Source: Corallococcus macrosporus DSM 14697
Lineage (GTDB): Bacteria > Myxococcota > Myxococcia > Myxococcales > Myxococcaceae
Assembly (NCBI RefSeq): GCF_002305895.1
Contig: NZ_CP022203.1
Span: 3,698,501-3,762,500 of the forward strand
Reading direction: 5' to 3'
Length of the DNA stretch: 64,000 nucleotides
The translations under genes were made by a program, and so were the position numbers. The notes beneath the pieces are model-generated. The model was not told where the DNA came from and searched no databases. It saw only the letters and a list, made by a program, of their open reading frames with translations. The stretch's first letter is position 1. The number at the start of each line of letters is the position of its first letter. Of this stretch, positions 1 through 64,000 are shown piece by piece.

Positions 1-2
1 GC

Positions 3-1280
3 CGCCGGATGACGCGCCCGCTGCGCGCGCTGGCCCGCGCGGCCCGGGAGCGCCCGGATTCGGCGGACGCCTTCACCACCGTGGGGCCCACCGGTATCTC
101 CGAGCTGGAGGACCTGAGGGCGACGCTCGCGCTCACCGCGGCCATGGTGATGGAGCGCGAGGAGGCGCTGCGGACGAAGATGCTGGAGGCCGAGGCGGCC
201 AACCTCGCCAAGGACCAGTTCCTGGCCATGCTGGGCCATGAGCTGCGCAACCCGCTGTCCGCCATCACTGGCGGCGTGAAGGTGCTGGCGGTGGCGCGGG
301 ACGCCGCGAGCCGCGAGCGGGCGCGCGCCTTGGTGGAGCGCCAGTCCCTCCACCTGGCCCGCCTGGTGGATGACCTGCTCGACGTGGAGCGGGTGAGCAG
401 CGGCCGCATCCTGCTCCAGAAGCGCGCCATGGACCTGTCGGAGTGCGTGCGCCGCGCCGTCGCCGCGCTGGAGGCCTCCGGCCGGACACAGGCGCACCAG
501 GTGGAGGTGGACGCCCCGGCCGCCTGGCTGGAAGGAGACGAGAGCCGCCTGGAGCAGGTGGTCTCCAACCTCGTGTCCAACGCGCTCAAGTACACGCCAG
601 CGGGGGGCCACGTCCGCGTCGTCACTCGGGCGCGGCCCGAGCACGTGGAGCTGGAGGTGTCCGATAGCGGTGATGGCCTGTCACCGGAGCTCCAGGAGCG
701 CGTGTTCGAGCTCTTCTTCCAGGCCGAGCGCACCCTGGACCGCGCGCAGGGGGGCCTGGGCATTGGCCTCACGCTGGTGAAGCGGCTGGTGGAGCTCCAT
801 GGCGGTTCGGTGCGTGCGGACAGCGACGGGCTCGCCAAGGGCAGCACCTTCACGGTGCGCCTGCCCCGGGGCCACGTCGAACAGGCCCCGGCGCCCCAGG
901 CGCCGCGCGCTGTGCCATCCGCGGGGCGGCACGTGCTGTTGGTGGATGACCACTCCGACAGCCGTCAGCTCGTCCGCGAGCTGCTGGAAATGGAGGGGCA
1001 CACCATCAGCGAGGCGGAGGATGGTCCCTCCGGCCTGGCGACGGCGCGCGCGCTGCGGCCCGACGTCGTCCTGCTGGACATCGGGCTGCCGGGGCTGGAC
1101 GGGTACGAAGTGGCCCGGGCGCTCCGCGCGACGGACGAAGGGCGCGACCTGCTGCTCATCGCCGTGACGGGGTATGGCCTGGAAGACGACCGGCGGCGCG
1201 CGCTGGAGGCCGGCTTCGACGAGCACCTGGTGAAGCCGGTGGACCTCTCGCGGCTGCGCGCGCTGCTCGTGCCGAGATAG
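3..1280 (+). CDS. Hybrid sensor histidine kinase/response regulator (5' truncated by window)
   Basis: The reading frame is open to the left edge, so the gene starts outside the window. What remains, numbered from the ATG at 9, begins with a HAMP-like linker. It is followed by a HisKA domain with the H-box phospho-acceptor His77 (HELRNPL), an HATPase_c domain with an N-box (NLVSNALKY near 187-195) and G-boxes (SDSGDGLS, GGLGIGL), and a C-terminal receiver domain from about 306 with acidic Asp313/314 and phospho-acceptor Asp357 (LLDIGLPGLDG). The likely role is a membrane sensor kinase relaying phosphate from His to its own receiver. The input signal is unknown because the sensor part is missing. 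It converges on the next gene with only 4 bases between. Confidence 0.9.
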   Translation, partial: RRMTRPLRALARAARERPDSADAFTTVGPTGISELEDLRATLALTAAMVMEREEALRTKMLEAEAANLAKDQFLAMLGHELRNPLSAITGGVKVLAVARDAASRERARALVERQSLHLARLVDDLLDVERVSSGRILLQKRAMDLSECVRRAVAALEASGRTQAHQVEVDAPAAWLEGDESRLEQVVSNLVSNALKYTPAGGHVRVVTRARPEHVELEVSDSGDGLSPELQERVFELFFQAERTLDRAQGGLGIGLTLVKRLVELHGGSVRADSDGLAKGSTFTVRLPRGHVEQAPAPQAPRAVPSAGRHVLLVDDHSDSRQLVRELLEMEGHTISEAEDGPSGLATARALRPDVVLLDIGLPGLDGYEVARALRATDEGRDLLLIAVTGYGLEDDRRRALEAGFDEHLVKPVDLSRLRALLVPR

Positions 1281-1284
1281 CCGC

Positions 1285-1689
1285 TCACTCCACGTTGCCG
1301 GGGCAGTGCTGGACCGCGGGCTGGCAGAGCTGCAACACACGAGACGGGTCCGTGAAGGTCTGCTGCCGGGCCTGGAGGTAGCAGCCCGCGGGGTCCTCGT
1401 CGGGCGCGGCGAACTGGCAGAGCTGCACGGCCTGGCTCTGGGTGAGCGAGCCTTCATCCTGGGCGCGCACGAAGCACTCAGCGGGCGTGGATGAACGGGC
1501 GCCTCGGCAGAGCTGCGCGGCCAGCGAGTCGTCGAGCCCGCCCTCCGTCGCGCGCTGGTAGCAGGACACCTGCGGCACGACGCCCTGGGCCACGGCGGCC
1601 GGGGGGAATCCCAGGACGCCGAGCACGGCGGTGAGCGCCGCGCCGGCCCACGGACGGATGAACCTGGACGTCCCGCTGCCTGTCTTCAT
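1285..1689 (-). CDS. Small secreted Cys-repeat protein
   Basis: This 134-aa protein has a Sec signal peptide that probably ends near AVAQ (residues 32-35). The mature part is three imperfect repeats of about 30 residues. Each has a pair of cysteines 18-19 residues apart (C43/C61, C72/C91, C103/C122) in the pattern C-[YF]-x-x-A ... L-x-x-x-x-A/V-x-x-L-C. This suggests three small disulfide-linked helical hairpins. The start is well supported by AAAGGAGG seven bases upstream of the ATG. I do not recognise a named family; the function is unknown, probably periplasmic or surface exposed. Confidence 0.75.
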   Translation of the reverse strand: MKTGSGTSRFIRPWAGAALTAVLGVLGFPPAAVAQGVVPQVSCYQRATEGGLDDSLAAQLCRGARSSTPAECFVRAQDEGSLTQSQAVQLCQFAAPDEDPAGCYLQARQQTFTDPSRVLQLCQPAVQHCPGNVE

Positions 1690-1979
1690 GAGGCCTCCTT
1701 TCCGAGCAATCTAGGGACTCGTCCGCGGTGAGGCCGGCCCACGAGCGGCGGTCCGCCCCGGGATGAAGCGACGAGGGGTGGGGCCGTTCCGCCGCCTGCT
1801 CCACGGGGCGGACTGTCGGGTGGTGCCGCCATGTCCGGGGCGAGACGCCCCCGGGGCGAGGCGCTGGCTCACTTCAGGACGGCCGCCGCCGGCGCGGTCC
1901 GGCATCGGGCAGACGCGACCTCGGCCGCGAGGTCGGGGCCCTGGCGTTCCGTCCCCTCCCGGACCACCACAGCGGTGCC

Positions 1980-4277
1980 ATGAAACAACGACGACCGTCC
2001 CACTCAATACTGCTGAGCGTGGTGGCGCTTGCCATGAGCCTGCTCGGCATTTCTCTCGCGTGTCCTGGCACTTCCGATGACTCCGGTCCTTCTGGAGATG
2101 GAGACGATGTCATCGGCCCCATCGCGGACGGAGGAACCGCGCCGGTGGGGGATGGGAGCCCCCCTCGGGCACCTGATGGCGGCAGCCCGGAGGTCCAGGG
2201 GCTCGTCGGGCTGGATGCGCGCCCCGCCAATCCCACCTGCGTCGCGCCGCCGCGGCCCACCGACGCCGCGGGGGCCACGGTCGCCCGCGCGTACCCGGAG
2301 CTGAGCTTCACCCAGCCGGTGTTCGCGCTCCAGGCGCCCGGAGACAGCCGCCGCATCTACGTGGTCGAGCGGGGAGGGCGGGTGCGCGTGTTCGACAAGG
2401 ACGCCGTGCCCCCCACCAGCTCCGTGTTCGTCGACCTCTCCGGGAAGGTGAACGTCGAGCACGACGAGACAGGGCTGCTCGGCATGGCCTTCCACCCCGC
2501 CTTCGCCACCAACGGGCAGGTGTTCATCTCCTATGTCGGGAACAACGCGATGGGAGGGCTCGCCTCCTTCATCGTCCGCTACCGCAGCGCCGACGGCGGG
2601 GCCACCGTGGACCCGGCGAGCGCGGAAGTGGTGCTCGAACAGGAGCAGCCCTTCTCCTTCCACAACGGCGGGCACCTCGCGTTCGGTCCGGATGGCTTCC
2701 TCTATTTCGCCCTCGGGGATGGCGGCGGCCGGGTGGACCCGGAGCGCCGGGCCCAGAACCCCGAGCTGCTCTTCGGGAAGATGCTGCGCCTGGACGTGGA
2801 CGGCGCGCGGCCCTACGCCATCCCCCCCACCAACCCCTATGCGATCGCCGGGGGGCGCAAGGAGATCTACGCCACCGGCTTCCGCAACCCATGGCGCTGG
2901 AGCTTCGACCGGAGCACCGGCGCCATCTGGCTGGGAGACGTGGGAGAGAAGCTGCTGGAGGAGATCAACCGCGTCGAGCTGGGAGGCAACTACGGCTGGA
3001 GCATCCTGGAGGGGACCGAGTGCGCGCGCGGGGGCACCTGCGCCACCACCGGGCTGACGCCGCCCGTGGCTGTCTATGGCCGTGACGAGGGTGTCTCCGT
3101 CACCGGCGGCTACGTGTACCGCGGCGCCGCGGTGCCAGCGCTCGTGGGCAAGTACATCTTCGGCGACTTCGGCACGGGCCGCATCTGGACGCTGCCAGCG
3201 GATGCGGCGCCCGGGGGCGGCGCGAAGCCCTCGTTGCTGACCGCCACGCCGCTCAGCATCTCCTCGTTCGCGGAGCTGAACGATGGCGAGCTGCTCGTGG
3301 TGGACTTCGCGGGCGGAGGGCTGCACCGCCTCCAGGCCTCGGCGCCGCCAGCGCCCGGCGGCGGCGCGTTCCCCACGCTGCTGTCCGCCACGGGCTGCGC
3401 GGACCCCACGAACCCGAACCTCCCGTCGGCGGGGCTCATCCCCTACGACGTGAATGCCCCGCTCTGGTCCGATGGCGCGCAGAAGGAGCGGTTCATCGGC
3501 GTGCCGGATGGGGCGTCGATGAAGGTGGGGCCCGAGGGCGTGCTGGAAGCGCCTCCGGGCACCGTGGCGGTGAAGACGTTCCTCCTGGGGGGACGGCGCG
3601 TGGAGACCCGCCTCTTCATGCGCCACCCGGACGGCGTCTGGGCGGGCTACACGTATGAATGGAACGATGCCGGCACTGACGCGGTGCTGCTGGAGACGGG
3701 CAAGGTGAAGCCGGTGGGCGCGCAGACGTGGACCTTCCCCAGCCGCGGCGACTGCATGCAGTGCCACAACGCCGCCGCGGGCTTCGTGTTGGGGCTGGAG
3801 GTCGCGCAGCTCAACCGGGACTTCCCGTATCCGGGGGGGCGCCTCGCGCCGCAGCTCGGGACGCTGGCGCACATTGGCGTGCTGACCTTGCCGGGGCCCG
3901 TGGCGCAGCTGCCCCGGATGCCGGCCTATGACGGGCCCGAGCCCGTGGAGGAGCGGGCGCGGGCCTACCTGCACGCGAACTGCGCCGTCTGTCACCGGCC
4001 CGAGGGGCTGGGCCGGGGAGAGTCGGACCTGCGCTACGCCACGCCGCTGGCGAATACGAAGCTCTGCGGCGTGGCGCCCGAGCATGGCGACCTGGGCGTG
4101 GCCGGGGCCTTGCTGATTACACCGGGAGACCCGTCCAGGTCGGTGCTGTCCCGGCGCATGCACGGGCAGCCGCCGGCGCGCATGCCGCCGCTGGCCGTGT
4201 CGGTGAAGGACACCCAGGGCACGGAGCTCGTGGACGCCTGGATTTCGTCCCTGCCCGCGTGCCCCGCGGGCCCCTGA
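1980..4277 (+). CDS. Lipoprotein PQQ-type sugar dehydrogenase fused to SO2930-like diheme cytochrome c
   Basis: The 765-aa protein has a lipoprotein signal (SLAC, acylated Cys28). Residues about 95-450 form a six-bladed glucose/sorbosone dehydrogenase-type beta-propeller (HPAFATNGQVFISY, GDGGGRVDP, NGGHLAFGPDG, ATGFRNPWRWSFD). The C-terminal third matches the SO2930/HNE_0200 diheme cytochrome type and carries two CxxCH haem sites, C592-MQC-H596 and C668-AVC-H672. A likely role is oxidising a sugar or aldose at the outer membrane or periplasm and passing electrons straight to its own haems. Substrate and cofactor are inferred from the family. No strong Shine-Dalgarno site precedes the chosen ATG, but the signal peptide fits it. 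Confidence 0.88.
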   Translation: MKQRRPSHSILLSVVALAMSLLGISLACPGTSDDSGPSGDGDDVIGPIADGGTAPVGDGSPPRAPDGGSPEVQGLVGLDARPANPTCVAPPRPTDAAGATVARAYPELSFTQPVFALQAPGDSRRIYVVERGGRVRVFDKDAVPPTSSVFVDLSGKVNVEHDETGLLGMAFHPAFATNGQVFISYVGNNAMGGLASFIVRYRSADGGATVDPASAEVVLEQEQPFSFHNGGHLAFGPDGFLYFALGDGGGRVDPERRAQNPELLFGKMLRLDVDGARPYAIPPTNPYAIAGGRKEIYATGFRNPWRWSFDRSTGAIWLGDVGEKLLEEINRVELGGNYGWSILEGTECARGGTCATTGLTPPVAVYGRDEGVSVTGGYVYRGAAVPALVGKYIFGDFGTGRIWTLPADAAPGGGAKPSLLTATPLSISSFAELNDGELLVVDFAGGGLHRLQASAPPAPGGGAFPTLLSATGCADPTNPNLPSAGLIPYDVNAPLWSDGAQKERFIGVPDGASMKVGPEGVLEAPPGTVAVKTFLLGGRRVETRLFMRHPDGVWAGYTYEWNDAGTDAVLLETGKVKPVGAQTWTFPSRGDCMQCHNAAAGFVLGLEVAQLNRDFPYPGGRLAPQLGTLAHIGVLTLPGPVAQLPRMPAYDGPEPVEERARAYLHANCAVCHRPEGLGRGESDLRYATPLANTKLCGVAPEHGDLGVAGALLITPGDPSRSVLSRRMHGQPPARMPPLAVSVKDTQGTELVDAWISSLPACPAGP

Positions 4278-4296
4278 GCCGCCCGCGGGCCACGGG

Positions 4297-4320
4297 CGCC
4301 GGACGCCACCCGGTCCGGCG
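4297..4320. terminator. Bidirectional hairpin terminator candidate
   Basis: A perfect 8-bp stem CGCCGGAC/GTCCGGCG with an 8-base loop lies between the convergent dehydrogenase and EEP-family genes. There is no clear U-tract on either strand, so intrinsic termination is likely but not certain. Confidence 0.5.
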
Positions 4321-4322
4321 CC

Positions 4323-5606
4323 TCAGGAGGGCCGTTGGATGACGCCGGGCCCCGGCTTGCCATCCTTCACGCCCGGGGTCCGCACGTCGTAGTGCGCCAC
4401 CACGGGCTGGTGGTCGGAGGACTCGGTGCTGCGGTCCACCTCGAAGAGGACGGGGACCAGGCCCGGACTGGCGTAGAGGTTGTCGAAGCGCTTGCCCGTC
4501 GCGGGCACCACGCCGTTCTCATCCGGCAGCGAGGTGAGGGTGGCGCTGTCCGCGATGTCCTGGAGCCGCAGCCAGTGCTCGCTGCCGCGCTGCACCCGTC
4601 CGGAGCGAAGCTCGACGCACGCCTGCTTCGGCGTCATGAGCGAGCCGTCCGGCAGGCGCACCCGCGCGGTGGCGGCGTGCGCGATGGTCTCCGGCAGGCC
4701 CTGCTCCAGCACGTGCAGCTCATGCCGCAGCCGCGGGTCCGCGATGTTGCCCACCCCTTCGTCCCCCACGCTGGCGTGGGGTTCGCCATAGCGCACCTCG
4801 TACTCCTCCACCGTGTCGGTGTCGTCGTACGTCCTGAGGTGCGCCATCAACCACGAGCCGCCCTTCTTGATGGCGGTGTTGGCGTTGAAGTCGCCCAGCA
4901 CCACCGCGTGCATGACCTCGCGCTGGTGCAGCAGCGCGTTGAGCTGCCGGAGGTTCCGGGCGTTGATGCCGGAGTCGCCCAGCGTGTGGTGCACGTTGTA
5001 GAGGACCACCGGATGTCCCTCGACCTCCAGGCGCACGTAGAGCGCGCCCCGGTCCTCCGGAATCTCACACGGGTCTCCGCCGCGCCGCATGATGGCGGCG
5101 TCCCGCTCCGCGTCGGGGGTGGCGTAGGTGAAGTGCGCCGCGTCCACCAGCGGGTGCCGGGTGAGGAAGGCCTTGCCGTTCACCAGCCTCGCGCCGGGGC
5201 CGCCGTCATGTCCCTGGTACGCCAGGTGGAAGCCGTAGCGCTCCGCCAGGAGCACGGAGATGGGGACGTTGGCCTCCTGCAGACCCAGCACGTCCGGCAG
5301 CCGCCCCTGCGCCTCCAGGTCGTCGAGGTACTGGAGCAGCGCCTCGCGGCGCTTGCCGCCGAGCAGGATGTTGTAGGTCATCACCGTGAGCCCCGGCCCC
5401 CGCGGCGAGCGGACCGCGGGGTTGCGGACCACCAGCGTGCGGCCGTCCCCCAGCGCCCGCTCCGTCCGGGGCAGGGGCACGGCGGCGAAGTCCGGCAGGG
5501 TGACGGTGACCTCCCTGCGCGGCAGGATGTCCTCCTGCCCGTGCGCGATACGGCCGAGCAGGGGGCCCACCCCCGGCAGGTGCTCCAACATCTCTGGAAC
5601 CTTCAT
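4323..5606 (-). CDS. Endonuclease/exonuclease/phosphatase (EEP) family protein
   Basis: This 427-aa protein has the EEP metal-dependent hydrolase fold. The motifs are the first strand LTVMTYNILLGGKR, the catalytic Glu in DVLGLQEANVP, the His in LYNVHHTLGDSGIN, VVLGDFNANT, a phage-type KRFDNLYAS segment and a terminal SDHQPVVAHYD. Such enzymes cleave phosphodiesters in nucleic acids, inositol lipids or sphingomyelin; the substrate here is unknown. The frame is open further upstream, but the start at 5606 is preferred because AAGGAG sits directly upstream and a longer version would run into the divergent lipoprotein gene. No signal peptide is evident, so it may be cytoplasmic. Confidence 0.85.
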   Translation of the reverse strand: MKVPEMLEHLPGVGPLLGRIAHGQEDILPRREVTVTLPDFAAVPLPRTERALGDGRTLVVRNPAVRSPRGPGLTVMTYNILLGGKRREALLQYLDDLEAQGRLPDVLGLQEANVPISVLLAERYGFHLAYQGHDGGPGARLVNGKAFLTRHPLVDAAHFTYATPDAERDAAIMRRGGDPCEIPEDRGALYVRLEVEGHPVVLYNVHHTLGDSGINARNLRQLNALLHQREVMHAVVLGDFNANTAIKKGGSWLMAHLRTYDDTDTVEEYEVRYGEPHASVGDEGVGNIADPRLRHELHVLEQGLPETIAHAATARVRLPDGSLMTPKQACVELRSGRVQRGSEHWLRLQDIADSATLTSLPDENGVVPATGKRFDNLYASPGLVPVLFEVDRSTESSDHQPVVAHYDVRTPGVKDGKPGPGVIQRPS

Positions 5607-5829
5607 CGGGGCTCCTTCCGCGAAAGCCGCAGCTCGGCAACTGGCGCCACAAGTCCTCCTTGCTGCCCTCAAGTTCTGCGCTCCCCCTCCCCATGGCCAG
5701 GGGCCTCCCAGGGAATGGAGGGCTGGCCGGGCTGCCCCGTCCGGACGCGGGGCGGCCAGGCGCCCGGGCGCGCCTCCCAGGGCCCGGGTGGCGAGGAAGC
5801 GCGACGGCGCTTGTGGTTGAATACCGGAC

Positions 5830-6633
5830 ATGCGGCGAATGGCGTTGCTGGCGGTGATGGCTCCTCTCCTGGTGGCGTGCGCCACCACCCAGGCGGTGCC
5901 CCGGAGTACCTCCTGCGAGGAGGGCAGGCTGTGGGCGTGCAACGAGTGGGGCGAGCAGCTCCTCCAGGACGGTGACCGGAGCCAGGCGGAGGCGGCCTTC
6001 GCCAGGGCGTGTGACGGTGGCTCGGAGCGGGGATGCCTGGCCCTGGGGCGCCTGCGCATGGCGGATGGCAACCTGGCGGCGGCCGAGGCGCCGCTCGTCG
6101 CCGTGTATGAGACGGACAGCGAGGAAGGCGCCCTGGCGCTCGCGGACCTCTACGAGGCGCGCGGGGGAGACGCCCACGCCCGGGAAGCGGCCCGGCTCCG
6201 GTGGGAGGCGCCGGCGCTGGACAAGCCGCCCTTCGACTTCGCCATGCAGTACCGGGTGGGGGCGTGGCGGCCCTCGGCGGCGCTCGAACTCAACATCCAG
6301 CCCATGGCCTTCTTGAGCCGGCGGCTCAGCATCGGCTCGAACCTGGCCTACACCAGCCGGGGCATCTCCGAGTTCAACGGCTTCGTGGGCTATCAGCACT
6401 ACGTCAATACCTGGGTGGTGCCCTACGGCCGGTTGATGATGGGCACCGCGACGAGCGACTCGCGCTCCCCGGGCTTCAACGTCGGCGCGGAGGTGGGCAC
6501 GCGGCTGGCGCTGAGCTACCTCGGCCACGTCAACGTCGGGGTCGGCATGTCCCGGGCGAGCGGCAACTACCTGTCCGTGGGCGTGGGCCTCAACGGGCTC
6601 TTCGTGCTGCTGGCCCTGCTGCACGTGCGCTGA
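5830..6633 (+). CDS. Lipoprotein with Sel1-like N-terminus and beta-barrel-like C-terminus
   Basis: The 267-aa product starts with a lipobox (LVAC, Cys17). Residues about 26-125 resemble a Cys-rich Sel1/TPR-like solenoid (CEEGRLWACNEWGEQLLQDG, ACDGGSERGCLALGRLRMADG). The last 130 residues have alternating hydrophobic strands with aromatic ends (AALELNIQPMAF, GFVGYQHYVNTW, NVGVGMSRASG), like a small outer-membrane barrel. An in-frame ATG nine bases downstream is an alternative start. Function is unknown; an outer-membrane lipoprotein is the best guess. Confidence 0.75.
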   Translation: MRRMALLAVMAPLLVACATTQAVPRSTSCEEGRLWACNEWGEQLLQDGDRSQAEAAFARACDGGSERGCLALGRLRMADGNLAAAEAPLVAVYETDSEEGALALADLYEARGGDAHAREAARLRWEAPALDKPPFDFAMQYRVGAWRPSAALELNIQPMAFLSRRLSIGSNLAYTSRGISEFNGFVGYQHYVNTWVVPYGRLMMGTATSDSRSPGFNVGAEVGTRLALSYLGHVNVGVGMSRASGNYLSVGVGLNGLFVLLALLHVR

Positions 6634-6689
6634 CGCCTCGGCGCGCGGGCTGGTGGGGCGTGAGTCAGGAGGGGTTTCCGGCGGGAGCG

Positions 6690-6717
6690 GCTCCAGGCCC
6701 CACGTCGAGCCTGGAGC
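6690..6717. terminator. Hairpin terminator between convergent genes
   Basis: A perfect 9-bp stem GCTCCAGGC/GCCTGGAGC with a 10-base loop lies between the lipoprotein gene and the end of the xanthine dehydrogenase gene. Confidence 0.5.
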
Positions 6718-6735
6718 GCCCTCCTCGAAGGGGCC

Positions 6736-9700
6736 TCACGCCGCCTCGCGCCCGTCCTCCGCCGCCCCGCGCGCCAGCCGCTTCTGGATGGCCAGGAACA
6801 GCGCCTCGTGCGTGGCGGGGGAGGCCAGCTCCACCTGGCCACCGGCCTGACCGAAGGCCCCCACCGCCTCGCGCAGCGCCTCCCGCGCGGACATGGCGAG
6901 CATCAGCGGCGGCTCGCCCACGGCCTTGCTGCCGTGGATGGTGTTGTGCTGATGCGCCCGCTCCAGCAGCCGCACCCGGAAGTCGATGGGCGCGTCGCTG
7001 AAGGCCGGCACCGCGTAGGTGCTGGCCGAGTGCGTCAGCAGCCGGCCCTTCGCGTCCCAGCGCAGCTCCTCGCCCGTGAGCCAGCCCAGGCCCTGGACGA
7101 AGCCGCCCTCCACCTGCCCGCGGTCCACGCCGGGGTTGAGCGAGTCACCCACGTCCTCCAGCAGGTCCACGCGCAGCACGCGCTTGACGCCCGTGTGGCC
7201 GTCCACCTCCACCTCGCACACCGCCGCGCCGTAGGCGAAGTAGAGGAAGGGACGGCCGCGGCCCCGGGCCTTGTCGTAGCCGATGCCTGGCGTCTGGTAG
7301 TAGCCCGTCGCGGACAGGCCCACCCGGGCCAGGTACGCCGCCTCCACCACGTCCGCGAAGGGCAGGGCGACCTCGGGCTCGCCGCGCGGGCCCACCTTGC
7401 CGTCGCTGAACAGCAGCGCGTCCGGCGCCACGGTGCGCCCATGCCGGTCCGACAGGAGCTTCACCGCCACCGGGGCCAGCCGCTCCCGCAGGGTGACGCA
7501 GGCCACCCGCACGGCGGCGCCGTTCAGGTCCGAGCCGCTGGAGGCCGCGGTGGCGGAGGTGTTGGGCACCTTGTCCGTCGCCGTCTTCGCCATCCGCACC
7601 GCGTCGGCCGTGACGCCCAGCTCGCGCATGGCCACGCCCAGCACCTTGGTGTGCAGGCCCTGGCCCATCTCCGTGCCGCCGTGGGACACCATGACCGAGC
7701 CGTCCCGGTACAGGTGCACCAGCGCGCCGGCCTGGTTGAGGAAGGTGGCGGTGAAGGAGATGCCGAACTTCATGGGGGTGATGGCCAGCCCGCGCTTGAT
7801 GAAGGGCGAGCGGGCGTTGAACGCCTCCACGTCGCGCTTGCGGCGCTCGAACTCCGACGTCTCCTTGAGCTCCTCCCACACGCGGAGGATGCGCTCGTCC
7901 TCCAGCTCCTGGCCGTAGTGCGTGGTGTTGGTCTCCCCGCCGCCACGGTAGAGGTTGCGCTCGCGCACCTCGTCCGCGGGCAGGCCCACGGCCCGGGCCA
8001 CGCGCGCGAGCACCTCCTCCGTCACCAGCATGCCCTGCGGCCCGCCGAAGCCGCGGAAGGCCGTGTTGGACACCAGGTGCGTCTTGGCCACGCGGCCGGA
8101 GTACGCCAGCGCCGGCACGTAGTACGCGTTGTCCAGGTGGAACAGCGCGCGGTCCAGGATGGACTCGGACAGGTCCAGGGACCAGCCGCCGTTCGACACG
8201 AGCTGCACGCGCAGGCCCAGCAGCCGGCCCTGGTCATCGAAGCCGGCCTCGTAGGCGGCCTGGAAGGGGTGGCGCTTGCCCGTCACCGTCATGTCCACGT
8301 CGCGGTCCATCATCCACCGCACGGGGCGGCCGGTGTGCCACGCGGCCAGCGCCACGAGCGCGGCGGGGGAGTTGCCCTGCGTCTCCTTGCCGCCGAAGCC
8401 GCCGCCCATGCGCGGGGCCTGCACCACCACGCGGCTGCGCGGCAGGTGCAGCACGTGCGAGATGATGGCCTGCACCTCGGACGGGTGCTGGGTGGACGAG
8501 GTGACGGTGATGTCGCCGTCGTCCCCGCGCTCGGCGAACGCGGCCTGCGTCTCCAGGTAGAAGTGCTCCTGGCCGCCAATGGCCAGCGTGCCGGACAGGC
8601 GGCGCGGGCTGCTGGCCAGCGCGGCGTCCACGTCTCCCCGCCGGATGACGTGCGGCTCGGTGTGGAAGCTGCCCTGGGCCACCGCGTCCTCCACGGTGAG
8701 GATGGCCGGCAGGGGCTCGTACTCCACCACCACCGCGCTCGCGCCCGCGCGGCAGGCCTCCACGGACTCACCCACCACCAGCGCGACAATCTGCCCGTGG
8801 AAGAGCACCTCGCGGTCCGCCAGCAGCGGCTCGTCGTGGCGGATGGGGCCGGTGTCGTTCATGCCGGGGATGTCCTCGGCCATGAGCACCTTCACCACGC
8901 CGGGGACCTTGCGCGCCGCCGTGGGGTCTCTCTTGAGGATGCGCGCGTGGGCGTGGGGCGCGCACACCGGCCAGACCTCCAGCATGGGCCGCTTCTGCGC
9001 CAGGTCATCCACGTAGCGCGCGCTGCCCGTCACGTGGCCCAGCGCGCTCTCGTGCCGCAGCGCGCGGCCGGCGTCCGCGGGGGCCTGCGCGAAGCCCGGG
9101 GCGTCGTCGAGAGAAGGGCTGCTCGAGCCGGAGAAGAACTTCTCGAAGAGGCCGCCCACCAGCCCCTTGCGGTACGCCGCGCTGCCGCGCAGGTCGCTGA
9201 TGGGGGTGATCTCCTCCGCGAGCACGGGCAGCACCCGCTCCACCGCGTCCCGCGTCCAGGGCTGCCCGGTGAGGGCCGCCTCGGCGCGGCGCGCGCGGAT
9301 GGGCGTGGCCGCGACGCCGCCGTAGGCCAGGCGCGCCAGCCGCACCACGCCGGCCGCGTCCAGCTCCACGCGGAAGCCCGCGGCGACGATGCTGATGTCC
9401 AGCTCGCGCCGCTTGGACACCTTGAACGAATCGGAGCGCCGCTGGCCGCCCTCGGGCACCACGGGGTGGGGGATGACGATGTGGCGGACGACCTCGTCCG
9501 GGGCCAGCGCCGTCTTCCGGTAGGCGAGGAAGAAGTCGGCCAGCGCCACCGTGCGCTCCCCGCGCACCGAGCCCAGGACGAGCGAGGCGTCCAGCGCGAG
9601 CAGCACCGGCGCCATGTCGCCAATGGGCGACGCCGTCACCAGGTTCCCCGCCAGGGTCGCGCGCTGGCGGATCTGCCGGGAGGCGAAGACGTTGAGCATC

Positions 9701-10545
9701 TTCGTCACCTCGGGCAACTCGCCGCCCAGGGCCTCCTCCAGCGCCACCAGCGAGGCCGCGCCGCCCACGTACCAGCCCTCCGCCTCCCGGCGGACGGCGC
9801 GCAGCGACTCCACGCCCTCGGTGGAGATGAGGAAGGGGTAGCGGCGGGCCTTCTTGGTGATGTCCACGCCCAGCTCGGTGGCGCCCGCCACCAGGTGCGC
9901 CTCCGGGTGCTTCGCGCGCAGGGCCAGCAGCTCCTCCCACGACGTGGGGCGCAGGAACGTCTGCCCGCCGGCCTCGTAGCGCAGCGCGGACAGGGGCGCG
10001 GCCGGGCCGCCCAGCGGCGCGGCGGGAATGGCCGTGGCGGGGTCGGCGCCTTCACCGCGCGAGGCGAGCGCCTCCATCATCGCGTCGCGGATGGGCCGGT
10101 AGCCGGTACAGCGGCAGAGGTTGCCGCAGAGCTGGTCGGCGACGGCGGCCGGGGTACAGACGTCCTTGCGGGAGTACGCCTCCGCCATGGAGACGATGAA
10201 GCCCGGGGTGCAGAAGCCGCACTGCGAGCCGTAGTGCTTCACCATGGCCTGCTGCACCGGGTGGGGCTTGTCGCAGCTCCCCACGCCCTCCACCGTCACC
10301 AGCTCGCGGCCGGCCACCATGGGCACCAGCGCGATGCAGGCGTTGAAGGCGCGCAGGCACCGGTTGCCCTGGGCGTCCCGGTCCACCATGGCCACCGTGC
10401 AGGCGCCGCAGTCGCCCTCGGCGCAGCCCTGCTTGGTGCCGGTGAGGCCCCTGGCGCGGAGGAAGTCGAGCAGCGTGGTGTTGGGGGAGACGCCTTCGAC
10501 GCGGACGGGCGCGCCGTTGAGCACGAACTCGAACATGTTGCTCAT
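6736..10545 (-). CDS. Xanthine dehydrogenase, single-chain (2Fe-2S, FAD and molybdopterin domains fused)
   Basis: The 1269-aa enzyme carries in one chain the parts that many bacteria split into two or three subunits. The N-terminal 2Fe-2S domains have Cys41/46/49 (GCAEGDCGACTV) and Cys109/112/144/146 (CGFCTPGF, CRCTGYRPI). The FAD domain covers about 190-480. The molybdopterin domain has GGGFGGKETQ and TAFRGFGGPQ, corresponding to the purine-binding Glu and Arg of animal enzymes, and the base Glu1211 in VGEPPLML. It oxidises hypoxanthine/xanthine to urate with NAD or another acceptor. Its ATG overlaps the xdhC-like stop by 4 bases (ATGA), so the two are probably translationally coupled. An ATG nine bases later is an alternative start. 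Confidence 0.93.
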   Translation of the reverse strand: MSNMFEFVLNGAPVRVEGVSPNTTLLDFLRARGLTGTKQGCAEGDCGACTVAMVDRDAQGNRCLRAFNACIALVPMVAGRELVTVEGVGSCDKPHPVQQAMVKHYGSQCGFCTPGFIVSMAEAYSRKDVCTPAAVADQLCGNLCRCTGYRPIRDAMMEALASRGEGADPATAIPAAPLGGPAAPLSALRYEAGGQTFLRPTSWEELLALRAKHPEAHLVAGATELGVDITKKARRYPFLISTEGVESLRAVRREAEGWYVGGAASLVALEEALGGELPEVTKMLNVFASRQIRQRATLAGNLVTASPIGDMAPVLLALDASLVLGSVRGERTVALADFFLAYRKTALAPDEVVRHIVIPHPVVPEGGQRRSDSFKVSKRRELDISIVAAGFRVELDAAGVVRLARLAYGGVAATPIRARRAEAALTGQPWTRDAVERVLPVLAEEITPISDLRGSAAYRKGLVGGLFEKFFSGSSSPSLDDAPGFAQAPADAGRALRHESALGHVTGSARYVDDLAQKRPMLEVWPVCAPHAHARILKRDPTAARKVPGVVKVLMAEDIPGMNDTGPIRHDEPLLADREVLFHGQIVALVVGESVEACRAGASAVVVEYEPLPAILTVEDAVAQGSFHTEPHVIRRGDVDAALASSPRRLSGTLAIGGQEHFYLETQAAFAERGDDGDITVTSSTQHPSEVQAIISHVLHLPRSRVVVQAPRMGGGFGGKETQGNSPAALVALAAWHTGRPVRWMMDRDVDMTVTGKRHPFQAAYEAGFDDQGRLLGLRVQLVSNGGWSLDLSESILDRALFHLDNAYYVPALAYSGRVAKTHLVSNTAFRGFGGPQGMLVTEEVLARVARAVGLPADEVRERNLYRGGGETNTTHYGQELEDERILRVWEELKETSEFERRKRDVEAFNARSPFIKRGLAITPMKFGISFTATFLNQAGALVHLYRDGSVMVSHGGTEMGQGLHTKVLGVAMRELGVTADAVRMAKTATDKVPNTSATAASSGSDLNGAAVRVACVTLRERLAPVAVKLLSDRHGRTVAPDALLFSDGKVGPRGEPEVALPFADVVEAAYLARVGLSATGYYQTPGIGYDKARGRGRPFLYFAYGAAVCEVEVDGHTGVKRVLRVDLLEDVGDSLNPGVDRGQVEGGFVQGLGWLTGEELRWDAKGRLLTHSASTYAVPAFSDAPIDFRVRLLERAHQHNTIHGSKAVGEPPLMLAMSAREALREAVGAFGQAGGQVELASPATHEALFLAIQKRLARGAAEDGREAA

Positions 10546-11378
10546 TCTCCTGAGGAGACCCCGCGCGGGCGGGGCGTCTCCGAGGCCGGGGCCTCGGCGT
10601 TGGTTTCGGTGTCCAGGCCCTGGTTGTGGAGCTGGATGAGCCCGGCGGCGATGCTCACCGCGACCTCCTGGGGGGACTTGCCCCCAATCTCCAGCCCCAT
10701 GGGGCAGCGCACGCGGGCAAGCTGCGCCGCCGTCGCGCCCCGGGCCTCCAGCCGCTGCCGGAAGCGGGCCCACTTGGTGTCGCTGCCAATGAGGCCCACG
10801 TAGCGCGCGGGCTTCTCCAGGGCGAAGGCGATGATGTCCTGGTCCAGGTCATGCCGGTGCGTCATCACCGCGAGGTACGTGCGGCGGGCGTCCCAGACGG
10901 CGCGCGAGGCGAAGACGTCCCACGGCTCCTCATGGCGGATGACGGAGGCGGGGACGCGCTCGCCGTGGACCCACTCGGGCCGCTCGTCCACCAGGTGGAT
11001 TTGGAAGGGCGTGCCGTCCAGCGTGCGGCACAGGGCCTGGCCCACGTGGCCGGCGCCGAACAGGTACAGGCGCGGGCCGTGGTTCACCAGCTCCACGAAG
11101 ACGTCCACCACGCCGCCACAGCACTGGCCGAGCTTCGCGCCCAGCGGATACCGGTACGCACGGGGCTCTCCTTTCTCCAGGCAGGCGCGGGCGTCCGCCA
11201 GGACGAGCTGCTCCAGGTGGCCACCGCCCACGGTGCCGTGGAACGTCCCATCCGCGCGGACGAGCAGCTTCGCGCCGGGCTCGGCGGGGGTACTGCCCTG
11301 ACACACCGTCACGGTCGCCACGGCGAACGGAACATCGTCTTGCGACCACGCCGCCAGTTGGCGGACCCAATCCCACAT
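10542..11378 (-). CDS. xdhC: XdhC-type molybdenum cofactor insertion/sulfuration protein
   Basis: The 278-aa protein has the XdhC/CoxI N-terminal domain (VCQGSTPAEPGAKLLV, GTVGGGHLEQLVL, the conserved GQCCGG near 104-109). This is followed by a Rossmann domain (YLFGAGHVGQALC) and the typical C-terminal LIGSDTKWARFRQRL and CPMGLEIGGKSPQEVAVSIAA. XdhC binds Moco, promotes its sulfuration and hands it to apo-xanthine dehydrogenase. It is encoded directly upstream of, and overlaps, the dehydrogenase, as expected for a dedicated chaperone. The frame remains open upstream, but the conserved domain begins right at MWDWVRQ. Confidence 0.9.
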   Translation of the reverse strand: MWDWVRQLAAWSQDDVPFAVATVTVCQGSTPAEPGAKLLVRADGTFHGTVGGGHLEQLVLADARACLEKGEPRAYRYPLGAKLGQCCGGVVDVFVELVNHGPRLYLFGAGHVGQALCRTLDGTPFQIHLVDERPEWVHGERVPASVIRHEEPWDVFASRAVWDARRTYLAVMTHRHDLDQDIIAFALEKPARYVGLIGSDTKWARFRQRLEARGATAAQLARVRCPMGLEIGGKSPQEVAVSIAAGLIQLHNQGLDTETNAEAPASETPRPRGVSSGE

Positions 11379-11440
11379 GGTCCGGCCGAGTCTGCCACAG
11401 GCCGGGCCGCCTTCGTCACACCCCTGATACAGGGGGCGCG

Positions 11441-12553
11441 TCAAAACGCGTAGCGCACCTGGCAGTAGGGCAGGCGGCGGGCCAGCAGTTCCTTGAATTC
11501 CGCCACCAGGCGGCCCTTGAGTCCGGTGCGGTAGCGCACGTTGTGGCCGCCGCCCTGGGACACCTTGGCCTCCTGGGTGTCCGGCGTCCACAGCAGGGCC
11601 TCCGCCTTGGGGTGCCAGCGGAGATTCACCTCGTGGAGGCCGGGGTGGTGGGTGAGGAAGATGACCTCGGCGGCGAGCTGCGCCTTCGCCGCGGGGCCAA
11701 GGCCCGCGTCCACCTGTTGGAACAGCGCGTCGTACTCCTCCTGCCAGCCCTCGTAGACGACGACGGGGGAGAAGTTGAGGTGGACCTCGTAGCCGGCGGC
11801 GACGAAGTCGTCGATGGCGGCGATGCGCTCGGGGATGGGGCTGGTGCGCACGTCGAGCAGCTTCGCCTTGCTCGCGGGCATCAGGCTGAAGCGGATGCGC
11901 GTCTTGCCCTGGGGGGCATAGGTGAGCAGCTCGCGGTTCACCAGCTTGGTGGCGAAGGTGCCCTTGGCGTTGGGCAGCGTGGTGAACAGGCGCACCATGT
12001 CCCGGACGTTGTCACTGAGGGCGGCGTCCGCGGCGCAGTCGCTGTTGCAGCCGATGTCATAGACCCAGTCGCGCGGGTCCACGCTGTTCGGCTCCGCCTT
12101 GGGCCCCAGCTTCCCCGCGTGCCGGCGGATGGCGGCCAGGATGCGGTCGATGTTGACGAAGACGGTGACGGGGTTGGCGTAGCCCTTGTGCCGGGGCACG
12201 TAGCAGTAGGCGCAGCTCATGACGCAGCCGTTGGCCGCGGACGGCGGGATGAAGTCGCAGCTCCGCCCGTTGGGGATGAATGACATCGTCTTCTTCACAC
12301 CCAGAATCAGGGTGCTGCCCTTGATGCGGTTCCACGCCTCGGCGTTGCCCTCGTTGCCGAAGAGCCCCGGGATGCCCTGGTGCGAGGCGACGGGAATCCG
12401 CTCCGCGTCCGGGAAGCGCGCGAGGATTTCACGCCCCCGCGCGAAGTCCTCGACGCCCGCCTGCACGTAGATGCGGGCCGGCTTCAGCAGGTGCCCCAGC
12501 GGCCCCGGGCCCGGCGGCGGCGGGGCAGGGGGGAACAGGTCGAGGTTCGACAT
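11441..12553 (-). CDS. Spore photoproduct lyase-like radical SAM protein
   Basis: The 370-aa protein has a radical-SAM cluster C110-x3-C114-x2-C117 (GCVMSCAYCYVP) and the regions NGRSCDFIPPSAANGC, YDIGCNSDCAADAALS and RIRFSLMPASKAKLLDVRTSPIPERI. These resemble the SplB family, which repairs 5-thyminyl-5,6-dihydrothymine in Bacillus endospores. Myxospores are not endospores, so the true lesion or substrate is uncertain. It lies on the same strand just upstream of xdhC (62-base gap). No good ribosome-binding site is visible before the ATG. Confidence 0.85.
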   Translation of the reverse strand: MSNLDLFPPAPPPPGPGPLGHLLKPARIYVQAGVEDFARGREILARFPDAERIPVASHQGIPGLFGNEGNAEAWNRIKGSTLILGVKKTMSFIPNGRSCDFIPPSAANGCVMSCAYCYVPRHKGYANPVTVFVNIDRILAAIRRHAGKLGPKAEPNSVDPRDWVYDIGCNSDCAADAALSDNVRDMVRLFTTLPNAKGTFATKLVNRELLTYAPQGKTRIRFSLMPASKAKLLDVRTSPIPERIAAIDDFVAAGYEVHLNFSPVVVYEGWQEEYDALFQQVDAGLGPAAKAQLAAEVIFLTHHPGLHEVNLRWHPKAEALLWTPDTQEAKVSQGGGHNVRYRTGLKGRLVAEFKELLARRLPYCQVRYAF

Positions 12554-12568
12554 GGACCGCGAAGGTGC

Positions 12569-14431
12569 TCACTGCTCGCGCAGCGAGAAGCTCCAGACGG
12601 TGGGGCGATCCGGGGCGTACCGGGGCGTTGTGAGCTCCGCCACATACGTCCCTGACGACTCCGCCGTGAAGTACCGGGTCGTTGAATACATCTCGGACGA
12701 CAGGGCAACCTCCGCGCCCTGGGGATTCAGGATCCGGAGGTGGGCCCTGTCGCTCTCCACCCGGTAGGTGTGGCCCGCCTCCAACGCGAAGGAGAGCACG
12801 TCCACGTCCGGGTTCTCCTCGAAGACGCCGGCCGTATCCAGGGGAACGCTCTGCGGGGTGGCGTGGTCCGCGTCGTCGCCGTGGTCATCGTTGCCCACCC
12901 AGTCCACCCGGAACGTGAAGTCGTGGGGAATGGACCTGGAGCTGACGATGAACGTGACGAGCTCCGTTATCGGCGTATTGATGTACCACACGCCATTCTG
13001 GACCTCGAGCCGGTAGAGTGGGGCGCCAGACGTATGCGTCGTCAGGGTGCAACTGCGCTGACAGGACGACAACCGGTAGTACATGTTCGCGACGAGCGGA
13101 ACCGAGATGGCATCCAGGTCCGCGTAGTCGTGGATGAGCCCGGTGACGGTCTCTCCCACGTCAGCGCGGGTGGCGGTCGCGGGTGTGGCGCCATGGTCGT
13201 CCAGCCCCCGGTCGTCGACCTTCAGCTCGAAGTCGCTCCCCCAGGTTTCGTCCGCGGGGAGGTGCACGTAGTACGTCCCCGCCGATACCGGTACATGGAC
13301 GATGCGGTTCCACTGCGTCTCCGCCAGCGTCGTTCCATTCGCGTCCGTGAGCCGGATGCTCCGGTTCCGAACCGGGAGGACGCGGAGGTCATAGATGTTC
13401 CCCGCGGTGGCGACGAAGGAGAAGACATCCACGTCATTGGGGCCGTGGTGCCGTCCGGCCATGGGGACACCCGCCGTGAGCGGGGTGGCCCCCAGCACGC
13501 CATTCGCGTGCTCGTCCCGGCCCAGGTCGTCCAACTGGCAGTGGGTCGTCACGGCCTTGTCATGACTGCTGGAGGCGCGGACGAACCAGGTGCTCGCGTG
13601 GGGGCTCCAGTGGCCAGCGCAGATGCGCGACGAATCCCACGTCAGCCCGCCATCCATCTGGACGCCCGCGCCATCCAGGAGCTGCAGGGAGACGTCCGTC
13701 CCCTCGCAGGAGAACTGGAAGCCCTGGTTCGGTTCGGTGCGGAAGGTGAAGACATCGGCGTCCTCCGCGAACTCGAGCGTGAGCAGGAAAGGCGTGTTGG
13801 TCAGCGCGAGCGGCGTCGCCGTGGCGAGCGTGTCGCCGTGCACATCCTGGCCCAGGTCCTCCAGGCGGTAGGAGTACGTCCCCGAGGCATTGGTTCCTTC
13901 CGGCGCGGCCACGGTGATGAACCGAGGCGCCTCCTCCGTGGAGATGAACTCCAGGCGGGTGCCTTCTTTCGACTGGAGGGGGCGCGTCCTCACCTCGGCC
14001 CCGGAGGACTCCACGAGGCGCACGTCCACGGGGGTGAGGGTGCCGGGCCGGAAGACGAACCGGTAGCCATGGCCCGCGGCGGTGGGCATGGCGAAGACAT
14101 CCCGGTCCGGCATCGCTCGGAAGGGGGGATTGATGGTGCCTTCGTGGAAGCCCTCGGAAGGGGCCAACGCCGTGGCGGTCTCCCGGGTGTCCCCGTGGTC
14201 ATCCTCCTGCTGGTAGGCGACGATGGCGCAGGTGAGCCCCGCGGCCTGCTCCCACGCGCCGCAGCGGCAGACGGGGGCGCCCGCTTCGGCGACGCAGCGC
14301 CCCGCGCTGCATTGCACGTTGGCACAGACGCGCGCGTCCTCTTCGGCGGAGGGGCCACCACAGGAGGCGAAGAGGCCAGCGGCCACCAGCGTGAGCAGGG
14401 CCGGGATGGGGAAGGGGCGAAGTCGTTGCAC
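12569..14431 (-). CDS. Lipoprotein with tandem PPC-like beta-sandwich repeats
   Basis: The protein is 620 aa when started at a GTG (14431). That start gives a clean lipoprotein signal (ALLTLVAAGLFASC). After a short Cys-rich EGF-like stretch (CANVQCSAGRCVAEAG ... CRCG) come about five tandem repeats of 90-100 residues. Each opens with a [DE]D.G.D.HG[DA].. ATA/ATP motif and contains a [TD]xDVFxF-type strand, as in bacterial pre-peptidase C-terminal (PPC) domains. No catalytic domain is present, so an adhesive or scaffold role on the surface is inferred. An upstream ATG (14488) would overlap the divergent gene's start codon and is disfavoured. Confidence 0.75.
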   Translation of the reverse strand: MQRLRPFPIPALLTLVAAGLFASCGGPSAEEDARVCANVQCSAGRCVAEAGAPVCRCGAWEQAAGLTCAIVAYQQEDDHGDTRETATALAPSEGFHEGTINPPFRAMPDRDVFAMPTAAGHGYRFVFRPGTLTPVDVRLVESSGAEVRTRPLQSKEGTRLEFISTEEAPRFITVAAPEGTNASGTYSYRLEDLGQDVHGDTLATATPLALTNTPFLLTLEFAEDADVFTFRTEPNQGFQFSCEGTDVSLQLLDGAGVQMDGGLTWDSSRICAGHWSPHASTWFVRASSSHDKAVTTHCQLDDLGRDEHANGVLGATPLTAGVPMAGRHHGPNDVDVFSFVATAGNIYDLRVLPVRNRSIRLTDANGTTLAETQWNRIVHVPVSAGTYYVHLPADETWGSDFELKVDDRGLDDHGATPATATRADVGETVTGLIHDYADLDAISVPLVANMYYRLSSCQRSCTLTTHTSGAPLYRLEVQNGVWYINTPITELVTFIVSSRSIPHDFTFRVDWVGNDDHGDDADHATPQSVPLDTAGVFEENPDVDVLSFALEAGHTYRVESDRAHLRILNPQGAEVALSSEMYSTTRYFTAESSGTYVAELTTPRYAPDRPTVWSFSLREQ

Positions 14432-14486
14432 TGGGAAGCCTTGGATTGACGACGGTCCAGCGACCGTAATAACCGAACGCCTGCCC

Positions 14487-15170
14487 ATGCAAACGCTCCT
14501 TCGCCCCGCAGCGCGGGCCCTGCTCACGCTGTCACTCCTGGTGTCCGTGCCGACCTTCGCGGACGAGCAGGCGGAGCGCGACCCGGGGTTCCCGCGCTGG
14601 CTCGCCCTCTCCGCGCGCGGGGGCTACCTCATGCCGGGCGGGCGCATGGACGGCGCCGCCGAGCCGCTCTACCTGTACGAAGTCTACAAGGGGCTCTTCG
14701 CCGCCATCGTCGAGCCCACCCTCCGCATCGGCTCGCGCGTCGAGCTGGGCCCCTGGGTCCAGCTCTCCCATGCGCAGATGCGCATCCGCTGCTCCGCTGA
14801 GCGGGCGTGCAAAGGCAGCAACCTCCGCTTCGGACTCCAGGGGAACCTCCACTGGAACCCCTCGGGGCCCATCGACCTCTGGTCGGGCGTCGCGCTCGGG
14901 TACGACACGACCGCGCTCTCGGTCCCCCCGGCGGAAATCACCTACTCAGGGCCCGACGTCACGCTCCAGGCCGGGTTCGACAAGAACTTCGGCGGGAACT
15001 TCTGGGCCGGCCTCTTCGTCTCCGGCACCGCGGGGCAGTACGACACGCTGAAGGTGCGCATGCTCGGCGGCTCGGGGCGCGAAAGCCTCCGCGAGCGCGC
15101 CCTCCACCTCTGGATTGGCTTTGGCTTCCGGGTGAGGGTGGCCGTCCCCCACCCGTCGGACAAGTCCTGA
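14487..15170 (+). CDS. Secreted outer-membrane beta-barrel-like protein
   Basis: The 227-aa protein has a Sec signal with a likely cut after TFA (residue 25). The mature part shows regular amphipathic strands (WLALSARGGYLMP, GLFAAIVEPTLRIGSRVELG, LHLWIGFGFRVRVAV) and two close cysteines, typical of small myxobacterial outer-membrane barrels. It is divergent from the PPC-repeat lipoprotein, with a 55-base shared promoter region. No specific family is recognised. Confidence 0.7.
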   Translation: MQTLLRPAARALLTLSLLVSVPTFADEQAERDPGFPRWLALSARGGYLMPGGRMDGAAEPLYLYEVYKGLFAAIVEPTLRIGSRVELGPWVQLSHAQMRIRCSAERACKGSNLRFGLQGNLHWNPSGPIDLWSGVALGYDTTALSVPPAEITYSGPDVTLQAGFDKNFGGNFWAGLFVSGTAGQYDTLKVRMLGGSGRESLRERALHLWIGFGFRVRVAVPHPSDKS

Positions 15171-15189
15171 CCGCGTCGCGCCGGGGCCG

Positions 15190-16518
15190 TCACGCGGCCA
15201 GGGGCGCGGGCGTGTCGGACGCGGCGCGCCGCATGGGCTGCGCCTTCCCGTACGTCAGCGAACGCCACAGCCACTCCACGGGCCCGAAGCGGAAGCGGGC
15301 CAGCCACAGGTGGCTCCACAGCACCTGGACGCTGAAGACGCCCACGCAGATGACGACGCACGCGAAGGGCCCCCGCTTGATGGCCTGTCCCAGGCCATAG
15401 GCGTAGAAGATGAGCAGGCTGATGACTGTCTGGGACAGGTAGTTCGTCAGGGCCATGCGCCCGGCGGGCGCGAGCAGCCCCAGCACCCGCTGCCAGGCGG
15501 CGCGCTGGAAGAGCAGGGTGATGCCCGCGAGGTAGACGGCCGCGAGCGCGAGCTGCCCCAGGCTGCGCAGCGGTGAAAGCACCAGGGGAAACCACACCGG
15601 CAGCGACTCCGGGGTGACGACCTTCTGGTGGAAGAGGATGGACACCACCAGCCCCGGCACCGTGCCGATTACCGCGGCGACCAGTCCCCAGCCGAGCAGC
15701 TTGCGGAAGAACCCCCGGTGCGCGGGGACATCATGGAAGAGCCGGCGCCGTCCCGCCCAAAGCCCGAGCGCGAAGCGGCCCAGGCACGTCAGCAGCCCGG
15801 CCAGCATCATCAAGAAGAAGTCGTTCCGGTAGTACGCGGCGCTCGTCTTCGTCACCTCCCACCAGCTTCCGCTGGTGATGGCGGTCAACATCCGCGCGCT
15901 GGCCGCGTCCGATTTCTCCCGCGCCGCGGTCATGAGCGCCTCCCGGGCCTCGGGGGAGTCCGCGAGCATCTGCGGCAGCCGCCAAAGGAGGTTCATGAGC
16001 ATCGGCCAGACCAGGCAGAGCACCGCCGCGACGACGAGCAGCGTCGTGTCCGATCTCCGCCGCAGGAGCAACAGGCCAAAGCCCATCAGCGCATACGAGG
16101 ACAGGATGTCGCCGTACCAGAGCAGGAACAGGTGCAGGACGCCCATGACGAGCAAGACGGCCAGCCGGCGCGCGTAGAGCGGGACGATGTCCCCACCCCG
16201 GGCCTCGGCCCGGCCCAGTTGCACCGCGAAGCCCAGACCGAAGAGGAAGGCGAAGAGGGTCATGAACCTCCCGGAGACCAGCGCCTCGAAGGTGTACCGG
16301 GTGACGGTGTCCAGGAGCGAGGCATTGGCGATGAACGCCTCGAACTGCTCCCGTGTCAGGAACACCCTGCCGCTGAACCACATCTGCACGTTCGAAACGA
16401 GGATGCCGAACAGCGCGAAGCCGCGCAGGACATCGAGGAGCTCCAGCCGCTCGTGCGCGTCCACCGGGCGGGCGTCAGCGGGTGATGCGGAGTCAGGAGA
16501 AGCGGGGACATGGGCCAT
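15190..16518 (-). CDS. DUF418-family integral membrane protein
   Basis: The 442-aa protein begins with the diagnostic LELLDVLRGFALFGILVSNVQ helix and has about 9-10 hydrophobic segments. The C-terminal region GRMALTNYLSQTVISLLIFY...PVEWLWRSLTYGK is characteristic of DUF418. The family is related to acyltransferase-3-like membrane proteins and its role is unknown. The ATG at 16518 was chosen over one 13 codons upstream (16557) because the added N-terminus looks non-native; neither has a good ribosome-binding site. It converges on the beta-barrel gene. Confidence 0.82.
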   Translation of the reverse strand: MAHVPASPDSASPADARPVDAHERLELLDVLRGFALFGILVSNVQMWFSGRVFLTREQFEAFIANASLLDTVTRYTFEALVSGRFMTLFAFLFGLGFAVQLGRAEARGGDIVPLYARRLAVLLVMGVLHLFLLWYGDILSSYALMGFGLLLLRRRSDTTLLVVAAVLCLVWPMLMNLLWRLPQMLADSPEAREALMTAAREKSDAASARMLTAITSGSWWEVTKTSAAYYRNDFFLMMLAGLLTCLGRFALGLWAGRRRLFHDVPAHRGFFRKLLGWGLVAAVIGTVPGLVVSILFHQKVVTPESLPVWFPLVLSPLRSLGQLALAAVYLAGITLLFQRAAWQRVLGLLAPAGRMALTNYLSQTVISLLIFYAYGLGQAIKRGPFACVVICVGVFSVQVLWSHLWLARFRFGPVEWLWRSLTYGKAQPMRRAASDTPAPLAA

Positions 16519-16948
16519 GGTGAACGTAAAACGCCACAGCCTCGCTTCGATTTCCATGCGTCAATATTGGGATTGTTCGTGGCAGGGCGCCCCTGAACTG
16601 GACGGGTGATTCCCAATGTCGCGCTGCGCCGGCTGGACGGCTGATCGATGGACGTGCTGAAGTCATCCGCCGTTGGCGACGGCTGGGCAGGTCCGCTCGG
16701 GGCATGTGTATTGAAAAGCCCTTCCTTCTCAACCTGCCTGACATGTCAGCGCTGGAATTGACGCGGCGGAGATGGGGCATGACACGTCAGGGCTCAGTGC
16801 GGGTTTGCCTTTGAGCTGGGACTGCATGAAGCGGCGCCCTCTCTGCGTTCAACCCGGCCTCGGGATGGCACAACGCTTGTAGTGGTTTCCGCGTGGGCGC
16901 TAGCCCATTGGGGTTCCCATCCCAATCCCATCCTCGTTCGGAGGTCGC
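16519..16948. other. 430-base intergenic region with a palindromic operator-like site
   Basis: No convincing gene is seen between the divergent DUF418 and lipase genes. The stretch is less GC-rich in parts. It contains a perfect 12-bp palindrome CTGACATGTCAG at 16738-16749 and a related imperfect site TGACACGTCA near 16780. These are plausible binding sites for a dimeric regulator of the lipase gene. Confidence 0.35.
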
Positions 16949-18076
16949 ATGTTCAATCCCACGCCGATGCAGAAGCAGGTGTTTGCCCTCTCGTGGCTGG
17001 CGAGCCAGGCCACTGTGGGCAACCCACTTGGCCCCTGGAGCAAGAATGACTTGCAGGCGCAGATCAACAGCCTGAGTGCTCCCTACTCGAATTGGAGGGT
17101 GGTGTGGGGCCCGCATTACACCCTGGACGGCCCGTTCCCCCCACAGGTGAGCAACGCGATGTTCGTCGCGCAGCAGGTGGGCAATCACAGCAATCCTCTT
17201 CCGGTCTACGTGGTGGCCGTGGCTGGGACCAACGCGCTGTCCATCTATGACGCGCAGACCGAGGACCTCGACATCGATCCGACCGAGTGGAAGCGCTCGG
17301 GCAATGCGCCCTCGCAGATGCAGGTGACGACGGGCGATATGGACGGCCTCAAGCGGCTCCTCGGGATGCAGTGGCCTTTCGAGGACATCCAGTCCTACCT
17401 GGCGGGCCTCAAGGGAAAAGAGGGCATCACGCTCTGGTTCACCGGGCACAGCCTGGGCGGAGCCCTCTCCCCGATGCTGATGCTCGCGCTCATGGATCAG
17501 GACTCGCTGCTGGACACGAAGGACACGAACCTGAGCCTGTGGCGGCAGGTGAACCTGCTGGCGACAGCGGGGCCGTCGATCGGCAATGCGGCGTTCCTCG
17601 AGCACTTCAAGCGCGTGTTCAGCGCCGGCAACGCCTTGGCCAACTTCGTCTGGAATGCCAAGGACGTGGTGCCGCACGCCTGGAACAAGGACACAATGAA
17701 GGCGCTGACGAACCCGACGAACATCTTTGGCCTCGACGTCGTGGCCAATGACCCCGTCGGGAAGTTGCTCGGCGCGCAGCAGCAGGCCGCCGCGAATCAG
17801 AAATACGTGCAGTTCGAGCCGACCCCCGCGTTCGACGGCCCGCTGTCCCCCTACACCGACAGCAAGGACACCGGCGTGCCCTGGACCCCGGATTCGCAGT
17901 TCATGGCGCAGCTCGGCTTCCAGCACCTCAACGCCTACGTCCGCGCGTTCGGGGGCGACCACGAGTGGTTCTCGCAGGGCAAGCCCCCTCCTGGGTGCAG
18001 GTGGTTCCCGCTGAGCAACTCCTGTGACGATCCCAAGAGTGCCCAGGCGGCCGTCAAGGCGCTGAGCGGAAAGTAA
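16949..18076 (+). CDS. Class 3 lipase-like hydrolase
   Basis: The 375-aa protein has the nucleophile elbow GHSLGG in LWFTGHSLGGALSPML, a probable catalytic Asp in NAKDVVPHAW and a late His (FQHLNAYVRAFGGDH), matching class 3 (Lipase_3, alpha/beta hydrolase) enzymes. These hydrolyse triacylglycerols or phospholipids. No N-terminal signal is visible, so export, if any, would use a non-Sec route. GGAGG five bases upstream fixes the start. A 430-base upstream region with a palindrome suggests individual regulation. Confidence 0.82.
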   Translation: MFNPTPMQKQVFALSWLASQATVGNPLGPWSKNDLQAQINSLSAPYSNWRVVWGPHYTLDGPFPPQVSNAMFVAQQVGNHSNPLPVYVVAVAGTNALSIYDAQTEDLDIDPTEWKRSGNAPSQMQVTTGDMDGLKRLLGMQWPFEDIQSYLAGLKGKEGITLWFTGHSLGGALSPMLMLALMDQDSLLDTKDTNLSLWRQVNLLATAGPSIGNAAFLEHFKRVFSAGNALANFVWNAKDVVPHAWNKDTMKALTNPTNIFGLDVVANDPVGKLLGAQQQAAANQKYVQFEPTPAFDGPLSPYTDSKDTGVPWTPDSQFMAQLGFQHLNAYVRAFGGDHEWFSQGKPPPGCRWFPLSNSCDDPKSAQAAVKALSGK

Positions 18077-18105
18077 TCAGCGTCCAGGGGTTGAAACAGC
18101 AGGGT

Positions 18106-18128
18106 GGCGGGGGCTGTCGGCCCCCGCC
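18106..18128. terminator. Bidirectional hairpin terminator candidate
   Basis: A perfect 9-bp stem GGCGGGGGC/GCCCCCGCC with a TGTCG loop lies between the convergent lipase and endonuclease III genes. Confidence 0.6.
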
Positions 18129-18147
18129 GCCGCGTCCGGCCTGGGCA

Positions 18148-18780
18148 TCAGACGCCGATGCGTTGGCAGACGTCGCGGATGATGCACGTCTCGCACTTCG
18201 GCTTCTTCGCGGTGCAGGTGTAACGCCCATGGAGGACGGTGGCGGGGCCGAAGAAGGTCCACTGTTCCTGGGGCACCAGCTTCATCAGGTCCTCTTCAAT
18301 CGCCTCGGGCTTGTCTTTCTTCGTCAAGCCCAGCCGCTGGCTGACGCGCGCGACGTGGGTGTCGACGATGATGCCGGAGGGGAGGTTGAAGGCGGTGTTG
18401 AGGACGACGTTGGCCGTCTTCCTCGCCACGCCGGGGAGCGTCACCAACGCGTCGAGGGTGCGGGGCACCTCGCCGCCGAACTTGTCGAGGAGCGCGCGGC
18501 TCATGGCCTGCACGGACTTCGTCTTCTGCTTGAAGAAGCCGGTGGGCTTGAGGTCCTCCTCCAGCGCGGCGGTGTCCGCGTCGGCGAAGGCCTGGGGCCC
18601 TGGGTACTTGGGGAAGACGGTGGCGGTGACGCGGTTGACGCGCTCGTCGGTACACTGCGCGGCCAGGATGGTGGCGACGAGCAGCTCGAAGGGTGTGGAC
18701 CAGTTGAGTTCGTAGCGCGCATCCGGGTGGGCTTCCCGGAGGCGCTCGAGGAGGAGGGCGGCTTTCTCGGCGGGATTCAT
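18148..18780 (-). CDS. nth: Endonuclease III (DNA glycosylase/AP lyase)
   Basis: The 210-aa protein has the helix-hairpin-helix LPGVARKTANVVL with catalytic Lys121, and Asp140 in IVDTHVARV. The C-terminal 4Fe-4S loop has the pattern C189-x6-C196-x2-C199-x5-C205. It removes oxidised pyrimidines and nicks the resulting abasic site in base-excision repair. Length and all key residues match active enzymes. The frame is open upstream, but ATG 18780 aligns with the family start. It is single and divergent from the next hydrolase gene. Confidence 0.95.
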   Translation of the reverse strand: MNPAEKAALLLERLREAHPDARYELNWSTPFELLVATILAAQCTDERVNRVTATVFPKYPGPQAFADADTAALEEDLKPTGFFKQKTKSVQAMSRALLDKFGGEVPRTLDALVTLPGVARKTANVVLNTAFNLPSGIIVDTHVARVSQRLGLTKKDKPEAIEEDLMKLVPQEQWTFFGPATVLHGRYTCTAKKPKCETCIIRDVCQRIGV

Positions 18781-19010
18781 GGTGGCGTGAGTGACGGCCA
18801 CCCTACCTGGGGCGTCTGACGTGCGCCACGCCGAGGACCTTGCCGCGTCGGAGGTCGTTCGAGCGTGACTGGAATCGTCGGCTCGACGACCTTGAGTTGC
18901 TGCTGAAAAAGGAAGGCACGAAGCAGGCGCGTGCGACATGGGTGGCGGCGCTCCGTTTCATGACTGAGGAACGCGTGGCGGGGTGCCTCGCGAAACCTGG
19001 GGAGTCAGGA

Positions 19011-20168
19011 ATGCGACGACGCAGTGTGGGGGCCTGGTGGGGAGCGCTCGCGGCATGGCTGTTCGTGGCCACGGGGCCGGGCGCCCTGGCCGCTGCGCGA
19101 ACACGCGAAGCCCCCCGGCCCGCGCGGCTGCGGCTGACCGCGACCGATGCGGCTCGTGAAGCCCCACCCCGACCCGGCGTGCCGCGCAGTTGGCAGGTCA
19201 CGCTGTACTACCCGGGGGCTGGCGGGGAGCCCACCCGCTATTTCGATGAGCGGACGGCACATCACCTCGCCGCCACGGGGTACTACGACATGCCGGCGGA
19301 GGTGCTGCGTGGCTGGGCGAAGCTCCCGGGGCCGGCGGTGACGGGGGCGCGGTTCGAGGCCCAGGGGCCGGCGGCGTTGATCGTCCTGCTGCCGGGCATG
19401 GGGATGGCCGGCGACAGCTATGCATTCCTCGCGTCGCGGCTCGTCACGCGCGGGTTCGTGGTGGCGGTCGTGGAGCTGCCCTACGCCGGTGTCTCGCGGG
19501 CCGCGGACGGCGAGTGGACCTCTCCAGGCCAGGATCCGCTCCTGGCCAAGGCCGAGCAGGCGGACTGGGGGCCGCGCATCGCCGAGTGGGTGCGGGACGT
19601 CACGGCCACGCTCGACCTCCTGCGGGACGCTCCACGGGTGCGCTCCGCCGGGGTGCGGCTCGAGGGCAGGGCCGTCATCGTGGCGGGGCATTCGCTGGGC
19701 GGCGCGGTCGCGCTCGATTCCTGCGCGGCCGACGAACGAATCGCCGCGTGCGCTGATTTCGAGGGGGCTCCGTTCGGGACGCGCTTCGAGAAGGAGGGGT
19801 CGGGCAAGCCGACCCTGTTCGTCCTCAGCCGTTCGCGCCGCGCCGACCGGCCGGAGACGGCGCCGGAAGCAGGGGGACCGCCATTCGGCTTCCTGGCGAA
19901 CAACCGCGGCGCGCCGGCCTGGGCCGTCGCGGTCGCCGGCGGCAGTCACATGAGCTTCTCGGATGCGCCTGTGAAGATGCCGGGCACGCTCTCCCGGTTC
20001 GGTGGTGAGCTGATGCGAGCGGAGCGGTCGATGCAGCTCTATTCCGACCTCCTCGTGGCGTTCGCGCGCGCCTACCGGCCCGGTGGCCTCGGGGACGCGG
20101 GCTTCCGGTCCTCCGTTGCCCGCCTCCCGGAGGCCCGGGCCACGTTGATTCCGTCCGCCGGGAACTGA
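19011..20168 (+). CDS. Exported alpha/beta hydrolase
   Basis: The 385-aa protein starting at 19011 has a signal peptide (WWGALAAWLFVATGPGALAAA) and an alpha/beta hydrolase core. The oxyanion region is LIVLLPGMGMAGDSY, the nucleophile elbow is VIVAGHSLGGAVALD, Asp is probably in CADFEGAP and His in GGSHMSFSD. It resembles PAF-acetylhydrolase/dienelactone-hydrolase-like esterases. GGGGAG lies about 8 bases upstream. The substrate is unknown; a periplasmic location is expected. Confidence 0.8.
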   Translation: MRRRSVGAWWGALAAWLFVATGPGALAAARTREAPRPARLRLTATDAAREAPPRPGVPRSWQVTLYYPGAGGEPTRYFDERTAHHLAATGYYDMPAEVLRGWAKLPGPAVTGARFEAQGPAALIVLLPGMGMAGDSYAFLASRLVTRGFVVAVVELPYAGVSRAADGEWTSPGQDPLLAKAEQADWGPRIAEWVRDVTATLDLLRDAPRVRSAGVRLEGRAVIVAGHSLGGAVALDSCAADERIAACADFEGAPFGTRFEKEGSGKPTLFVLSRSRRADRPETAPEAGGPPFGFLANNRGAPAWAVAVAGGSHMSFSDAPVKMPGTLSRFGGELMRAERSMQLYSDLLVAFARAYRPGGLGDAGFRSSVARLPEARATLIPSAGN

Positions 20169-20217
20169 CGCAACGCTCAAGAGTCCGCGCGGCGGAAGGG
20201 GGCGCCCGCAGTCCGCG

Positions 20218-20875
20218 GTGGGACTCCGCATGCGGCTCCCGCGAGAGGCGCCCGCGCCTCCAGGCAGCGGCGAGGGGGCTTCCGAAACGCCCGAGGACAG
20301 CCGCGTCTCCGCCAGCTTCGAGGAGACGCTCCTCCACGACAGGTCGGTGAAGCACGACGGGCTGACGCAGGTGGAGCAGTTGCTCTTCTTCGACCGCCGG
20401 CTCTCCGAGCCGAAGGGCCAGGGCCCCTTCCTCAACCCGTTGGAGCAGAACAACCCCAACGTGGCCACGGTGGTGGCCAAGGTCTGTGATGGGCCGTACG
20501 GAAAACGCTTCCGTGCAGACGCGGCCTGACTACGCGCCCCATGCCCGCCCCAACCTGGGCAAGGTCAAGGTCTCCACGCTGCGCAATGTGGACAAGCGCC
20601 CCTTCCCGTCCTTCGTCAAGGCCTACGCCCACAACGGCTACTTCAAGAGCCTCGAAGCCATCGTCCACTTCTACAACACGCGGGATGTGCTGCCCGTCTG
20701 CCTCGCGGGTGACGCCAGCACGCCCGGCGTGGATTGCTGGCCTGCGCCAGAGGTGGGGTTGAACCTCAACACCGTCGAGATGGGCAACCTGGGATTGTCG
20801 CCCCAGGAGGAGCACGCCATCGTCGCTTTCATGAGGACGCTCTCGGACGGGTACTACGAGCGCTCGAAGGATTGA
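20218..20875 (+). pseudogene. Decayed diheme cytochrome c peroxidase (MauG/CcpA family) remnant
   Basis: Two overlapping frames carry pieces of one protein. Frame one (to 20529) has EQLLFFDRRLSEP...NVATVVAKVCDGPYGKRFR. Frame two (20486-20875) has the C-terminal part with STLRNVDKRPFPSFVKAYAHNG, a haem-ligand-type HNG-F-x-SL segment, IVHFYNTRDVLP and LGLSPQEEHAIVAFMRTLSDGY. Both haem-binding CxxCH motifs are absent and about 150 residues of the usual enzyme are missing between and before these blocks. It therefore looks like a frameshifted, internally deleted pseudogene. Confidence 0.7.
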
Positions 20876-20908
20876 GGGGAGCGCATGGCGCGCCGGAGCC
20901 CGTGACGC

Positions 20909-23233
20909 TCAGCCCCCCAAGGGCGCCAGTTGCTGGAGCAACCGCACCGTCTCCGGCGCGGCCAGGCTGGGCGCATACGCCGTGAGCGCGACGCCGGACA
21001 CCACGCGGGTGATGTTGTGGTCCACCCTGCCGGGCTGGGACCAGACGGCCCCGGAGGGCGCGGTGATGTACGCGGAGAAGGTGTGGTGGCCGGTGCCGGG
21101 CCGCTCGCCGATGACGTGGATGAGGGCCCGGGGCCGGTCCGTGTCCTCCAGCCCCGCGTACAGCGCTTCACCCACGCGGTAGCCCGCGCGCACGCGGCCG
21201 GACGTGAGCACCAGGTGCTCCGGCGCGGGCTGGTACCCCGCGGAAAGCAGCGCCGCGCGCACCGCTTCCAGGTACGGCGCGAGCTGCCCCTCATCCATGA
21301 TGGCCAGCGCGTTGAGCCCGTCGGAGACCATCAACTGCACGTCATACTGTCCCGCGTGCCGTGCCCTCAGCGCGCGCACGGCCTCCAGGGACGCGGCGTC
21401 GAGCTGCTCGCCCGTCTCCGGATGGAGGATGTACTCCGTCCGGTCCCGCGACTTCGACACCAGCCGCACGCCGTCCGGAACAGCGCCGATGAACCCCGGC
21501 GTCAGCTCCGTCCACAGGCTCTGCTTCGCGTCCGCGTAGACGCGGCGCATCTCCGCGTCCAGCGAGGGCTCCAAATCCCAGGGGTGTGTGCCATGGCCGC
21601 GCGCCATGGGCACGCCGCGCGCGCGAATCGCCGCCAGTTGTTGCTCCGCGTCCGCCCGGATGTCCGCCTCCGAGCGGGGGTCGCCCTTGGCGCGCAGGTA
21701 CTGGAGGTACACCCAGACCGGGTCCCCGAAGTGGGCGGTGGGCTTGCCTTGCGCGTCGATGACGCCCAGGCGCTGGAAGAAGGCCCACATCCGGTCATCC
21801 ACTTTGTAGCCGAACTGCTCGCGGATGCGGACGTGGTCCTGGAACCCGGTGGTGAGGTAGCCCAGCATCGGGTCGTTCTTCGTGGGCAGCGCCATCAGGT
21901 ACGCCGGGTTCGCCGGCATGATGCGCTCGATGCACCAGTCCAGGTCGTCCAGCGACACGTCCATGTGCAGCGTGGAGCAGACGTCCAGGCCAATGGTGAG
22001 CCCGTGCAGCTTGCCCATGGCGATGTCCTCCAGGCAGCAGCGCACGAGCTGCTCGCGCGTGCGGAACACCTCCGGCCCGATGAAGCCCGCCACGTCGTTG
22101 AGGTGCACCCACGGCGCCTCGCCCTGCCGCGCGCGGGAGACGCGTTGGGACAGGGCCCTGGCGAAGCCGTACTTGCGCGACTCGTGGAGGACCATGTCGT
22201 AGCCATGGCCGTGGCCGTTGGTGAAGTCCGCGCCCTGGCCCGTCTCGAAGTAGAGCCCGTACGGTCCGGTACGGCCATCCGCGTAGGCGAGCATCTTCTC
22301 CACGGAGATGTCGAAGGTGGCGTTGGCGCTGTCGCTGCCGGCGATGCTCTGGAACCAGACGCCCGTGGTGCCGGGCTGCCGCCGCTCCACCTCCGCCTGC
22401 ACGTCGATGTGGGCGAGCACGCAGTGGGGCAACACGTCCACCAGGCCGAACGTCAGCAGCACCTCGTGCAGCGCGGACTCAATGGCGCCCACGGACTCCG
22501 GCGAGGAGGACACCGGGTTGCATCCGAGCACCACGTCACCCACCGCGTACGAGAAGCCGTCGAACACCTGCCAGCGGATGTCGTCCACGTTGTCGGTGGG
22601 GGAGTTGGGCTGGATGCGCGCGCCCATGTAGCCCTGGGCGCCCACCTTGCTGCCCGGCAGCGGGTTGAACACCTTGCGGCCCAGCGCGATGAGCTCCCCG
22701 TCGCTCATCAGCTTGACGACGCAGCCAATGGCGTCGCTGCCCAGGCCGGGGCTGATGTCGTGGATGGCGGCCTCGTCGGACTCCAGCAGGAACCGCCGCA
22801 GCCGCCCCAGCGTCCAGTCCGCGGTGCGGGCCGCGGCTCGAGGGTCCTCGGCCTCCAGGCTCAGCGCGTGCAGCTCGTCCTGGAGCAGCGGGTGCTGCCG
22901 CAGGTCCGCCAGCCGCGTGTTCCCCAGGAGCCTGCGCGCGTTGGCGCGCGAGCCCTCCTCCGCCGCGGCGACCCCCACGAGCGCGTCGCCTTCCTTGAAG
23001 GGATTGGCCGCGCCCAGGACCTGCTTGTAGAGCGTGTCGTCGAAGCCGCCTCGGAGCCGCTGGACGTAGCCGAAGACGTCCTCGCCCTGCTTCACGTCCG
23101 GGATGTGGACGCCCTCCGGGATGGGGGCGGGCGTCGGCTTCTTCCGGCAGCCCAGGAAGGAGACGGCCGCGCCGCCCACCATCGCGGTCAGCACGGCGCG
23201 TCGGTGCAACAGGAACCGCGGGTCCAGGTCCAT
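20909..23233 (-). CDS. Fused ethanolamine ammonia-lyase EutB-EutC with Tat/lipoprotein-type leader
   Basis: In this 774-aa protein, residues about 45-480 match EutB and about 570-774 match EutC (VQLMVSDGLNALAIMD, RVGEALYAGL, HVIGERPGTGHHTFSAYIT). EutB active-site residues are conserved: Arg206/Gln208 (ARIQPN), Asn239 (GCNPV), Glu330 (YFETGQG) and Asp417 (GLDVC). EutBC uses adenosylcobalamin to convert ethanolamine to acetaldehyde and ammonia. Normally it is two cytoplasmic subunits. Here a leader with Arg11-Arg12, a hydrophobic stretch and a lipobox FLGC (Cys29) precedes the enzyme. A strong GGAGGG supports the start. No eutA, eutT or microcompartment genes are nearby. Confidence 0.9.
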   Translation of the reverse strand: MDLDPRFLLHRRAVLTAMVGGAAVSFLGCRKKPTPAPIPEGVHIPDVKQGEDVFGYVQRLRGGFDDTLYKQVLGAANPFKEGDALVGVAAAEEGSRANARRLLGNTRLADLRQHPLLQDELHALSLEAEDPRAAARTADWTLGRLRRFLLESDEAAIHDISPGLGSDAIGCVVKLMSDGELIALGRKVFNPLPGSKVGAQGYMGARIQPNSPTDNVDDIRWQVFDGFSYAVGDVVLGCNPVSSSPESVGAIESALHEVLLTFGLVDVLPHCVLAHIDVQAEVERRQPGTTGVWFQSIAGSDSANATFDISVEKMLAYADGRTGPYGLYFETGQGADFTNGHGHGYDMVLHESRKYGFARALSQRVSRARQGEAPWVHLNDVAGFIGPEVFRTREQLVRCCLEDIAMGKLHGLTIGLDVCSTLHMDVSLDDLDWCIERIMPANPAYLMALPTKNDPMLGYLTTGFQDHVRIREQFGYKVDDRMWAFFQRLGVIDAQGKPTAHFGDPVWVYLQYLRAKGDPRSEADIRADAEQQLAAIRARGVPMARGHGTHPWDLEPSLDAEMRRVYADAKQSLWTELTPGFIGAVPDGVRLVSKSRDRTEYILHPETGEQLDAASLEAVRALRARHAGQYDVQLMVSDGLNALAIMDEGQLAPYLEAVRAALLSAGYQPAPEHLVLTSGRVRAGYRVGEALYAGLEDTDRPRALIHVIGERPGTGHHTFSAYITAPSGAVWSQPGRVDHNITRVVSGVALTAYAPSLAAPETVRLLQQLAPLGG

Positions 23234-23482
23234 GGTTATCCCTCCCTCATGACTCGCACGCGGACAGCGAACACCTGCCTTCCCGCCGCGCACAAGCCGT
23301 GCCCGGAAGGGGGGCGCGTTGCTGTAGGGCGCACAACGGGGACCTGCGCCCGGGGTCTGAGTCCTCCCGCGAGCTTCGGACACATGGCCTCCGTGCGGGC
23401 CACGCGCGCATCCCTGGACGGGCGCAGCCGCTGCGCCTAGGGTCCGCGCGCATCCACTTCTCTCCCCCCGAGTGAGAACACC

Positions 23483-24376
23483 ATGGTCTCGGACATCTTC
23501 AATCCGGCGCGCTGGAAGGCCGTCGAGGGCTTCAAGTTCAAGGACATCACCTTCCACCGCGCGGTGGAGCAGGGCACGGTCCGCATCGCGTTCAACCGCC
23601 CCGAGGTCCGCAATGCCTTTCGTCCCCGCACCGTGGACGAGCTGTCGCGGGCGCTGGAGGCCACGCGCTTCATGACGGACGTGGGCTGCGTGCTGATTAC
23701 CGGCAACGGGCCGTCGCCCAAGGATGGCGGCTGGGCCTTCTGCTCCGGTGGAGACCAGCGCATCCGCGGCAAGGACGGCTACAAGTACGAAGGCGAGGAG
23801 GGCGAGTCCGACCCCGCGCGCCTGGGCCGGCTCCACATCCTGGAGGTCCAGCGGCAGATTCGCTTCCTGCCCAAGGCCGTCATCGCCGTGGTGCCGGGCT
23901 GGGCGGTGGGGGGCGGGCACAGCCTCCACGTCGTCTGCGACATGACCATCGCCAGCAAGGAGCACGCGGTGTTCAAGCAGACGGACGCAGACGTGGCGTC
24001 GTTCGACGCGGGCTACGGGTCGGCGCTGCTGGCGCGCCAGATTGGCCAGAAGCGGGCGCGGGAGATCTTCTTCGTGGGCGCCAACTACTCCGCGGAGGAG
24101 GCCTTCCAGATGGGCATGGTCAACGCCGTGGTGCCCCACGCGCAACTGGAGGAGTTCGCGCTGGAGTGGGCCGCGGAGATCAACACGAAGAGCCCCACGG
24201 CCATCAAGATGTTGAAGTACGCCTTCAACCTGCCCGACGACGGCCTGGTGGGACAGCAGCTCTTCGCCGGCGAGGCCACGCGGCTGGCCTACGGCACCGA
24301 CGAGGCCCAGGAAGGCCGCGACGCCTTCGTCCAGAAGCGCAAGCGCGACTTCAAGCGCTTCCCGTGGTCGTACTGA
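23483..24376 (+). CDS. menB: 1,4-dihydroxy-2-naphthoyl-CoA synthase
   Basis: This 297-aa crotonase-fold enzyme has the MenB-specific FNRPEVRNAFRP, GDQRIRGKDGY, VPGWAVGGGHSLHVVCD and the oxyanion loop. YGSALLARQIGQKRAREIFF and the C-terminal FKRFPWSY are also present. It catalyses ring closure of o-succinylbenzoyl-CoA in menaquinone synthesis. It stands alone, divergent from eutBC, with a 249-base gap that probably holds both promoters. Other men genes are not in the window. Confidence 0.94.
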   Translation: MVSDIFNPARWKAVEGFKFKDITFHRAVEQGTVRIAFNRPEVRNAFRPRTVDELSRALEATRFMTDVGCVLITGNGPSPKDGGWAFCSGGDQRIRGKDGYKYEGEEGESDPARLGRLHILEVQRQIRFLPKAVIAVVPGWAVGGGHSLHVVCDMTIASKEHAVFKQTDADVASFDAGYGSALLARQIGQKRAREIFFVGANYSAEEAFQMGMVNAVVPHAQLEEFALEWAAEINTKSPTAIKMLKYAFNLPDDGLVGQQLFAGEATRLAYGTDEAQEGRDAFVQKRKRDFKRFPWSY

Positions 24377-24461
24377 CGCCGCGAGGGCATCGCGGACGCT
24401 TTGGGAATACCCATCCCGGGTGATGTTCGGAGGAGGGGGCCTCGTGTTCTAGGCCTCCTCC

Positions 24462-24860
24462 ATGAAGAAGCCGACCTTCGCCTCGCTCGTCCTGACCTTG
24501 CTCGCCCTCCTGGCGCCGGGCTGCTCCAGCAGCGCCACGAGCGCCCCCAGCCGCCGCGCGGTCTCCGCGCCCGCGCTCGCCGCCGCCCCGACGTGCCAGG
24601 ATGCGTTGTCGTGTTGCCTCCAGCGCCACCCGGCCGACACCCAGAGGTGTGGCCTTTCCTCCGAGGATGCCGTCGCGTACCTGACGAGCATGCAGGCGCG
24701 CGAGGCGAAGCCGGACGACGAGTTGAAGCAGCGGTGTCTGAGGGTTCATTCCCGCTGCAAGGACGCGGGGACGGGGCGGTGGACAGGAGACTGCAACGCC
24801 TGCCTCGCCCGCTGCGCGCGTGAGCGCGACTGGCCCTACGCGGTCTGCCACCGGCCATGA
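24462..24860 (+). CDS. Small Cys-rich lipoprotein
   Basis: The 132-aa protein has a lipoprotein signal (LLAPGC, Cys21). The mature part has ten cysteines including a CC pair (CQDALSCCLQ ... RCG) and a C-terminal CNACLARCARERDWPYAVC cluster, so several disulfides are likely. It is 85 bases after menB on the same strand but has its own upstream region. I do not recognise a named family. It resembles small orphan myxobacterial lipoproteins. Confidence 0.65.
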   Translation: MKKPTFASLVLTLLALLAPGCSSSATSAPSRRAVSAPALAAAPTCQDALSCCLQRHPADTQRCGLSSEDAVAYLTSMQAREAKPDDELKQRCLRVHSRCKDAGTGRWTGDCNACLARCARERDWPYAVCHRP

Positions 24861-24876
24861 CGCGGCAGCCCTGGCG

Positions 24877-25551
24877 TCAGGCGCGCCGCACGATGTCCAG
24901 GATGACGGCGTAGTGCACGCCCGCGGCGGCCACGACGAGCAGGTGGAAGATTTCGTGGTACCCGAAGACGGTGGGCAGCGGGTCGGGCCAGCGGCGCGCG
25001 TAGATGGCGGCGCCCACGGCGTAGAGGACGCCGCCCAGCACGAGCCACGCGACGCGCCCCGCGCCAATCACCTCCGGCAGCCGCAGCATCACCGGCGTGG
25101 CCACCGCGCCCAGCGCCACGTAGAGGGCGGAGCGGAGCCCTCGCGAGGTGTGCACGCCCCCGAGCGTGAGGCCGGCGCCCGTCAGCGCGGCGATCCACAT
25201 CAGCCAGAGCAGGTACAGGCTGGTGTCCCCCGTGGTGTCCAGCGTGGCCATGGGGGTGAAGGAGCCCGCGATGAGGATGTAGATGGCGGCGTGGTCGAAG
25301 CGCTGGATGCGCCGGTAGGCGTCCAGGCTCCAGGTGAAGCGGTGGTAGGCGGCGCTCACGCCGAACATCAGCACCAGGCTGCCGCCGAACACCAGGTCGG
25401 CCAGGTACTGCGAGCCGCGCACCGGGACGAGCGCCAACTGGATGCACCCGAGCAGCGCCGCCACGAAGGCCACTGCGTGGGACACGCCTCGCAGCCGAGG
25501 CTTGACGCTTTCGATGAGGAGCAGGGTGTCAGTGCCATCTCGGGACGCCAT
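24877..25551 (-). CDS. Hemolysin III / PAQR-family membrane protein
   Basis: The 224-aa protein has seven hydrophobic segments and the family's metal-site motifs: Ser/His in GVSAAYHRFTW, FDHAAIYILIAGSFTP, and paired His in FHLLVVAAAGVHYAV. Bacterial members (YqfA/HlyIII) are related to adiponectin receptors and probably are zinc-dependent membrane hydrolases; the haemolysin name is historical. It ends 16 bases from the convergent small lipoprotein gene. The frame is open far upstream, but homology begins at ATG 25551. Confidence 0.88.
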   Translation of the reverse strand: MASRDGTDTLLLIESVKPRLRGVSHAVAFVAALLGCIQLALVPVRGSQYLADLVFGGSLVLMFGVSAAYHRFTWSLDAYRRIQRFDHAAIYILIAGSFTPMATLDTTGDTSLYLLWLMWIAALTGAGLTLGGVHTSRGLRSALYVALGAVATPVMLRLPEVIGAGRVAWLVLGGVLYAVGAAIYARRWPDPLPTVFGYHEIFHLLVVAAAGVHYAVILDIVRRA

Positions 25552-25831
25552 GCCCTGCTCGTAATCATCGCAGGTCACCGCCGCGTCAGCGCCCGGCACG
25601 TCCCGTCCAGCTTCTGACGCCCAGAGCGCCGAGCGTCCAGCGGCGCACGGGCGTGGGTGCGAACCGGACGACACCTTTCGGCGACACGGCCCGCGGTCGG
25701 AAGCCAGGTGGCGCCCATCACGCCCAGCACGGCGCGGTAGAATCTGTGAGCGAACAGCCGGTCCCCGTGGAGTTCCATGGGGCCACTCCAGGGTGGTATG
25801 GCGCACGAAATCCGGGCGGCGCGAGGCTGAC

Positions 25832-26779
25832 ATGAAACCGCACATGCTGACCTTCTTTTGCGAGCTGCAGGCGGACGCCCTTCGTGAGCTGTTCGCCACT
25901 CCCGGCGTCGTGGAGGACCTGGTGGCGCTGGAGGCCGGCGTGAGCCTGGGCCTGCTCGACCTGAGCCCGGAGCGCGCGCAGGTCGTCCAGCGGCTGAACC
26001 GGGTGGGCATCCCCGTCACCGCGTGGCTGCTGCTGCCGACCGAACAGGGGTACTGGTTCCATGCCGGCAACGTGGAGCAGGCCACGGCCCGCTACGAGTC
26101 CTTCCAGGCGTGGACCGCCGAGCACCGTCTGGTGTGGGAAGGCGTGGGCCTGGACATCGAGCCGGACATCCGCGAGCTGCGGAGCTGGATGGAAGGCGGC
26201 TGGCGGCAGCTGGGCGAAATCCTGCCCCGGCTGGTCCAGGGCCGGCGTGTCCGCGACGCGAGGGCAGGGTACACGCGGCTGATGGACCGCATCCGCGCGG
26301 ACGGCTACCGGGTGGACGCCTACCAATTCCCCGTCATCGTGGACGAGCGGCAGTCACGCTCCACCTTGGTGCAGCGGCTGGCGGGGGTGCTGGATTTGCC
26401 GGCGGATCGGGAGGTGCTGATGCTCTACACCAGCTTCCTGCGGCCTCATGGGCCCTCCGTGCTGTGGAGCTACGGGCCAGGAAGCCAGTCCCTGGCGGTG
26501 GGCGTCACGGGCGGCGGCGTGGAGCTGCCGGGGGTCTTCGCCGCCAGGCCCCTGGACTGGGCCGAGTTCTCGCGCGACCTGCGCCTGGCGGTGCGCTGGA
26601 CGCACGACCTCCACGTCTTCAGCCTGGAGGGCTGTGTCCAGCAGGGCTTCCTCAACCGGCTCCTCACCTTCGACTGGGACGCGCCCGTCTCACCGCCAGC
26701 GACCTCGGCGCGACGGGTGGACGCCGTGCGGCGCGCGGCCCGCCTGCTCCTCCGCACGAGCGCCTGGGTCCTCCGTTGA
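25832..26779 (+). CDS. Putative TIM-barrel glycosidase-like protein of unknown function
   Basis: In this 315-aa protein the N-terminus HMLTFFCELQAD leads into alternating strands and helices. It contains VNRVGIPVTAWLLLP-type strands (RVGIPVTAWLLL), an acidic strand end EGVGLDIEPDIRELRSW, and a later YRVDAYQFPVIVDER. GLDIEPD resembles the catalytic acidic strand of GH18-like barrels, but no definite family is recognised. GAGG precedes the ATG at 25832. No signal peptide is seen. It is divergent from hemolysin III with about 280 bases between. Confidence 0.65.
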   Translation: MKPHMLTFFCELQADALRELFATPGVVEDLVALEAGVSLGLLDLSPERAQVVQRLNRVGIPVTAWLLLPTEQGYWFHAGNVEQATARYESFQAWTAEHRLVWEGVGLDIEPDIRELRSWMEGGWRQLGEILPRLVQGRRVRDARAGYTRLMDRIRADGYRVDAYQFPVIVDERQSRSTLVQRLAGVLDLPADREVLMLYTSFLRPHGPSVLWSYGPGSQSLAVGVTGGGVELPGVFAARPLDWAEFSRDLRLAVRWTHDLHVFSLEGCVQQGFLNRLLTFDWDAPVSPPATSARRVDAVRRAARLLLRTSAWVLR

Positions 26780-26931
26780 CGGACTGACGGCCGGGCGGCC
26801 GCCACGGGGAAGCCGCCGCGCGTCATGGGCGCCTCGCGGCGCATCACGATTGACGCTCGCGGGGGGCGGGGGTGTCATGCGCCCCGGCCACCTCTACCCG
26901 CTTCCCGGTGCCCGTCCGGGATGGGAGCCCC

Positions 26932-29900
26932 ATGTCCGCTTTTCGCATGACGTCCAGGCTGCTTGGCGCGCTGCTGCTGTCCGCGAGCACGCTCCACGCC
27001 GCCCCTGCGAGCGCCGCCGCGCCCGCGCCCTCGCCTGCACCCGCGTCCACGCCTGTCCTCGTGCCCAACGGCACCTTCGAGCTGGCGGGAGGCTCCGGCT
27101 CGCTCCCCGCGTTCTGGAAGGCCCAGGGGCAGGGGAAGGTGTCCGGCAGCGCGGCGGCGAAGGTGGAGGGGAAGCGGGGCCTCGCCATCGAGAACCCGGT
27201 GGGCGGCGCGGAGACGACCGTCGAGTCCGAGGCGATGAAGCTCCAGGTGGGCCAGCTCTACCGGCTCAGCGCCTGGGTCCGCACGCGCGGCGTGCAGGCG
27301 GACCCCCAGGCGCGCTACCCCACCGCGCACGGCGCCTGCCTGTCGATGAAGAGCTTCCCCTTCACCAACTGCTCGCCCGCGCCCGCGACGGAGGCGGGGG
27401 GCCGCGCGTCGGTGCTCTTCTTCGCCACCCAGTCCACGGACCGGGTGCAGCTCCACCTGGGCCGCAATGGCAAGGCCACGGGCACCGCGTGGTTCGACGA
27501 CGTGCGCGTGGAGAGGGTGGAGGACATCACCGCCTACATCCCCATGGAGACGGTGCGCTGGGCGGGCAAGGGCTTCCGCTACGACGAGGGCGGTTGGATC
27601 TTCGTCCACATCGAGGGCGAGCCCTACGAGCGGGGCCACCAGTTCGGCCAGCTCGTGCCCCAGGAGATCGTCCGCTACATCGAGAAGCTGGGCATCGAAA
27701 AGGACAAGACGGACGCGAGCAAGGGGTGGAACCACCAGCGCCTGCTCGCGGACGCGCTCTTCCTGCGCAAGTACGACGCGGAGTTCCTGGAGGAGATGAA
27801 GGGCATCGCGGACGGCGCGAACAAGGCCGGCGCGAAGTTCAAGGACCGCGAGCTGGACCTGCTGGACATCGTCACCCTCAACTCCGCCGTGGACGCGGGG
27901 CAGCTCGCGGAGGCGAACCGCGCCACGGCCACGCCGCTCACCGGCCGTACCTTCCTCAAGGCGGAGGAGGAGGCCGCGCGCGCAGGGAAGGGCGACCACT
28001 GCTCCTCCTTCGTGGCCACGAAGTCCGCCACCCCGGATGGCCGCGCCATCATGGGGCAGATCTTCATGTGGAGCGGCTACACCGGCGTGCACTGGGACGT
28101 GGTGCTGGACGTCCAGCCCACCAAGGGCCACCGCTTCGTGATGCAGACCTTCCCCGGCGGCATCCACAGCGGCGCGGACTGGTACGTCAATGCCTCGGGG
28201 CTCGTCATCGGCGAGACGACGGTGGGGCAGTCGCCGTTCGACATGAACGGCTCGCCGCAGAGCAACCGCATCCGCAAGGCCGCGCAGTACGCGTCGTCCA
28301 TCGACGACGTGGCCCGCATCATGAAGGACGGCAACAACGGCCTCTACACCAACGACTGGACGCTCGCGGACGCGAAGACGGACGAGGGCGCGTGCCTCCT
28401 GTTGGGGACGAAGAAGACGCGCCTGTGGCGCACCGGCGGCAAGGGCCAGGCCGCGGACACGCCGGGCAACCTCAAGGACTTCATCTGGGCCAACAACAAC
28501 AACCGGGACCTGGAGGTGCGCAAGGAGTACGTGCCCAACCCGGACAACGCCCCGGTGGACCTGGCCTTCAACACCTGGAACCGCGACATCGCCTTCCAGG
28601 AGTACTACGCGAAGTACGGCAAGAAGGGCTTCGACCTGGATGCCGCCATCCGGATGCTGGCCTCCAGCCCCATCAACCGGCCGCACGCCTGTGACGGCAA
28701 GGTCACCACGTCGGAGATGGCCCAGAAGCTGATGTTCCTGGCCCACTACGGCAAGACGACGCTGCGCGAGAAGATGGTGGGCGGCCGGTGGATTCCCGAC
28801 CTGCCCGGCGCCACGCCACACCTGTCCCTGGGCTATACGGCCTTCAGCCCCATCGTCGTGGCGGACAAGCTCAAGGCGGCCCACAAGACATGGAAGGCGC
28901 CCCAGGAGCCCGCCACGCTCAAGCGGGACGTGTCGAAGGTGAAGGACGTCTTCGTCTTCGACCGGAGCCTGCTCTGGGCCAACACCCTGTTCCCGAAGAC
29001 GGATGGGGACAACTGGCTGGTCAGCGGCACCGCCGCGTACTGGAAGCTGCTCAAGGCGCTGCCCGCGGACGGTGGGACGTCGGAGAAGGCCTTCGAGTAC
29101 CAGCGCGACGCCCTGGCGGACCTCAACGCGAAGTACCTCTTCACCACCTCGCGCGAGGCGGACCTGGTCCCGGTGAACGCGAAGACGGACTACGGCCGCT
29201 ATGGCGCCTACCTGCTGCCTCGCATCAAGGGCACCTTCCTGCTGCACCAGCTCCGGCTGCACCTGGGCAACGCCGGGTTCTCCAAGGCGATGAAGTTCCT
29301 GCACGGCCGCTACGCCAACAAGGACGTCACCACGGCGGACTTCAAGCGGGCGGTGCTGGAGGCCACCGGCCGCGACGTGGGGCTCCTCGTCTCGCAGTGG
29401 GTGGAGCAGACGGGGCTGCCGCAGCCGCGCATCCGCGCCACCGCCGCGCAGGTGAAGGACGGCTACGAGGTGACGCTGAAGGTGGAGCAGCCCGGCCCGC
29501 GCCCGTGGCACTTCGTCACGCTGGTGGAGGTCCGCACGGCGAAGGGCGCCACGCTGGAGCGCGTGGAGGTGAAGGGGCTCAGCGAGACGTTCACCTTCCG
29601 CACGGCCGAGGCACCTGTCCGCGTGGTGTTCAACGCGGCCAATGACCTCCCGGTGCCTCGCGAGCGCTTCCAGACGCTGACGAACCAGCTCGACGCCTGG
29701 GAGCGGCTCCTGCTGGTCCACGGCACCGCGCGCCAGACGGAGTCCATGCGCACGCTGGCGCTGGGCTACCGCGAGGTGCTGGCGGACGCGTTCGTGGAGT
29801 ACCTGCTGCCCCTCAAGCCGGACGCGGAGGTGACGGACGCGGAGCTGGCGGACCGGGACCTCATCCTCTTCGGCGGCGCGGAGGACCACGCGCTGATTGC

Positions 29901-30246
29901 CCGGCTGATGGACGAGAAGAAGCTGCCCGTGGAGCTGGGCCGGCGCTACTTCCGCTGGCAGGGCAAGACGTACGGGCGCCCGGACGACGGCCTGGCCCTG
30001 GCGCTGCCGAACCCGTGGAACCCGAAGCGCTCGCTCTACCTGTACCTGGCCAACAGCGGGCTCCAGCTCTGGCACATGACGCGCACGTATCACCGCGGCA
30101 TGCCGGGCTGGGCGCTGTTCCGGGGCGCGGCGGTGAGCGCCAAGGGCTTCCATGATGGGGAGGCGTTGGCGCAGGACGTCACGGTGACGCCGCCAGCGCC
30201 CCAGGCCCCGGTGCCCGCGCCGGTGCTGGGGAAGCCGCAGCCCTAG
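26932..30246 (+). CDS. Secreted C45-type Ntn-hydrolase fused to M1-peptidase-like C-terminal region
   Basis: The 1104-aa protein has a Sec signal (LLLSASTLHAAPASAAA). A CBM-like beta-sandwich follows (VPNGTFELAGGSGSLPAFW ... LSAWVRT, about 40-210). Next is a peptidase-C45/acyltransferase-type Ntn-hydrolase (GHQFGQLVPQEI, nucleophile Cys357 in GDHCSSFVATKSATPDGR, IGETTVGQSPF). From about 750 on there is a region like the C-terminal part of M1 aminopeptidases (LPRIKGTFLLHQLRLHLGN, DFKRAVLEATGRDVGLLVSQWVEQTGLP) without the HExxH centre. The first part probably hydrolyses an amide, after self-cleavage before Cys357. The start is supported by GGGAG. Confidence 0.78.
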   Translation: MSAFRMTSRLLGALLLSASTLHAAPASAAAPAPSPAPASTPVLVPNGTFELAGGSGSLPAFWKAQGQGKVSGSAAAKVEGKRGLAIENPVGGAETTVESEAMKLQVGQLYRLSAWVRTRGVQADPQARYPTAHGACLSMKSFPFTNCSPAPATEAGGRASVLFFATQSTDRVQLHLGRNGKATGTAWFDDVRVERVEDITAYIPMETVRWAGKGFRYDEGGWIFVHIEGEPYERGHQFGQLVPQEIVRYIEKLGIEKDKTDASKGWNHQRLLADALFLRKYDAEFLEEMKGIADGANKAGAKFKDRELDLLDIVTLNSAVDAGQLAEANRATATPLTGRTFLKAEEEAARAGKGDHCSSFVATKSATPDGRAIMGQIFMWSGYTGVHWDVVLDVQPTKGHRFVMQTFPGGIHSGADWYVNASGLVIGETTVGQSPFDMNGSPQSNRIRKAAQYASSIDDVARIMKDGNNGLYTNDWTLADAKTDEGACLLLGTKKTRLWRTGGKGQAADTPGNLKDFIWANNNNRDLEVRKEYVPNPDNAPVDLAFNTWNRDIAFQEYYAKYGKKGFDLDAAIRMLASSPINRPHACDGKVTTSEMAQKLMFLAHYGKTTLREKMVGGRWIPDLPGATPHLSLGYTAFSPIVVADKLKAAHKTWKAPQEPATLKRDVSKVKDVFVFDRSLLWANTLFPKTDGDNWLVSGTAAYWKLLKALPADGGTSEKAFEYQRDALADLNAKYLFTTSREADLVPVNAKTDYGRYGAYLLPRIKGTFLLHQLRLHLGNAGFSKAMKFLHGRYANKDVTTADFKRAVLEATGRDVGLLVSQWVEQTGLPQPRIRATAAQVKDGYEVTLKVEQPGPRPWHFVTLVEVRTAKGATLERVEVKGLSETFTFRTAEAPVRVVFNAANDLPVPRERFQTLTNQLDAWERLLLVHGTARQTESMRTLALGYREVLADAFVEYLLPLKPDAEVTDAELADRDLILFGGAEDHALIARLMDEKKLPVELGRRYFRWQGKTYGRPDDGLALALPNPWNPKRSLYLYLANSGLQLWHMTRTYHRGMPGWALFRGAAVSAKGFHDGEALAQDVTVTPPAPQAPVPAPVLGKPQP

Positions 30247-30261
30247 CGCACGCTCCGAGAG

Positions 30262-30293
30262 GGCCCCGCCGCGCGGAAGGTGCGGCGGGGGCC
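30262..30293 (+). terminator. Hairpin terminator
   Basis: GGCCCCGCCGC pairs with GCGGCGGGGGCC (one bulged G) across a 9-base loop, just after the Ntn-hydrolase stop. It lies over an alternative upstream ATG (30280) of the next gene, which argues against that start. Confidence 0.55.
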
Positions 30294-30402
30294 TCCCCAT
30301 GGAATAGGGGCCGGGCCCAGGTGTTTTTCCTGCCTGCCCGGAGGGACGACGACCCTCCGCGTCTGGCAGCATTCGCCGCCCCACATTTCTCTCGGAGCCT
30401 CA

Positions 30403-32532
30403 TTGAGCCCCCTGAAGACCTTCTCCCGCCGTGCCTGGGCCCGCAGCGCCCTGGGCACCCTGCTCCTCACCGGCTGTGCCACCACGCAGCAGCCGGCGCC
30501 CTCGGATGACGCGCCCCCGCCGGCGGTGCCCGCCTCGACGTCGGGGACCGCCGCGAAGGCGGCCTCCACGGAGGCCGTGCGCTCGCTGGGCGTGGAGCTG
30601 AAGCACCTGGACCGCGGCGTCCGGCCGCAGGACGACTTCTATACCTTCGTCAACGGCAACTGGCTGAAGACGACGTCCATCCCCGCGGACCGCGCCCGGT
30701 ACGGCACCTTCATCGAGCTGGCGGACAAGGCCGAGCTGGCCATGCGCGCCATCATCGAGGAGTCCGCCGCGGCCAAGGAGCGCCACCCGGGCTCCACCGC
30801 GCAGAAGGTGGGTGACCTCTACAACAGCTTCATGGACACCCAGCGGATCGAGTCGCTGGGCCTGAAGCCGGTGAACGACGAGCTGGCGCGCGTGAAGGCC
30901 GTGAAGGGCGCGGACGCGCTGCCGGAGCTGTTCGCCACGCTGCTGCGCGAGGGCGTGCCGGTGCCCTTCGGCATCTTCGTGGGCCAGGACCAGAAGCAGG
31001 CCACGCGCTACATCGTCTACGCCACGCAGCTCGGACTGGGCCTGCCGGACCGGGACTACTACACCAAGCAGGAGCCGCGCTTCGTCGAGGTCCGCGCCGC
31101 GTACGTGGCCTACATCGAGAAGCTGCTCACGCTGGCCGGTGAGAAGGACGCGAAGAAGGCCGCCCAGGACGTCATGGCCTTCGAGACGGCGCTGGCCGCG
31201 AAGCAGTGGGACCGGACGCGCAACCGCGACCGGGAGAAGACGTACAACCTCAAGAGCGTCGCGGAGCTGGACGCGCTGACGCCGGGCTTCTCGTGGGGCC
31301 GCTTCCTGAAGGCGTCCGGCGCGGAGGCCACGCCCGCGGTCATCGCCCGCCAGCCGGACTACCTGGAGGCCATGAGCGGGCTGCTGAAGTCCACGCCGCT
31401 GCCGGTCATCAAGAGCTACCTGGCCTTCAAGGTGCTGGACACCCGCGCGCCGCTGCTCAGCAGCGCCTTCGAGCAGGCGAACTTCGAGTTCCGCGGCAAG
31501 ACGCTCCAGGGCCTGGAGGAGAACCGCCCGCGTTGGAAGCGCGGCGTGGCCCAGGTGAACAATGTGGTGGGCGAGGCCGTGGGCCAGCTCTACGTGGAGC
31601 GCCACTTCAGCCCCGACTCCAAGAAGCGCATGCAGGAGCTGGTGGCCAACCTGCGCGAGGCCTTCCGCAAGGGCATCGACGGGCTGGACTGGATGAGCCC
31701 CGCCACCAAGGCGCAGGCCCAGGCGAAGCTGGCGAAGTTCGGCGTGAAGATTGGCTACCCGGACAAGTGGCGGGACTACTCGCCCCTGGACATCGTCGCG
31801 GGAGACCTGGTGGGCAACGTCCGCCGGGGCGAGCTGTTCGAGCACCAGCGCGCGGTGGGCAAGCTGGGCAAGCCCATTGACCGCGAGGAGTGGGGCATGA
31901 CGCCGCAGACGGTGAATGCCTACTACAGCTCCACGATGAACGAGATTGTCTTCCCGGCCGCCATCCTGCAGCCGCCGTTCTTCAACCCGGAGGCGGACGA
32001 CGCGACGAACTACGGCGCCATCGGCGGCGTCATCGGCCACGAGTTCAGCCACGGCTTCGACGACCAGGGCAGCCGCTCCGACGGCGACGGCAACCTGCGC
32101 GACTGGTGGACGCCCGAGGACAAGACGGGCTTCGAGCAGCGCACCACCATGCTGGTGGAGCAGTACAACGGCTTCAGCCCGCTGGAGGCCATGAGCGTCA
32201 ACGGCAAGCTCACGCTGGGGGAGAACATCGGCGACCTGAGCGGCCTCACCGTGGCGTACCAGGCCTACAAGCTGTCCACCCAGGGCCAGACGCCGCCCGT
32301 CATCGACGGCTTCACCGGGGACCAGCGCTTCTTCCTGGGCTGGGGGCAGATCTGGCGCGGCCTGTACCGGGATGATGCCATGCGGCAGATGCTGCTGACG
32401 GACCCCCACTCGCCGCCGCAGTACCGCGTCAACGGCGTGGTGCGGAACATGCCCGAGTTCTACGAGGCCTTCGGCGTGAAGGAGGGCGACCAGGGCTGGC
32501 TGCCGCCCGAGCAACGCGTCAAGATCTGGTAG
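30403..32532 (+). CDS. M13-family (neprilysin/PepO-like) zinc metallopeptidase lipoprotein
   Basis: The protein is 709 aa from a TTG start with GGAG six bases upstream. This start gives a proper lipoprotein leader (RSALGTLLLTGC). The N-terminal half is the M13_N domain (RPQDDFYTFVNGNWLK). The catalytic half has NAYYSSTMNEIVFPAAILQP, the zinc motif HEFSH (His546, Glu547, His550), the third ligand Glu607 in LGENIGDLSGL, and the C-terminal DPHSPPQYRVNG. It degrades peptides in the periplasm or at the cell surface; myxobacteria use such enzymes in predation and development. It follows the Ntn-hydrolase gene after a hairpin. Confidence 0.92.
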   Translation: MSPLKTFSRRAWARSALGTLLLTGCATTQQPAPSDDAPPPAVPASTSGTAAKAASTEAVRSLGVELKHLDRGVRPQDDFYTFVNGNWLKTTSIPADRARYGTFIELADKAELAMRAIIEESAAAKERHPGSTAQKVGDLYNSFMDTQRIESLGLKPVNDELARVKAVKGADALPELFATLLREGVPVPFGIFVGQDQKQATRYIVYATQLGLGLPDRDYYTKQEPRFVEVRAAYVAYIEKLLTLAGEKDAKKAAQDVMAFETALAAKQWDRTRNRDREKTYNLKSVAELDALTPGFSWGRFLKASGAEATPAVIARQPDYLEAMSGLLKSTPLPVIKSYLAFKVLDTRAPLLSSAFEQANFEFRGKTLQGLEENRPRWKRGVAQVNNVVGEAVGQLYVERHFSPDSKKRMQELVANLREAFRKGIDGLDWMSPATKAQAQAKLAKFGVKIGYPDKWRDYSPLDIVAGDLVGNVRRGELFEHQRAVGKLGKPIDREEWGMTPQTVNAYYSSTMNEIVFPAAILQPPFFNPEADDATNYGAIGGVIGHEFSHGFDDQGSRSDGDGNLRDWWTPEDKTGFEQRTTMLVEQYNGFSPLEAMSVNGKLTLGENIGDLSGLTVAYQAYKLSTQGQTPPVIDGFTGDQRFFLGWGQIWRGLYRDDAMRQMLLTDPHSPPQYRVNGVVRNMPEFYEAFGVKEGDQGWLPPEQRVKIW

Positions 32533-32585
32533 CCGCTCGGTACGGGGCCGGTGGACAGCGGCCACGGACTGTCTAGGCTGGAGGG

Positions 32586-32807
32586 GTGAACGCGCTCCTC
32601 CTCCGGCTCGTCTGTGGCCTGCTGTTCTCCGTGCTGGTGTTGGGGGCCATCGTGAGGCCCCCCGACAACTTCGGCCAGGGGCTGGGGATGCTGCTCCCGG
32701 CGGTGATGCTGTTGGGCGTGGCCCTCAAGGGGCCACGCCGCTCCATCATCCCCAAGCGCCGGGGCTCGGGCGCGGCGCCCAGGCAGGTGGAGCCGCCCGG
32801 GCCCTGA
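32586..32807 (+). CDS. Small two-helix membrane protein
   Basis: The 73-aa product is read from a GTG with GGAGG immediately upstream. Two hydrophobic segments (LVCGLLFSVLVLGAIV and LGMLLPAVMLLGVAL) are followed by a basic, proline-rich tail, so it should insert in the inner membrane. There are only 53 bases between the M13 peptidase stop and this start, so co-transcription is possible. No family is recognised. Confidence 0.55.
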   Translation: MNALLLRLVCGLLFSVLVLGAIVRPPDNFGQGLGMLLPAVMLLGVALKGPRRSIIPKRRGSGAAPRQVEPPGP

Positions 32808-32810
32808 GCC

Positions 32811-34448
<1,638 letters not shown>

Positions 34449-34643
34449 ACCCCCAGGCGTAGCGCCAATGCGGCCTCCCTGGGTAGCTGGAACGCGCTGG
34501 GGGAGAAAACCTCCCCGCATGGGAGCTACAAGTCCCTTCACTCCTGAAACAGCCTGATACACGGGCGGGGGAGGGGGGCTGCCGAGGGTTGCCTGGTCGT
34601 CAGCCCGGGTGGCGGACAACTCGCGGAGCCGCCAGGTTGTGAG

Positions 34644-36008
34644 ATGCTGTGTTCCCCCGTGGCCGCCATCTCCGCTCAAGTTCCGCTTCTCGTCATCATG
34701 GGTCTGCTCGCCACCTCCGCGCGCGCGGCGGAGCCGTCCGCCGTGGAGCTGCGGGCGCGCGAGGACCTGGACCGGCAGCTCCAGGCGATGGTGAAGAAGA
34801 CGCCACCGCCGGAGATTGTCATCTCCTTCGAAGGGCTCCCCGGCGCCGGCACGTCACGGGGCTACAAGCTGGTGGAGGCGGACTTCCTCGTCAACGGCCA
34901 GCCCCTGGCCATCCCCGGCGTGGACAAGCTCAACGGCCCGGGGCTGCACCGGCTCGCGGTGCTCACGGTGGAGGAGGGCTCCTACACGCTCGTCTCCCAC
35001 GTCACCTACGCCAACGAGTCGTGGAACCTCTTCAGCGAGGAGAGCGGCTTCCTCTGGAAGCTGACGGCGTCGGTGACGGTGCAGGTGCAGCGCGGTCTGC
35101 GGGCGCGGGTGCGGGTGCTCCCCGCCATCAACCCCACCGCGCCGGACCCCCGGCTGAAGCTGAAGCTGTCACACGACGTGGTGGCGGAGATGACGGCCGC
35201 GCCCGCGGACGTGGCCATTCCCGAGGTCCCGGACGCGGGCTCGCCCGTGGCCGCGGTGGCCCAGGCGCCCGCGAAGCCGCCGCCTCCGCCCGTGACGGCG
35301 CCTGTCGCGCCGCCGCCCGTCACCGCGCCGGTGAAGACGGTGGAGGCGCCGGAGCAGGGGCCGGTGGCGCCCGCGAAGCTGCTGCTCAAGGTGCTCGCGG
35401 GGCGGCGGCCCGCCGCGGCCACCGTGTACGTGAAGTCCGCCTCGGGAGCGCCGCAGCGGGTGGTGATGGACCGCAAGGCGCGCAAGCCGGTGGAGCTCAT
35501 GCTGCCGCCCGGCGAGTACCGGCTGGACGTCCTGTCCCAGGGCTACCTGGCGCAGTCGCGGAAGGTGACGCTCTCCCGGGAGGCGGCGCCCACCGTGTCC
35601 TTCACCCTGGCGAAGGCGCCGGTGAAGAAGTCGCAGAAGGTCCGCGTGAAGAAGGAGCTCGTGGTGCTGCCACGCGCGCCGCGCTTCGCGGAGCGGCAGG
35701 CGGCGCCGCGCAAGGGGTCGACGGCGGGGCTGGCCCTGCTGGTGGACATGTTCGTGCGGGATGAAAGCCTCCGGCTCCGCATCGAAGGCCACACCGACAA
35801 CAAGGAGCGCCCCGCCGCGGCGGCTCGCAAGGCGCTGTCCGAGGCCCGCGCCAACGCCGTGGCCAAGGCCCTGGTCGACGCGGGGCTGGAGGCGTCGCGC
35901 ATCGACACCGTGGGCCTGGGGGACTCCCGGCCCAAGGCGCCGAACCTGTTGCCCCGCGGGCGCGAGCTCAACCGCCGCGTGGAGTTCGTGCTGCTGCGCG
36001 CGAAGTAG
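34644..36008 (+). CDS. Periplasmic OmpA/MotB-domain protein
   Basis: The 454-aa protein has a signal sequence ([17 protein letters not shown]). It has a beta-rich N-terminal domain (about 55-190), a proline-rich linker (about 205-250), a PEGA-like beta domain ([23 protein letters not shown] pieces near 290-330) and a C-terminal OmpA domain. The last has the peptidoglycan-binding [25 protein letters not shown] and [13 protein letters not shown]. It probably anchors or organises the envelope by binding diaminopimelate. A GTG three codons on is an alternative start. It is divergent from fumarase. Confidence 0.8.
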
Positions 36009-36041
36009 GGCGGGCCGGCGGCGGTCCCGGGCCAGGGACGC

Positions 36042-36785
36042 TCAGCGCCGGGCTGTCCGCGCGGGCTTCACGAGGTACCGGCCCGTCTTCCGGTCCACCG
36101 AGGTGGCGGGGACGCGCCGCGTCTCCTCGAACTGGAGGTAGGCCGGCTGGAGGCTCTGCCAGAACGCGGCGAGCGGCGCGTCCGGTGCCAGCCGCTCCGC
36201 CAGCGCGGCCATGCCGGCCGCGTCGAGCCGGCGAGGGAAGATGTGGATGGGCACGTCGCGCCGCGTCTTCGCTCGGGTGTCCAGCGTCATGAGGTACAGC
36301 TCTTCGATGGGGCCGTCCTCGATGGCGATGCAGCCGATGCTCACGCAGTCGCCGTGGACGTAGATGTCACCGCCCAGCGACACCCCGGCCACCTGGTGGA
36401 AGCGGTCCGCCGCGTTGGGGTAGCTGACGCGCATGGACAGGTGGTAGCTGCTCATCGGGTTGAAGAGGTCGATGGTGTAGAACCCCTCCGGCACCTGGAG
36501 GTCCCCCTGCCGCCGCTTGGGGCCCAGCTCGCCGGAGGCGGCGCAGAAGGGATACGTCCGCACCTTCACCAGGGGACCGGCGCGCGTGCCCGCCCAGACC
36601 TCCAGCTCGCGCTCGTGTTTGAAGGCGCGCAGGTAGAGCTGTTCGGGAGGCCAGGCCACGCCCGCCTTGCTGAAGAGCGCGGCGACCTGCTTTTCACGCG
36701 CCTTGCGCGCCGCGGCGACCCGGTCCGCGGCGTGCGAGGCGGGGGCCAACAGGAATACCCACAGGGCGATGGCGAGGAATCTCAT
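36042..36785 (-). CDS. YafK/DpaA-like L,D-transpeptidase-fold protein
   Basis: The 247-aa protein has a signal peptide (FLAIALWVFLLAPASHA). The YkuD-type catalytic block IYVHGDCVSIGCIAIED has His144 and Cys152. RRQGDLQVPEGFYTIDLFNPMSSYHLSMRVSYPN is also typical of the YafK branch. In E. coli YafK (DpaA) acts as an amidase releasing Braun lipoprotein from peptidoglycan; other YkuD proteins form 3-3 crosslinks. Periplasmic cell-wall remodelling is expected. It is convergent with the OmpA-domain gene, which also concerns peptidoglycan. Confidence 0.88.
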   Translation of the reverse strand: MRFLAIALWVFLLAPASHAADRVAAARKAREKQVAALFSKAGVAWPPEQLYLRAFKHERELEVWAGTRAGPLVKVRTYPFCAASGELGPKRRQGDLQVPEGFYTIDLFNPMSSYHLSMRVSYPNAADRFHQVAGVSLGGDIYVHGDCVSIGCIAIEDGPIEELYLMTLDTRAKTRRDVPIHIFPRRLDAAGMAALAERLAPDAPLAAFWQSLQPAYLQFEETRRVPATSVDRKTGRYLVKPARTARR

Positions 36786-36883
36786 GGGACGGCGGCCTCC
36801 TGACGGCGACCTCCGGTCAGCGGACCGGCGGTGCCCCGAGCGTAGCGCCCGGGGCCGGGAGGCTCCAACCCGCCCGAGGGGTG

Positions 36884-37246
36884 CTACGCCGCGAGCGGCG
36901 CCAGCTTCTGCACCTGCTCCAGCAGGCGCTCAAGAGAGAAGGGCTTCTTGAGGAACCCCGCCCAGTCGTAGTCGGGCGGCCGCACCGACGGGTCGATGGC
37001 GCTCATGATGAGCACAGGCAGTGACGCGAACTCCTCCATGCCGCGGATGGCCTGGATGGTCTCGAAGCCATTCATCACCGGCATCATGACGTCGATGATG
37101 GCCAGGTCCGGGCGCGCGTCCTTCAGGCAGTCAATGGCCTCCCGGCCATTCGCGCAGGTGACGACCCGGTAGCCCTCGTCCTCGAGGATGGACTTCACCG
37201 CCTCTGCGATGTCCATTTCGTCGTCGACGACCAGAACCGTCTTCAT
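36884..37246 (-). CDS. Single-domain response regulator (CheY-like)
   Basis: The 120-aa receiver domain has Asp8/Asp9, phospho-acceptor Asp52 (LAIIDVMMPVMNG), Ser83 in LIMSAI and Lys in GFLKKPFS. There is no output domain, so it must act on a partner protein. GGAGG six bases upstream and a 4-base ATGA overlap with the KaiC-like gene fix the start. It is the last gene of a kinase / KaiC-like ATPase / receiver operon. Confidence 0.92.
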   Translation of the reverse strand: MKTVLVVDDEMDIAEAVKSILEDEGYRVVTCANGREAIDCLKDARPDLAIIDVMMPVMNGFETIQAIRGMEEFASLPVLIMSAIDPSVRPPDYDWAGFLKKPFSLERLLEQVQKLAPLAA

Positions 37247-38835
37247 GAGCGCCTCCGCCCAGTGGACCGGGTGGCCTTCCGCTTGGGTTTCCGGGAGGAC
37301 TTCTTCGCCGCTGCCTTGGCGCCCATGGGCGGCTTGCTGGAGGGCGATTTCGCCGGCGCGCCCCTCAACACGGCGTGGCCGGTGAGCACGGCCTCCGCGC
37401 TCTCGAAGGTGTCCGCGACGGTGATGCCTTTGTCGGTGATGGAGAACTCCCGGATGCCGCTGTCGTACTGGCTCTCCCGCATCTTCATGATGGAGAGCAG
37501 CCGGTAGAGCTGGGAGCGCAGCTCCACGTAGCGCAGCAGGATGACGTTCTCCACGTAGGCGGCGGCGTCCGGCTGGGGTGAATCCACGCCCGGGGAGAAG
37601 AGCGCCGTCTCGTCGGAGTAGACGGTGGTGACGTCCAGCATCCGCAGTTGGTGGGAGAGCGCGGAGAAGAAGCGGCTCATCCGCTCCGGGTAGACGCTCG
37701 CCGAGCGGAACCCGGCGACGCTGTCGACGAAGAGCCGCAGCCGCTTCACCTTGCGCTCCTGGATGCGCTCCAGCAGCCGCTCCGCGAGCGCGTCCAGGTT
37801 GTGCTCCAGCGGCGGCTGCCATTGGATTTCGATGAGCCCCTCGTCCACGAACCGCTTGAGGTCGCTCATGCCCACGCCCTCGGCCTTCTCGATGAGGCGT
37901 TGGGACGTCTCATAGAAGCCGAAGTAGACGCCCGGCTGGCCTTGTCTGGCGCCCTCCAGGAGGAAGCGCAGCCCCAGCAGCGTCTTGCCCGTGCCGGGAG
38001 CGCCCAGCAGCAGCGTGGTGGACCCCGAAAGCAGCCCGCCGTGGAGGGATTCATCCAGGCGGGGAATGCCGAAGGCCATCCGCACGCGGGGCTCCTCGGT
38101 CTGCTCCGTGGGGTTGGAGAACTGCACCTCGGTGCGGGGGTGGACGATGATGCCCCGGTCGGAGATTTCCAGCTCGTGCTTGCCGAGCAGCGAGTCGCTG
38201 CCCCGGAACTTCATCGCGACCAGCTCCCGGACCGCGCGCGGGCCCGACAGCCAGAGCGACAGCTCGAAGACGCCGTCCACCGCGGTGGTCTCCGGCGGCA
38301 GGTCGCCGGAGTAGTGCGGGGACAGCAGCAGCGTCGTGCAGCCGATGATGCTGACGAAGGTCTGCAGCTCCTGCAGGAAGCGCTTGTAGGTCAGGTCCCC
38401 GCGCGCGAACTCCTTCGCCGCGTCCATGCCATCCAGGATGAGCAGCGTGGCCTGATGGGCCCGCGCCGCGCGCCGCAACAGCTCCAGCAGCCCCTTGAGC
38501 CCTTCGGTCTCCAGTTGCCGGTAGCCGCTGAGGTAGTGGAGCTTCTCCGGGATGACCGTCGCGTCGAAGAACGACATGGCCTCCAGGTTCGCCAGCATGC
38601 GGGCGTGGGACTCCGTGAGCAGCGTCACGTAGAGCGCCTTGCCCCCATGCTTGACGTGCCAGAACGCAATCTGGTGCGCCAGCACCGTCTTGCCGGACCC
38701 GGGAGGCCCCAGCAACGCGTAGGACGCGCCCTGGAGCAGGCCACCCTTGGTGATGAAGTCGAGCCGGGGGACGCCCGTCTCCAACCGGGGAGGTGCCGCC
38801 TTCCGCCCGCTTCCGCCTTCTTCCCCTGACGACAC
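37243..38835 (-). CDS. KaiC-like double RecA ATPase
   Basis: The 530-aa protein starts at a GTG preceded by GGAAGG. It has two KaiC/RecA domains, each with a Walker A motif: GPPGSGKT at 43-50 and GAPGTGKT at 278-285. Walker B-like strands are TLLILDGMDAA and LRLFVDSVAGF. The C-terminus is a low-complexity basic tail (KSSRKPKRKATR). True clock KaiC works with KaiA/KaiB, which are absent here. In other bacteria KaiC-like ATPases flanked by two-component genes act as switchable signalling ATPases. It overlaps the downstream receiver gene by 4 bases and follows the kinase gene by 18. Confidence 0.9.
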   Translation of the reverse strand: MSSGEEGGSGRKAAPPRLETGVPRLDFITKGGLLQGASYALLGPPGSGKTVLAHQIAFWHVKHGGKALYVTLLTESHARMLANLEAMSFFDATVIPEKLHYLSGYRQLETEGLKGLLELLRRAARAHQATLLILDGMDAAKEFARGDLTYKRFLQELQTFVSIIGCTTLLLSPHYSGDLPPETTAVDGVFELSLWLSGPRAVRELVAMKFRGSDSLLGKHELEISDRGIIVHPRTEVQFSNPTEQTEEPRVRMAFGIPRLDESLHGGLLSGSTTLLLGAPGTGKTLLGLRFLLEGARQGQPGVYFGFYETSQRLIEKAEGVGMSDLKRFVDEGLIEIQWQPPLEHNLDALAERLLERIQERKVKRLRLFVDSVAGFRSASVYPERMSRFFSALSHQLRMLDVTTVYSDETALFSPGVDSPQPDAAAYVENVILLRYVELRSQLYRLLSIMKMRESQYDSGIREFSITDKGITVADTFESAEAVLTGHAVLRGAPAKSPSSKPPMGAKAAAKKSSRKPKRKATRSTGRRRS

Positions 38836-38853
38836 GACAGGCCTTCCTTTCGG

Positions 38854-39993
38854 TCAGTACGCTTCCGCCCGGTGCCGGGGCAGCGTGACTTGAAACGTCG
38901 AGCCCGCACCAGGCCGGCTTTCGACGGTGAGTGTCCCTTCGTGCGCCGCGACGATTTCGCGGGCGATGTAGAGCCCCAGGCCCAGCCCGTCCGAGCCGCC
39001 GGAGGTGGCCGCGCGCTCGAAGCGGTTGAAGATGCGCGCCTGGTCCTGCTCCGCGATGCCGATGCCCTGGTCCCTCACGCGAAGCTGGAGGGTGTCCGCC
39101 TGTGCCTCCACGGAGAGCTGGACGGGCTTGCCTTCGCCATAGCGGAAGGCATTGGTGAGCAGGTTGCTGATGACCTGCTCCAGCCGGAGCCTGTCCCCCG
39201 CGAGCAGCACGGGGTGGCTGGGGAGCGCCAGCGTCAGGTCCACGCCCGCGGCGCGCGCGTTCATGGCCAGGCGCTGGGCCACGTCGCGCGCGGCCTCGGC
39301 CAGGTCCATCATCTCCAGGTGGAGGCGCAGCCTGCGGCTCCCCACGCGGGACACGTCCAGCAGGGTGTCCAGCAGTTGTTGCAGCCGGACGAGCTGTCTC
39401 AGCGCGGGCGCGGTGCTGGCCTCGATGGTCTTCCGGGACAGGGTGTCGCCCGGCGTGCGCGCCAGGTGGTGCAGCACGCGCTCCAGGTTGAGCCGCAGGG
39501 CGGTGAGCGGCGTCCGCAGCTCATGCGCCGCGATGGCGAGGAACTCGTCGCGGGCCCGCACCGCCGCCTGGGCCCGTGACTGCAGGCGCAGCAGCGCCTC
39601 GACGTTGGCGAGCAGCTCGTCGTCGCCCAGGGGCGTCGTCCAATAGGCGTCCGCCCCCTGCGCCAGGCCGCGGAGCCGGTCCTCGCGGCGGACGGAGACG
39701 GCGGACAGGTGCGCGATCAGCAGGTCCCGCGTGTCCTCCTGCTCGCGCAGCCGCCGGCAGACCTCATAGCCGTCGATGTCGGGCATGTGCACGTCGAGCA
39801 GCACCATGTCCGGACGACCGCTCGCCAGCCGGAGCGCCTCCGTGCCGCTGGTGGCGTCCACGACGTGATAGCCCGCGTGGGTGAGGATGCGGCCCGTGAG
39901 GTAGAGGACGGCGGGCGTATCGTTGACGTTGAGGATGGTGGCGCGCCCCTGCGCCTCGTCCTTCGTCCGTCCTGACACGCCGCTGGATGTCAT
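38854..39993 (-). CDS. Receiver-histidine kinase hybrid (N-terminal REC, C-terminal HK)
   Basis: The 379-aa protein has an N-terminal receiver domain with Asp67 (MVLLDVHMPDIDG), a coiled linker, HisKA with His157 (AAHELRTPL), and an HATPase with N-box LLTNAFRYGEG plus DQGIGI and GLGLGLYIAREIV. There are no membrane segments, so it is cytoplasmic. The receiver is atypical: the usual Asp pair is N-V-N-D (residues 22-25) and the conserved Lys position reads YWTTP. It is the first gene of the operon with the KaiC-like ATPase and CheY-like protein, and is probably their kinase. Confidence 0.9.
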   Translation of the reverse strand: MTSSGVSGRTKDEAQGRATILNVNDTPAVLYLTGRILTHAGYHVVDATSGTEALRLASGRPDMVLLDVHMPDIDGYEVCRRLREQEDTRDLLIAHLSAVSVRREDRLRGLAQGADAYWTTPLGDDELLANVEALLRLQSRAQAAVRARDEFLAIAAHELRTPLTALRLNLERVLHHLARTPGDTLSRKTIEASTAPALRQLVRLQQLLDTLLDVSRVGSRRLRLHLEMMDLAEAARDVAQRLAMNARAAGVDLTLALPSHPVLLAGDRLRLEQVISNLLTNAFRYGEGKPVQLSVEAQADTLQLRVRDQGIGIAEQDQARIFNRFERAATSGGSDGLGLGLYIAREIVAAHEGTLTVESRPGAGSTFQVTLPRHRAEAY

Positions 39994-40179
39994 TCCAGGA
40001 AGATGGGCTTGGCTTCCGCCGAACGGAATCCCTCCGGTGTGACGTGGTGCCGGGAAATGTGTGCGATGCAGGACATCCCGCCGCCCCACGGCGGATGGAT
40101 GGGACTGAATAGGCCCGCGATGCATGCGTCTGTCCCCATGAACACGCAAGCGGGCCCCAGAGCTCACGAGGACGCATCC

Positions 40180-40755
40180 ATGAACCGCATCGCTACCGCG
40201 CTGGTCGCAGCCCTCCTTCTCACCGGCAGTGCGCAGGCCCAGGGGCATGGCCCCCGCTCCTCGCGCGTGGAGCGGCGTGAGCTGCGCGATGACCGCCGCG
40301 ACCTGGAAGCGCTGAGGAAGGTGCTGTCCCGCTTCGACGCCGCCTGGGCCAACCGGAGCGAGCGGCAGATGGTGAGCGTGGAATCCAGCCTGCGCAAGCT
40401 GCTCCGCGCCGAGCTGGCGGAGAGCCAGCGGGAGCTGGCCAAGGACTGGGAGGCGTCACGGCGGACCCGGCGGAACGCGCGGGTGTCGCAGTGGGGCGGC
40501 CCCCGGGCGGCCATGTGGGGACGGGCCGAGGCCGTCAACGCCCGGGGAGACCTGCGCGCCGAGCACGCCGCGCTGCGGACGCGGAAGGCCATTGCCCGGG
40601 AGCTCGATGAAATCGAGGGGCTGCGTCAGCCCGGGGCCCTGCACCACAAGCGCACGCTCATCCTGGAGCTCATCCAGGTGGCGGAGCGCGAGCTGAACCA
40701 GAGCCGGCGCGAGGTCCGTGACGAGCGCCGCCCCCATCACGGCTGGCGCCGCTGA
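40180..40755 (+). CDS. Secreted Arg/Glu-rich helical protein
   Basis: The 191-aa protein has a signal peptide (IATALVAALLLTGSAQAQ). The rest is highly charged and predicted helical (RRELRDDRRDLEALRKVL, LRAELAESQRELAKDWEASR), probably a periplasmic coiled coil. In-frame ATGs lie further upstream, but the chosen one places the signal at the N-terminus and has GAGG in front. It is divergent from the kinase operon. No family is recognised. Confidence 0.7.
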   Translation: MNRIATALVAALLLTGSAQAQGHGPRSSRVERRELRDDRRDLEALRKVLSRFDAAWANRSERQMVSVESSLRKLLRAELAESQRELAKDWEASRRTRRNARVSQWGGPRAAMWGRAEAVNARGDLRAEHAALRTRKAIARELDEIEGLRQPGALHHKRTLILELIQVAERELNQSRREVRDERRPHHGWRR

Positions 40756-40769
40756 GCGCCCGCCGCACG

Positions 40770-40798
40770 GCCCCGCCCGCCAGGCCCGGCGGCGGGGC
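40770..40798. terminator. Bidirectional hairpin terminator candidate
   Basis: GCCCCGCCCGCC (40770-40781) pairs with GGCGGCGGGGC (40788-40798), one bulged base, 6-base loop, between the convergent helical-protein and M14 peptidase genes. Confidence 0.55.
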
Positions 40799-42456
40799 TA
40801 CTCCGCCTTCTTCGGCGCGGTGGCGGCGCCCACCACGCGGTGCACCGGGTACGGCTCACCCACGGTGATGGCGCCATCAAGGTACTGCCACCGGCAGAAC
40901 CCGTCGTCGGAGTGCGGCTCCAGCAGGTACACGGCGAGCGTCCCGGCGCGCTGGGCGGTGGGCACGTAGAGCGTCCCCGCGGGGAAGTCCCGCGTGGTGC
41001 GCTCCGGGGCCACCGTGAGGACCGTCTCGAAGCGCACCGGCTTGGGCTTCTGGCTGAGCGGCACCTCGGCCTCGCCGGGCGGCGGCACGTTGGCGGCCAC
41101 GTCGGGGCTGAACGTCTCCTCGCGCCGGGCCACGCGGTAGCTGTCCACCGTGAAGGCGCGGGCCTTGGGCAGCCGCTCGAACTGGATGCCATGCCCCTGA
41201 AGCCGCTCCGCCAGCTCCGCGGGCGCCAGGTAGGCCTCCGGGGTGCTCACGGACTGGGTGGGGACGAAGGTCCGGTGGTGCGGCATCGCGTAGGTGCGCT
41301 TGCGCCTTCCGGGGTAGCGCCGCGCGGTGATGCTCGCCTCGTCGAAGGCGAGGATGTTCGCCGTGTCCCCGGGCCGCGCGTAGGCGGGGTACTCGAAGAG
41401 CAGGGCCCCCTGGTCGTCGCGCGTGGCCACGCCGTAGTTGATGCCGACGAGCGTCTCCACGTCGGGGGACTTGCCCCGCGCGATGATGTCCGCCTGCGTC
41501 TCGTCGGTGATGGCGCGGTAGGTGGCCGCGTTGCGGGCCGCGTCGCGGAAGAGCTCCAGCAGCCACGCGCGCATCACCGCGCAGCGTCGTGGAAAGTCGA
41601 TGTAGCTGTACGTCTCCAGGAGCACGTCCAGGCGGCCGAGCAGGCCCCGGTAGTGGCTGCCGAAGCGCGGCAGCGCCGGGTACGTGTGCCACCCCGAGCG
41701 CGGGTCTCCTTCGCTCTTGTAGTTGCCGTACCAGAAGCTGTCGAAGCCGTGGCGGCTCCGCACCGCCTTGGCGACGCGCTCCAGCATGCCCCGGTTGTAG
41801 GCGCGCAGCTTGGAGAAGAGCGGCTCGTTCGAATGGGACGTGTCGAAGGTCAGGTCGAAGGCGTGGATGCTGCCGTCGGTGGTGTGGCAGTCGATGAAGA
41901 CGTGGGGCCACCAGGTCTGGTGCAGCGCGGCCATGGCGCGCGTCTCCGGGGCCTCCTGCTTCGTGCTGTCCCGGTTGAGGTTCCAGCCTTCGCCCGTGTA
42001 GCGGGTGCCCACGCCGCCCTCGGGGTTCACCTGCCCCTCGAGCTCCTGGAGGTTGAGCCTCCGGTTGTTGGGGCTGATGCGGTCGTTGCCGTCGGGGTTG
42101 AAGTCGGGCACCAGCACCAGGCACACCTTGTCCAGCAGCGTCTGCCCCAGGCGGGTGAGCGTGAGGTCCCGCGCCAGCGCGAGCACGGCCTCCTTGCCCT
42201 CCACCTCGCCCGCGTGGATGTTGGCCTCCACCATCACCACGACCTTCTTCTGCTTGCGCGCCTGCTCGGGCGTGAAGCAGCCGCGGTCGCTCACCACCAG
42301 CGCCACCAGGGGCTGGCCTTCACCGCTCTGGCCGAAGTCCACCCGGCGCGCGAGCTTCGTGCGGCGGCACAGCGCATCCACGAAGGCCAGAACGTCGGAG
42401 TGCAGGGACGTTTGCGTGTAGTTCGACGCCTCGGCGCGGGTCAGCAGCGGGTCCAT
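40798..42456 (-). CDS. M14-family zinc carboxypeptidase
   Basis: The 552-aa protein has zinc ligands His81 and Glu84 (NIHAGEVEGKE) and His191 (FIDCHTTDG), the substrate Arg/Asn region NPDGNDRISPNNRR, and a probable catalytic Glu in DVLLETYSYIDFP. It has the size and layout of a predicted bacterial M14 subfamily with a large C-terminal beta extension. No signal peptide is visible. It would release C-terminal residues from peptides; the substrate is unknown. Confidence 0.86.
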   Translation of the reverse strand: MDPLLTRAEASNYTQTSLHSDVLAFVDALCRRTKLARRVDFGQSGEGQPLVALVVSDRGCFTPEQARKQKKVVVMVEANIHAGEVEGKEAVLALARDLTLTRLGQTLLDKVCLVLVPDFNPDGNDRISPNNRRLNLQELEGQVNPEGGVGTRYTGEGWNLNRDSTKQEAPETRAMAALHQTWWPHVFIDCHTTDGSIHAFDLTFDTSHSNEPLFSKLRAYNRGMLERVAKAVRSRHGFDSFWYGNYKSEGDPRSGWHTYPALPRFGSHYRGLLGRLDVLLETYSYIDFPRRCAVMRAWLLELFRDAARNAATYRAITDETQADIIARGKSPDVETLVGINYGVATRDDQGALLFEYPAYARPGDTANILAFDEASITARRYPGRRKRTYAMPHHRTFVPTQSVSTPEAYLAPAELAERLQGHGIQFERLPKARAFTVDSYRVARREETFSPDVAANVPPPGEAEVPLSQKPKPVRFETVLTVAPERTTRDFPAGTLYVPTAQRAGTLAVYLLEPHSDDGFCRWQYLDGAITVGEPYPVHRVVGAATAPKKAE

Positions 42457-42569
42457 GGGGGCGCATCCGAGCGCTCCCGCCCGGGCGCGTCAAGTCCCGC
42501 CGCGCCGCTCGAAAAGAGTGGGCCCGAGCAGGGTGTCCTCCTGTCCGGGCCCGGGGTGCTGCCATGGAT

Positions 42570-42712
42570 GAGACCCGCACGTTTAAGTTCCTGCCTGCGA
42601 CTGAGACCTCGGGTCCTGCGATTGAACGACCGCCGCGCAAGGTGGAATGGAGCGGCGGGCTGGAATTGCACCAGCATCACGAGGGAGGGGGCGGGAACGG
42701 TCGATCGGGCCT
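42570..42712 (-). ncRNA. YrlA-like Y RNA candidate, copy 2
   Basis: Read on the minus strand, a T-arm-like hairpin (42675-42659, stem GCTGG/CCAGC, loop TGCAATT) is followed by CCGCCGC (42658-42652), a 15-base loop and GCGGCGG (42636-42630). Two bases later comes a D-arm-like hairpin GTTC/GGAC (42627-42613). This is a tRNA elbow in permuted order with a closed acceptor stem. Flanking strands pair as GTTCCCGCC with GGCAGGAAC (42698-42690 / 42595-42587), and CCCG/CGGG further out. The T-loop has G where tRNA has the second T. Ends are approximate. Confidence 0.5.
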
Positions 42713-42739
42713 GCGACAGCGAATGCTGAGTCTGGAGTG

Positions 42740-42917
42740 AGATTTTGAGTCTGGGGTGCTTCGCGCGCTCGTGATGCCGCCTGCCTCTACCGTGATTGGG
42801 CTACCCCGCCGCATGGGATGAGTGGCGGGGGCAGGGCTCGAACCTGCACTGGGGGACGGCCGGAGAACGCTCGGCGTGAAGCTGCTGCTGAGTTTGAGTC
42901 TGGACTCCAAAAGGTCT
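42740..42917 (-). ncRNA. YrlA-like Y RNA candidate, copy 1 (tRNA mimic, permuted)
   Basis: On the minus strand a near-perfect T-arm (42847-42831: GCAGG, loop TTCGAGC, CCTGC) runs into CCCCGCC (42830-42824), a 13-base loop, then GGCGGGG (42810-42804). Next come TA, exactly like tRNA positions 8-9, and a D-arm with GCC/GGC and a GG-containing loop (42801-42783). The 3' half therefore precedes the 5' half and the acceptor stem is closed, as in the tRNA-like module of bacterial YrlA RNAs. The open ends form a long helix: GCTTC/GAAGC, GAGTC/GACTC, TTTT/AAAA and AGA/TCT, with a bulged G. That is where Ro60/Rsr would bind. It starts about 13 bases after the upstream gene's stop. Confidence 0.62.
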
Positions 42918-42929
42918 GCGGCCGTGAGT

Positions 42930-43661
42930 CTAGCCGAACAGATAGCCGAGGAGGGCCTCGCCGGCCTTCATTTCCTCCACCTCGACGGCGTTCGCCTCTT
43001 CGCGGGCGAACTTGACGGCCTGCTGCAGCTTCTCCACGCGCTCCAGCAGGTCATTCACGCGCGTGGCGGGGAGGGCGCCGGAGAACTTCACCGTCTTCCA
43101 GTAACCGACGACGATGTCCTCGTAATAGACCTCCACCTGGGCCGGGTGCTTCTCCGTGGCCTCGGACTTCACGTGGTTGCGGGGGACCTTCTTCGTCTTC
43201 GCCGTCTGCACGGGCTCGGTGGCCCACAGGCCCTGCGCCGGGTCGGGAACCCACGACTCCGACGGGTCCAGCGTGGGCAGCTTCTTCACGAAGGTGTGCA
43301 GGTCCACGAGCTGCTTCTCCAGGAACAGGAGATACGTGGCGGGGACACCCTTGAGCAGCACCTTGCCCTCCACGCGCACGTCCGCCTTCGCGTGGCAGTT
43401 GGTGAGGTCCTTGGTGGCGGTGACGTCGAAGAGCCGGGTGAGAATCTCTTGCGTCTTCTTGAGGACGTCCTGCGTCCGAACCTGCACGCGGGTGGACTCG
43501 GGGGGAAAGCGCTCACCCTCTTCGTCACGGGGCTGATACGTGCGGGAGATGCCGCTGAGCAACTGCGGCTTCTGGAGGTCGTGGTGGGCCTGGGTGAGCT
43601 CCTGCTGGGAGCGGTTCTTCACGCCCTTCTCGACGGCGATGATCTGGTTCAGCTTCGGCAT
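42930..43661 (-). CDS. Conserved protein of unknown function upstream of Y RNA candidates
   Basis: This 243-aa cytoplasmic protein starts MPKLNQIIAVEKGVKNRSQQ. Its conserved-looking blocks include GISRTYQPRDEEGERFPPE, LTRLFDVTATKD, YLLFLEKQLVDLHTFVKKLP, EKHPAQVEVYYED and LLERVEKLQQAVKFAREEAN. I recall close relatives in other bacterial phyla and in phages, but no assigned function. It has no transmembrane or catalytic motif that I recognise. Its stop lies about 13 bases before the first YrlA-like RNA on the same strand, so protein and RNAs are likely one transcript. A link to RNA handling is therefore inferred from context only. Confidence 0.8.
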   Translation of the reverse strand: MPKLNQIIAVEKGVKNRSQQELTQAHHDLQKPQLLSGISRTYQPRDEEGERFPPESTRVQVRTQDVLKKTQEILTRLFDVTATKDLTNCHAKADVRVEGKVLLKGVPATYLLFLEKQLVDLHTFVKKLPTLDPSESWVPDPAQGLWATEPVQTAKTKKVPRNHVKSEATEKHPAQVEVYYEDIVVGYWKTVKFSGALPATRVNDLLERVEKLQQAVKFAREEANAVEVEEMKAGEALLGYLFG

Positions 43662-43775
43662 GACGCGACATCCGTTTCCTGAAATTTGTTTTCCGCCTCG
43701 GACGCAGCATGGCGGCCTGCCCTGACATTTGATGTGATATCCAGGTCTGTAGGGATTTCAAGAGAGGGGACAGCC

Positions 43776-46460
43776 ATGCGCAGCTCGAAGTTGGGTTCCA
43801 CGAGGGTTTCGAAGTCGAAGCCCGCCGCGCCGCGTGAGCAGCCGAAGGCCACGGAGAAGCCGGCCGCCTCCACGACGTCACCCTCGCGGAGCACCTTCGA
43901 GCGCACGGCCACGGCGCCCCTGAACCTCACGGGCTTCGCCGCGCCCCAGCCCGCCGTGGCCCAGCAGGCGCGGGCCTTCCTGGGGCCGCAGGGCCAGGCC
44001 CTCCGCGGGCAATCGCTGGCGGCGGCGCGGCTGGCCCGGGAGCCGCTCACGCCGAGCGCCCAGACGGTGAGCACGGAGCCGCTCCTCGCCGAGGAGGGCG
44101 CGGCGGATGCGCCCCCGGCGGACGCGGCGGAAGCCCAGGCTCGCGCGGAGGAGGCGCGCGCGGCGGTGGGGCGCAACCCCGACACGGTGGCCCAGGACGC
44201 GGACGCCGCGCTGCAGGCCATGCGGGAGGCGAACGACCTGGCGCTGGCGGAGAACCAGCCGCCGCCGTATCCCCACGCGGAGAACGTCCAGGACGCCGCC
44301 GCCGCGGCCCGTCTGGATGCCCAGCAGCAGACGGAGTTGTTCGGGGCTCCGCTGGCGCTGTCCCAGGCGCAGCAGGTCGCCGCGGACGTGGCCACGCTCG
44401 GCGCCGCGCGGGACCCGGCCGCCGCCGCCGTGGAGCTGGAGCGGATGCTGGCCACGGCGTCGCCGGAATACCGCGAGGCCCTGCTGTCGCAGCCCGACGT
44501 GCAGCGGATGCTGGAGGGCTTCGCGGCGTATGAGCCCTCCTATGAACAGGCTGAAGCGTACCGGGCGGGGATGGAGAGCCTGGTCCGCCTGGGCGACGCG
44601 CTGGGGGCGCAGTCGCGCCTGCTGACCGACCCGATCGCACGCGGCTACCCGAGCAACCCCATCAACCTCACGTTCCTGGACACGCTCCGGGCCGTCACCG
44701 GCGCGTCCCAGCCCATGGCGGACTCGTCCGGGCTGGGCTTCGCCATCTCCCTGGACGCTTCACTCACGGCCATCCAGGGGGACATGGTGGCCAGTGACGT
44801 GCGCGGCATCGCGATGCAGGGCCTGGTCGCCGCGGAGGGGGAGTTCGAGCAGGTGGCCGAAGAGGTCGCCGAGCTCCAGCAGCAGCTCGCGCTCTGGCTC
44901 CAGGACATGGGGCCGGCGATGACGGACGCGCAGCGGCAGGCGGCGCTCGACAGCTTCATGCAGCAGCACGCGGAGCTGTTCGCCCGGTTCGAGCAGTTGG
45001 GGGGCCTGCTGGCGGGCGCGGCGACCTCCATCGACGCGAACTTCATGCGCGCGGGCAATGACGCCTACGACAACCACGCCGAGCGCATCCTGCTCTCGTC
45101 GGAAGCGCTGGGGATGACCCGCGCGGGCAGCCAGTTCTTCCAGGACATGGTGGCCAGCGCGAACCCGGACCAGCCGGGGTTGATCGACCACGCGCTGACG
45201 CTCGCGGAGAACAGCCCGGACTTCGCCAGGGGCGCGGCCACGGTGTGGGTCCAGGCGCTCGGCAATCACGCCGCGGAGCTGATGGCGCGCGGGGACACCG
45301 CGTCCGCGCGGGTCCTCCTGGAGGGCCCCATTGGCAAGTACGCGGCGTTGTTCGGGCTAGACGAGTCGAAGTTCCAGCAGGTGCTCGGTGAGCTCGACAA
45401 GCTCCTCACGGCCGCACCCACCACCGGCCCCCAGGCGCAGGCCGCGTTCCAGGAGGGGCTCCAGAAGATTCAGGGCCTCATCGGCGACAGCCGGTTGCTC
45501 AGCGCCTTTGGCGGCGTCGCGCTCGGGTTGGCGACCTTCAGCTTCGCCCAGAGCATGGAGGTGCCCGAGGACCTGGGAGACGCGCTGAAGCTGGCCTCGG
45601 ACGCGGTGGGTATCGGGCCGGACATCGCCGCGGTGGCCGCGAAGATGATGGGCAACAGCTCCGCCGCGTCGTGGATCGACAACGTCGGCGGCAAGGTCCT
45701 CTCGCGCTTCGGCGTGGGCATCGACGTCGTGCGCTCCATCCACGCCTTCGCCAACGGCGACGCGGAGATGGGGGCCGCGCTCGGGCTCCAGGCGGTGGGC
45801 GGCGCGGTGATTGCGTTTGGTGGCCCCGTGGGCTGGGTGGTGGGCGGCGCCATCGTGATTGGCAGCGCCCTGTGGCAGGGCGCCATCGAAGGCGAGAGCG
45901 ACCGCCGCGAGGCGCGCGAGGAGTTCCTCATCAGCGCGGGCGTGCCGCCGGAGACGGCGAAGCGGCTAGCGGCGGCGCCGGACGGACGTCTGCAGCAACT
46001 GGCCGCCATGGGCCTGGACTACGAGCAGATCATGGCGCTGGCGGAGTCCAACTCGCCGCTGCTCGGCGATGACACGACGCCTGAACGCCTCACGGAGCTG
46101 AAGGAGATGGGCTTCACCGCGAGCCAGCTCGTGGAGCTCAGCCGGACGTCTCCCGACCTCTTCACGCAGGAGTCCGGCAACGGCTTCAACATGGAGCGCC
46201 TGCGCGACTTCATGCGCCAGACGGGCATGGATGCCGCGGCGCTGACGGACTTCCTGGGCACGCTGGCGGCGACGGTGCCGGAGAGTGGCGGCGGGGCGAC
46301 CTCGTTCTTCTTCCAGGTGTTCAACGCGCCTGGGAACGCGCCGCGCACCGAGGCGGAGTGGATCGCGCGGTTCCAGGAGGTCGCGGAACACTGGCGGGAC
46401 CGCGACCCGCAGAAAGCCGCGCTGTTCGACGCCGCCGTGGCGCACCTCCAGGCCCACTAG
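43776..46460 (+). CDS. Large Ala-rich protein with glycine-zipper-like hydrophobic segment
   Basis: The 894-aa protein has GAGGGGA before the ATG. The N-terminal 100 residues are basic and disordered (Ser/Pro/Lys-rich), with no Sec signal. Residues about 100-620 are helical and Ala/Glu/Gln-rich. A hydrophobic Gly-rich stretch follows near 700-740 (LQAVGGAVIAFGGPVGWVVGGAIVIG). The tail has two short helical repeats (GVPPETAKRLAAAPDGRLQQLAAMG / MGFTASQLVELSRTSPDLF pieces). This architecture resembles non-Sec secreted effectors or translocators, but I recognise no family. It is followed 150 bases later by a coiled-coil protein gene. Confidence 0.75.
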   Translation: MRSSKLGSTRVSKSKPAAPREQPKATEKPAASTTSPSRSTFERTATAPLNLTGFAAPQPAVAQQARAFLGPQGQALRGQSLAAARLAREPLTPSAQTVSTEPLLAEEGAADAPPADAAEAQARAEEARAAVGRNPDTVAQDADAALQAMREANDLALAENQPPPYPHAENVQDAAAAARLDAQQQTELFGAPLALSQAQQVAADVATLGAARDPAAAAVELERMLATASPEYREALLSQPDVQRMLEGFAAYEPSYEQAEAYRAGMESLVRLGDALGAQSRLLTDPIARGYPSNPINLTFLDTLRAVTGASQPMADSSGLGFAISLDASLTAIQGDMVASDVRGIAMQGLVAAEGEFEQVAEEVAELQQQLALWLQDMGPAMTDAQRQAALDSFMQQHAELFARFEQLGGLLAGAATSIDANFMRAGNDAYDNHAERILLSSEALGMTRAGSQFFQDMVASANPDQPGLIDHALTLAENSPDFARGAATVWVQALGNHAAELMARGDTASARVLLEGPIGKYAALFGLDESKFQQVLGELDKLLTAAPTTGPQAQAAFQEGLQKIQGLIGDSRLLSAFGGVALGLATFSFAQSMEVPEDLGDALKLASDAVGIGPDIAAVAAKMMGNSSAASWIDNVGGKVLSRFGVGIDVVRSIHAFANGDAEMGAALGLQAVGGAVIAFGGPVGWVVGGAIVIGSALWQGAIEGESDRREAREEFLISAGVPPETAKRLAAAPDGRLQQLAAMGLDYEQIMALAESNSPLLGDDTTPERLTELKEMGFTASQLVELSRTSPDLFTQESGNGFNMERLRDFMRQTGMDAAALTDFLGTLAATVPESGGGATSFFFQVFNAPGNAPRTEAEWIARFQEVAEHWRDRDPQKAALFDAAVAHLQAH

Positions 46461-46610
46461 CCGCTGGGAGCGCTCCGTCCTTCGCTGGCCCGGGGAGCCG
46501 GACGCCCGGGCCTTGTCCGTCGCACTGTGTGCGTCCGTGGGGGTGAGCCCTCATGCATGACGTCAGCACAGCGCCGCGCCCGGAAGGCCGCGCGGAAGGA
46601 GACACGCGTC

Positions 46611-47192
46611 ATGACGGAGCAAGAGGCCTATGTGAAGCAGATGGATGCGGAGAAGCAGCGGCTCGACGCCCGGATCGCCGAGACGGAGGCCCAGGCGGAC
46701 GTCCGCCAGGCCAGCGACGAGCTCAAGGACATGTCCGCGATTCGCCGCGTCTTCGACACGTTCCGTTCCAAGCTGGACGCGCTGAGCAAGCGGGAGACGC
46801 GGAACTTCGACCAGGGCAAGGCCGAGCTCCGGAAGTCCTACGATGACGCCAACCAGGCCGTCATCGAGATGGATGCGAAGATGGCGCTCGTCCGTGCCGG
46901 CTACGAGCGCAAGCGAGAGGCGGAGCTTCGAGCGCTCGGCGCGCAGGTGGATGGCTGGGATGCGTCCATCTCCCAGTCCCGCGCCGAGGACTCACGGCTC
47001 ACGCGGCAGGAGCTCCAATTCGTCCGCCGCTCGCTCAATGATACGGAGGCCGCCCTCCGCCGGCTGATGAGCAGCCACGGCGCGGACTGGTCCAAGCTGA
47101 AGAAGGACTACGAGGACTCGTGGCGCGAGCTGCGGGAGCGCTCCGAGAAGATTCGCGCGGGCGAGGAGGTACAGCCGTCCTCCCCCGCTTGA
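46611..47192 (+). CDS. Coiled-coil protein
   Basis: The 193-aa, highly charged protein is almost entirely predicted coiled coil (YVKQMDAEKQRLDARIAETE, LRKSYDDANQAVIEMDAKM, SLNDTEAALRRLMSSHGADW). It has no signal peptide or membrane segment. AAGGAG lies ten bases upstream of the chosen ATG; the in-frame extension upstream looks non-native. It is downstream of the large Ala-rich protein on the same strand and may be its partner or chaperone, which is only an inference. Confidence 0.7.
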   Translation: MTEQEAYVKQMDAEKQRLDARIAETEAQADVRQASDELKDMSAIRRVFDTFRSKLDALSKRETRNFDQGKAELRKSYDDANQAVIEMDAKMALVRAGYERKREAELRALGAQVDGWDASISQSRAEDSRLTRQELQFVRRSLNDTEAALRRLMSSHGADWSKLKKDYEDSWRELRERSEKIRAGEEVQPSSPA

Positions 47193-47199
47193 GCCTCTC

Positions 47200-47239
47200 G
47201 CACGAGGACCGGGCCCGCATGGAAGGTCCGGCCTCGTGC
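47200..47239. terminator. Hairpin terminator
   Basis: GCACGAGG(A)CCGG pairs with CCGGCCTCGTGC (12 bp with one bulged A, 15-base loop), just after the coiled-coil gene stop and before the convergent J-domain gene. Confidence 0.55.
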
Positions 47240-47356
47240 CCGTGCCGCGCGGATTTCGTGCTCGGCTTGTTCGTGTTGGGGCCGGGGATGCCGTCAATAG
47301 GGCCCGTGTCGCCGAAGCTCCGGCCCACCGTCTGGACGCGCGTCCAATGGGCCTGT

Positions 47357-48634
47357 CTATGAAGTTCTCCTGCGCACGTACTCCCAGGCCTCGATGATCC
47401 GGCGCGTCTCCTCCTGCGCCAGGGCCTGAAGTTTGGGGCCGAGCTGCGCGACCTTGTCCGGATGGTACTGGGCCACCAGCGCCAGATAGGCCCTGCGGGC
47501 CTCCGCGAGCGGCGCCCCGGGCGTGATGCCCAGCACCTCCCACGCGGACGCTACCGGCGCCGGTTCGGGCGCGCGCGGTGCTTCAGCGCGAGGCTCCGGC
47601 TCAGGCTCCGGCTCCACGTCCGGAGGTTCGTCTGCGTCCGCGTTCGAGTCGTTCTCGTCTCCCTCGTCCGATTCGGCGCCTTCCTCCGCGTCGTCGTCCG
47701 CACGGACGTCTTCGTCGCCCGCGTCGTCGTCTTCGTCCTCGGGCTCGGCGGAGGGAGGCGTGGGCACTTCGAAGCCCACGCCGCAGGTGGCGCACAACAA
47801 CCGCTCCTGGCGCTCGCCCGAGTCGGAGGGAACGACCCGCGTGTCGAAGCAATCGCCACACACGATGTTGCGGCATGACTCGCAGCGCGTGGCGGAGGGC
47901 GCGTCCTCCAGGTCCTGGCCGCACCGGGGACAGTCGTCAGGCAGCGGGGCCTCTTCACCGCAGCGCACGCAATGGGCCCACGCGCGGTCCAGGCGGCGCT
48001 CGCACTCCGTGCACTCCAGGTGGCCGCCGCTCGCGGGGTCCCAGTGCTTCGCCTCCCCGCACCACGGGCAGTAAGGCATCAGCCACGCCAGCTTCCCGGT
48101 GCAGTCCTCCGCGTCGCAGTCGAACTCGAGCCGGTAACCCAGGGCCTGCGGCTCTGGCGTATTGGCCTCGTCGAATGACTCGCCGCACGCCCAGCAGTGA
48201 TTGAAGCGCGGGTGGGAGGGCGCCTCGCACGCGACGCAGACGGGGTTGCCGTGCTCGGCCTTCCATTCCACCTCGTCACCGCAGCCAGGACAGAAGCCCA
48301 TGGCCTGCGTGACGCCCGGGTGCTGGCAGGTCGCCCGCTCCGCCCGAGCGGCCCGCTCGCGCTGGCCCGGCGGAGCGGGGAAGGGGGGCTTGATGCCTCG
48401 CTCCGTCAGGTGCTCCCACCAGCAGGCGCGGCAGACGCGGCCTCGGGCCTTGCGGTGCGCCTGCCCGGGGACCACCGGGCGCTGGCGGAAGTCACCGGCC
48501 GCCAGGACCTGCGTGCCCAGGCACACCTGGCAGACCGTGTCGCCGCAGACCTCACAGCTCCCCGCGAGACGGCGGACGCCCAGGCCCAGGATGCCGGCGG
48601 TCAGCACCTCCCTGCAGCACGGGCAGGCTCGCAT
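47357..48634 (-). CDS. Zinc-ribbon-rich protein with C-terminal J-domain
   Basis: The 425-aa protein carries at least seven CxxC-type zinc ribbon or knuckle pairs in its first 290 residues (CPCC, CEVCGDTVCQVC, CPGCGDEVEW, CWACGESF, CPWCGEAKHW, CVRCGEE, CPRCGQ, CESCRNIVCGDC, CATCGVGF). An acidic linker of about 60 residues follows, then a C-terminal J-domain (WEVLGITPGAPLAEARRAYLALVAQYHPDK, HPD motif present). It should recruit a DnaK-type chaperone to whatever the zinc array binds. AGGAG sits just upstream of the ATG. Such an array joined to a C-terminal J-domain is unusual. Confidence 0.82.
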   Translation of the reverse strand: MRACPCCREVLTAGILGLGVRRLAGSCEVCGDTVCQVCLGTQVLAAGDFRQRPVVPGQAHRKARGRVCRACWWEHLTERGIKPPFPAPPGQRERAARAERATCQHPGVTQAMGFCPGCGDEVEWKAEHGNPVCVACEAPSHPRFNHCWACGESFDEANTPEPQALGYRLEFDCDAEDCTGKLAWLMPYCPWCGEAKHWDPASGGHLECTECERRLDRAWAHCVRCGEEAPLPDDCPRCGQDLEDAPSATRCESCRNIVCGDCFDTRVVPSDSGERQERLLCATCGVGFEVPTPPSAEPEDEDDDAGDEDVRADDDAEEGAESDEGDENDSNADADEPPDVEPEPEPEPRAEAPRAPEPAPVASAWEVLGITPGAPLAEARRAYLALVAQYHPDKVAQLGPKLQALAQEETRRIIEAWEYVRRRTS

Positions 48635-48727
48635 GGACTCCTCTCGTGGGAAGGCCGGGCCGGAGGGGCTCGGAGGTCGGGTGGGCCCCACGCATGCCCC
48701 ATTCAGCCTGCCAGGTCCAGCGCGCGC

Positions 48728-49594
48728 TCAGGGGGCGCCGCCCGCCCGAGGTCGTGGCTCGCAGCCGATGCGCCGGGGCCCCACGGCGAGGTCGTCCAGC
48801 CACCAGTCGGTGGGCACGGGGAGCCCCTGGTAGAGGAACACGCCGGCTTCCAGCACCGTGAAGTCGGTGACCTTCTCGCGCACCGGCCGCTGCTGGGTGG
48901 GCGGCTCGGAGAAGACGAACGTCTCGGGCCACTGGAGCTCGGTGCCGTCGAGCCAGACGCGCGGCTCCGCGGCCTCGGGCTGCGTGCCATTCGCGCCGTC
49001 GAAGAGCCACTCCAGACAGGCCCAGTCACCGAGCACGAGCGGCGTGTCCGACAACCGCACCCATTCCGGAAACCCTGGCGGCTCGGGCGGGTGCCAGATG
49101 GCCATGTACCGCTGCCGGTAGGTGGCGACCTCGTACCAGTCGAGCGTGTCCATGGCTCCGCCCGTCCGTCCGGGCCTGGGGTAGCGGGCATTGAAGAGGC
49201 CCGCGTGTGACATGGGGCGCGCGGGGGAGGTGTAGACGTAGACGCGGCCCCACAGCACCGGCCCGAAGCCGGCGGGCAGCTCGAAGCGCAGCGTCTTCTT
49301 CGGGCCACCCTGGCTCCCCTCCGTGCCACCGGCCAGCGCCCGGGCGTGCAGGGCGTACCGGCCCCGATAGGCCCGGGTGTCGTCCACACGCAGCGTGCCG
49401 CTGAACTCGTCGCGGTAGGGCGTCCAGCCGGCCGGGATGCGGCCCTCCTCGAAGTCCCAGCAGAGCGTCCCGGGGGGCTCGCAGCCGGGGGCGGGGCGCT
49501 CGCCGGCCTGCGTCGCGGGGCGTGGATGGGCGCAGGACACGCCCAGGAGGACCAGCATCAACGGGGGGACCCAGCTCCGGCGTCGGGCTCGCAT
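48728..49594 (-). CDS. Lipoprotein with concanavalin-like beta-sandwich
   Basis: The 288-aa protein has a lipoprotein leader (PLMLVLLGVSC, Cys21). The mature domain begins LCWDFEEGRIPAGWTPY and continues with strands typical of a jelly-roll or polysaccharide-lyase-like fold (RGRYALHARAL, VLWGRVYVYTS, WACLEWLFDGANG, WWLDDLAVG). Cip1- and alginate-lyase-like proteins share this pattern, but no catalytic residues can be assigned with confidence. It precedes the J-domain gene on the same strand. Confidence 0.7.
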   Translation of the reverse strand: MRARRRSWVPPLMLVLLGVSCAHPRPATQAGERPAPGCEPPGTLCWDFEEGRIPAGWTPYRDEFSGTLRVDDTRAYRGRYALHARALAGGTEGSQGGPKKTLRFELPAGFGPVLWGRVYVYTSPARPMSHAGLFNARYPRPGRTGGAMDTLDWYEVATYRQRYMAIWHPPEPPGFPEWVRLSDTPLVLGDWACLEWLFDGANGTQPEAAEPRVWLDGTELQWPETFVFSEPPTQQRPVREKVTDFTVLEAGVFLYQGLPVPTDWWLDDLAVGPRRIGCEPRPRAGGAP

Positions 49595-49763
49595 GTCACG
49601 GTCCAGTTCGGTGAACTCCAGGAAACTAGGCGCGAGGCGGGGTGGGGGACAAGCCGGGGAGATGTCGCTATCGAAGGCGCGTGGCCGCGCTTAATCCGGG
49701 CTATATCTCAGGGCTGGGCCGTCCCTTGGACGCACCCATGCCCTCTACACCAGGACGAACCTC

Positions 49764-50705
49764 GTGGCCGGAAGCAGCCTTCTCACCCTGATTGACGACA
49801 TCGCCAGCCTGCTGGACGACATCGCGGCGATGACGAAGGTCGCGACGCGGAAGACCGCGGGTGTGCTCGGTGATGACCTTGCCCTGAATGCCCAGCAGGT
49901 CTCTGGCGTGAAGGCCGACCGGGAGCTGCCCGTGGTCTGGGCCGTCGCCAAGGGCTCGATGGTCAACAAGGCGATCCTGGTTCCCGCCGCGCTGGCCATC
50001 AGCGCGCTGGCGCCCTGGGCCATCACTCCGCTGCTGATGCTGGGCGGCGCCTTTCTCTGCTTCGAGGGCTTCGAGAAGGTGGCCCACAAGTTCCTGCACG
50101 GCAAGGAGGAGCAGGCCGCGGAGCAGCAGGAGCGCATCAAGGCCGTCGCCGACCCCGAGGTCGACATGGTGGCCATGGAGAAGGACAAGATCAAAGGTGC
50201 CATCCGCACCGACTTCATCCTGTCCGCTGAAATCGTGGTCATCTCGCTCGGCACGCTCACCGCAGCGTCCTTCGGGATGCAGGTCGCCGTGCTGTCGGGC
50301 ATCGCCCTCTTGATGACCGTGGGCGTCTACGGCCTGGTGGCGGCCATCGTGAAGCTCGACGACGCGGGTCTCTACCTGATGAAGAAGGACGGGTTCAAAC
50401 AGCGCCTGGGCCGGGGCATCCTCGCCACGGCGCCGTACCTGATGAAGGGGCTGGCCATCGTGGGCACCGCCGCCATGTTCATGGTGGGCGGTGGCATCCT
50501 CACGCACGGCATCGCGCCCGTGCATCACTTCATCGAGCACACGGCCACCGCGGCGTCGGCGGTGCCGGGCGTCGGCGGGCTGCTGGGCGCGCTGGTGCCC
50601 TCGCTGCTGAACGCGGTGGCCGGCATCATCGCCGGCGGGCTCATCGTGTTGCTGGTGACGGGCGCGACCCGGGCCTTCCAGGCGGCGCGCCCCAAGCCGG
50701 GCTGA
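49764..50705 (+). CDS. DUF808-family inner-membrane protein (YedI-like)
   Basis: The 313-aa protein is read from a GTG. The diagnostic opening [39 protein letters not shown] and [28 protein letters not shown] identify DUF808. The middle carries several membrane helices and [17 protein letters not shown]. The molecular role of the family is unknown. It is a single gene ending at a strong hairpin. Confidence 0.9.
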
Positions 50706-50720
50706 GCGCCCAGCCTTCCC

Positions 50721-50748
50721 CGCGTGCCCGAGTCCTGTCGGGCACGCG
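50721..50748. terminator. Bidirectional hairpin terminator
   Basis: A perfect 11-bp stem CGCGTGCCCGA/TCGGGCACGCG with a GTCCTG loop lies between the convergent DUF808 and reductase genes. Confidence 0.65.
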
Positions 50749-50816
50749 GGAGCCTCCTCCGGCCGTCAGCTCCCCGCCGCTCGAAGGCGGGCGTGCGTTC
50801 GCCGCCGTGTCCGGGG

Positions 50817-51845
50817 TCAGGCCGCTTCGTCCACCCGGACCACGAGCTTGCCGAAGTTGCGGCCCTCCAGCAGCCCGATGAAGGCCTCCGGCGCGTTGTC
50901 GAGCCCGTTGACGATGTCCTCGCGGTAGCGGACGCGCCCCTCGCGAATCCACGCGCCCATCTCCCGGTAGAAGTCCGGAAGCTGGCTGTGGAACTCCGTC
51001 TGGATGAAGCCTCGCAGCGTCAGGCTCTTGGACAACACGTCGCGCATGACGATGGGCAGCCGGTCCGGGCCCTCGAAGGGGCCCGTGGCGTTGTACTGCG
51101 CGATGAGGCCGCAGACGGGGACGCGCGCGAACGGGTTGAGGCGAGGGAAGACCGCGTCCCAGACGGCGCCGCCCACGTTCTCGAAGTAGACGTCCACGCC
51201 CTTGGGGCAGGCCTCCTTCAGGCGCGCGGCGAAGTCGGGGGCGCGGTGGTCCACGACGGCGTCGAAGCCGAGCTCGTCGCGCACGTAGGCGCACTTGTCC
51301 GGGCCGCCAGCGATTCCCACCGCGCGAGCCCCCTTGAGCCTGGCGAGCTGTCCCACCGTCGCGCCCACCGGGCCGCTCGCGGCGGCGACGACGACGGTTT
51401 CACCGGGCTGGGGCCGCCCGATGGTGAAGAGTCCCGAGTAGGCGGTGAAGCCCGGCATGCCCAGCACGCCGAGCGCGGTGGAGACGGGGGCCGCCGACGG
51501 GTCGAGCTTGCGCAAGCCGTCACCCTTGGCCACCGCATGGGTCTGCCATCCCGAATAGGAGAGGACGACGTCGCCTTCCTTGTAGTCGGGGTGACGGGAG
51601 CGGATGACCTGGGCCACGGTGCCGCCGACCATCACCGCGCCCAGCTCCACGGGCGGGGCGTACGACCTGGCGGCGCTCATCCGGCCGCGCATGTACGGGT
51701 CCAGTGACAGGTACTGGACCCGCAGGAGGACCTGGCCCTCGCCGGGCTCCGGCACGTCCGCCTCCTCGACGCGGAGGTTCTCCCGGGTGGGACGGCCCTC
51801 GGGGCGGGATGCGAGCACGATGCGTCGGTTCTTCAAGGCACTCAA
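50817..51845 (-). CDS. NADP-dependent zinc-free MDR oxidoreductase (CurA/LTB4DH-like)
   Basis: The 342-aa protein starts at a TTG with GGAGGA five bases upstream. It has the N-terminal VLLRVQYLSLDPYMRGRM, the nucleotide-binding VVVAAASGPVGATVGQLARLKG, YFENVGGAVWDAVFPRL and the C-terminal GFIQTEF ... NAPEAFIGLLEGRNFGKLVV. These identify the leukotriene-B4-dehydrogenase/curcumin-reductase branch, which reduces alpha,beta-unsaturated ketones with NADPH. Zinc-ligand cysteines are absent, as expected. It is divergent from hflK. Confidence 0.92.
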   Translation of the reverse strand: MSALKNRRIVLASRPEGRPTRENLRVEEADVPEPGEGQVLLRVQYLSLDPYMRGRMSAARSYAPPVELGAVMVGGTVAQVIRSRHPDYKEGDVVLSYSGWQTHAVAKGDGLRKLDPSAAPVSTALGVLGMPGFTAYSGLFTIGRPQPGETVVVAAASGPVGATVGQLARLKGARAVGIAGGPDKCAYVRDELGFDAVVDHRAPDFAARLKEACPKGVDVYFENVGGAVWDAVFPRLNPFARVPVCGLIAQYNATGPFEGPDRLPIVMRDVLSKSLTLRGFIQTEFHSQLPDFYREMGAWIREGRVRYREDIVNGLDNAPEAFIGLLEGRNFGKLVVRVDEAA

Positions 51846-52020
51846 TGGATTCCTCCGCGAAAGGTGCGGCTTCCCTAATGACCGTGCGGTGGAGCGTCAA
51901 TCGAAGTGACCACCCGAGGTGGCGGCTGCCGGGCGCATGAGCGCTGCGCGCGGTGCCCGCCTCGCCGGAATCCGGCCAGGGCCCTTGCGCGAGGGCGCCG
52001 CATCGGGGGAAGACGGGTGG

Positions 52021-53091
52021 ATGGCTTGGAATCCTCGTGTCATGAACTCAGACCCTCGCGGACAGGATCCGTCCGACGTCCTGCGTGAACTCCAACGGCA
52101 GCTCGGGCCAGGCCTGGGCCGCCGCATCCTGTTCGCGGTGCTCGGCCTGTTCCTGCTGGTGGGGTTGATGACCAGCTACGCCCAGGTGGAGCCGGATGAA
52201 GTGGGCGTCATCCTCCGGCTGGGCCGCTTCGTTGGAACGGTGGAGCCGGGGCCGCACTTCCGGATGCCCTTCTGGGTGGACCGCATCGTGAAGGTCCCCG
52301 TGCAGCGCCAGCTCAAGGCGGAGTTCGGCTTCCGCACGGAGTCCTCGGGCCCGCGCTCCGGCTCCGCGTACGCGGCCCCGTCGTCGGACATGAAGCGTGA
52401 ATCGCTCATGCTCACCGGTGACCTGAACGTCGCGGTGGTGGAGTGGATCGTCCAGTACAAGATCAAGGACCCGTACCAGTACCTCTTCAAGGTGAAGAAC
52501 GTGGAGAGCATGCTCCGGGACATCTCGGAGGCCTCGATGCGGGCCGTCGTGGGAGACCACTCGGTGAACGAGGTCCTCACCACGGGCCGCCAGGCGGTGG
52601 CCACTCAGGCCAAGCTGCTGCTCCAGGACCTGGCGGACCGCTACGAGACGGGCGTGGACATCCAGCAGGTCGTCCTCCAGGACGTGAACCCACCGGACCC
52701 GGTGAAGCCGTCCTTCAACGAGGTGAACCAGGCCATCCAGGAGAAGGAGCGCGTCATCAACGAGGCCTATGCCGAGCTGAACCGCGTCATCCCCCGGGCG
52801 AAGGGCGAGGCCGAGGAGGCGCTGCGCGGCGCGGAGGGCTATGCCATCGAGCGCGTCAACCGCGCCAAGGGCGAGGCGGACCGCTTCGCCCGCGTCTACG
52901 AGGAGTACCGCAAGGCGCCGGACGTCACCCGCCGCCGCATGTACCTGGAGACCGTGAGCCAGGTGCTCCGGAGCGCCGGGCAGAAGGTCGTCCTGGATGA
53001 GTCCGTCAAGGGCCTGACGCCGTTGTTGAACATGCAGGCGACCGACCCCGCGGTGTCCGGGAGCGCGAGCCAGACGGAGGGCCGCCGATGA
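52021..53091 (+). CDS. hflK: HflK membrane protease modulator
   Basis: The 356-aa protein has one N-terminal membrane helix (ILFAVLGLFLLVGLM) then an SPFH/prohibitin domain (VEPDEVGVILRLGRFVGTVEPGPHFRMPFWVDRI). A coiled helix with ERVINEAYAELNRVIPRAKGEAEE follows. HflK forms a large periplasmic cage with HflC around FtsH and tunes its membrane proteolysis. The stop overlaps the hflC start by 4 bases (ATGA). ATG 52021 is preferred; ATG 52042 is an alternative. Confidence 0.93.
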   Translation: MAWNPRVMNSDPRGQDPSDVLRELQRQLGPGLGRRILFAVLGLFLLVGLMTSYAQVEPDEVGVILRLGRFVGTVEPGPHFRMPFWVDRIVKVPVQRQLKAEFGFRTESSGPRSGSAYAAPSSDMKRESLMLTGDLNVAVVEWIVQYKIKDPYQYLFKVKNVESMLRDISEASMRAVVGDHSVNEVLTTGRQAVATQAKLLLQDLADRYETGVDIQQVVLQDVNPPDPVKPSFNEVNQAIQEKERVINEAYAELNRVIPRAKGEAEEALRGAEGYAIERVNRAKGEADRFARVYEEYRKAPDVTRRRMYLETVSQVLRSAGQKVVLDESVKGLTPLLNMQATDPAVSGSASQTEGRR

Positions 53092-54026
53092 GCCGCCTCG
53101 CCATTCCCTTGAGTGTGTTGGCCGCCCTGGTCGTCGTAGTGGGCTTCTCCGCCACCTATACGCTGAGCGAGCACGAGCAAGCCGTCATCACCCGCTTCGG
53201 CGAGCCGAAGGGCGCGTCCGTCGTGGACCCGGGGCTCCACTTCAAGGTGCCCTTCGTGGACACGGTGAACCGCTTCGACAAGCGCTGGCTGGACTGGCGC
53301 GGTGACCCGAACCAGATCCCCACCAAGGACAAGAAGTACATCTGGGTGGACACCTTCGGCCGCTGGCGCATCGTGGACCCGCTGCGCTTCTTCCAGCGCC
53401 TGCGGGACGAGCGCAACGCCCAGTCGCGGCTCGACGACATCATCGACGGTGAGACGCGCAACACCATCGCGTCGTTCGCGTTGATTGAGGCGGTCCGCTC
53501 CACCAACCGCCCCTTCGAGGACGACGAATACACCGCGGAGTCGGAGCGGTCCGAGTCGCTGGAGAAGGTCGCCCAGGGCCGCGACAAGCTCACCCGGCAG
53601 ATCCGCACGCGGGCCGCGGAGATCGTCAAGGAGTTCGGCGTGGAGCTGGTGGACGTGCAGATCCGCCGCATCAACTACGTGGACGAGGTCCAGGTGAAGG
53701 TGTTCGAGCGGATGATCTCCGAGCGCAAGCGCATCGCGGAGCGCTCCCGTTCGGAGGGCATGGGCCGCGCGGCGGAGGTCCGGGGCCAGCGCGAGCGCGA
53801 CCTGAAGGAGATTCGCTCCGAGGCCTACCGCAAGGCCCAGGAAATCACCGGCGCGGCGGACGCCGAGGCGACGCGAATCTACGCGGAGGCGTTCGGGAGG
53901 GACCCGGAGTTCTACCAGTTCATGCGGACGCTGGAGGCCTACCCGGACGTGGTGGACGGCTCCACGTCGCTGTTCCTGGGCGGTGAGTCGGAGTTCTACC
54001 GGTACCTGCGCAGCTCCAAGAAGTAG
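53088..54026 (+). CDS. hflC: HflC membrane protease modulator
   Basis: The 312-aa protein has an N-terminal membrane anchor (IPLSVLAALVVVVGFSATYTL) and an SPFH domain (EHEQAVITRFGEPKGASVVDPGLHFKVPF). The HflC-type C-terminus is ERMISERKRIAERSRSEGMGRAAEVRGQRERD ... YAEAFGRDPEFYQFMRTLEAY. It assembles with HflK around FtsH. It is translationally coupled to hflK and followed by a strong hairpin. Confidence 0.95.
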   Translation: MSRLAIPLSVLAALVVVVGFSATYTLSEHEQAVITRFGEPKGASVVDPGLHFKVPFVDTVNRFDKRWLDWRGDPNQIPTKDKKYIWVDTFGRWRIVDPLRFFQRLRDERNAQSRLDDIIDGETRNTIASFALIEAVRSTNRPFEDDEYTAESERSESLEKVAQGRDKLTRQIRTRAAEIVKEFGVELVDVQIRRINYVDEVQVKVFERMISERKRIAERSRSEGMGRAAEVRGQRERDLKEIRSEAYRKAQEITGAADAEATRIYAEAFGRDPEFYQFMRTLEAYPDVVDGSTSLFLGGESEFYRYLRSSKK

Positions 54027-54037
54027 GCGGGAAGGGC

Positions 54038-54071
54038 GGGGCGTCAGCGGCATCCTGGCCGCTGATGCCCC
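54038..54071 (+). terminator. Hairpin terminator after hflKC
   Basis: A 14-bp stem GGGGCGTCAGCGGC/GCCGCTGATGCCCC with one G-T wobble and a 6-base loop starts 12 bases after the hflC stop. Confidence 0.65.
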
Positions 54072-54082
54072 GCGACCGTGCC

Positions 54083-54265
54083 TCAAGGCACGTAGGGACA
54101 GTTGAAGGTGACGTCGTCGGAGACGGTGTCCCCCATGAACTGGCTCACCTCGAACTTCACGTGTGCCACGGTCCCTGGCGTGCAGCGGCCAATGGCCCTT
54201 GAGGTCTGCGTGGTGTCGTGGTCGGTCTCGAAGGCGGAGTGGCCCGGCGCCCTCGAGGCGTTCAC
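54083..54265 (-). pseudogene. Possible remnant of a small secreted protein
   Basis: The region 54027-54357 (331 bases) has no clear intact gene. A 60-codon minus-strand frame from a GTG ends TSRAIGRCTPGTVAHVKFEV...SDDVTFNCPYVP, with two cysteines about 27 residues apart and protein-like strands. It lacks a signal peptide, and the frame is open back to 54346 without one. This may be the tail of a decayed secreted protein, or chance. Confidence 0.25.
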
Positions 54266-54357
54266 TCCCTCTGTTGCCCTGCGCCCGGTGGAGGGAGCGG
54301 TGCGGCGTGGGCCGTGGCGGATGGAATCTCCGGGAGGCCTTTCGGTTCAGTTGCGCG

Positions 54358-55281
54358 ATGCCCCGGTCCTTGAAATGCAACGACGCACGCGACGCCGCGG
54401 CCGAGTCGCCTCGCGCCAGAGAAGGCGTCTGGCAGCCTGGCCCCCCTCGACGGCCGAGAATCGCGCCACCATGGGCGCTGCTCCTGCTCGGCTTCCTGAC
54501 GGGATGCCCGCTCGCTGAGAACTACACGGATGAGGCTGGCCCCAGGTACAGCGGCGACCATCGGACGCCTGACGTCATCGCCGCGGAGGCGCCCGCTTCG
54601 CTCACGGTGGTGACGTTCAACCTGGCCTTCGCCGAGCAGGTCACCGAGGCCATCACGGCGCTCTCGAGGCCGCCGCTCGCGGGGGCGGATGTCATCGCGA
54701 TGCAGGAGATGGACGCTGCCTCCGTTGACCGCATCGCGAGCGAGCTTGGGCTGACCTACGTCTACTACCCCGCCTCCGTGCAGGTGGACGACGACGACTT
54801 CGGCAACGCGCTGTTGAGCCGGTGGCCCATCGTCGCGGACCGGAAGGTCCATCTTCCCCATGACGACCCGTACCACCAGCGTCGCCGCATCGCGGTGCTC
54901 GCCACGGTGGACATCGGCGGGACGCGGGTCCAGACGGCCTCGGTGCACAACGCCACGCCCATTGTCGGGCTGGGCGGGCGGCTGGACCAGGCGGAGACCA
55001 TCATCGACGCGATGGCGGGGACGGGGCCGCTGCAGGTCATCGCCGGCGACTTCAACACCTCGGACCCGGGCAGCCAGGGGCAGATGGTGAAGCTGTTCTC
55101 CGCGCGGGACTTCCAGTGGGCCTCGGCGGGCGTGGGGGACACGGTGGACTCCGTGATTGGCGGACTCCCGCTCGACTACGTCTTCGCCCAGGGCCTCACG
55201 TCGCTGGAGCGAGGGGTGGACCGGCGGCCCGCGGGGAGCGACCACCATCCAGTCTGGGTGCGGTTCGCATGGCCTCCATGA
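54358..55281 (+). CDS. Lipoprotein endonuclease/exonuclease/phosphatase-family hydrolase
   Basis: The 307-aa protein has a basic N-terminus of about 38 residues before a lipoprotein helix (WALLLLGFLTGC). The EEP core follows: TVVTFNLAF, ADVIAMQEMDA (catalytic Glu), FGNALLSRWPI, QVIAGDFNTSDPGSQG, LDYVFAQGL and GSDHHPVWVRF. All signature residues are present, so an exported phosphodiesterase or nuclease is likely. The exact start is uncertain. Its stop overlaps the next gene's start (ATGA), so the two are coupled. Confidence 0.82.
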   Translation: MPRSLKCNDARDAAAESPRAREGVWQPGPPRRPRIAPPWALLLLGFLTGCPLAENYTDEAGPRYSGDHRTPDVIAAEAPASLTVVTFNLAFAEQVTEAITALSRPPLAGADVIAMQEMDAASVDRIASELGLTYVYYPASVQVDDDDFGNALLSRWPIVADRKVHLPHDDPYHQRRRIAVLATVDIGGTRVQTASVHNATPIVGLGGRLDQAETIIDAMAGTGPLQVIAGDFNTSDPGSQGQMVKLFSARDFQWASAGVGDTVDSVIGGLPLDYVFAQGLTSLERGVDRRPAGSDHHPVWVRFAWPP

Positions 55282-55949
55282 TGCGAGGATTCTGCACACG
55301 GGTGCTGTGGGCAGGGGGGGCGCTCGTGCTCGCGCCGGGCTGCCTGAGCGGTGCGCGGAACATCGGCGCCGCGACCACCCCCGTTGGGATGACCGAGGTC
55401 GGCGTCTCATTGAACGCGCTGGCCTTCGAACATGGGCGGGAGCAGGCGTACCTCCCCAGCCCCGAGCTCACCTTCCGCAAGGGCGCTGGCGCGAACTGGG
55501 ATTGGGGCGGTCGCCTCACGTTGCTGGGCCTGGAGCTCGGGACGCGGCACCGGCTCATCGAGCAGCCTCGGTGGACATGGTCCGTCGCTCCGAGCGCGGG
55601 AATCTGGTACGTGCCCGTCACCAACAACTACACGGAGCCCGTCAACCTCCGGCTCGGCGCGCAGTCGCTGTTTGACTATCGCCTGAGCCGCGCGTGGACG
55701 CTCACCGGTGGCGCATCCCTGACGGGGGCCTTCGCGGGACCGCTCACCGCCTTTCAAGGGCGGTTCAATGGAGCGAACCTGCTGCTGGCGCCGGGAGGCT
55801 CGCTGGGCATCGGCTTCCGCTTGAGCCCATCCCTGGAAGTGCGGGCAGAGGGGGGCCTCGAGTTTCCGCTGGGCCTGAGAGGCGGGGGCCGCCCGCCCAC
55901 CGGTCATGCCGGGTTCACGTTCCGCTGGAGCCGCGTCGACCGTCGATGA
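55278..55949 (+). CDS. Outer-membrane beta-barrel lipoprotein
   Basis: The 223-aa protein starts at an ATG overlapping the EEP-hydrolase stop by 4 bases. It has a lipobox LAPGC and about ten amphipathic strands (GGRLTLLGLELGTRHRLI, WTWSVAPSAGIWYVPV, FNGANLLLAPGGSLGIGFRL, GHAGFTFRWSRV) typical of a small outer-membrane barrel. Translational coupling suggests it works with the upstream hydrolase, perhaps for export or anchoring. No family is recognised. Confidence 0.75.
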   Translation: MMRGFCTRVLWAGGALVLAPGCLSGARNIGAATTPVGMTEVGVSLNALAFEHGREQAYLPSPELTFRKGAGANWDWGGRLTLLGLELGTRHRLIEQPRWTWSVAPSAGIWYVPVTNNYTEPVNLRLGAQSLFDYRLSRAWTLTGGASLTGAFAGPLTAFQGRFNGANLLLAPGGSLGIGFRLSPSLEVRAEGGLEFPLGLRGGGRPPTGHAGFTFRWSRVDRR

Positions 55950-55976
55950 CGGCGTCCACGCGCTGAGACGCAACGG

Positions 55977-56004
55977 CCTCTCGCCGAGCACGCCCGGCGA
56001 GAGG
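55977..56004 (+). terminator. Hairpin terminator (plus-strand gene)
   Basis: A perfect 10-bp stem CCTCTCGCCG/CGGCGAGAGG with an 8-base loop, 27 bases after the beta-barrel gene stop. Confidence 0.6.
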
Positions 56005-56014
56005 TCGGAGCACG

Positions 56015-56050
56015 CACCGCCAGGGGCCTCCCGGAGTGGCCCTGGCGGTG
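56015..56050 (-). terminator. Hairpin terminator (minus-strand gene)
   Basis: A perfect 11-bp stem CACCGCCAGGG/CCCTGGCGGTG with a 14-base loop lies just beyond the stop of the convergent secreted-protein gene, giving each gene its own hairpin. Confidence 0.6.
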
Positions 56051-56061
56051 CGAGGTTCAAC

Positions 56062-56622
56062 TCACTGCATGTTGGTGACGATCTGCGTCTGACACGTCAC
56101 CGGGTCGATGACCGACTGGGCCGCGTCGACGGTGCAGGTGGCGCCGCCGTAGGTGCCGAAGAAGACCTGCGCGGAGCAGGATCCGCCGACGTCGGAGACC
56201 TCCACCCGCCAGACACAGGTCTTCGCGCCGGCCGGGTTCGCCGGATCGACCGTGTAGTAGTACTGCTGGACGACCATCGGCGTGGGGGCGGGGGCGGCGA
56301 CCTGGAAGCCACCATAGGTGCCGGTGGGCACGGGGTGCGTGTTCCAGATGCCGTTGAGCGTCCCCGTCAGGATCTGGATGCCCAGGGTGAGGTCGACGCC
56401 GGTCTGGTTGAGGACGAAGAAGTCTTCAACGGCAGGGCCAACGGACTCCACCGAGGGGCCCTTGCGCGCGGGAATCTGCACCGCGCCCTCGCGGACGCTG
56501 ACGTACTCGCCGCGCTGGGAGAGGAAGTCGGGAAAGTCGAGCTCGACCTGCCCGGCGAAGGCGATCGACGGGGTGAGAGACAGCAGCGAGCCAGCCAGGA
56601 AACGCTTCACGTTCCTCGTCAT
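56062..56622 (-). CDS. Secreted protein of unknown function
   Basis: The 186-aa protein has a Sec signal (FLAGSLLSLTPSIAFA) and a beta-rich mature domain with conserved-looking stretches (VEDFFVLNQTGVDLTLGIQI, VQQYYYTVDPANPAGAK, CVWRVEVSDVGGSC). It has four cysteines. GAGGAG precedes the ATG. The upstream region is AT-rich for this genome and holds a long palindrome, so expression is probably regulated. No family is recognised. Confidence 0.72.
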   Translation of the reverse strand: MTRNVKRFLAGSLLSLTPSIAFAGQVELDFPDFLSQRGEYVSVREGAVQIPARKGPSVESVGPAVEDFFVLNQTGVDLTLGIQILTGTLNGIWNTHPVPTGTYGGFQVAAPAPTPMVVQQYYYTVDPANPAGAKTCVWRVEVSDVGGSCSAQVFFGTYGGATCTVDAAQSVIDPVTCQTQIVTNMQ

Positions 56623-56676
56623 GGACTACTCCTCTGTTGTTTGTGCGGGGTTGGCCGAAGCCAATGCCTTACTAGC

Positions 56677-56721
56677 ACCAGTCTTGATTTGAATTCAAAT
56701 CTAAACTGGTAAAACTGGTAA
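56677..56721 (-). promoter_or_regulatory. AT-rich palindromic operator or leader hairpin
   Basis: A perfect 16-bp palindrome GATTTGAATTCAAATC (56686-56701) sits inside a wider inverted repeat ACCAGT...ACTGGT (56677-56710). A direct repeat of ACTGGTAA follows (56705 and 56714). It lies 55-100 bases upstream of the secreted-protein ATG, in a strikingly AT-rich patch. Confidence 0.45.
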
Positions 56722-56766
56722 TTCAGTGAGCCTGGACGATTGCGGGCTGGGCGTGGCGCGCGTTGG

Positions 56767-56776
56767 TGACATGTCA
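56767..56776. promoter_or_regulatory. TGACATGTCA palindrome
   Basis: This 10-bp palindrome is identical to the core of the site at 16739-16748, upstream of another gene. The 277-base gap 56623-56899 otherwise holds no gene. Confidence 0.3.
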
Positions 56777-56899
56777 GACTAAGGGGTTTCCGCTGGGGCA
56801 GGACAGACTTGCGCCGAGGCGGCTCGGTCGCTGCAGTGCTGCTTCGTGACGCACCGCAAGGGCCGCAAAGGACAACCTCCATTCGCCTTCAATGCGTTG

Positions 56900-57439
56900 T
56901 CAGCTCCAGCGGAGGGAAGAATTGTATGTGCTGTGATTGCTGACCTTGAAGGGGAACTTCCCGGTCAGGACGAGCCCCACCTCGGAGCCATGCCGGACGC
57001 GGCGCGGCTCACCCGGGCCATGTCCACCCTTGCTGCTCAGCGGGATGTTGAAGCGGACGCCCACGGAGGCGTAGACGAAGGTGAAGTATGGCGCGATTTG
57101 CAGGCCGGTGGTGGGGAGGAAGTCCTTCGTGCCCGTCTGGTGGTAGACGCCCAGCTCCACTCCGGTGAAGAGGAGCGTGCCCTGGACGCCGCCGGCAAGC
57201 CGGGCATAGCCGTCGGTCATCCACTGGCCCTGGCCAAAGAGGCCCAGCGCGCCGATTTCATCCACCGCGTTGAAGGTGGCCTCCAGCCCCAGGCCAACCA
57301 TTGGCTCATCCGCGATTCGTTCAATGCTGACGAGGGGGCCGACGCTGAACCAGCGCTCGTCGTTGGGGAGCGAGGGATCGGCCCGGGCCGCGAGGGGGAC
57401 GGTGACGAGGAGGAGGGCAGGGAGGAGACGTGGAAGCAT
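56900..57439 (-). CDS. Secreted beta-barrel-like envelope protein
   Basis: The 179-aa protein has a signal peptide (LLPALLLVTVPLAARA). The mature part is strand-rich (WFSVGPLVSIERIA, MVGLGLEATFNAV, GVQGTLLFTGVELGVYH, IAPYFTFVYASVGVRFNIPL), like a small outer-membrane barrel. The ATG at 57439 was chosen because it puts the signal at the N-terminus; the ribosome-binding site is weak. It is divergent from the DUF6289-like gene. Confidence 0.7.
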   Translation of the reverse strand: MLPRLLPALLLVTVPLAARADPSLPNDERWFSVGPLVSIERIADEPMVGLGLEATFNAVDEIGALGLFGQGQWMTDGYARLAGGVQGTLLFTGVELGVYHQTGTKDFLPTTGLQIAPYFTFVYASVGVRFNIPLSSKGGHGPGEPRRVRHGSEVGLVLTGKFPFKVSNHSTYNSSLRWS

Positions 57440-57677
57440 GGCGTCGCGGATTGCAACGCGGATGCCTTGGGGCGTGTCCTCGAAGGGCGCGTCCCTGGCG
57501 TGTGCAGCGGGCTGCATGGTGCGCAACGTGTGGCTCAGGTGGTGGGGAACCCTCCTGCCTCGCAGGGGCCGTGCTCCCGGCGCAGTCCACACCTCACCCT
57601 GGGTGGACGTGCTCCGCGCCGCCTCGATATATTTGCAACGGCAACTTCGAATCACTTCTCACGACAAGGAGCCCCGC

Positions 57678-57968
57678 ATGGCGCTGTCTCGTTGGGTCGT
57701 TGGATTCTCCGCGCTGGTTCTCGGCGCTTGCGGTGGAGCAGCCGAGTCGGAGGCCGAGGCCGGGCTCCCCGTGGGTGACACGAGCACCGTGGAGCAGCGC
57801 TCGGAGCAGCCCGGTGGCGGGACGCGGTATGGCCAGCACCGGACCTACTACCACGAGGCGGCCAAGACTACCTGGGCAGGGGCGTGGCACGCCGACTGCT
57901 CGGGATACATCGGGCAGTCGGGGCAGGTGACGCCGTATTACACGGACACCTACTTCATCTGTCCGTAG
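57678..57968 (+). CDS. DUF6289-like small lipoprotein
   Basis: The 96-aa protein has a lipobox LGAC (Cys18). The mature end YYHEAAKTTWAGAWHADCSG...GQVTPYYTDTYFICP, with two cysteines, matches what I know of DUF6289, a short secreted family common in myxobacteria and actinobacteria. AAGGAG lies seven bases upstream of the ATG. Its function is unknown; one disulfide is likely. Confidence 0.8.
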   Translation: MALSRWVVGFSALVLGACGGAAESEAEAGLPVGDTSTVEQRSEQPGGGTRYGQHRTYYHEAAKTTWAGAWHADCSGYIGQSGQVTPYYTDTYFICP

Positions 57969-58064
57969 CGTCGGTTGAGCCCGTTCAGGCGACAACCCCC
58001 TTGCCGCCCACGGGTCCAAGCAAAGTGCCTTTGCGGGTGGGGCTGACCTGGCGAGAATCGCAGC

Positions 58065-59417
58065 ATGCACGCGACCGAGGCACAGCCGAGCCCGCCCGTT
58101 CCACCTGCGCCGGAGCTCAGGGCCGAGGCGCCAGCGGGGGCTCCCTCCACACGGGGATGGGGAGTCGGGCAGCGCATCGCGTTCCGGTGGGCCTTCATCT
58201 ACCTGACCCTTTATGGCTTTCCGTTTCCCCTGGACCTGATTCCGGGGTTCGACTGGCTCCACGACCGCCTTCAAGCGTTCTGGGAGTCGGTCATCCCCTG
58301 GGTGGGCGCGCGGGTGCTGGGCCTGGACATCGTGGACTTTCCCTTCGGAGGGACGAGTGACACGACGTTCGACTACGTGAAGCTGCTGCTGTTCGCGGTG
58401 ACCGCCGTGGTGGTGACGCTCGTGTGGTCCGTCTCCGACCGGTGCCGGGGAGACGATTCACGGCTCCACGAGGGATTCCGCGTCTACCTCCGCTACATGG
58501 TGGCCACCGCCATGCTGTCCTATGGCCTGGCCAAGGTCTTCGCGACGCAGTTTCGGTTCCCCGAACTCCGCGAGCTGTTGCGACCGATGGGCGATGCGTC
58601 CCCCATGGGCCTGATGTGGGACTTCATGGGGTACTCGACGGGCTACAGCGCCTTCACGGGTGGCGCGGAGGTGCTGGGCGGCGTGCTGCTGTGTTTCCGG
58701 CGGACGACGACGCTGGGGGCGCTGGTGGTGGTGGGCGTCATGAGCAACGTGGTGATGCTCAACTTCGCCTTTGACGTGTCGGTGAAGATGGGCTCGTCGC
58801 ACCTGCTGCTGATGGCCGTGTTCCTGGTGGTTCCCGACGTCCGGCGGCTGGTCGACTTCCTGGTGCTGAATCGCCCCACCGAACCGGTGACGCTCCGAAC
58901 CCCGTTCGCCGCACCCTGGATGGAGTGGGGGCGCCGGACGGTGAAGTGCTTGTTCCTCGGCTGGTGTGCGGTGTCGATGACGGCGGAGAAGCTCGAGCAC
59001 CGGAGACTGTGGGGCGAGGACGCGCCGCGGTCCGAGCTGTACGGCATCTACACGGTCGAGTCGTTCGAGTGGGGCGGGCAGGAGGTGCCCCCAATGGCCA
59101 CGGATGCGACGCGGTGGAAGCGAGTCGTCTTCGAGGCCTCGAACAACGGAGCCATTCAGCGCATGAACGACGCCTGGATGCGCTACCGCGTGAACCTGCG
59201 CCCCGCGGAGCAAGGGCTCACGCTGTCCGCCATGGAGAACGGACACGTGCCGATGATCTTGAACTACTCCCGGCCCGACGCGGAGTCGCTGGTACTGGAG
59301 GGTTTCCTCGGCGATCGCTCGCTGCGGGTCCTGCTTGTGAGGAGGGACGCGTCGGAGTTGGAGCTCGTCAAGAGCCGAGGATTCCGTTGGATCAGCGAGA
59401 CGCCGCGCAACAAGTGA
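58065..59417 (+). CDS. DoxX/HTTM-like integral membrane protein
   Basis: The 450-aa protein has a Pro-rich N-terminus, then six or seven membrane helices (AFIYLTLYGFPFPLDLIPG, LLLFAVTAVVVTLVW, YMVATAMLSYGLAKVF, LVVVGVMSNVVMLNFAF, LLLMAVFLVVPDVRRLVDFLVL). A soluble C-terminal domain of about 130 residues follows. The YGLAKVF...FPELRELLRPMGDASPMGLMWDFMGYS block resembles DoxX-like proteins. The function is unknown, and the ribosome-binding site is poor. Confidence 0.75.
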   Translation: MHATEAQPSPPVPPAPELRAEAPAGAPSTRGWGVGQRIAFRWAFIYLTLYGFPFPLDLIPGFDWLHDRLQAFWESVIPWVGARVLGLDIVDFPFGGTSDTTFDYVKLLLFAVTAVVVTLVWSVSDRCRGDDSRLHEGFRVYLRYMVATAMLSYGLAKVFATQFRFPELRELLRPMGDASPMGLMWDFMGYSTGYSAFTGGAEVLGGVLLCFRRTTTLGALVVVGVMSNVVMLNFAFDVSVKMGSSHLLLMAVFLVVPDVRRLVDFLVLNRPTEPVTLRTPFAAPWMEWGRRTVKCLFLGWCAVSMTAEKLEHRRLWGEDAPRSELYGIYTVESFEWGGQEVPPMATDATRWKRVVFEASNNGAIQRMNDAWMRYRVNLRPAEQGLTLSAMENGHVPMILNYSRPDAESLVLEGFLGDRSLRVLLVRRDASELELVKSRGFRWISETPRNK

Positions 59418-59703
59418 GGACGGTGGTCACACCTGGCTTGTCACCGAGTTGAACGCGCCTGGGGTCCCTCAGGAACGGGTCTGCTCACCATTGGGTCCTA
59501 TAGCTCATACATCCATGGGTAGGCCCGATGAGCTGCCAGCCCACCCGCCATTGGCGTTGGCGCTGCTCCCTCTCTCTCCTTCGAGTCCAAGTTGTTGATT
59601 TTCTGTTGGTTCCGGATGTGCAAGCTATTCGAGGCTGCTGGCATGCTCCACCTGCGGCCAGCCTTGCCCCATGGCTTGCTGGCTCGACGGAAAGGACGAA
59701 GCA

Positions 59704-60615
59704 ATGCGACTCCGAGCATGCGCCGCACTCCTGCTCCTCCTCTCGGCCTGTGCCACGTCGGCCCCGAGTCCCAAAGAGCCCGCGTACGTGAACCTGAGGA
59801 TCGCCAACCTCCAGCGAGCGGCGACGCTGCCGTGGACTGACGGGGGGCAGTGCGCTGTTCGTGAGGCCTCCCAGCCTTGGGCCGTGCTTGCCGAGCGGTG
59901 CTTCGCAGCCCTCGACCGTGATCGGGTCCGGTTCAACGACCAAACGGGACGATGTGCCGTTGCCTCGGCGGACGCGGCTGTCTTGGGAATCGGCCTCTGT
60001 GTCTTGGCTGCCCCCGAGATCGTTGTGGGCGCGGTGATCGTCGTTGGCGTGGTGGTGGTGGGAGCGGCTATCAAGGAAGCGCTAGATGCGTATGAACTGC
60101 GAGGGAGTAGCTCCGAGAAGGAAGAGCCCGCGCCGCAAACGAAGCCCGCCTCGCAGGAACTCTCAGCGAAGCGAAAAACCAAGCCGGAGCCATCAGGGCA
60201 GGACTGGTTTCCTCCAGGTCCGACCGGGCCACTGGAGCGCGAGCGCCGTCCCGAGTGCAGACCCGTCCCGGTGCCGCACGCGGGCGAGGATGCCCCGCAT
60301 AACGAATGCGCCGACAAGTTTCCGCCTAACCGTTATCCCGGAATGGACGTGCTCGTGGATGGCGTGCGCTTCGATGCGCTGCAAGTCGGCGTGCGCGTGC
60401 TATGGGAGATCAAGACCCATCGGTTTGACACATATAATGGCTTTATCCGGGAGCGGGAAATCGAGAAGGAGTTCGAGCAATTGAATAAGGAGCGCGACGC
60501 TGCGCTGGCCTGTGGATATGACTTCGTTGTCGGCGTGAGCACCGGCGCGCACAGACTCGCGCTGCTCAAGCAGGATCCCACCTTCAAGATCGTCGTAACG
60601 GGATGCAAACGATGA
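59704..60615 (+). CDS. DUF6310-like lipoprotein, nuclease-like toxin candidate
   Basis: The 303-aa protein has lipobox LLSAC (Cys16), an N-terminal NLRIANLQRAATLPWTDGGQC domain, a hydrophobic helix at 97-123, a charged linker, and a C-terminal domain of about 100 residues. The last contains Asp224 and Glu235-x-Lys237 (RFDALQ...LWEIKTHRFDTYN), the pattern of PD-(D/E)xK nucleases. The overall layout matches DUF6310 proteins of myxobacteria. AAAGGA precedes the ATG. GC content is below that of the rest of the window. Its stop overlaps the next gene (ATGA), as in toxin-immunity pairs. The toxin role is inferred. Confidence 0.75.
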   Translation: MRLRACAALLLLLSACATSAPSPKEPAYVNLRIANLQRAATLPWTDGGQCAVREASQPWAVLAERCFAALDRDRVRFNDQTGRCAVASADAAVLGIGLCVLAAPEIVVGAVIVVGVVVVGAAIKEALDAYELRGSSSEKEEPAPQTKPASQELSAKRKTKPEPSGQDWFPPGPTGPLERERRPECRPVPVPHAGEDAPHNECADKFPPNRYPGMDVLVDGVRFDALQVGVRVLWEIKTHRFDTYNGFIREREIEKEFEQLNKERDAALACGYDFVVGVSTGAHRLALLKQDPTFKIVVTGCKR

Positions 60616-61367
60616 CCACTCGAAGCCCTCTCATTCTCAATGCCTATGCGCCTGCGCTTGTGGGTGACGACAAGCGCACACTCGCTGCCGTCCATGGGAT
60701 GGAAAAAGCGCTCCCCGGCTTGCGCTTGGAGTGGAGAGTCACTGAGAGACGACGACTTGCCGCGTTGCCACGGCGCGATGCGTGGTTGGCTGAGGAGGCC
60801 ACGCGCGGCGGGTTCCCGATGGTATGTAACAACGATGAGCGTTACCCCGTGATGATTTCCGGGCGCCAACGATCCGCATATGTGAGCCCATGCGGTCGGT
60901 CACAACTCCAAGTTCATGCGAAGTTGCCGCTAGATGCGGCGGTTATTGCGGCAGCGATGGATGTGCTTGAAGCAGTGGCGGAGGGCGCACGCGCGTTCTG
61001 GGGGCACGCTACTCCGGACGCCGCGTCGGGGGACATCGCGGAGCAGATTGCTCCCACGCTGGAAGGGCCGCCGTCCCCGCCCCGGGGCCTGCCAGCCCTG
61101 AAGCTCTTCGCGCACATCCGCTCGCCTGAAATTCCCTATTATCTCGGGTGGCTGAACTACTGGTCGGCGACTGCCGCACAGGCTATCGGGTTCCCGGACC
61201 TGGATCGGGACGAGGACCTGCTTTCACGGGCACGTCGCACGGCATCAGGCGGCTGGGTCGTGAAGCTCACGGACGCGCCGCTTGACCTGGACAACCCCGC
61301 CCATCTGGACGCGCTCCTGCGGGCCTATGCGCGCTTCCCGGAGATCGGCGGGCGCTCAGCGCCTTGA
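60612..61367 (+). CDS. DUF5953-like protein, candidate immunity partner
   Basis: The 251-aa cytoplasmic-looking protein (TTRSPLILNAYAPALVGDD ... RSPEIPYYLGWLNYWSATAAQAIGFPD ... LDNPAHLDALLRAYARFPEIGG) matches DUF5953, often encoded beside DUF6310. The ATG at 60612 overlaps the upstream stop by 4 bases and is preferred over an ATG three codons earlier. Lack of a signal and tight coupling to a putative nuclease suggest an immunity or inhibitor role, which is unproven. Confidence 0.75.
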   Translation: MTTRSPLILNAYAPALVGDDKRTLAAVHGMEKALPGLRLEWRVTERRRLAALPRRDAWLAEEATRGGFPMVCNNDERYPVMISGRQRSAYVSPCGRSQLQVHAKLPLDAAVIAAAMDVLEAVAEGARAFWGHATPDAASGDIAEQIAPTLEGPPSPPRGLPALKLFAHIRSPEIPYYLGWLNYWSATAAQAIGFPDLDRDEDLLSRARRTASGGWVVKLTDAPLDLDNPAHLDALLRAYARFPEIGGRSAP

Positions 61368-61463
61368 CCTCTCAGTGCCGTGACGCGAGCATCCCGGATG
61401 TACGACCCATCGCGACGGAATTCGTCATGTTGTCTGGCCCATCCTCGCCGCAGTGTTCGTGAC

Positions 61464-61491
61464 CTAAACCGCCTCGACGAATCCCCTAAAC
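61464..61491. repeat. IS630 left terminal inverted repeat
   Basis: The outer 17 bases CTAAACCGCCTCGACGA (including the flanking C and TA) are identical to the complement of the right end. Similarity continues with two mismatches to 28 bases. Confidence 0.9.
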
Positions 61492-61509
61492 CCCGGAACG
61501 GTTGTTCCA

Positions 61510-62118
61510 ATGAAGGGGGTGGTGGTGATGGGGCAGCAGCCATTCAGGCTGACGCCCGAGCAGATGGAGGAGCGGCGATTGTTCGCCGCTTCACTGCTGA
61601 AATCGGGCTGGCGCCCAGTCGACGTAGCGGACGAGTGCGGTGTCACCCGGGGGGCGGTGTCTCAATGGTGCAAAGCCCTCGCACAGGGCGGTGTCAGGAA
61701 GCTGCGGCGCAAGCCGCATCAGGGGCGTCCCTCGCAGCTGAGCCCCTCGCAGTGGAAGCAAGTGGCCCGAGCGCTCAATGCCGGCGCTGTCAGGGCCGGC
61801 TTTCCCACGGAGCGGTGGACCCTTCCACGCATCGCACATCTCATCGAGCACCGCTGGGGCGTGCGGTACCACCCACGCTCCCTGACGAGGCCGCTGCATC
61901 GGCTCGGGTTCTCCGCGCACCGCCCTCGTTCCCAGGCCAGCGAGCGGGATGATGCGCTCATCGAAGCTTGGGTGCGAAGAGATTGGCCTCGAATAAAAAG
62001 GGGGCTCGAAGAAGCGGGAGGACAATTGCCTTCTTGGATGAGACGGGTCACACGTTTCGGGCCCGCCTGGGCACCACCTGGGCGCCGGTGGGACAAGTCC
62101 GAGTCCTCAAGCGTCTGA
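61510..62118 (+). CDS. IS630 transposase, N-terminal frame (orfA)
   Basis: The 202-aa frame carries the DNA-binding half: helix-turn-helix (SGWRPVDVADECGVTRGAVSQWCKAL), a basic linker KLRRKPHQGRPSQL, and a second winged helix-turn-helix (WTLPRIAHLIEHRWGVRYHPRSLTRPLHRLG). The catalytic half lies in the -1 frame. At 61995-62004 the run AAAAAGGGGG offers a slippery site for -1 frameshifting into orfB. The last residues after that point are out of frame and probably not used. An ATG at 61528, after AAGGGGG, is the likelier start. Confidence 0.8.
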   Translation: MKGVVVMGQQPFRLTPEQMEERRLFAASLLKSGWRPVDVADECGVTRGAVSQWCKALAQGGVRKLRRKPHQGRPSQLSPSQWKQVARALNAGAVRAGFPTERWTLPRIAHLIEHRWGVRYHPRSLTRPLHRLGFSAHRPRSQASERDDALIEAWVRRDWPRIKRGLEEAGGQLPSWMRRVTRFGPAWAPPGRRWDKSESSSV

Positions 62119-62552
62119 GCAGGCGCCGAGAGATTTCCAGCGTCGTGCTCCTGACGGCGCCGCGGGGGCGTGAACGCCCCAAGGTGTTCGCCCGCCACTT
62201 CGTCGGCGCTGTCCACGACAAGGAAGTCATCGCCGCATTGAGGTACTTCCATCGGCGCCTCGGACGTCCGCTCGTCATCATCTGGGACCGCCTTCAGGCG
62301 CACCGTTCCAAGGCGGTCAGGGCCTGGCTGCAACGCCACTCGAAGGACGTCCTCGTCGAGTGGCTGCCCCCGTACGCTCCTGACCTCAACCCAGAGGAGG
62401 GCTGCAATGGCGTGGTGAAGGAGGCATTGCTCAACGCAACGCCCCCTGCCATTTCGGACCTCATGCGCCTGGCGCGAAGGGAATTTCGGGCCCTACAGCA
62501 TCGTCCCGACGTCCTTCGCTCCTTCTTCGAGCACGCTGGGCTGGATGTTTAG
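61968..62552 (+). CDS. IS630 transposase, catalytic frame (orfB)
   Basis: This frame carries the DDE catalytic triad: Asp in IAFLDETGHTF, Asp in VIIWDRLQAHRSKAV and Glu in APDLNPEEGCNGVVKEALL. It overlaps orfA and is expected to be made as an A-B fusion by -1 frameshifting at 61995-62004, not from its own start. With the fusion the transposase is about 340 residues, normal for the family. Confidence 0.82.
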   Translation: MGAKRLASNKKGARRSGRTIAFLDETGHTFRARLGTTWAPVGQVRVLKRLSRRREISSVVLLTAPRGRERPKVFARHFVGAVHDKEVIAALRYFHRRLGRPLVIIWDRLQAHRSKAVRAWLQRHSKDVLVEWLPPYAPDLNPEEGCNGVVKEALLNATPPAISDLMRLARREFRALQHRPDVLRSFFEHAGLDV

Positions 62553-62575
62553 CGGACTCGTCGAGGCGGTTTAGA
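62548..62575. repeat. IS630 right terminal inverted repeat
   Basis: The end TCGTCGAGGCGGTTTAG (62559-62575) is the exact reverse complement of the left end. An inner GTTTAG box also mirrors the left repeat. Confidence 0.9.
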
Positions 62576-62864
62576 TCGGCCGGCATGGCGAGCTGCGATG
62601 CTGCGGAAGGCATACCTGCCTTCATCTGGAGACCATCTCCATCGTCCACGACCACCGGGGCAGGGCCGCACTTGAACCGGGATTATACGATGGTCAGGCT
62701 CTCCAAGCACCCGCTACGGGAGACGGCCACCGCGCCAACCGGGTGGACGATATGCACGTTGATTGGAGCCGCTGAAGCATGCGCCGTAGTAGTTGCGATG
62801 ACACGCTGGAGGGGCGTAGCGTTAGCGCTTGAACGTTGAGCAAAGGCTGGATTGGGCCCACCTA
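62576..62864. other. Intergenic DNA between IS630 and hsdR end
   Basis: About 290 bases downstream of the insertion sequence and beyond the hsdR stop. No gene, tRNA or clear hairpin was recognised. Confidence 0.3.
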
Positions 62865-64000
62865 CTACCGCCGGCGGCGGGGCTTCGATGAGATATCCAA
62901 TTTCGGGCTAGGCTCAGCGGCCATCAGTGGCTTCGCCGGCTCGTGCTGATACGCCTGCGTCGGTATTTGAATCACACTGGCAGGGGAGTCCGGAGGAACA
63001 GTCGCGGACACCGCCAGTAGCCCGTCCTCGGCCCAGGTTTCACATAGTCGCTCGGCCTGTTCCATCACCGTCTGCATTGCCACTTCCTGGCGATCCGGCG
63101 GGTACTTGTACTTGCGGAGCAACCGCTTCACGAGGGTTCGGAGCTTCGCCCGCGCAGTCTCCCGCTGCGTCCAGTCGATGGTCACATTTCTGCGGATGAT
63201 TTCCGTTAGCTCTCGGGCCATGGCCTTCAACACCGGCTCGCCCATGAACTGGAGCGCGGCATTGCTCAGGCCGAGAGCCTCATAGAAGGCCAGTTCATCA
63301 TCCGAGAGTCCGAGCTTTTCGCCCCGGGCTTGCGCATCGCGCATTTCCTCGGCGAGCTTGATCAATTCTTCGATGACTTGCGCGGTCTCGATTGCCCGAT
63401 TCCGGTACGACCGAACGGCACGCTCCAGCATCTCCGAGAAGTTCCGGGACTGGACGAGGTTGGTCCGCGATCTCTTCTTCAGCTCGTCGTTCAAGAGCTT
63501 CCGGAGCAGCTCCAAGGCCAGGTTTCGCTGCGGCAGGCCGCGCACTTCGGCGAGGAACTCATCCGAGAGGATGCTGATGTCCGGCTTCTTCAGGCCGGCC
63601 GCCTGGAAGATGTCCACGACCTCTTCAGACGCGGCAACGGCGCGGCTAACGATCTGTCGGATGGCGTGGTCGAGGTCTTCCTCGGGCTTGGCGTCCACCG
63701 CCGCTCGCTTCACCAGCGCCGCCTTTACCGCCTGGAAGAACGCCACCTCGTCGCGAACCCGAAGAGCGTCCTCGTGTGGCACTGCCAGCGCGAACGCGCG
63801 GCTCAGCTCGGTGACGGTCTGGACGAAGCGGTCCTTCCCGTCCTCCTGCTTCAGGATGTGCTCCTGTGCAGTGGGCAGGAGGTTGAGCAGCACCTTCGGC
63901 GCGCTGAGCGCCGGCTGGTAGTCGAGACCATGGAACATGGCTTGGCAGACCTCGAAGCGCGCCAGCATCGCTGCCACGGCCTCGTTCTGGTCGATGGCGG
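62865..64000 (-). CDS. hsdR: Type I restriction enzyme R subunit, C-terminal part (cut by window edge)
   Basis: The frame is open through the right edge ([17 protein letters not shown] at the boundary), so only about 378 C-terminal residues are visible. They match the HsdR helical C-terminal domain: [63 protein letters not shown] and [31 protein letters not shown]. HsdR is the motor/nuclease subunit that translocates and cuts unmodified DNA with HsdM and HsdS. The partners should lie to the right. The tail [15 protein letters not shown] is unusual. No frameshift is seen. Confidence 0.92.

What the first reader, a model, noticed from the sequence alone, without database searches (positions are those of the whole stretch)
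42740..42917. YrlA-like Y RNA with a permuted tRNA module in a myxobacterium
The minus strand shows T-arm, acceptor 3' strand, short loop, acceptor 5' strand, TA, D-arm. This is a tRNA elbow with its halves in reverse order and a closed acceptor stem. The T-loop is TTCGAGC, the D-loop contains GG, the 7-bp acceptor is perfect, and a long outer helix (GAGTC/GACTC with TTTT/AAAA and a bulged G) closes the molecule. From established knowledge, YrlA RNAs combine a Ro60/Rsr-binding helix with a tRNA-mimic domain. The match to that plan is hard to explain by chance.
Basis: partly seen in the sequence, partly recalled or inferred. Interest (0 to 1): 0.92.

Follow-up and report, generated by a model that had tools for sequence, protein, structure and literature searches.

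The report
Double tRNA-mimic RNA paired with DUF7873
Next to an uncharacterised protein gene (DUF7873) lies a roughly 400-base RNA that carries two imitation tRNAs with their halves in swapped order; the RNA and the protein gene travel together across soil bacteria and phages, so they are probably a previously undescribed RNA-protein machine that works like the known Y RNA tRNA-mimics but without the Ro60 protein.

Summary
On the minus strand, ~42915-42512, directly 3' of a DUF7873 gene (42930-43661), lie two tandem permuted tRNA modules (T-arm, acceptor 3', short loop, acceptor 5', D-arm). Each is closed by an anticodon-stem equivalent and set in further long-range helices. The same RNA is found at most DUF7873 genes examined, in Myxococcus, Streptomyces, Chloroflexota, Armatimonadota and many phages, often inside phage tRNA clusters. 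Covariation is overwhelming: 99.6% of stem cells paired against 79% in shuffles, and the tertiary 15:48 pair co-varies. RNA and DUF7873 occur in the same 29 of 96 Myxococcaceae genomes; in an actinobacterial genus, in 23 of 23 with the gene and 0 of 12 without. Best reading: a new DUF7873-RNA ribonucleoprotein with tRNA-elbow docking modules. Its biochemical role is inferred, not shown.

The parts
42930..43661 (-). DUF7873 protein gene (PF25283, 243 aa), the constant partner
   Evidence: Pfam E 1.8e-118; same 29 of 96 Myxococcaceae genomes as the RNA; AlphaFold model pLDDT 92
42512..42915 (-). the whole RNA (approximate ends, inferred from conservation and terminator-like hairpin)
   Evidence: conserved block in 25 genomes, similarity lost downstream of it
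42734..42908 (-). unit 1, closed by helix PA: GGAGT 42908-42904 with ACTCC 42738-42734
   Evidence: 25/25 Myxococcus-group genomes; GGACA/TGTCC, AGGGA/TCCCT, AGAGAA/TTCTCT etc. in relatives
42776..42860 (-). anticodon-stem equivalent of module 1: GCCGT 42860-42856 with GCGGC 42780-42776
   Evidence: partner-shuffle test over 51 relatives 3.94 of 5 against 3.18, sd 0.09
42783..42847 (-). module 1: T-arm 42847-42831, acceptor 3' 42830-42824, loop 42823-42811, acceptor 5' 42810-42804, D-arm 42801-42783
42572..42711 (-). unit 2, closed by PC: GGCCCG 42711-42706 with CGGGTC 42577-42572, and PD: GTTCC 42698-42694 with GGAAC 42591-42587
   Evidence: RNAalifold on 51 relatives, several compensatory pair types in PD; window pairs read
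42607..42684 (-). anticodon-stem equivalent of module 2: CCTCG 42684-42680 with CGAGG 42611-42607
   Evidence: CCCCG/CGGGG in other Myxococcus genomes; partner-shuffle 4.36 of 5 against 3.30
42613..42675 (-). module 2: T-arm GCTGG(TGCAATT)CCAGC 42675-42659, acceptor CCGCCGC 42658-42652 / GCGGCGG 42636-42630, D-arm GTTC..GGAC 42627-42613
   Evidence: model R1, built for module 1, matches it weakly at 21.9 bits
42580..42587 (-). conserved internal-loop strand CTTAAACG opposite GATCGACCG
   Evidence: conserved across phyla
42512..42552 (-). terminator-like hairpin GGGCCCG..CGGGCCC and TTTT
   Evidence: sequence; stem compensated GAGCCCGG/CCGGGCTC in relatives; not picked up by the consensus scan

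Best explanation
The locus encodes a two-component ribonucleoprotein: the DUF7873 protein and a structured ~400-nt RNA. The RNA has two tRNA-elbow modules, each a circularly permuted tRNA core (T-arm, acceptor, D-arm) with its acceptor closed by a short loop and its anticodon stem prolonged into the scaffold. Proposed mechanism: DUF7873 binds the conserved scaffold (the GGAGT/ACTCC unit and/or the CTTAAACG internal loop), as Ro60/Rsr binds the basal stem of Y RNA, while the elbows dock host proteins that recognise tRNA bodies (modification enzymes, PNPase-like nucleases, or tRNA-targeting toxins). Phages would use it to occupy or redirect such proteins, and bacteria keep it as a mobile cassette. 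Shown here: the RNA, its two modules, its covariation, its linkage to DUF7873 and its independence of Ro60. Inferred: that the protein binds this RNA, and what the elbows bind.
For: Acceptor, T, D and anticodon-equivalent stems co-vary. The tertiary Levitt pair 15:48 switches A-U to G-C in module 2 (38 A-U, 12 G-C, 1 other of 51), and 8:14 is U-A in 97 of 102, so a real tRNA elbow fold appears to be under selection. Acceptor sequences vary freely, so they show no fixed aminoacylation identity, as expected of a mimic. Co-occurrence: 29/29 and 0/67 in Myxococcaceae; in an actinobacterial genus 19 of 23 DUF7873 genomes by model plus the other 4 by inspection, against 0 of 12 without it. The RNA is also found 5' of the gene (L116) or on the opposite strand (L124), so it is not merely its 3' UTR. 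No other neighbour is conserved. 46 of 80 viral loci carry tRNA genes within 3 kb. Analogy: YrlA's tRNA domain is modified by DusA and TruB and binds PNPase while its basal stem holds Rsr (PMC8394870).
Against: No transcript or binding data. DUF7873 has no recognisable fold or RNA-binding domain. Module 1 can be absent (13 Streptomyces loci plus 4 genomes of a related genus), so two elbows are not always needed. Position 74 is C and 75 mostly C/U in the acceptor loops, which could instead mean RNase P / CCA processing to free ends.
Confidence: 0.6

Rival explanations
1. A true YrlA (Ro60-binding Y RNA) that has lost or not yet been matched to its Ro60 gene.
For: Same permuted module; the YrlA model gives sub-threshold matches at the modules in several relatives (24-37 bits).
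Against: 0 of 25 congeners have TROVE; 19 of 36 other DUF7873 genomes have no TROVE match over cut-off; no Rfam YrlA match at cut-off in 20 diverse loci; linkage is to DUF7873 and not to Ro60.
Confidence: 0.08
2. A processed, tmRNA-like or split-tRNA precursor: RNase P and 3' processing open the acceptor loops, CCA ends form, and the RNA pieces are aminoacylated, as with permuted two-piece tmRNA.
For: Loops begin N-C-Y, with CCA in 19 and 15 of 51, matching the RCCA contact of RNase P; a Vibrio phage has GCCA then a separate hairpin between the acceptor strands.
Against: Most loops are only 6-10 nt; acceptor and discriminator bases vary too much for one synthetase; no G3-U70 signature; no Rfam tmRNA_permuted match at the modules.
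Confidence: 0.15
3. A decoy or regulator specifically against host tRNA-targeting defence (anticodon nucleases and similar), carried with phage tRNA clusters.
For: Phage tRNA-cluster location; the Salmonella YrlA tRNA domain was suggested as a competitive inhibitor of an anticodon nuclease (PMC7790460).
Against: No anticodon loop is mimicked; chromosomal copies lie outside tRNA clusters (0.25 tRNAs per 10 kb); DUF7873 has no PADLOC match.
Confidence: 0.15
4. Degraded tandem tRNA genes that only look permuted.
For: Adjacent ordinary tRNA genes do give model scores up to about 36 bits (G000 482829).
Against: No tRNA in the window; scores of 70-108 bits; no anticodon arms; compensated stems across phyla.
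Confidence: 0.01

Closest known systems
YrlA bacterial Y RNA (Rfam RF02553; PDB 6CU1)
   Same: Circularly permuted tRNA core (T-arm, acceptor, D-arm) with a closed acceptor, attached through the anticodon-stem position; YrlA superposes on tRNA with circular permutation (PMC11472068).
   Different: Here two modules in tandem, ~400 nt instead of 90-150 nt (PMC8394870), partner DUF7873 instead of Ro60/Rsr, other scaffold motifs (GGAGT/ACTCC, CTTAAACG), model score below threshold.
Permuted two-piece tmRNA (Rfam RF04321)
   Same: T-arm and acceptor 3' strand precede acceptor 5' strand and D-arm; loops often hold CCA.
   Different: No tag-coding region recognised, D-arm with a stem, two modules, no Rfam match at the modules.
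Circularly permuted tRNA genes (algae, archaea)
   Same: Gene order 3' half then 5' half.
   Different: No anticodon arm, short closing loops; bulge-helix-bulge sites were not searched for.

Membership tests
YrlA / bacterial Y RNA | permuted tRNA-like module | tested here: met
YrlA / bacterial Y RNA | Rfam RF02553 score at or above 69 bits | tested here: not met
   17.8 bits in the window; at most 37.1 in relatives; none at cut-off in 20 loci
YrlA / bacterial Y RNA | Ro60/Rsr (TROVE) gene in the genome, usually adjacent | tested here: not met
   0 of 25 congeneric genomes; over cut-off in 17 of 36 other DUF7873 genomes
YrlA / bacterial Y RNA | binds Rsr and PNPase | not testable with these tools
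   needs biochemistry
ordinary tRNA gene | cloverleaf with anticodon arm in normal order | tested here: not met
   ARAGORN 0 genes in the window
permuted two-piece tmRNA (RF04321) | covariance-model match | tested here: not met
   no match at the modules
permuted two-piece tmRNA (RF04321) | alanine identity pair G3-U70 | tested here: not met
   G-U at 3:70 in 1 of 51 for each module
DUF7873 (PF25283) protein | Pfam gathering score | tested here: met
   395 bits against 27

The most novel reading that the evidence does not exclude
A new class of RNP, DUF7873 plus a double tRNA-elbow RNA, in which the two elbows act together (for example as a paired-tRNA mimic on the ribosome or on a dimeric tRNA-binding partner, or as two aminoacyl-acceptor ends after processing), spread by phages as a translation-related weapon or shield.
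Probability: 0.2. Interest if true: 0.95.

Novelty: new variant of a known kind. Interest (0 to 1): 0.82.

Why it matters
If right, tRNA-mimic RNAs are not tied to Ro60: a second, widespread system pairs a tRNA-elbow RNA with an unrelated protein of unknown fold, in major soil bacteria and in phages. It gives a large uncharacterised protein family a testable partner, and offers a natural set of variants (module 1 present or deleted) for asking what permuted tRNA mimics do.

Tried and rejected
Energy of folding: uninformative (z -0.17). Rfam at threshold: nothing on the RNA. Fold of DUF7873: Foldseek against PDB and BFVD gave nothing at E<=0.001; the second aligner's best rows are TolC chains at Z about 8 with rmsd 13, read as shape only; one crAss-like phage protein, A0A7M1RW91, at probability 1.0 and TM 0.44/0.58 was not followed. 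PDB sequence search: nothing below E 0.09. Conserved neighbours of DUF7873: none recur in 71 neighbouring ORFs; scattered defence genes only. Literature: no paper in the library with DUF7873, none found on permuted tRNA-like phage noncoding RNAs of this kind. A first pairing scan with too strict spacing found only 15 RNAs and was redone. Weak R1 matches under about 40 bits were discounted because tandem tRNA genes reach nearly that score.

Full report
What is in the sequence. ARAGORN finds no tRNA in the window. The fold of 42740-42917 alone is no more stable than shuffles (z -0.17), so energy does not settle the matter; comparison does.

Conservation. A DNA search finds the region once in each of 25 genomes of the same genus (the window's own included) and in none of 16 genomes of other families of the order. 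Oriented and aligned, the conserved block is about 400 nt long, starts right after the stop codon of a DUF7873 gene and ends in a compensated hairpin with a T run; beyond it the genomes diverge. The alignment shows a second permuted module downstream, with its own T-arm, 7-bp acceptor, D-arm and anticodon-stem equivalent.

GAGTC/GACTC with TTTT/AAAA is complete only in the window genome (1 of 25). GGAGT/ACTCC, whose 3' strand lies a few bases further on, is complete in 25 of 25 and is compensated in distant relatives (GGACA/TGTCC, AGGGA/TCCCT, AGAGAA/TTCTCT).

The partner. The gene just upstream is DUF7873 (PF25283, 395 bits). In 96 Myxococcaceae genomes the RNA and DUF7873 occur in exactly the same 29. 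A covariance model of module 1 and the following segment (R1) gives 70-86 bits in these 29 and at most 53 bits in the other genomes of the family. In an actinobacterial genus 23 of 35 genomes have DUF7873; 19 of them have the RNA beside it at 82-108 bits, and none of the 12 others has a match at E 1e-9. The four remaining DUF7873 genomes carry the RNA with module 1 deleted down to its stem and module 2 kept, as do 13 Streptomyces loci.

Breadth. DUF7873 is in 73 phage records, at least 149 viral contigs and hundreds of bacterial contigs from Myxococcota, Actinomycetota, Chloroflexota, Armatimonadota, Acidobacteriota and Deinococcota. By my count, 136 of 163 DUF7873 loci have an R1 match of 40 bits or more within the fetched DNA; the 13 module-1-less loci add to that, and some of the rest are cut off at contig ends. 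In L116 the RNA lies 5' of the gene and in L124 on the other strand. A permissive pattern scan found a module in 145 of 160 downstream regions against 51 of 800 shuffled regions (28 of 160 on the reverse strand). In phages the cassette often sits among tRNA genes (46 of 80 viral loci with a tRNA within 3 kb; annotated examples).

Structure evidence. On 38 diverse sequences the module-1 stems are 99.6% paired against 79.3% in shuffles, with 93 double-sided changes against 24.6, 0 of 500 shuffles as high. For 51 non-redundant RNAs each sequence's stems fit their own partner far better than another's, including both anticodon-stem equivalents, which were not used to find the modules. These sequences are related, so the figures are not probabilities. 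The 15:48 pair of the tRNA core is A-U in 38 and G-C in 12 of 51 for module 2. This argues for selection on the tertiary elbow and not only on secondary structure. RNAalifold also recovers the scaffold helices PA/PB and PC/PD.

Why not simply YrlA. YrlA has the same permuted core (PMC11472068, PMC8394870). But its defining partner, Ro60/TROVE, is absent from the window genome and its 24 congeners and from about half of 36 other DUF7873 genomes, and the curated YrlA model is not reached in the window or in 20 other loci. So it works like YrlA in the module but is not filed as a member.

Mechanism. From YrlA, where the basal stem holds Rsr and the tRNA domain binds PNPase and is a substrate of DusA and TruB (PMC8394870), the most likely scheme is that DUF7873 holds the scaffold and the elbows dock tRNA-recognising proteins. 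DUF7873 is predicted with confidence (pLDDT 92) but resembles nothing clear in PDB or BFVD. A conserved stretch, TKKVPRNHV...KHPAQV, is a candidate RNA contact (inference). The acceptor loops start N-C-Y, often CCA, which leaves open processing by RNase P and a tmRNA-like role. Acceptor and discriminator bases vary too much for a fixed amino acid identity.

Limits. No expression or binding data exist here; the ends of the RNA are inferred; relatives are not independent; the library of papers is partial (the original YrlA papers are not held), so absence of a report is not proof of novelty.

Noticed in passing
L237, L238, L239, L240, L241 (G044, G045, G010, G083, G002): A second kind of tandem permuted-tRNA RNA in myxobacteria, each unit framed by CGCCCGGC..GAGGCCCTACACGC and ACGGCTTCC.CACTCGGGCG; no tRNA called, no DUF7873 beside it, and no neighbour shared across genera in 10 kb.
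   Followed up: partly
L184, L188, L199, L208, L173, L259-L262: Natural deletion of module 1 down to its stem while module 2 and the scaffold are kept.
   Followed up: yes
G165:C1:4596109 and 4705780; G161:C29 and C2: Genomes with two DUF7873 genes, each with its own RNA.
   Followed up: no
L072 (Vibrio phage D517) 4960-5060: Seemingly a one-module form with GCCA and a separate AT-rich hairpin between the acceptor strands, followed by CTTAAA.
   Followed up: partly
L069 5338-5618 (Pseudanabaena phage PA-SR01): Both modules lie about 600 nt 3' of DUF7873, beyond another small ORF.
   Followed up: no
window 42670-42664: Module 2 T-loop is TGCAATT (G at position 55) in the window and most Myxococcus-group genomes, an unusual departure from TTC.
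   Followed up: no
window 43686-46460 +: 924-aa ORF divergent from DUF7873 without a Pfam or NCBIfam match; may be a spurious high-GC frame.
   Followed up: no
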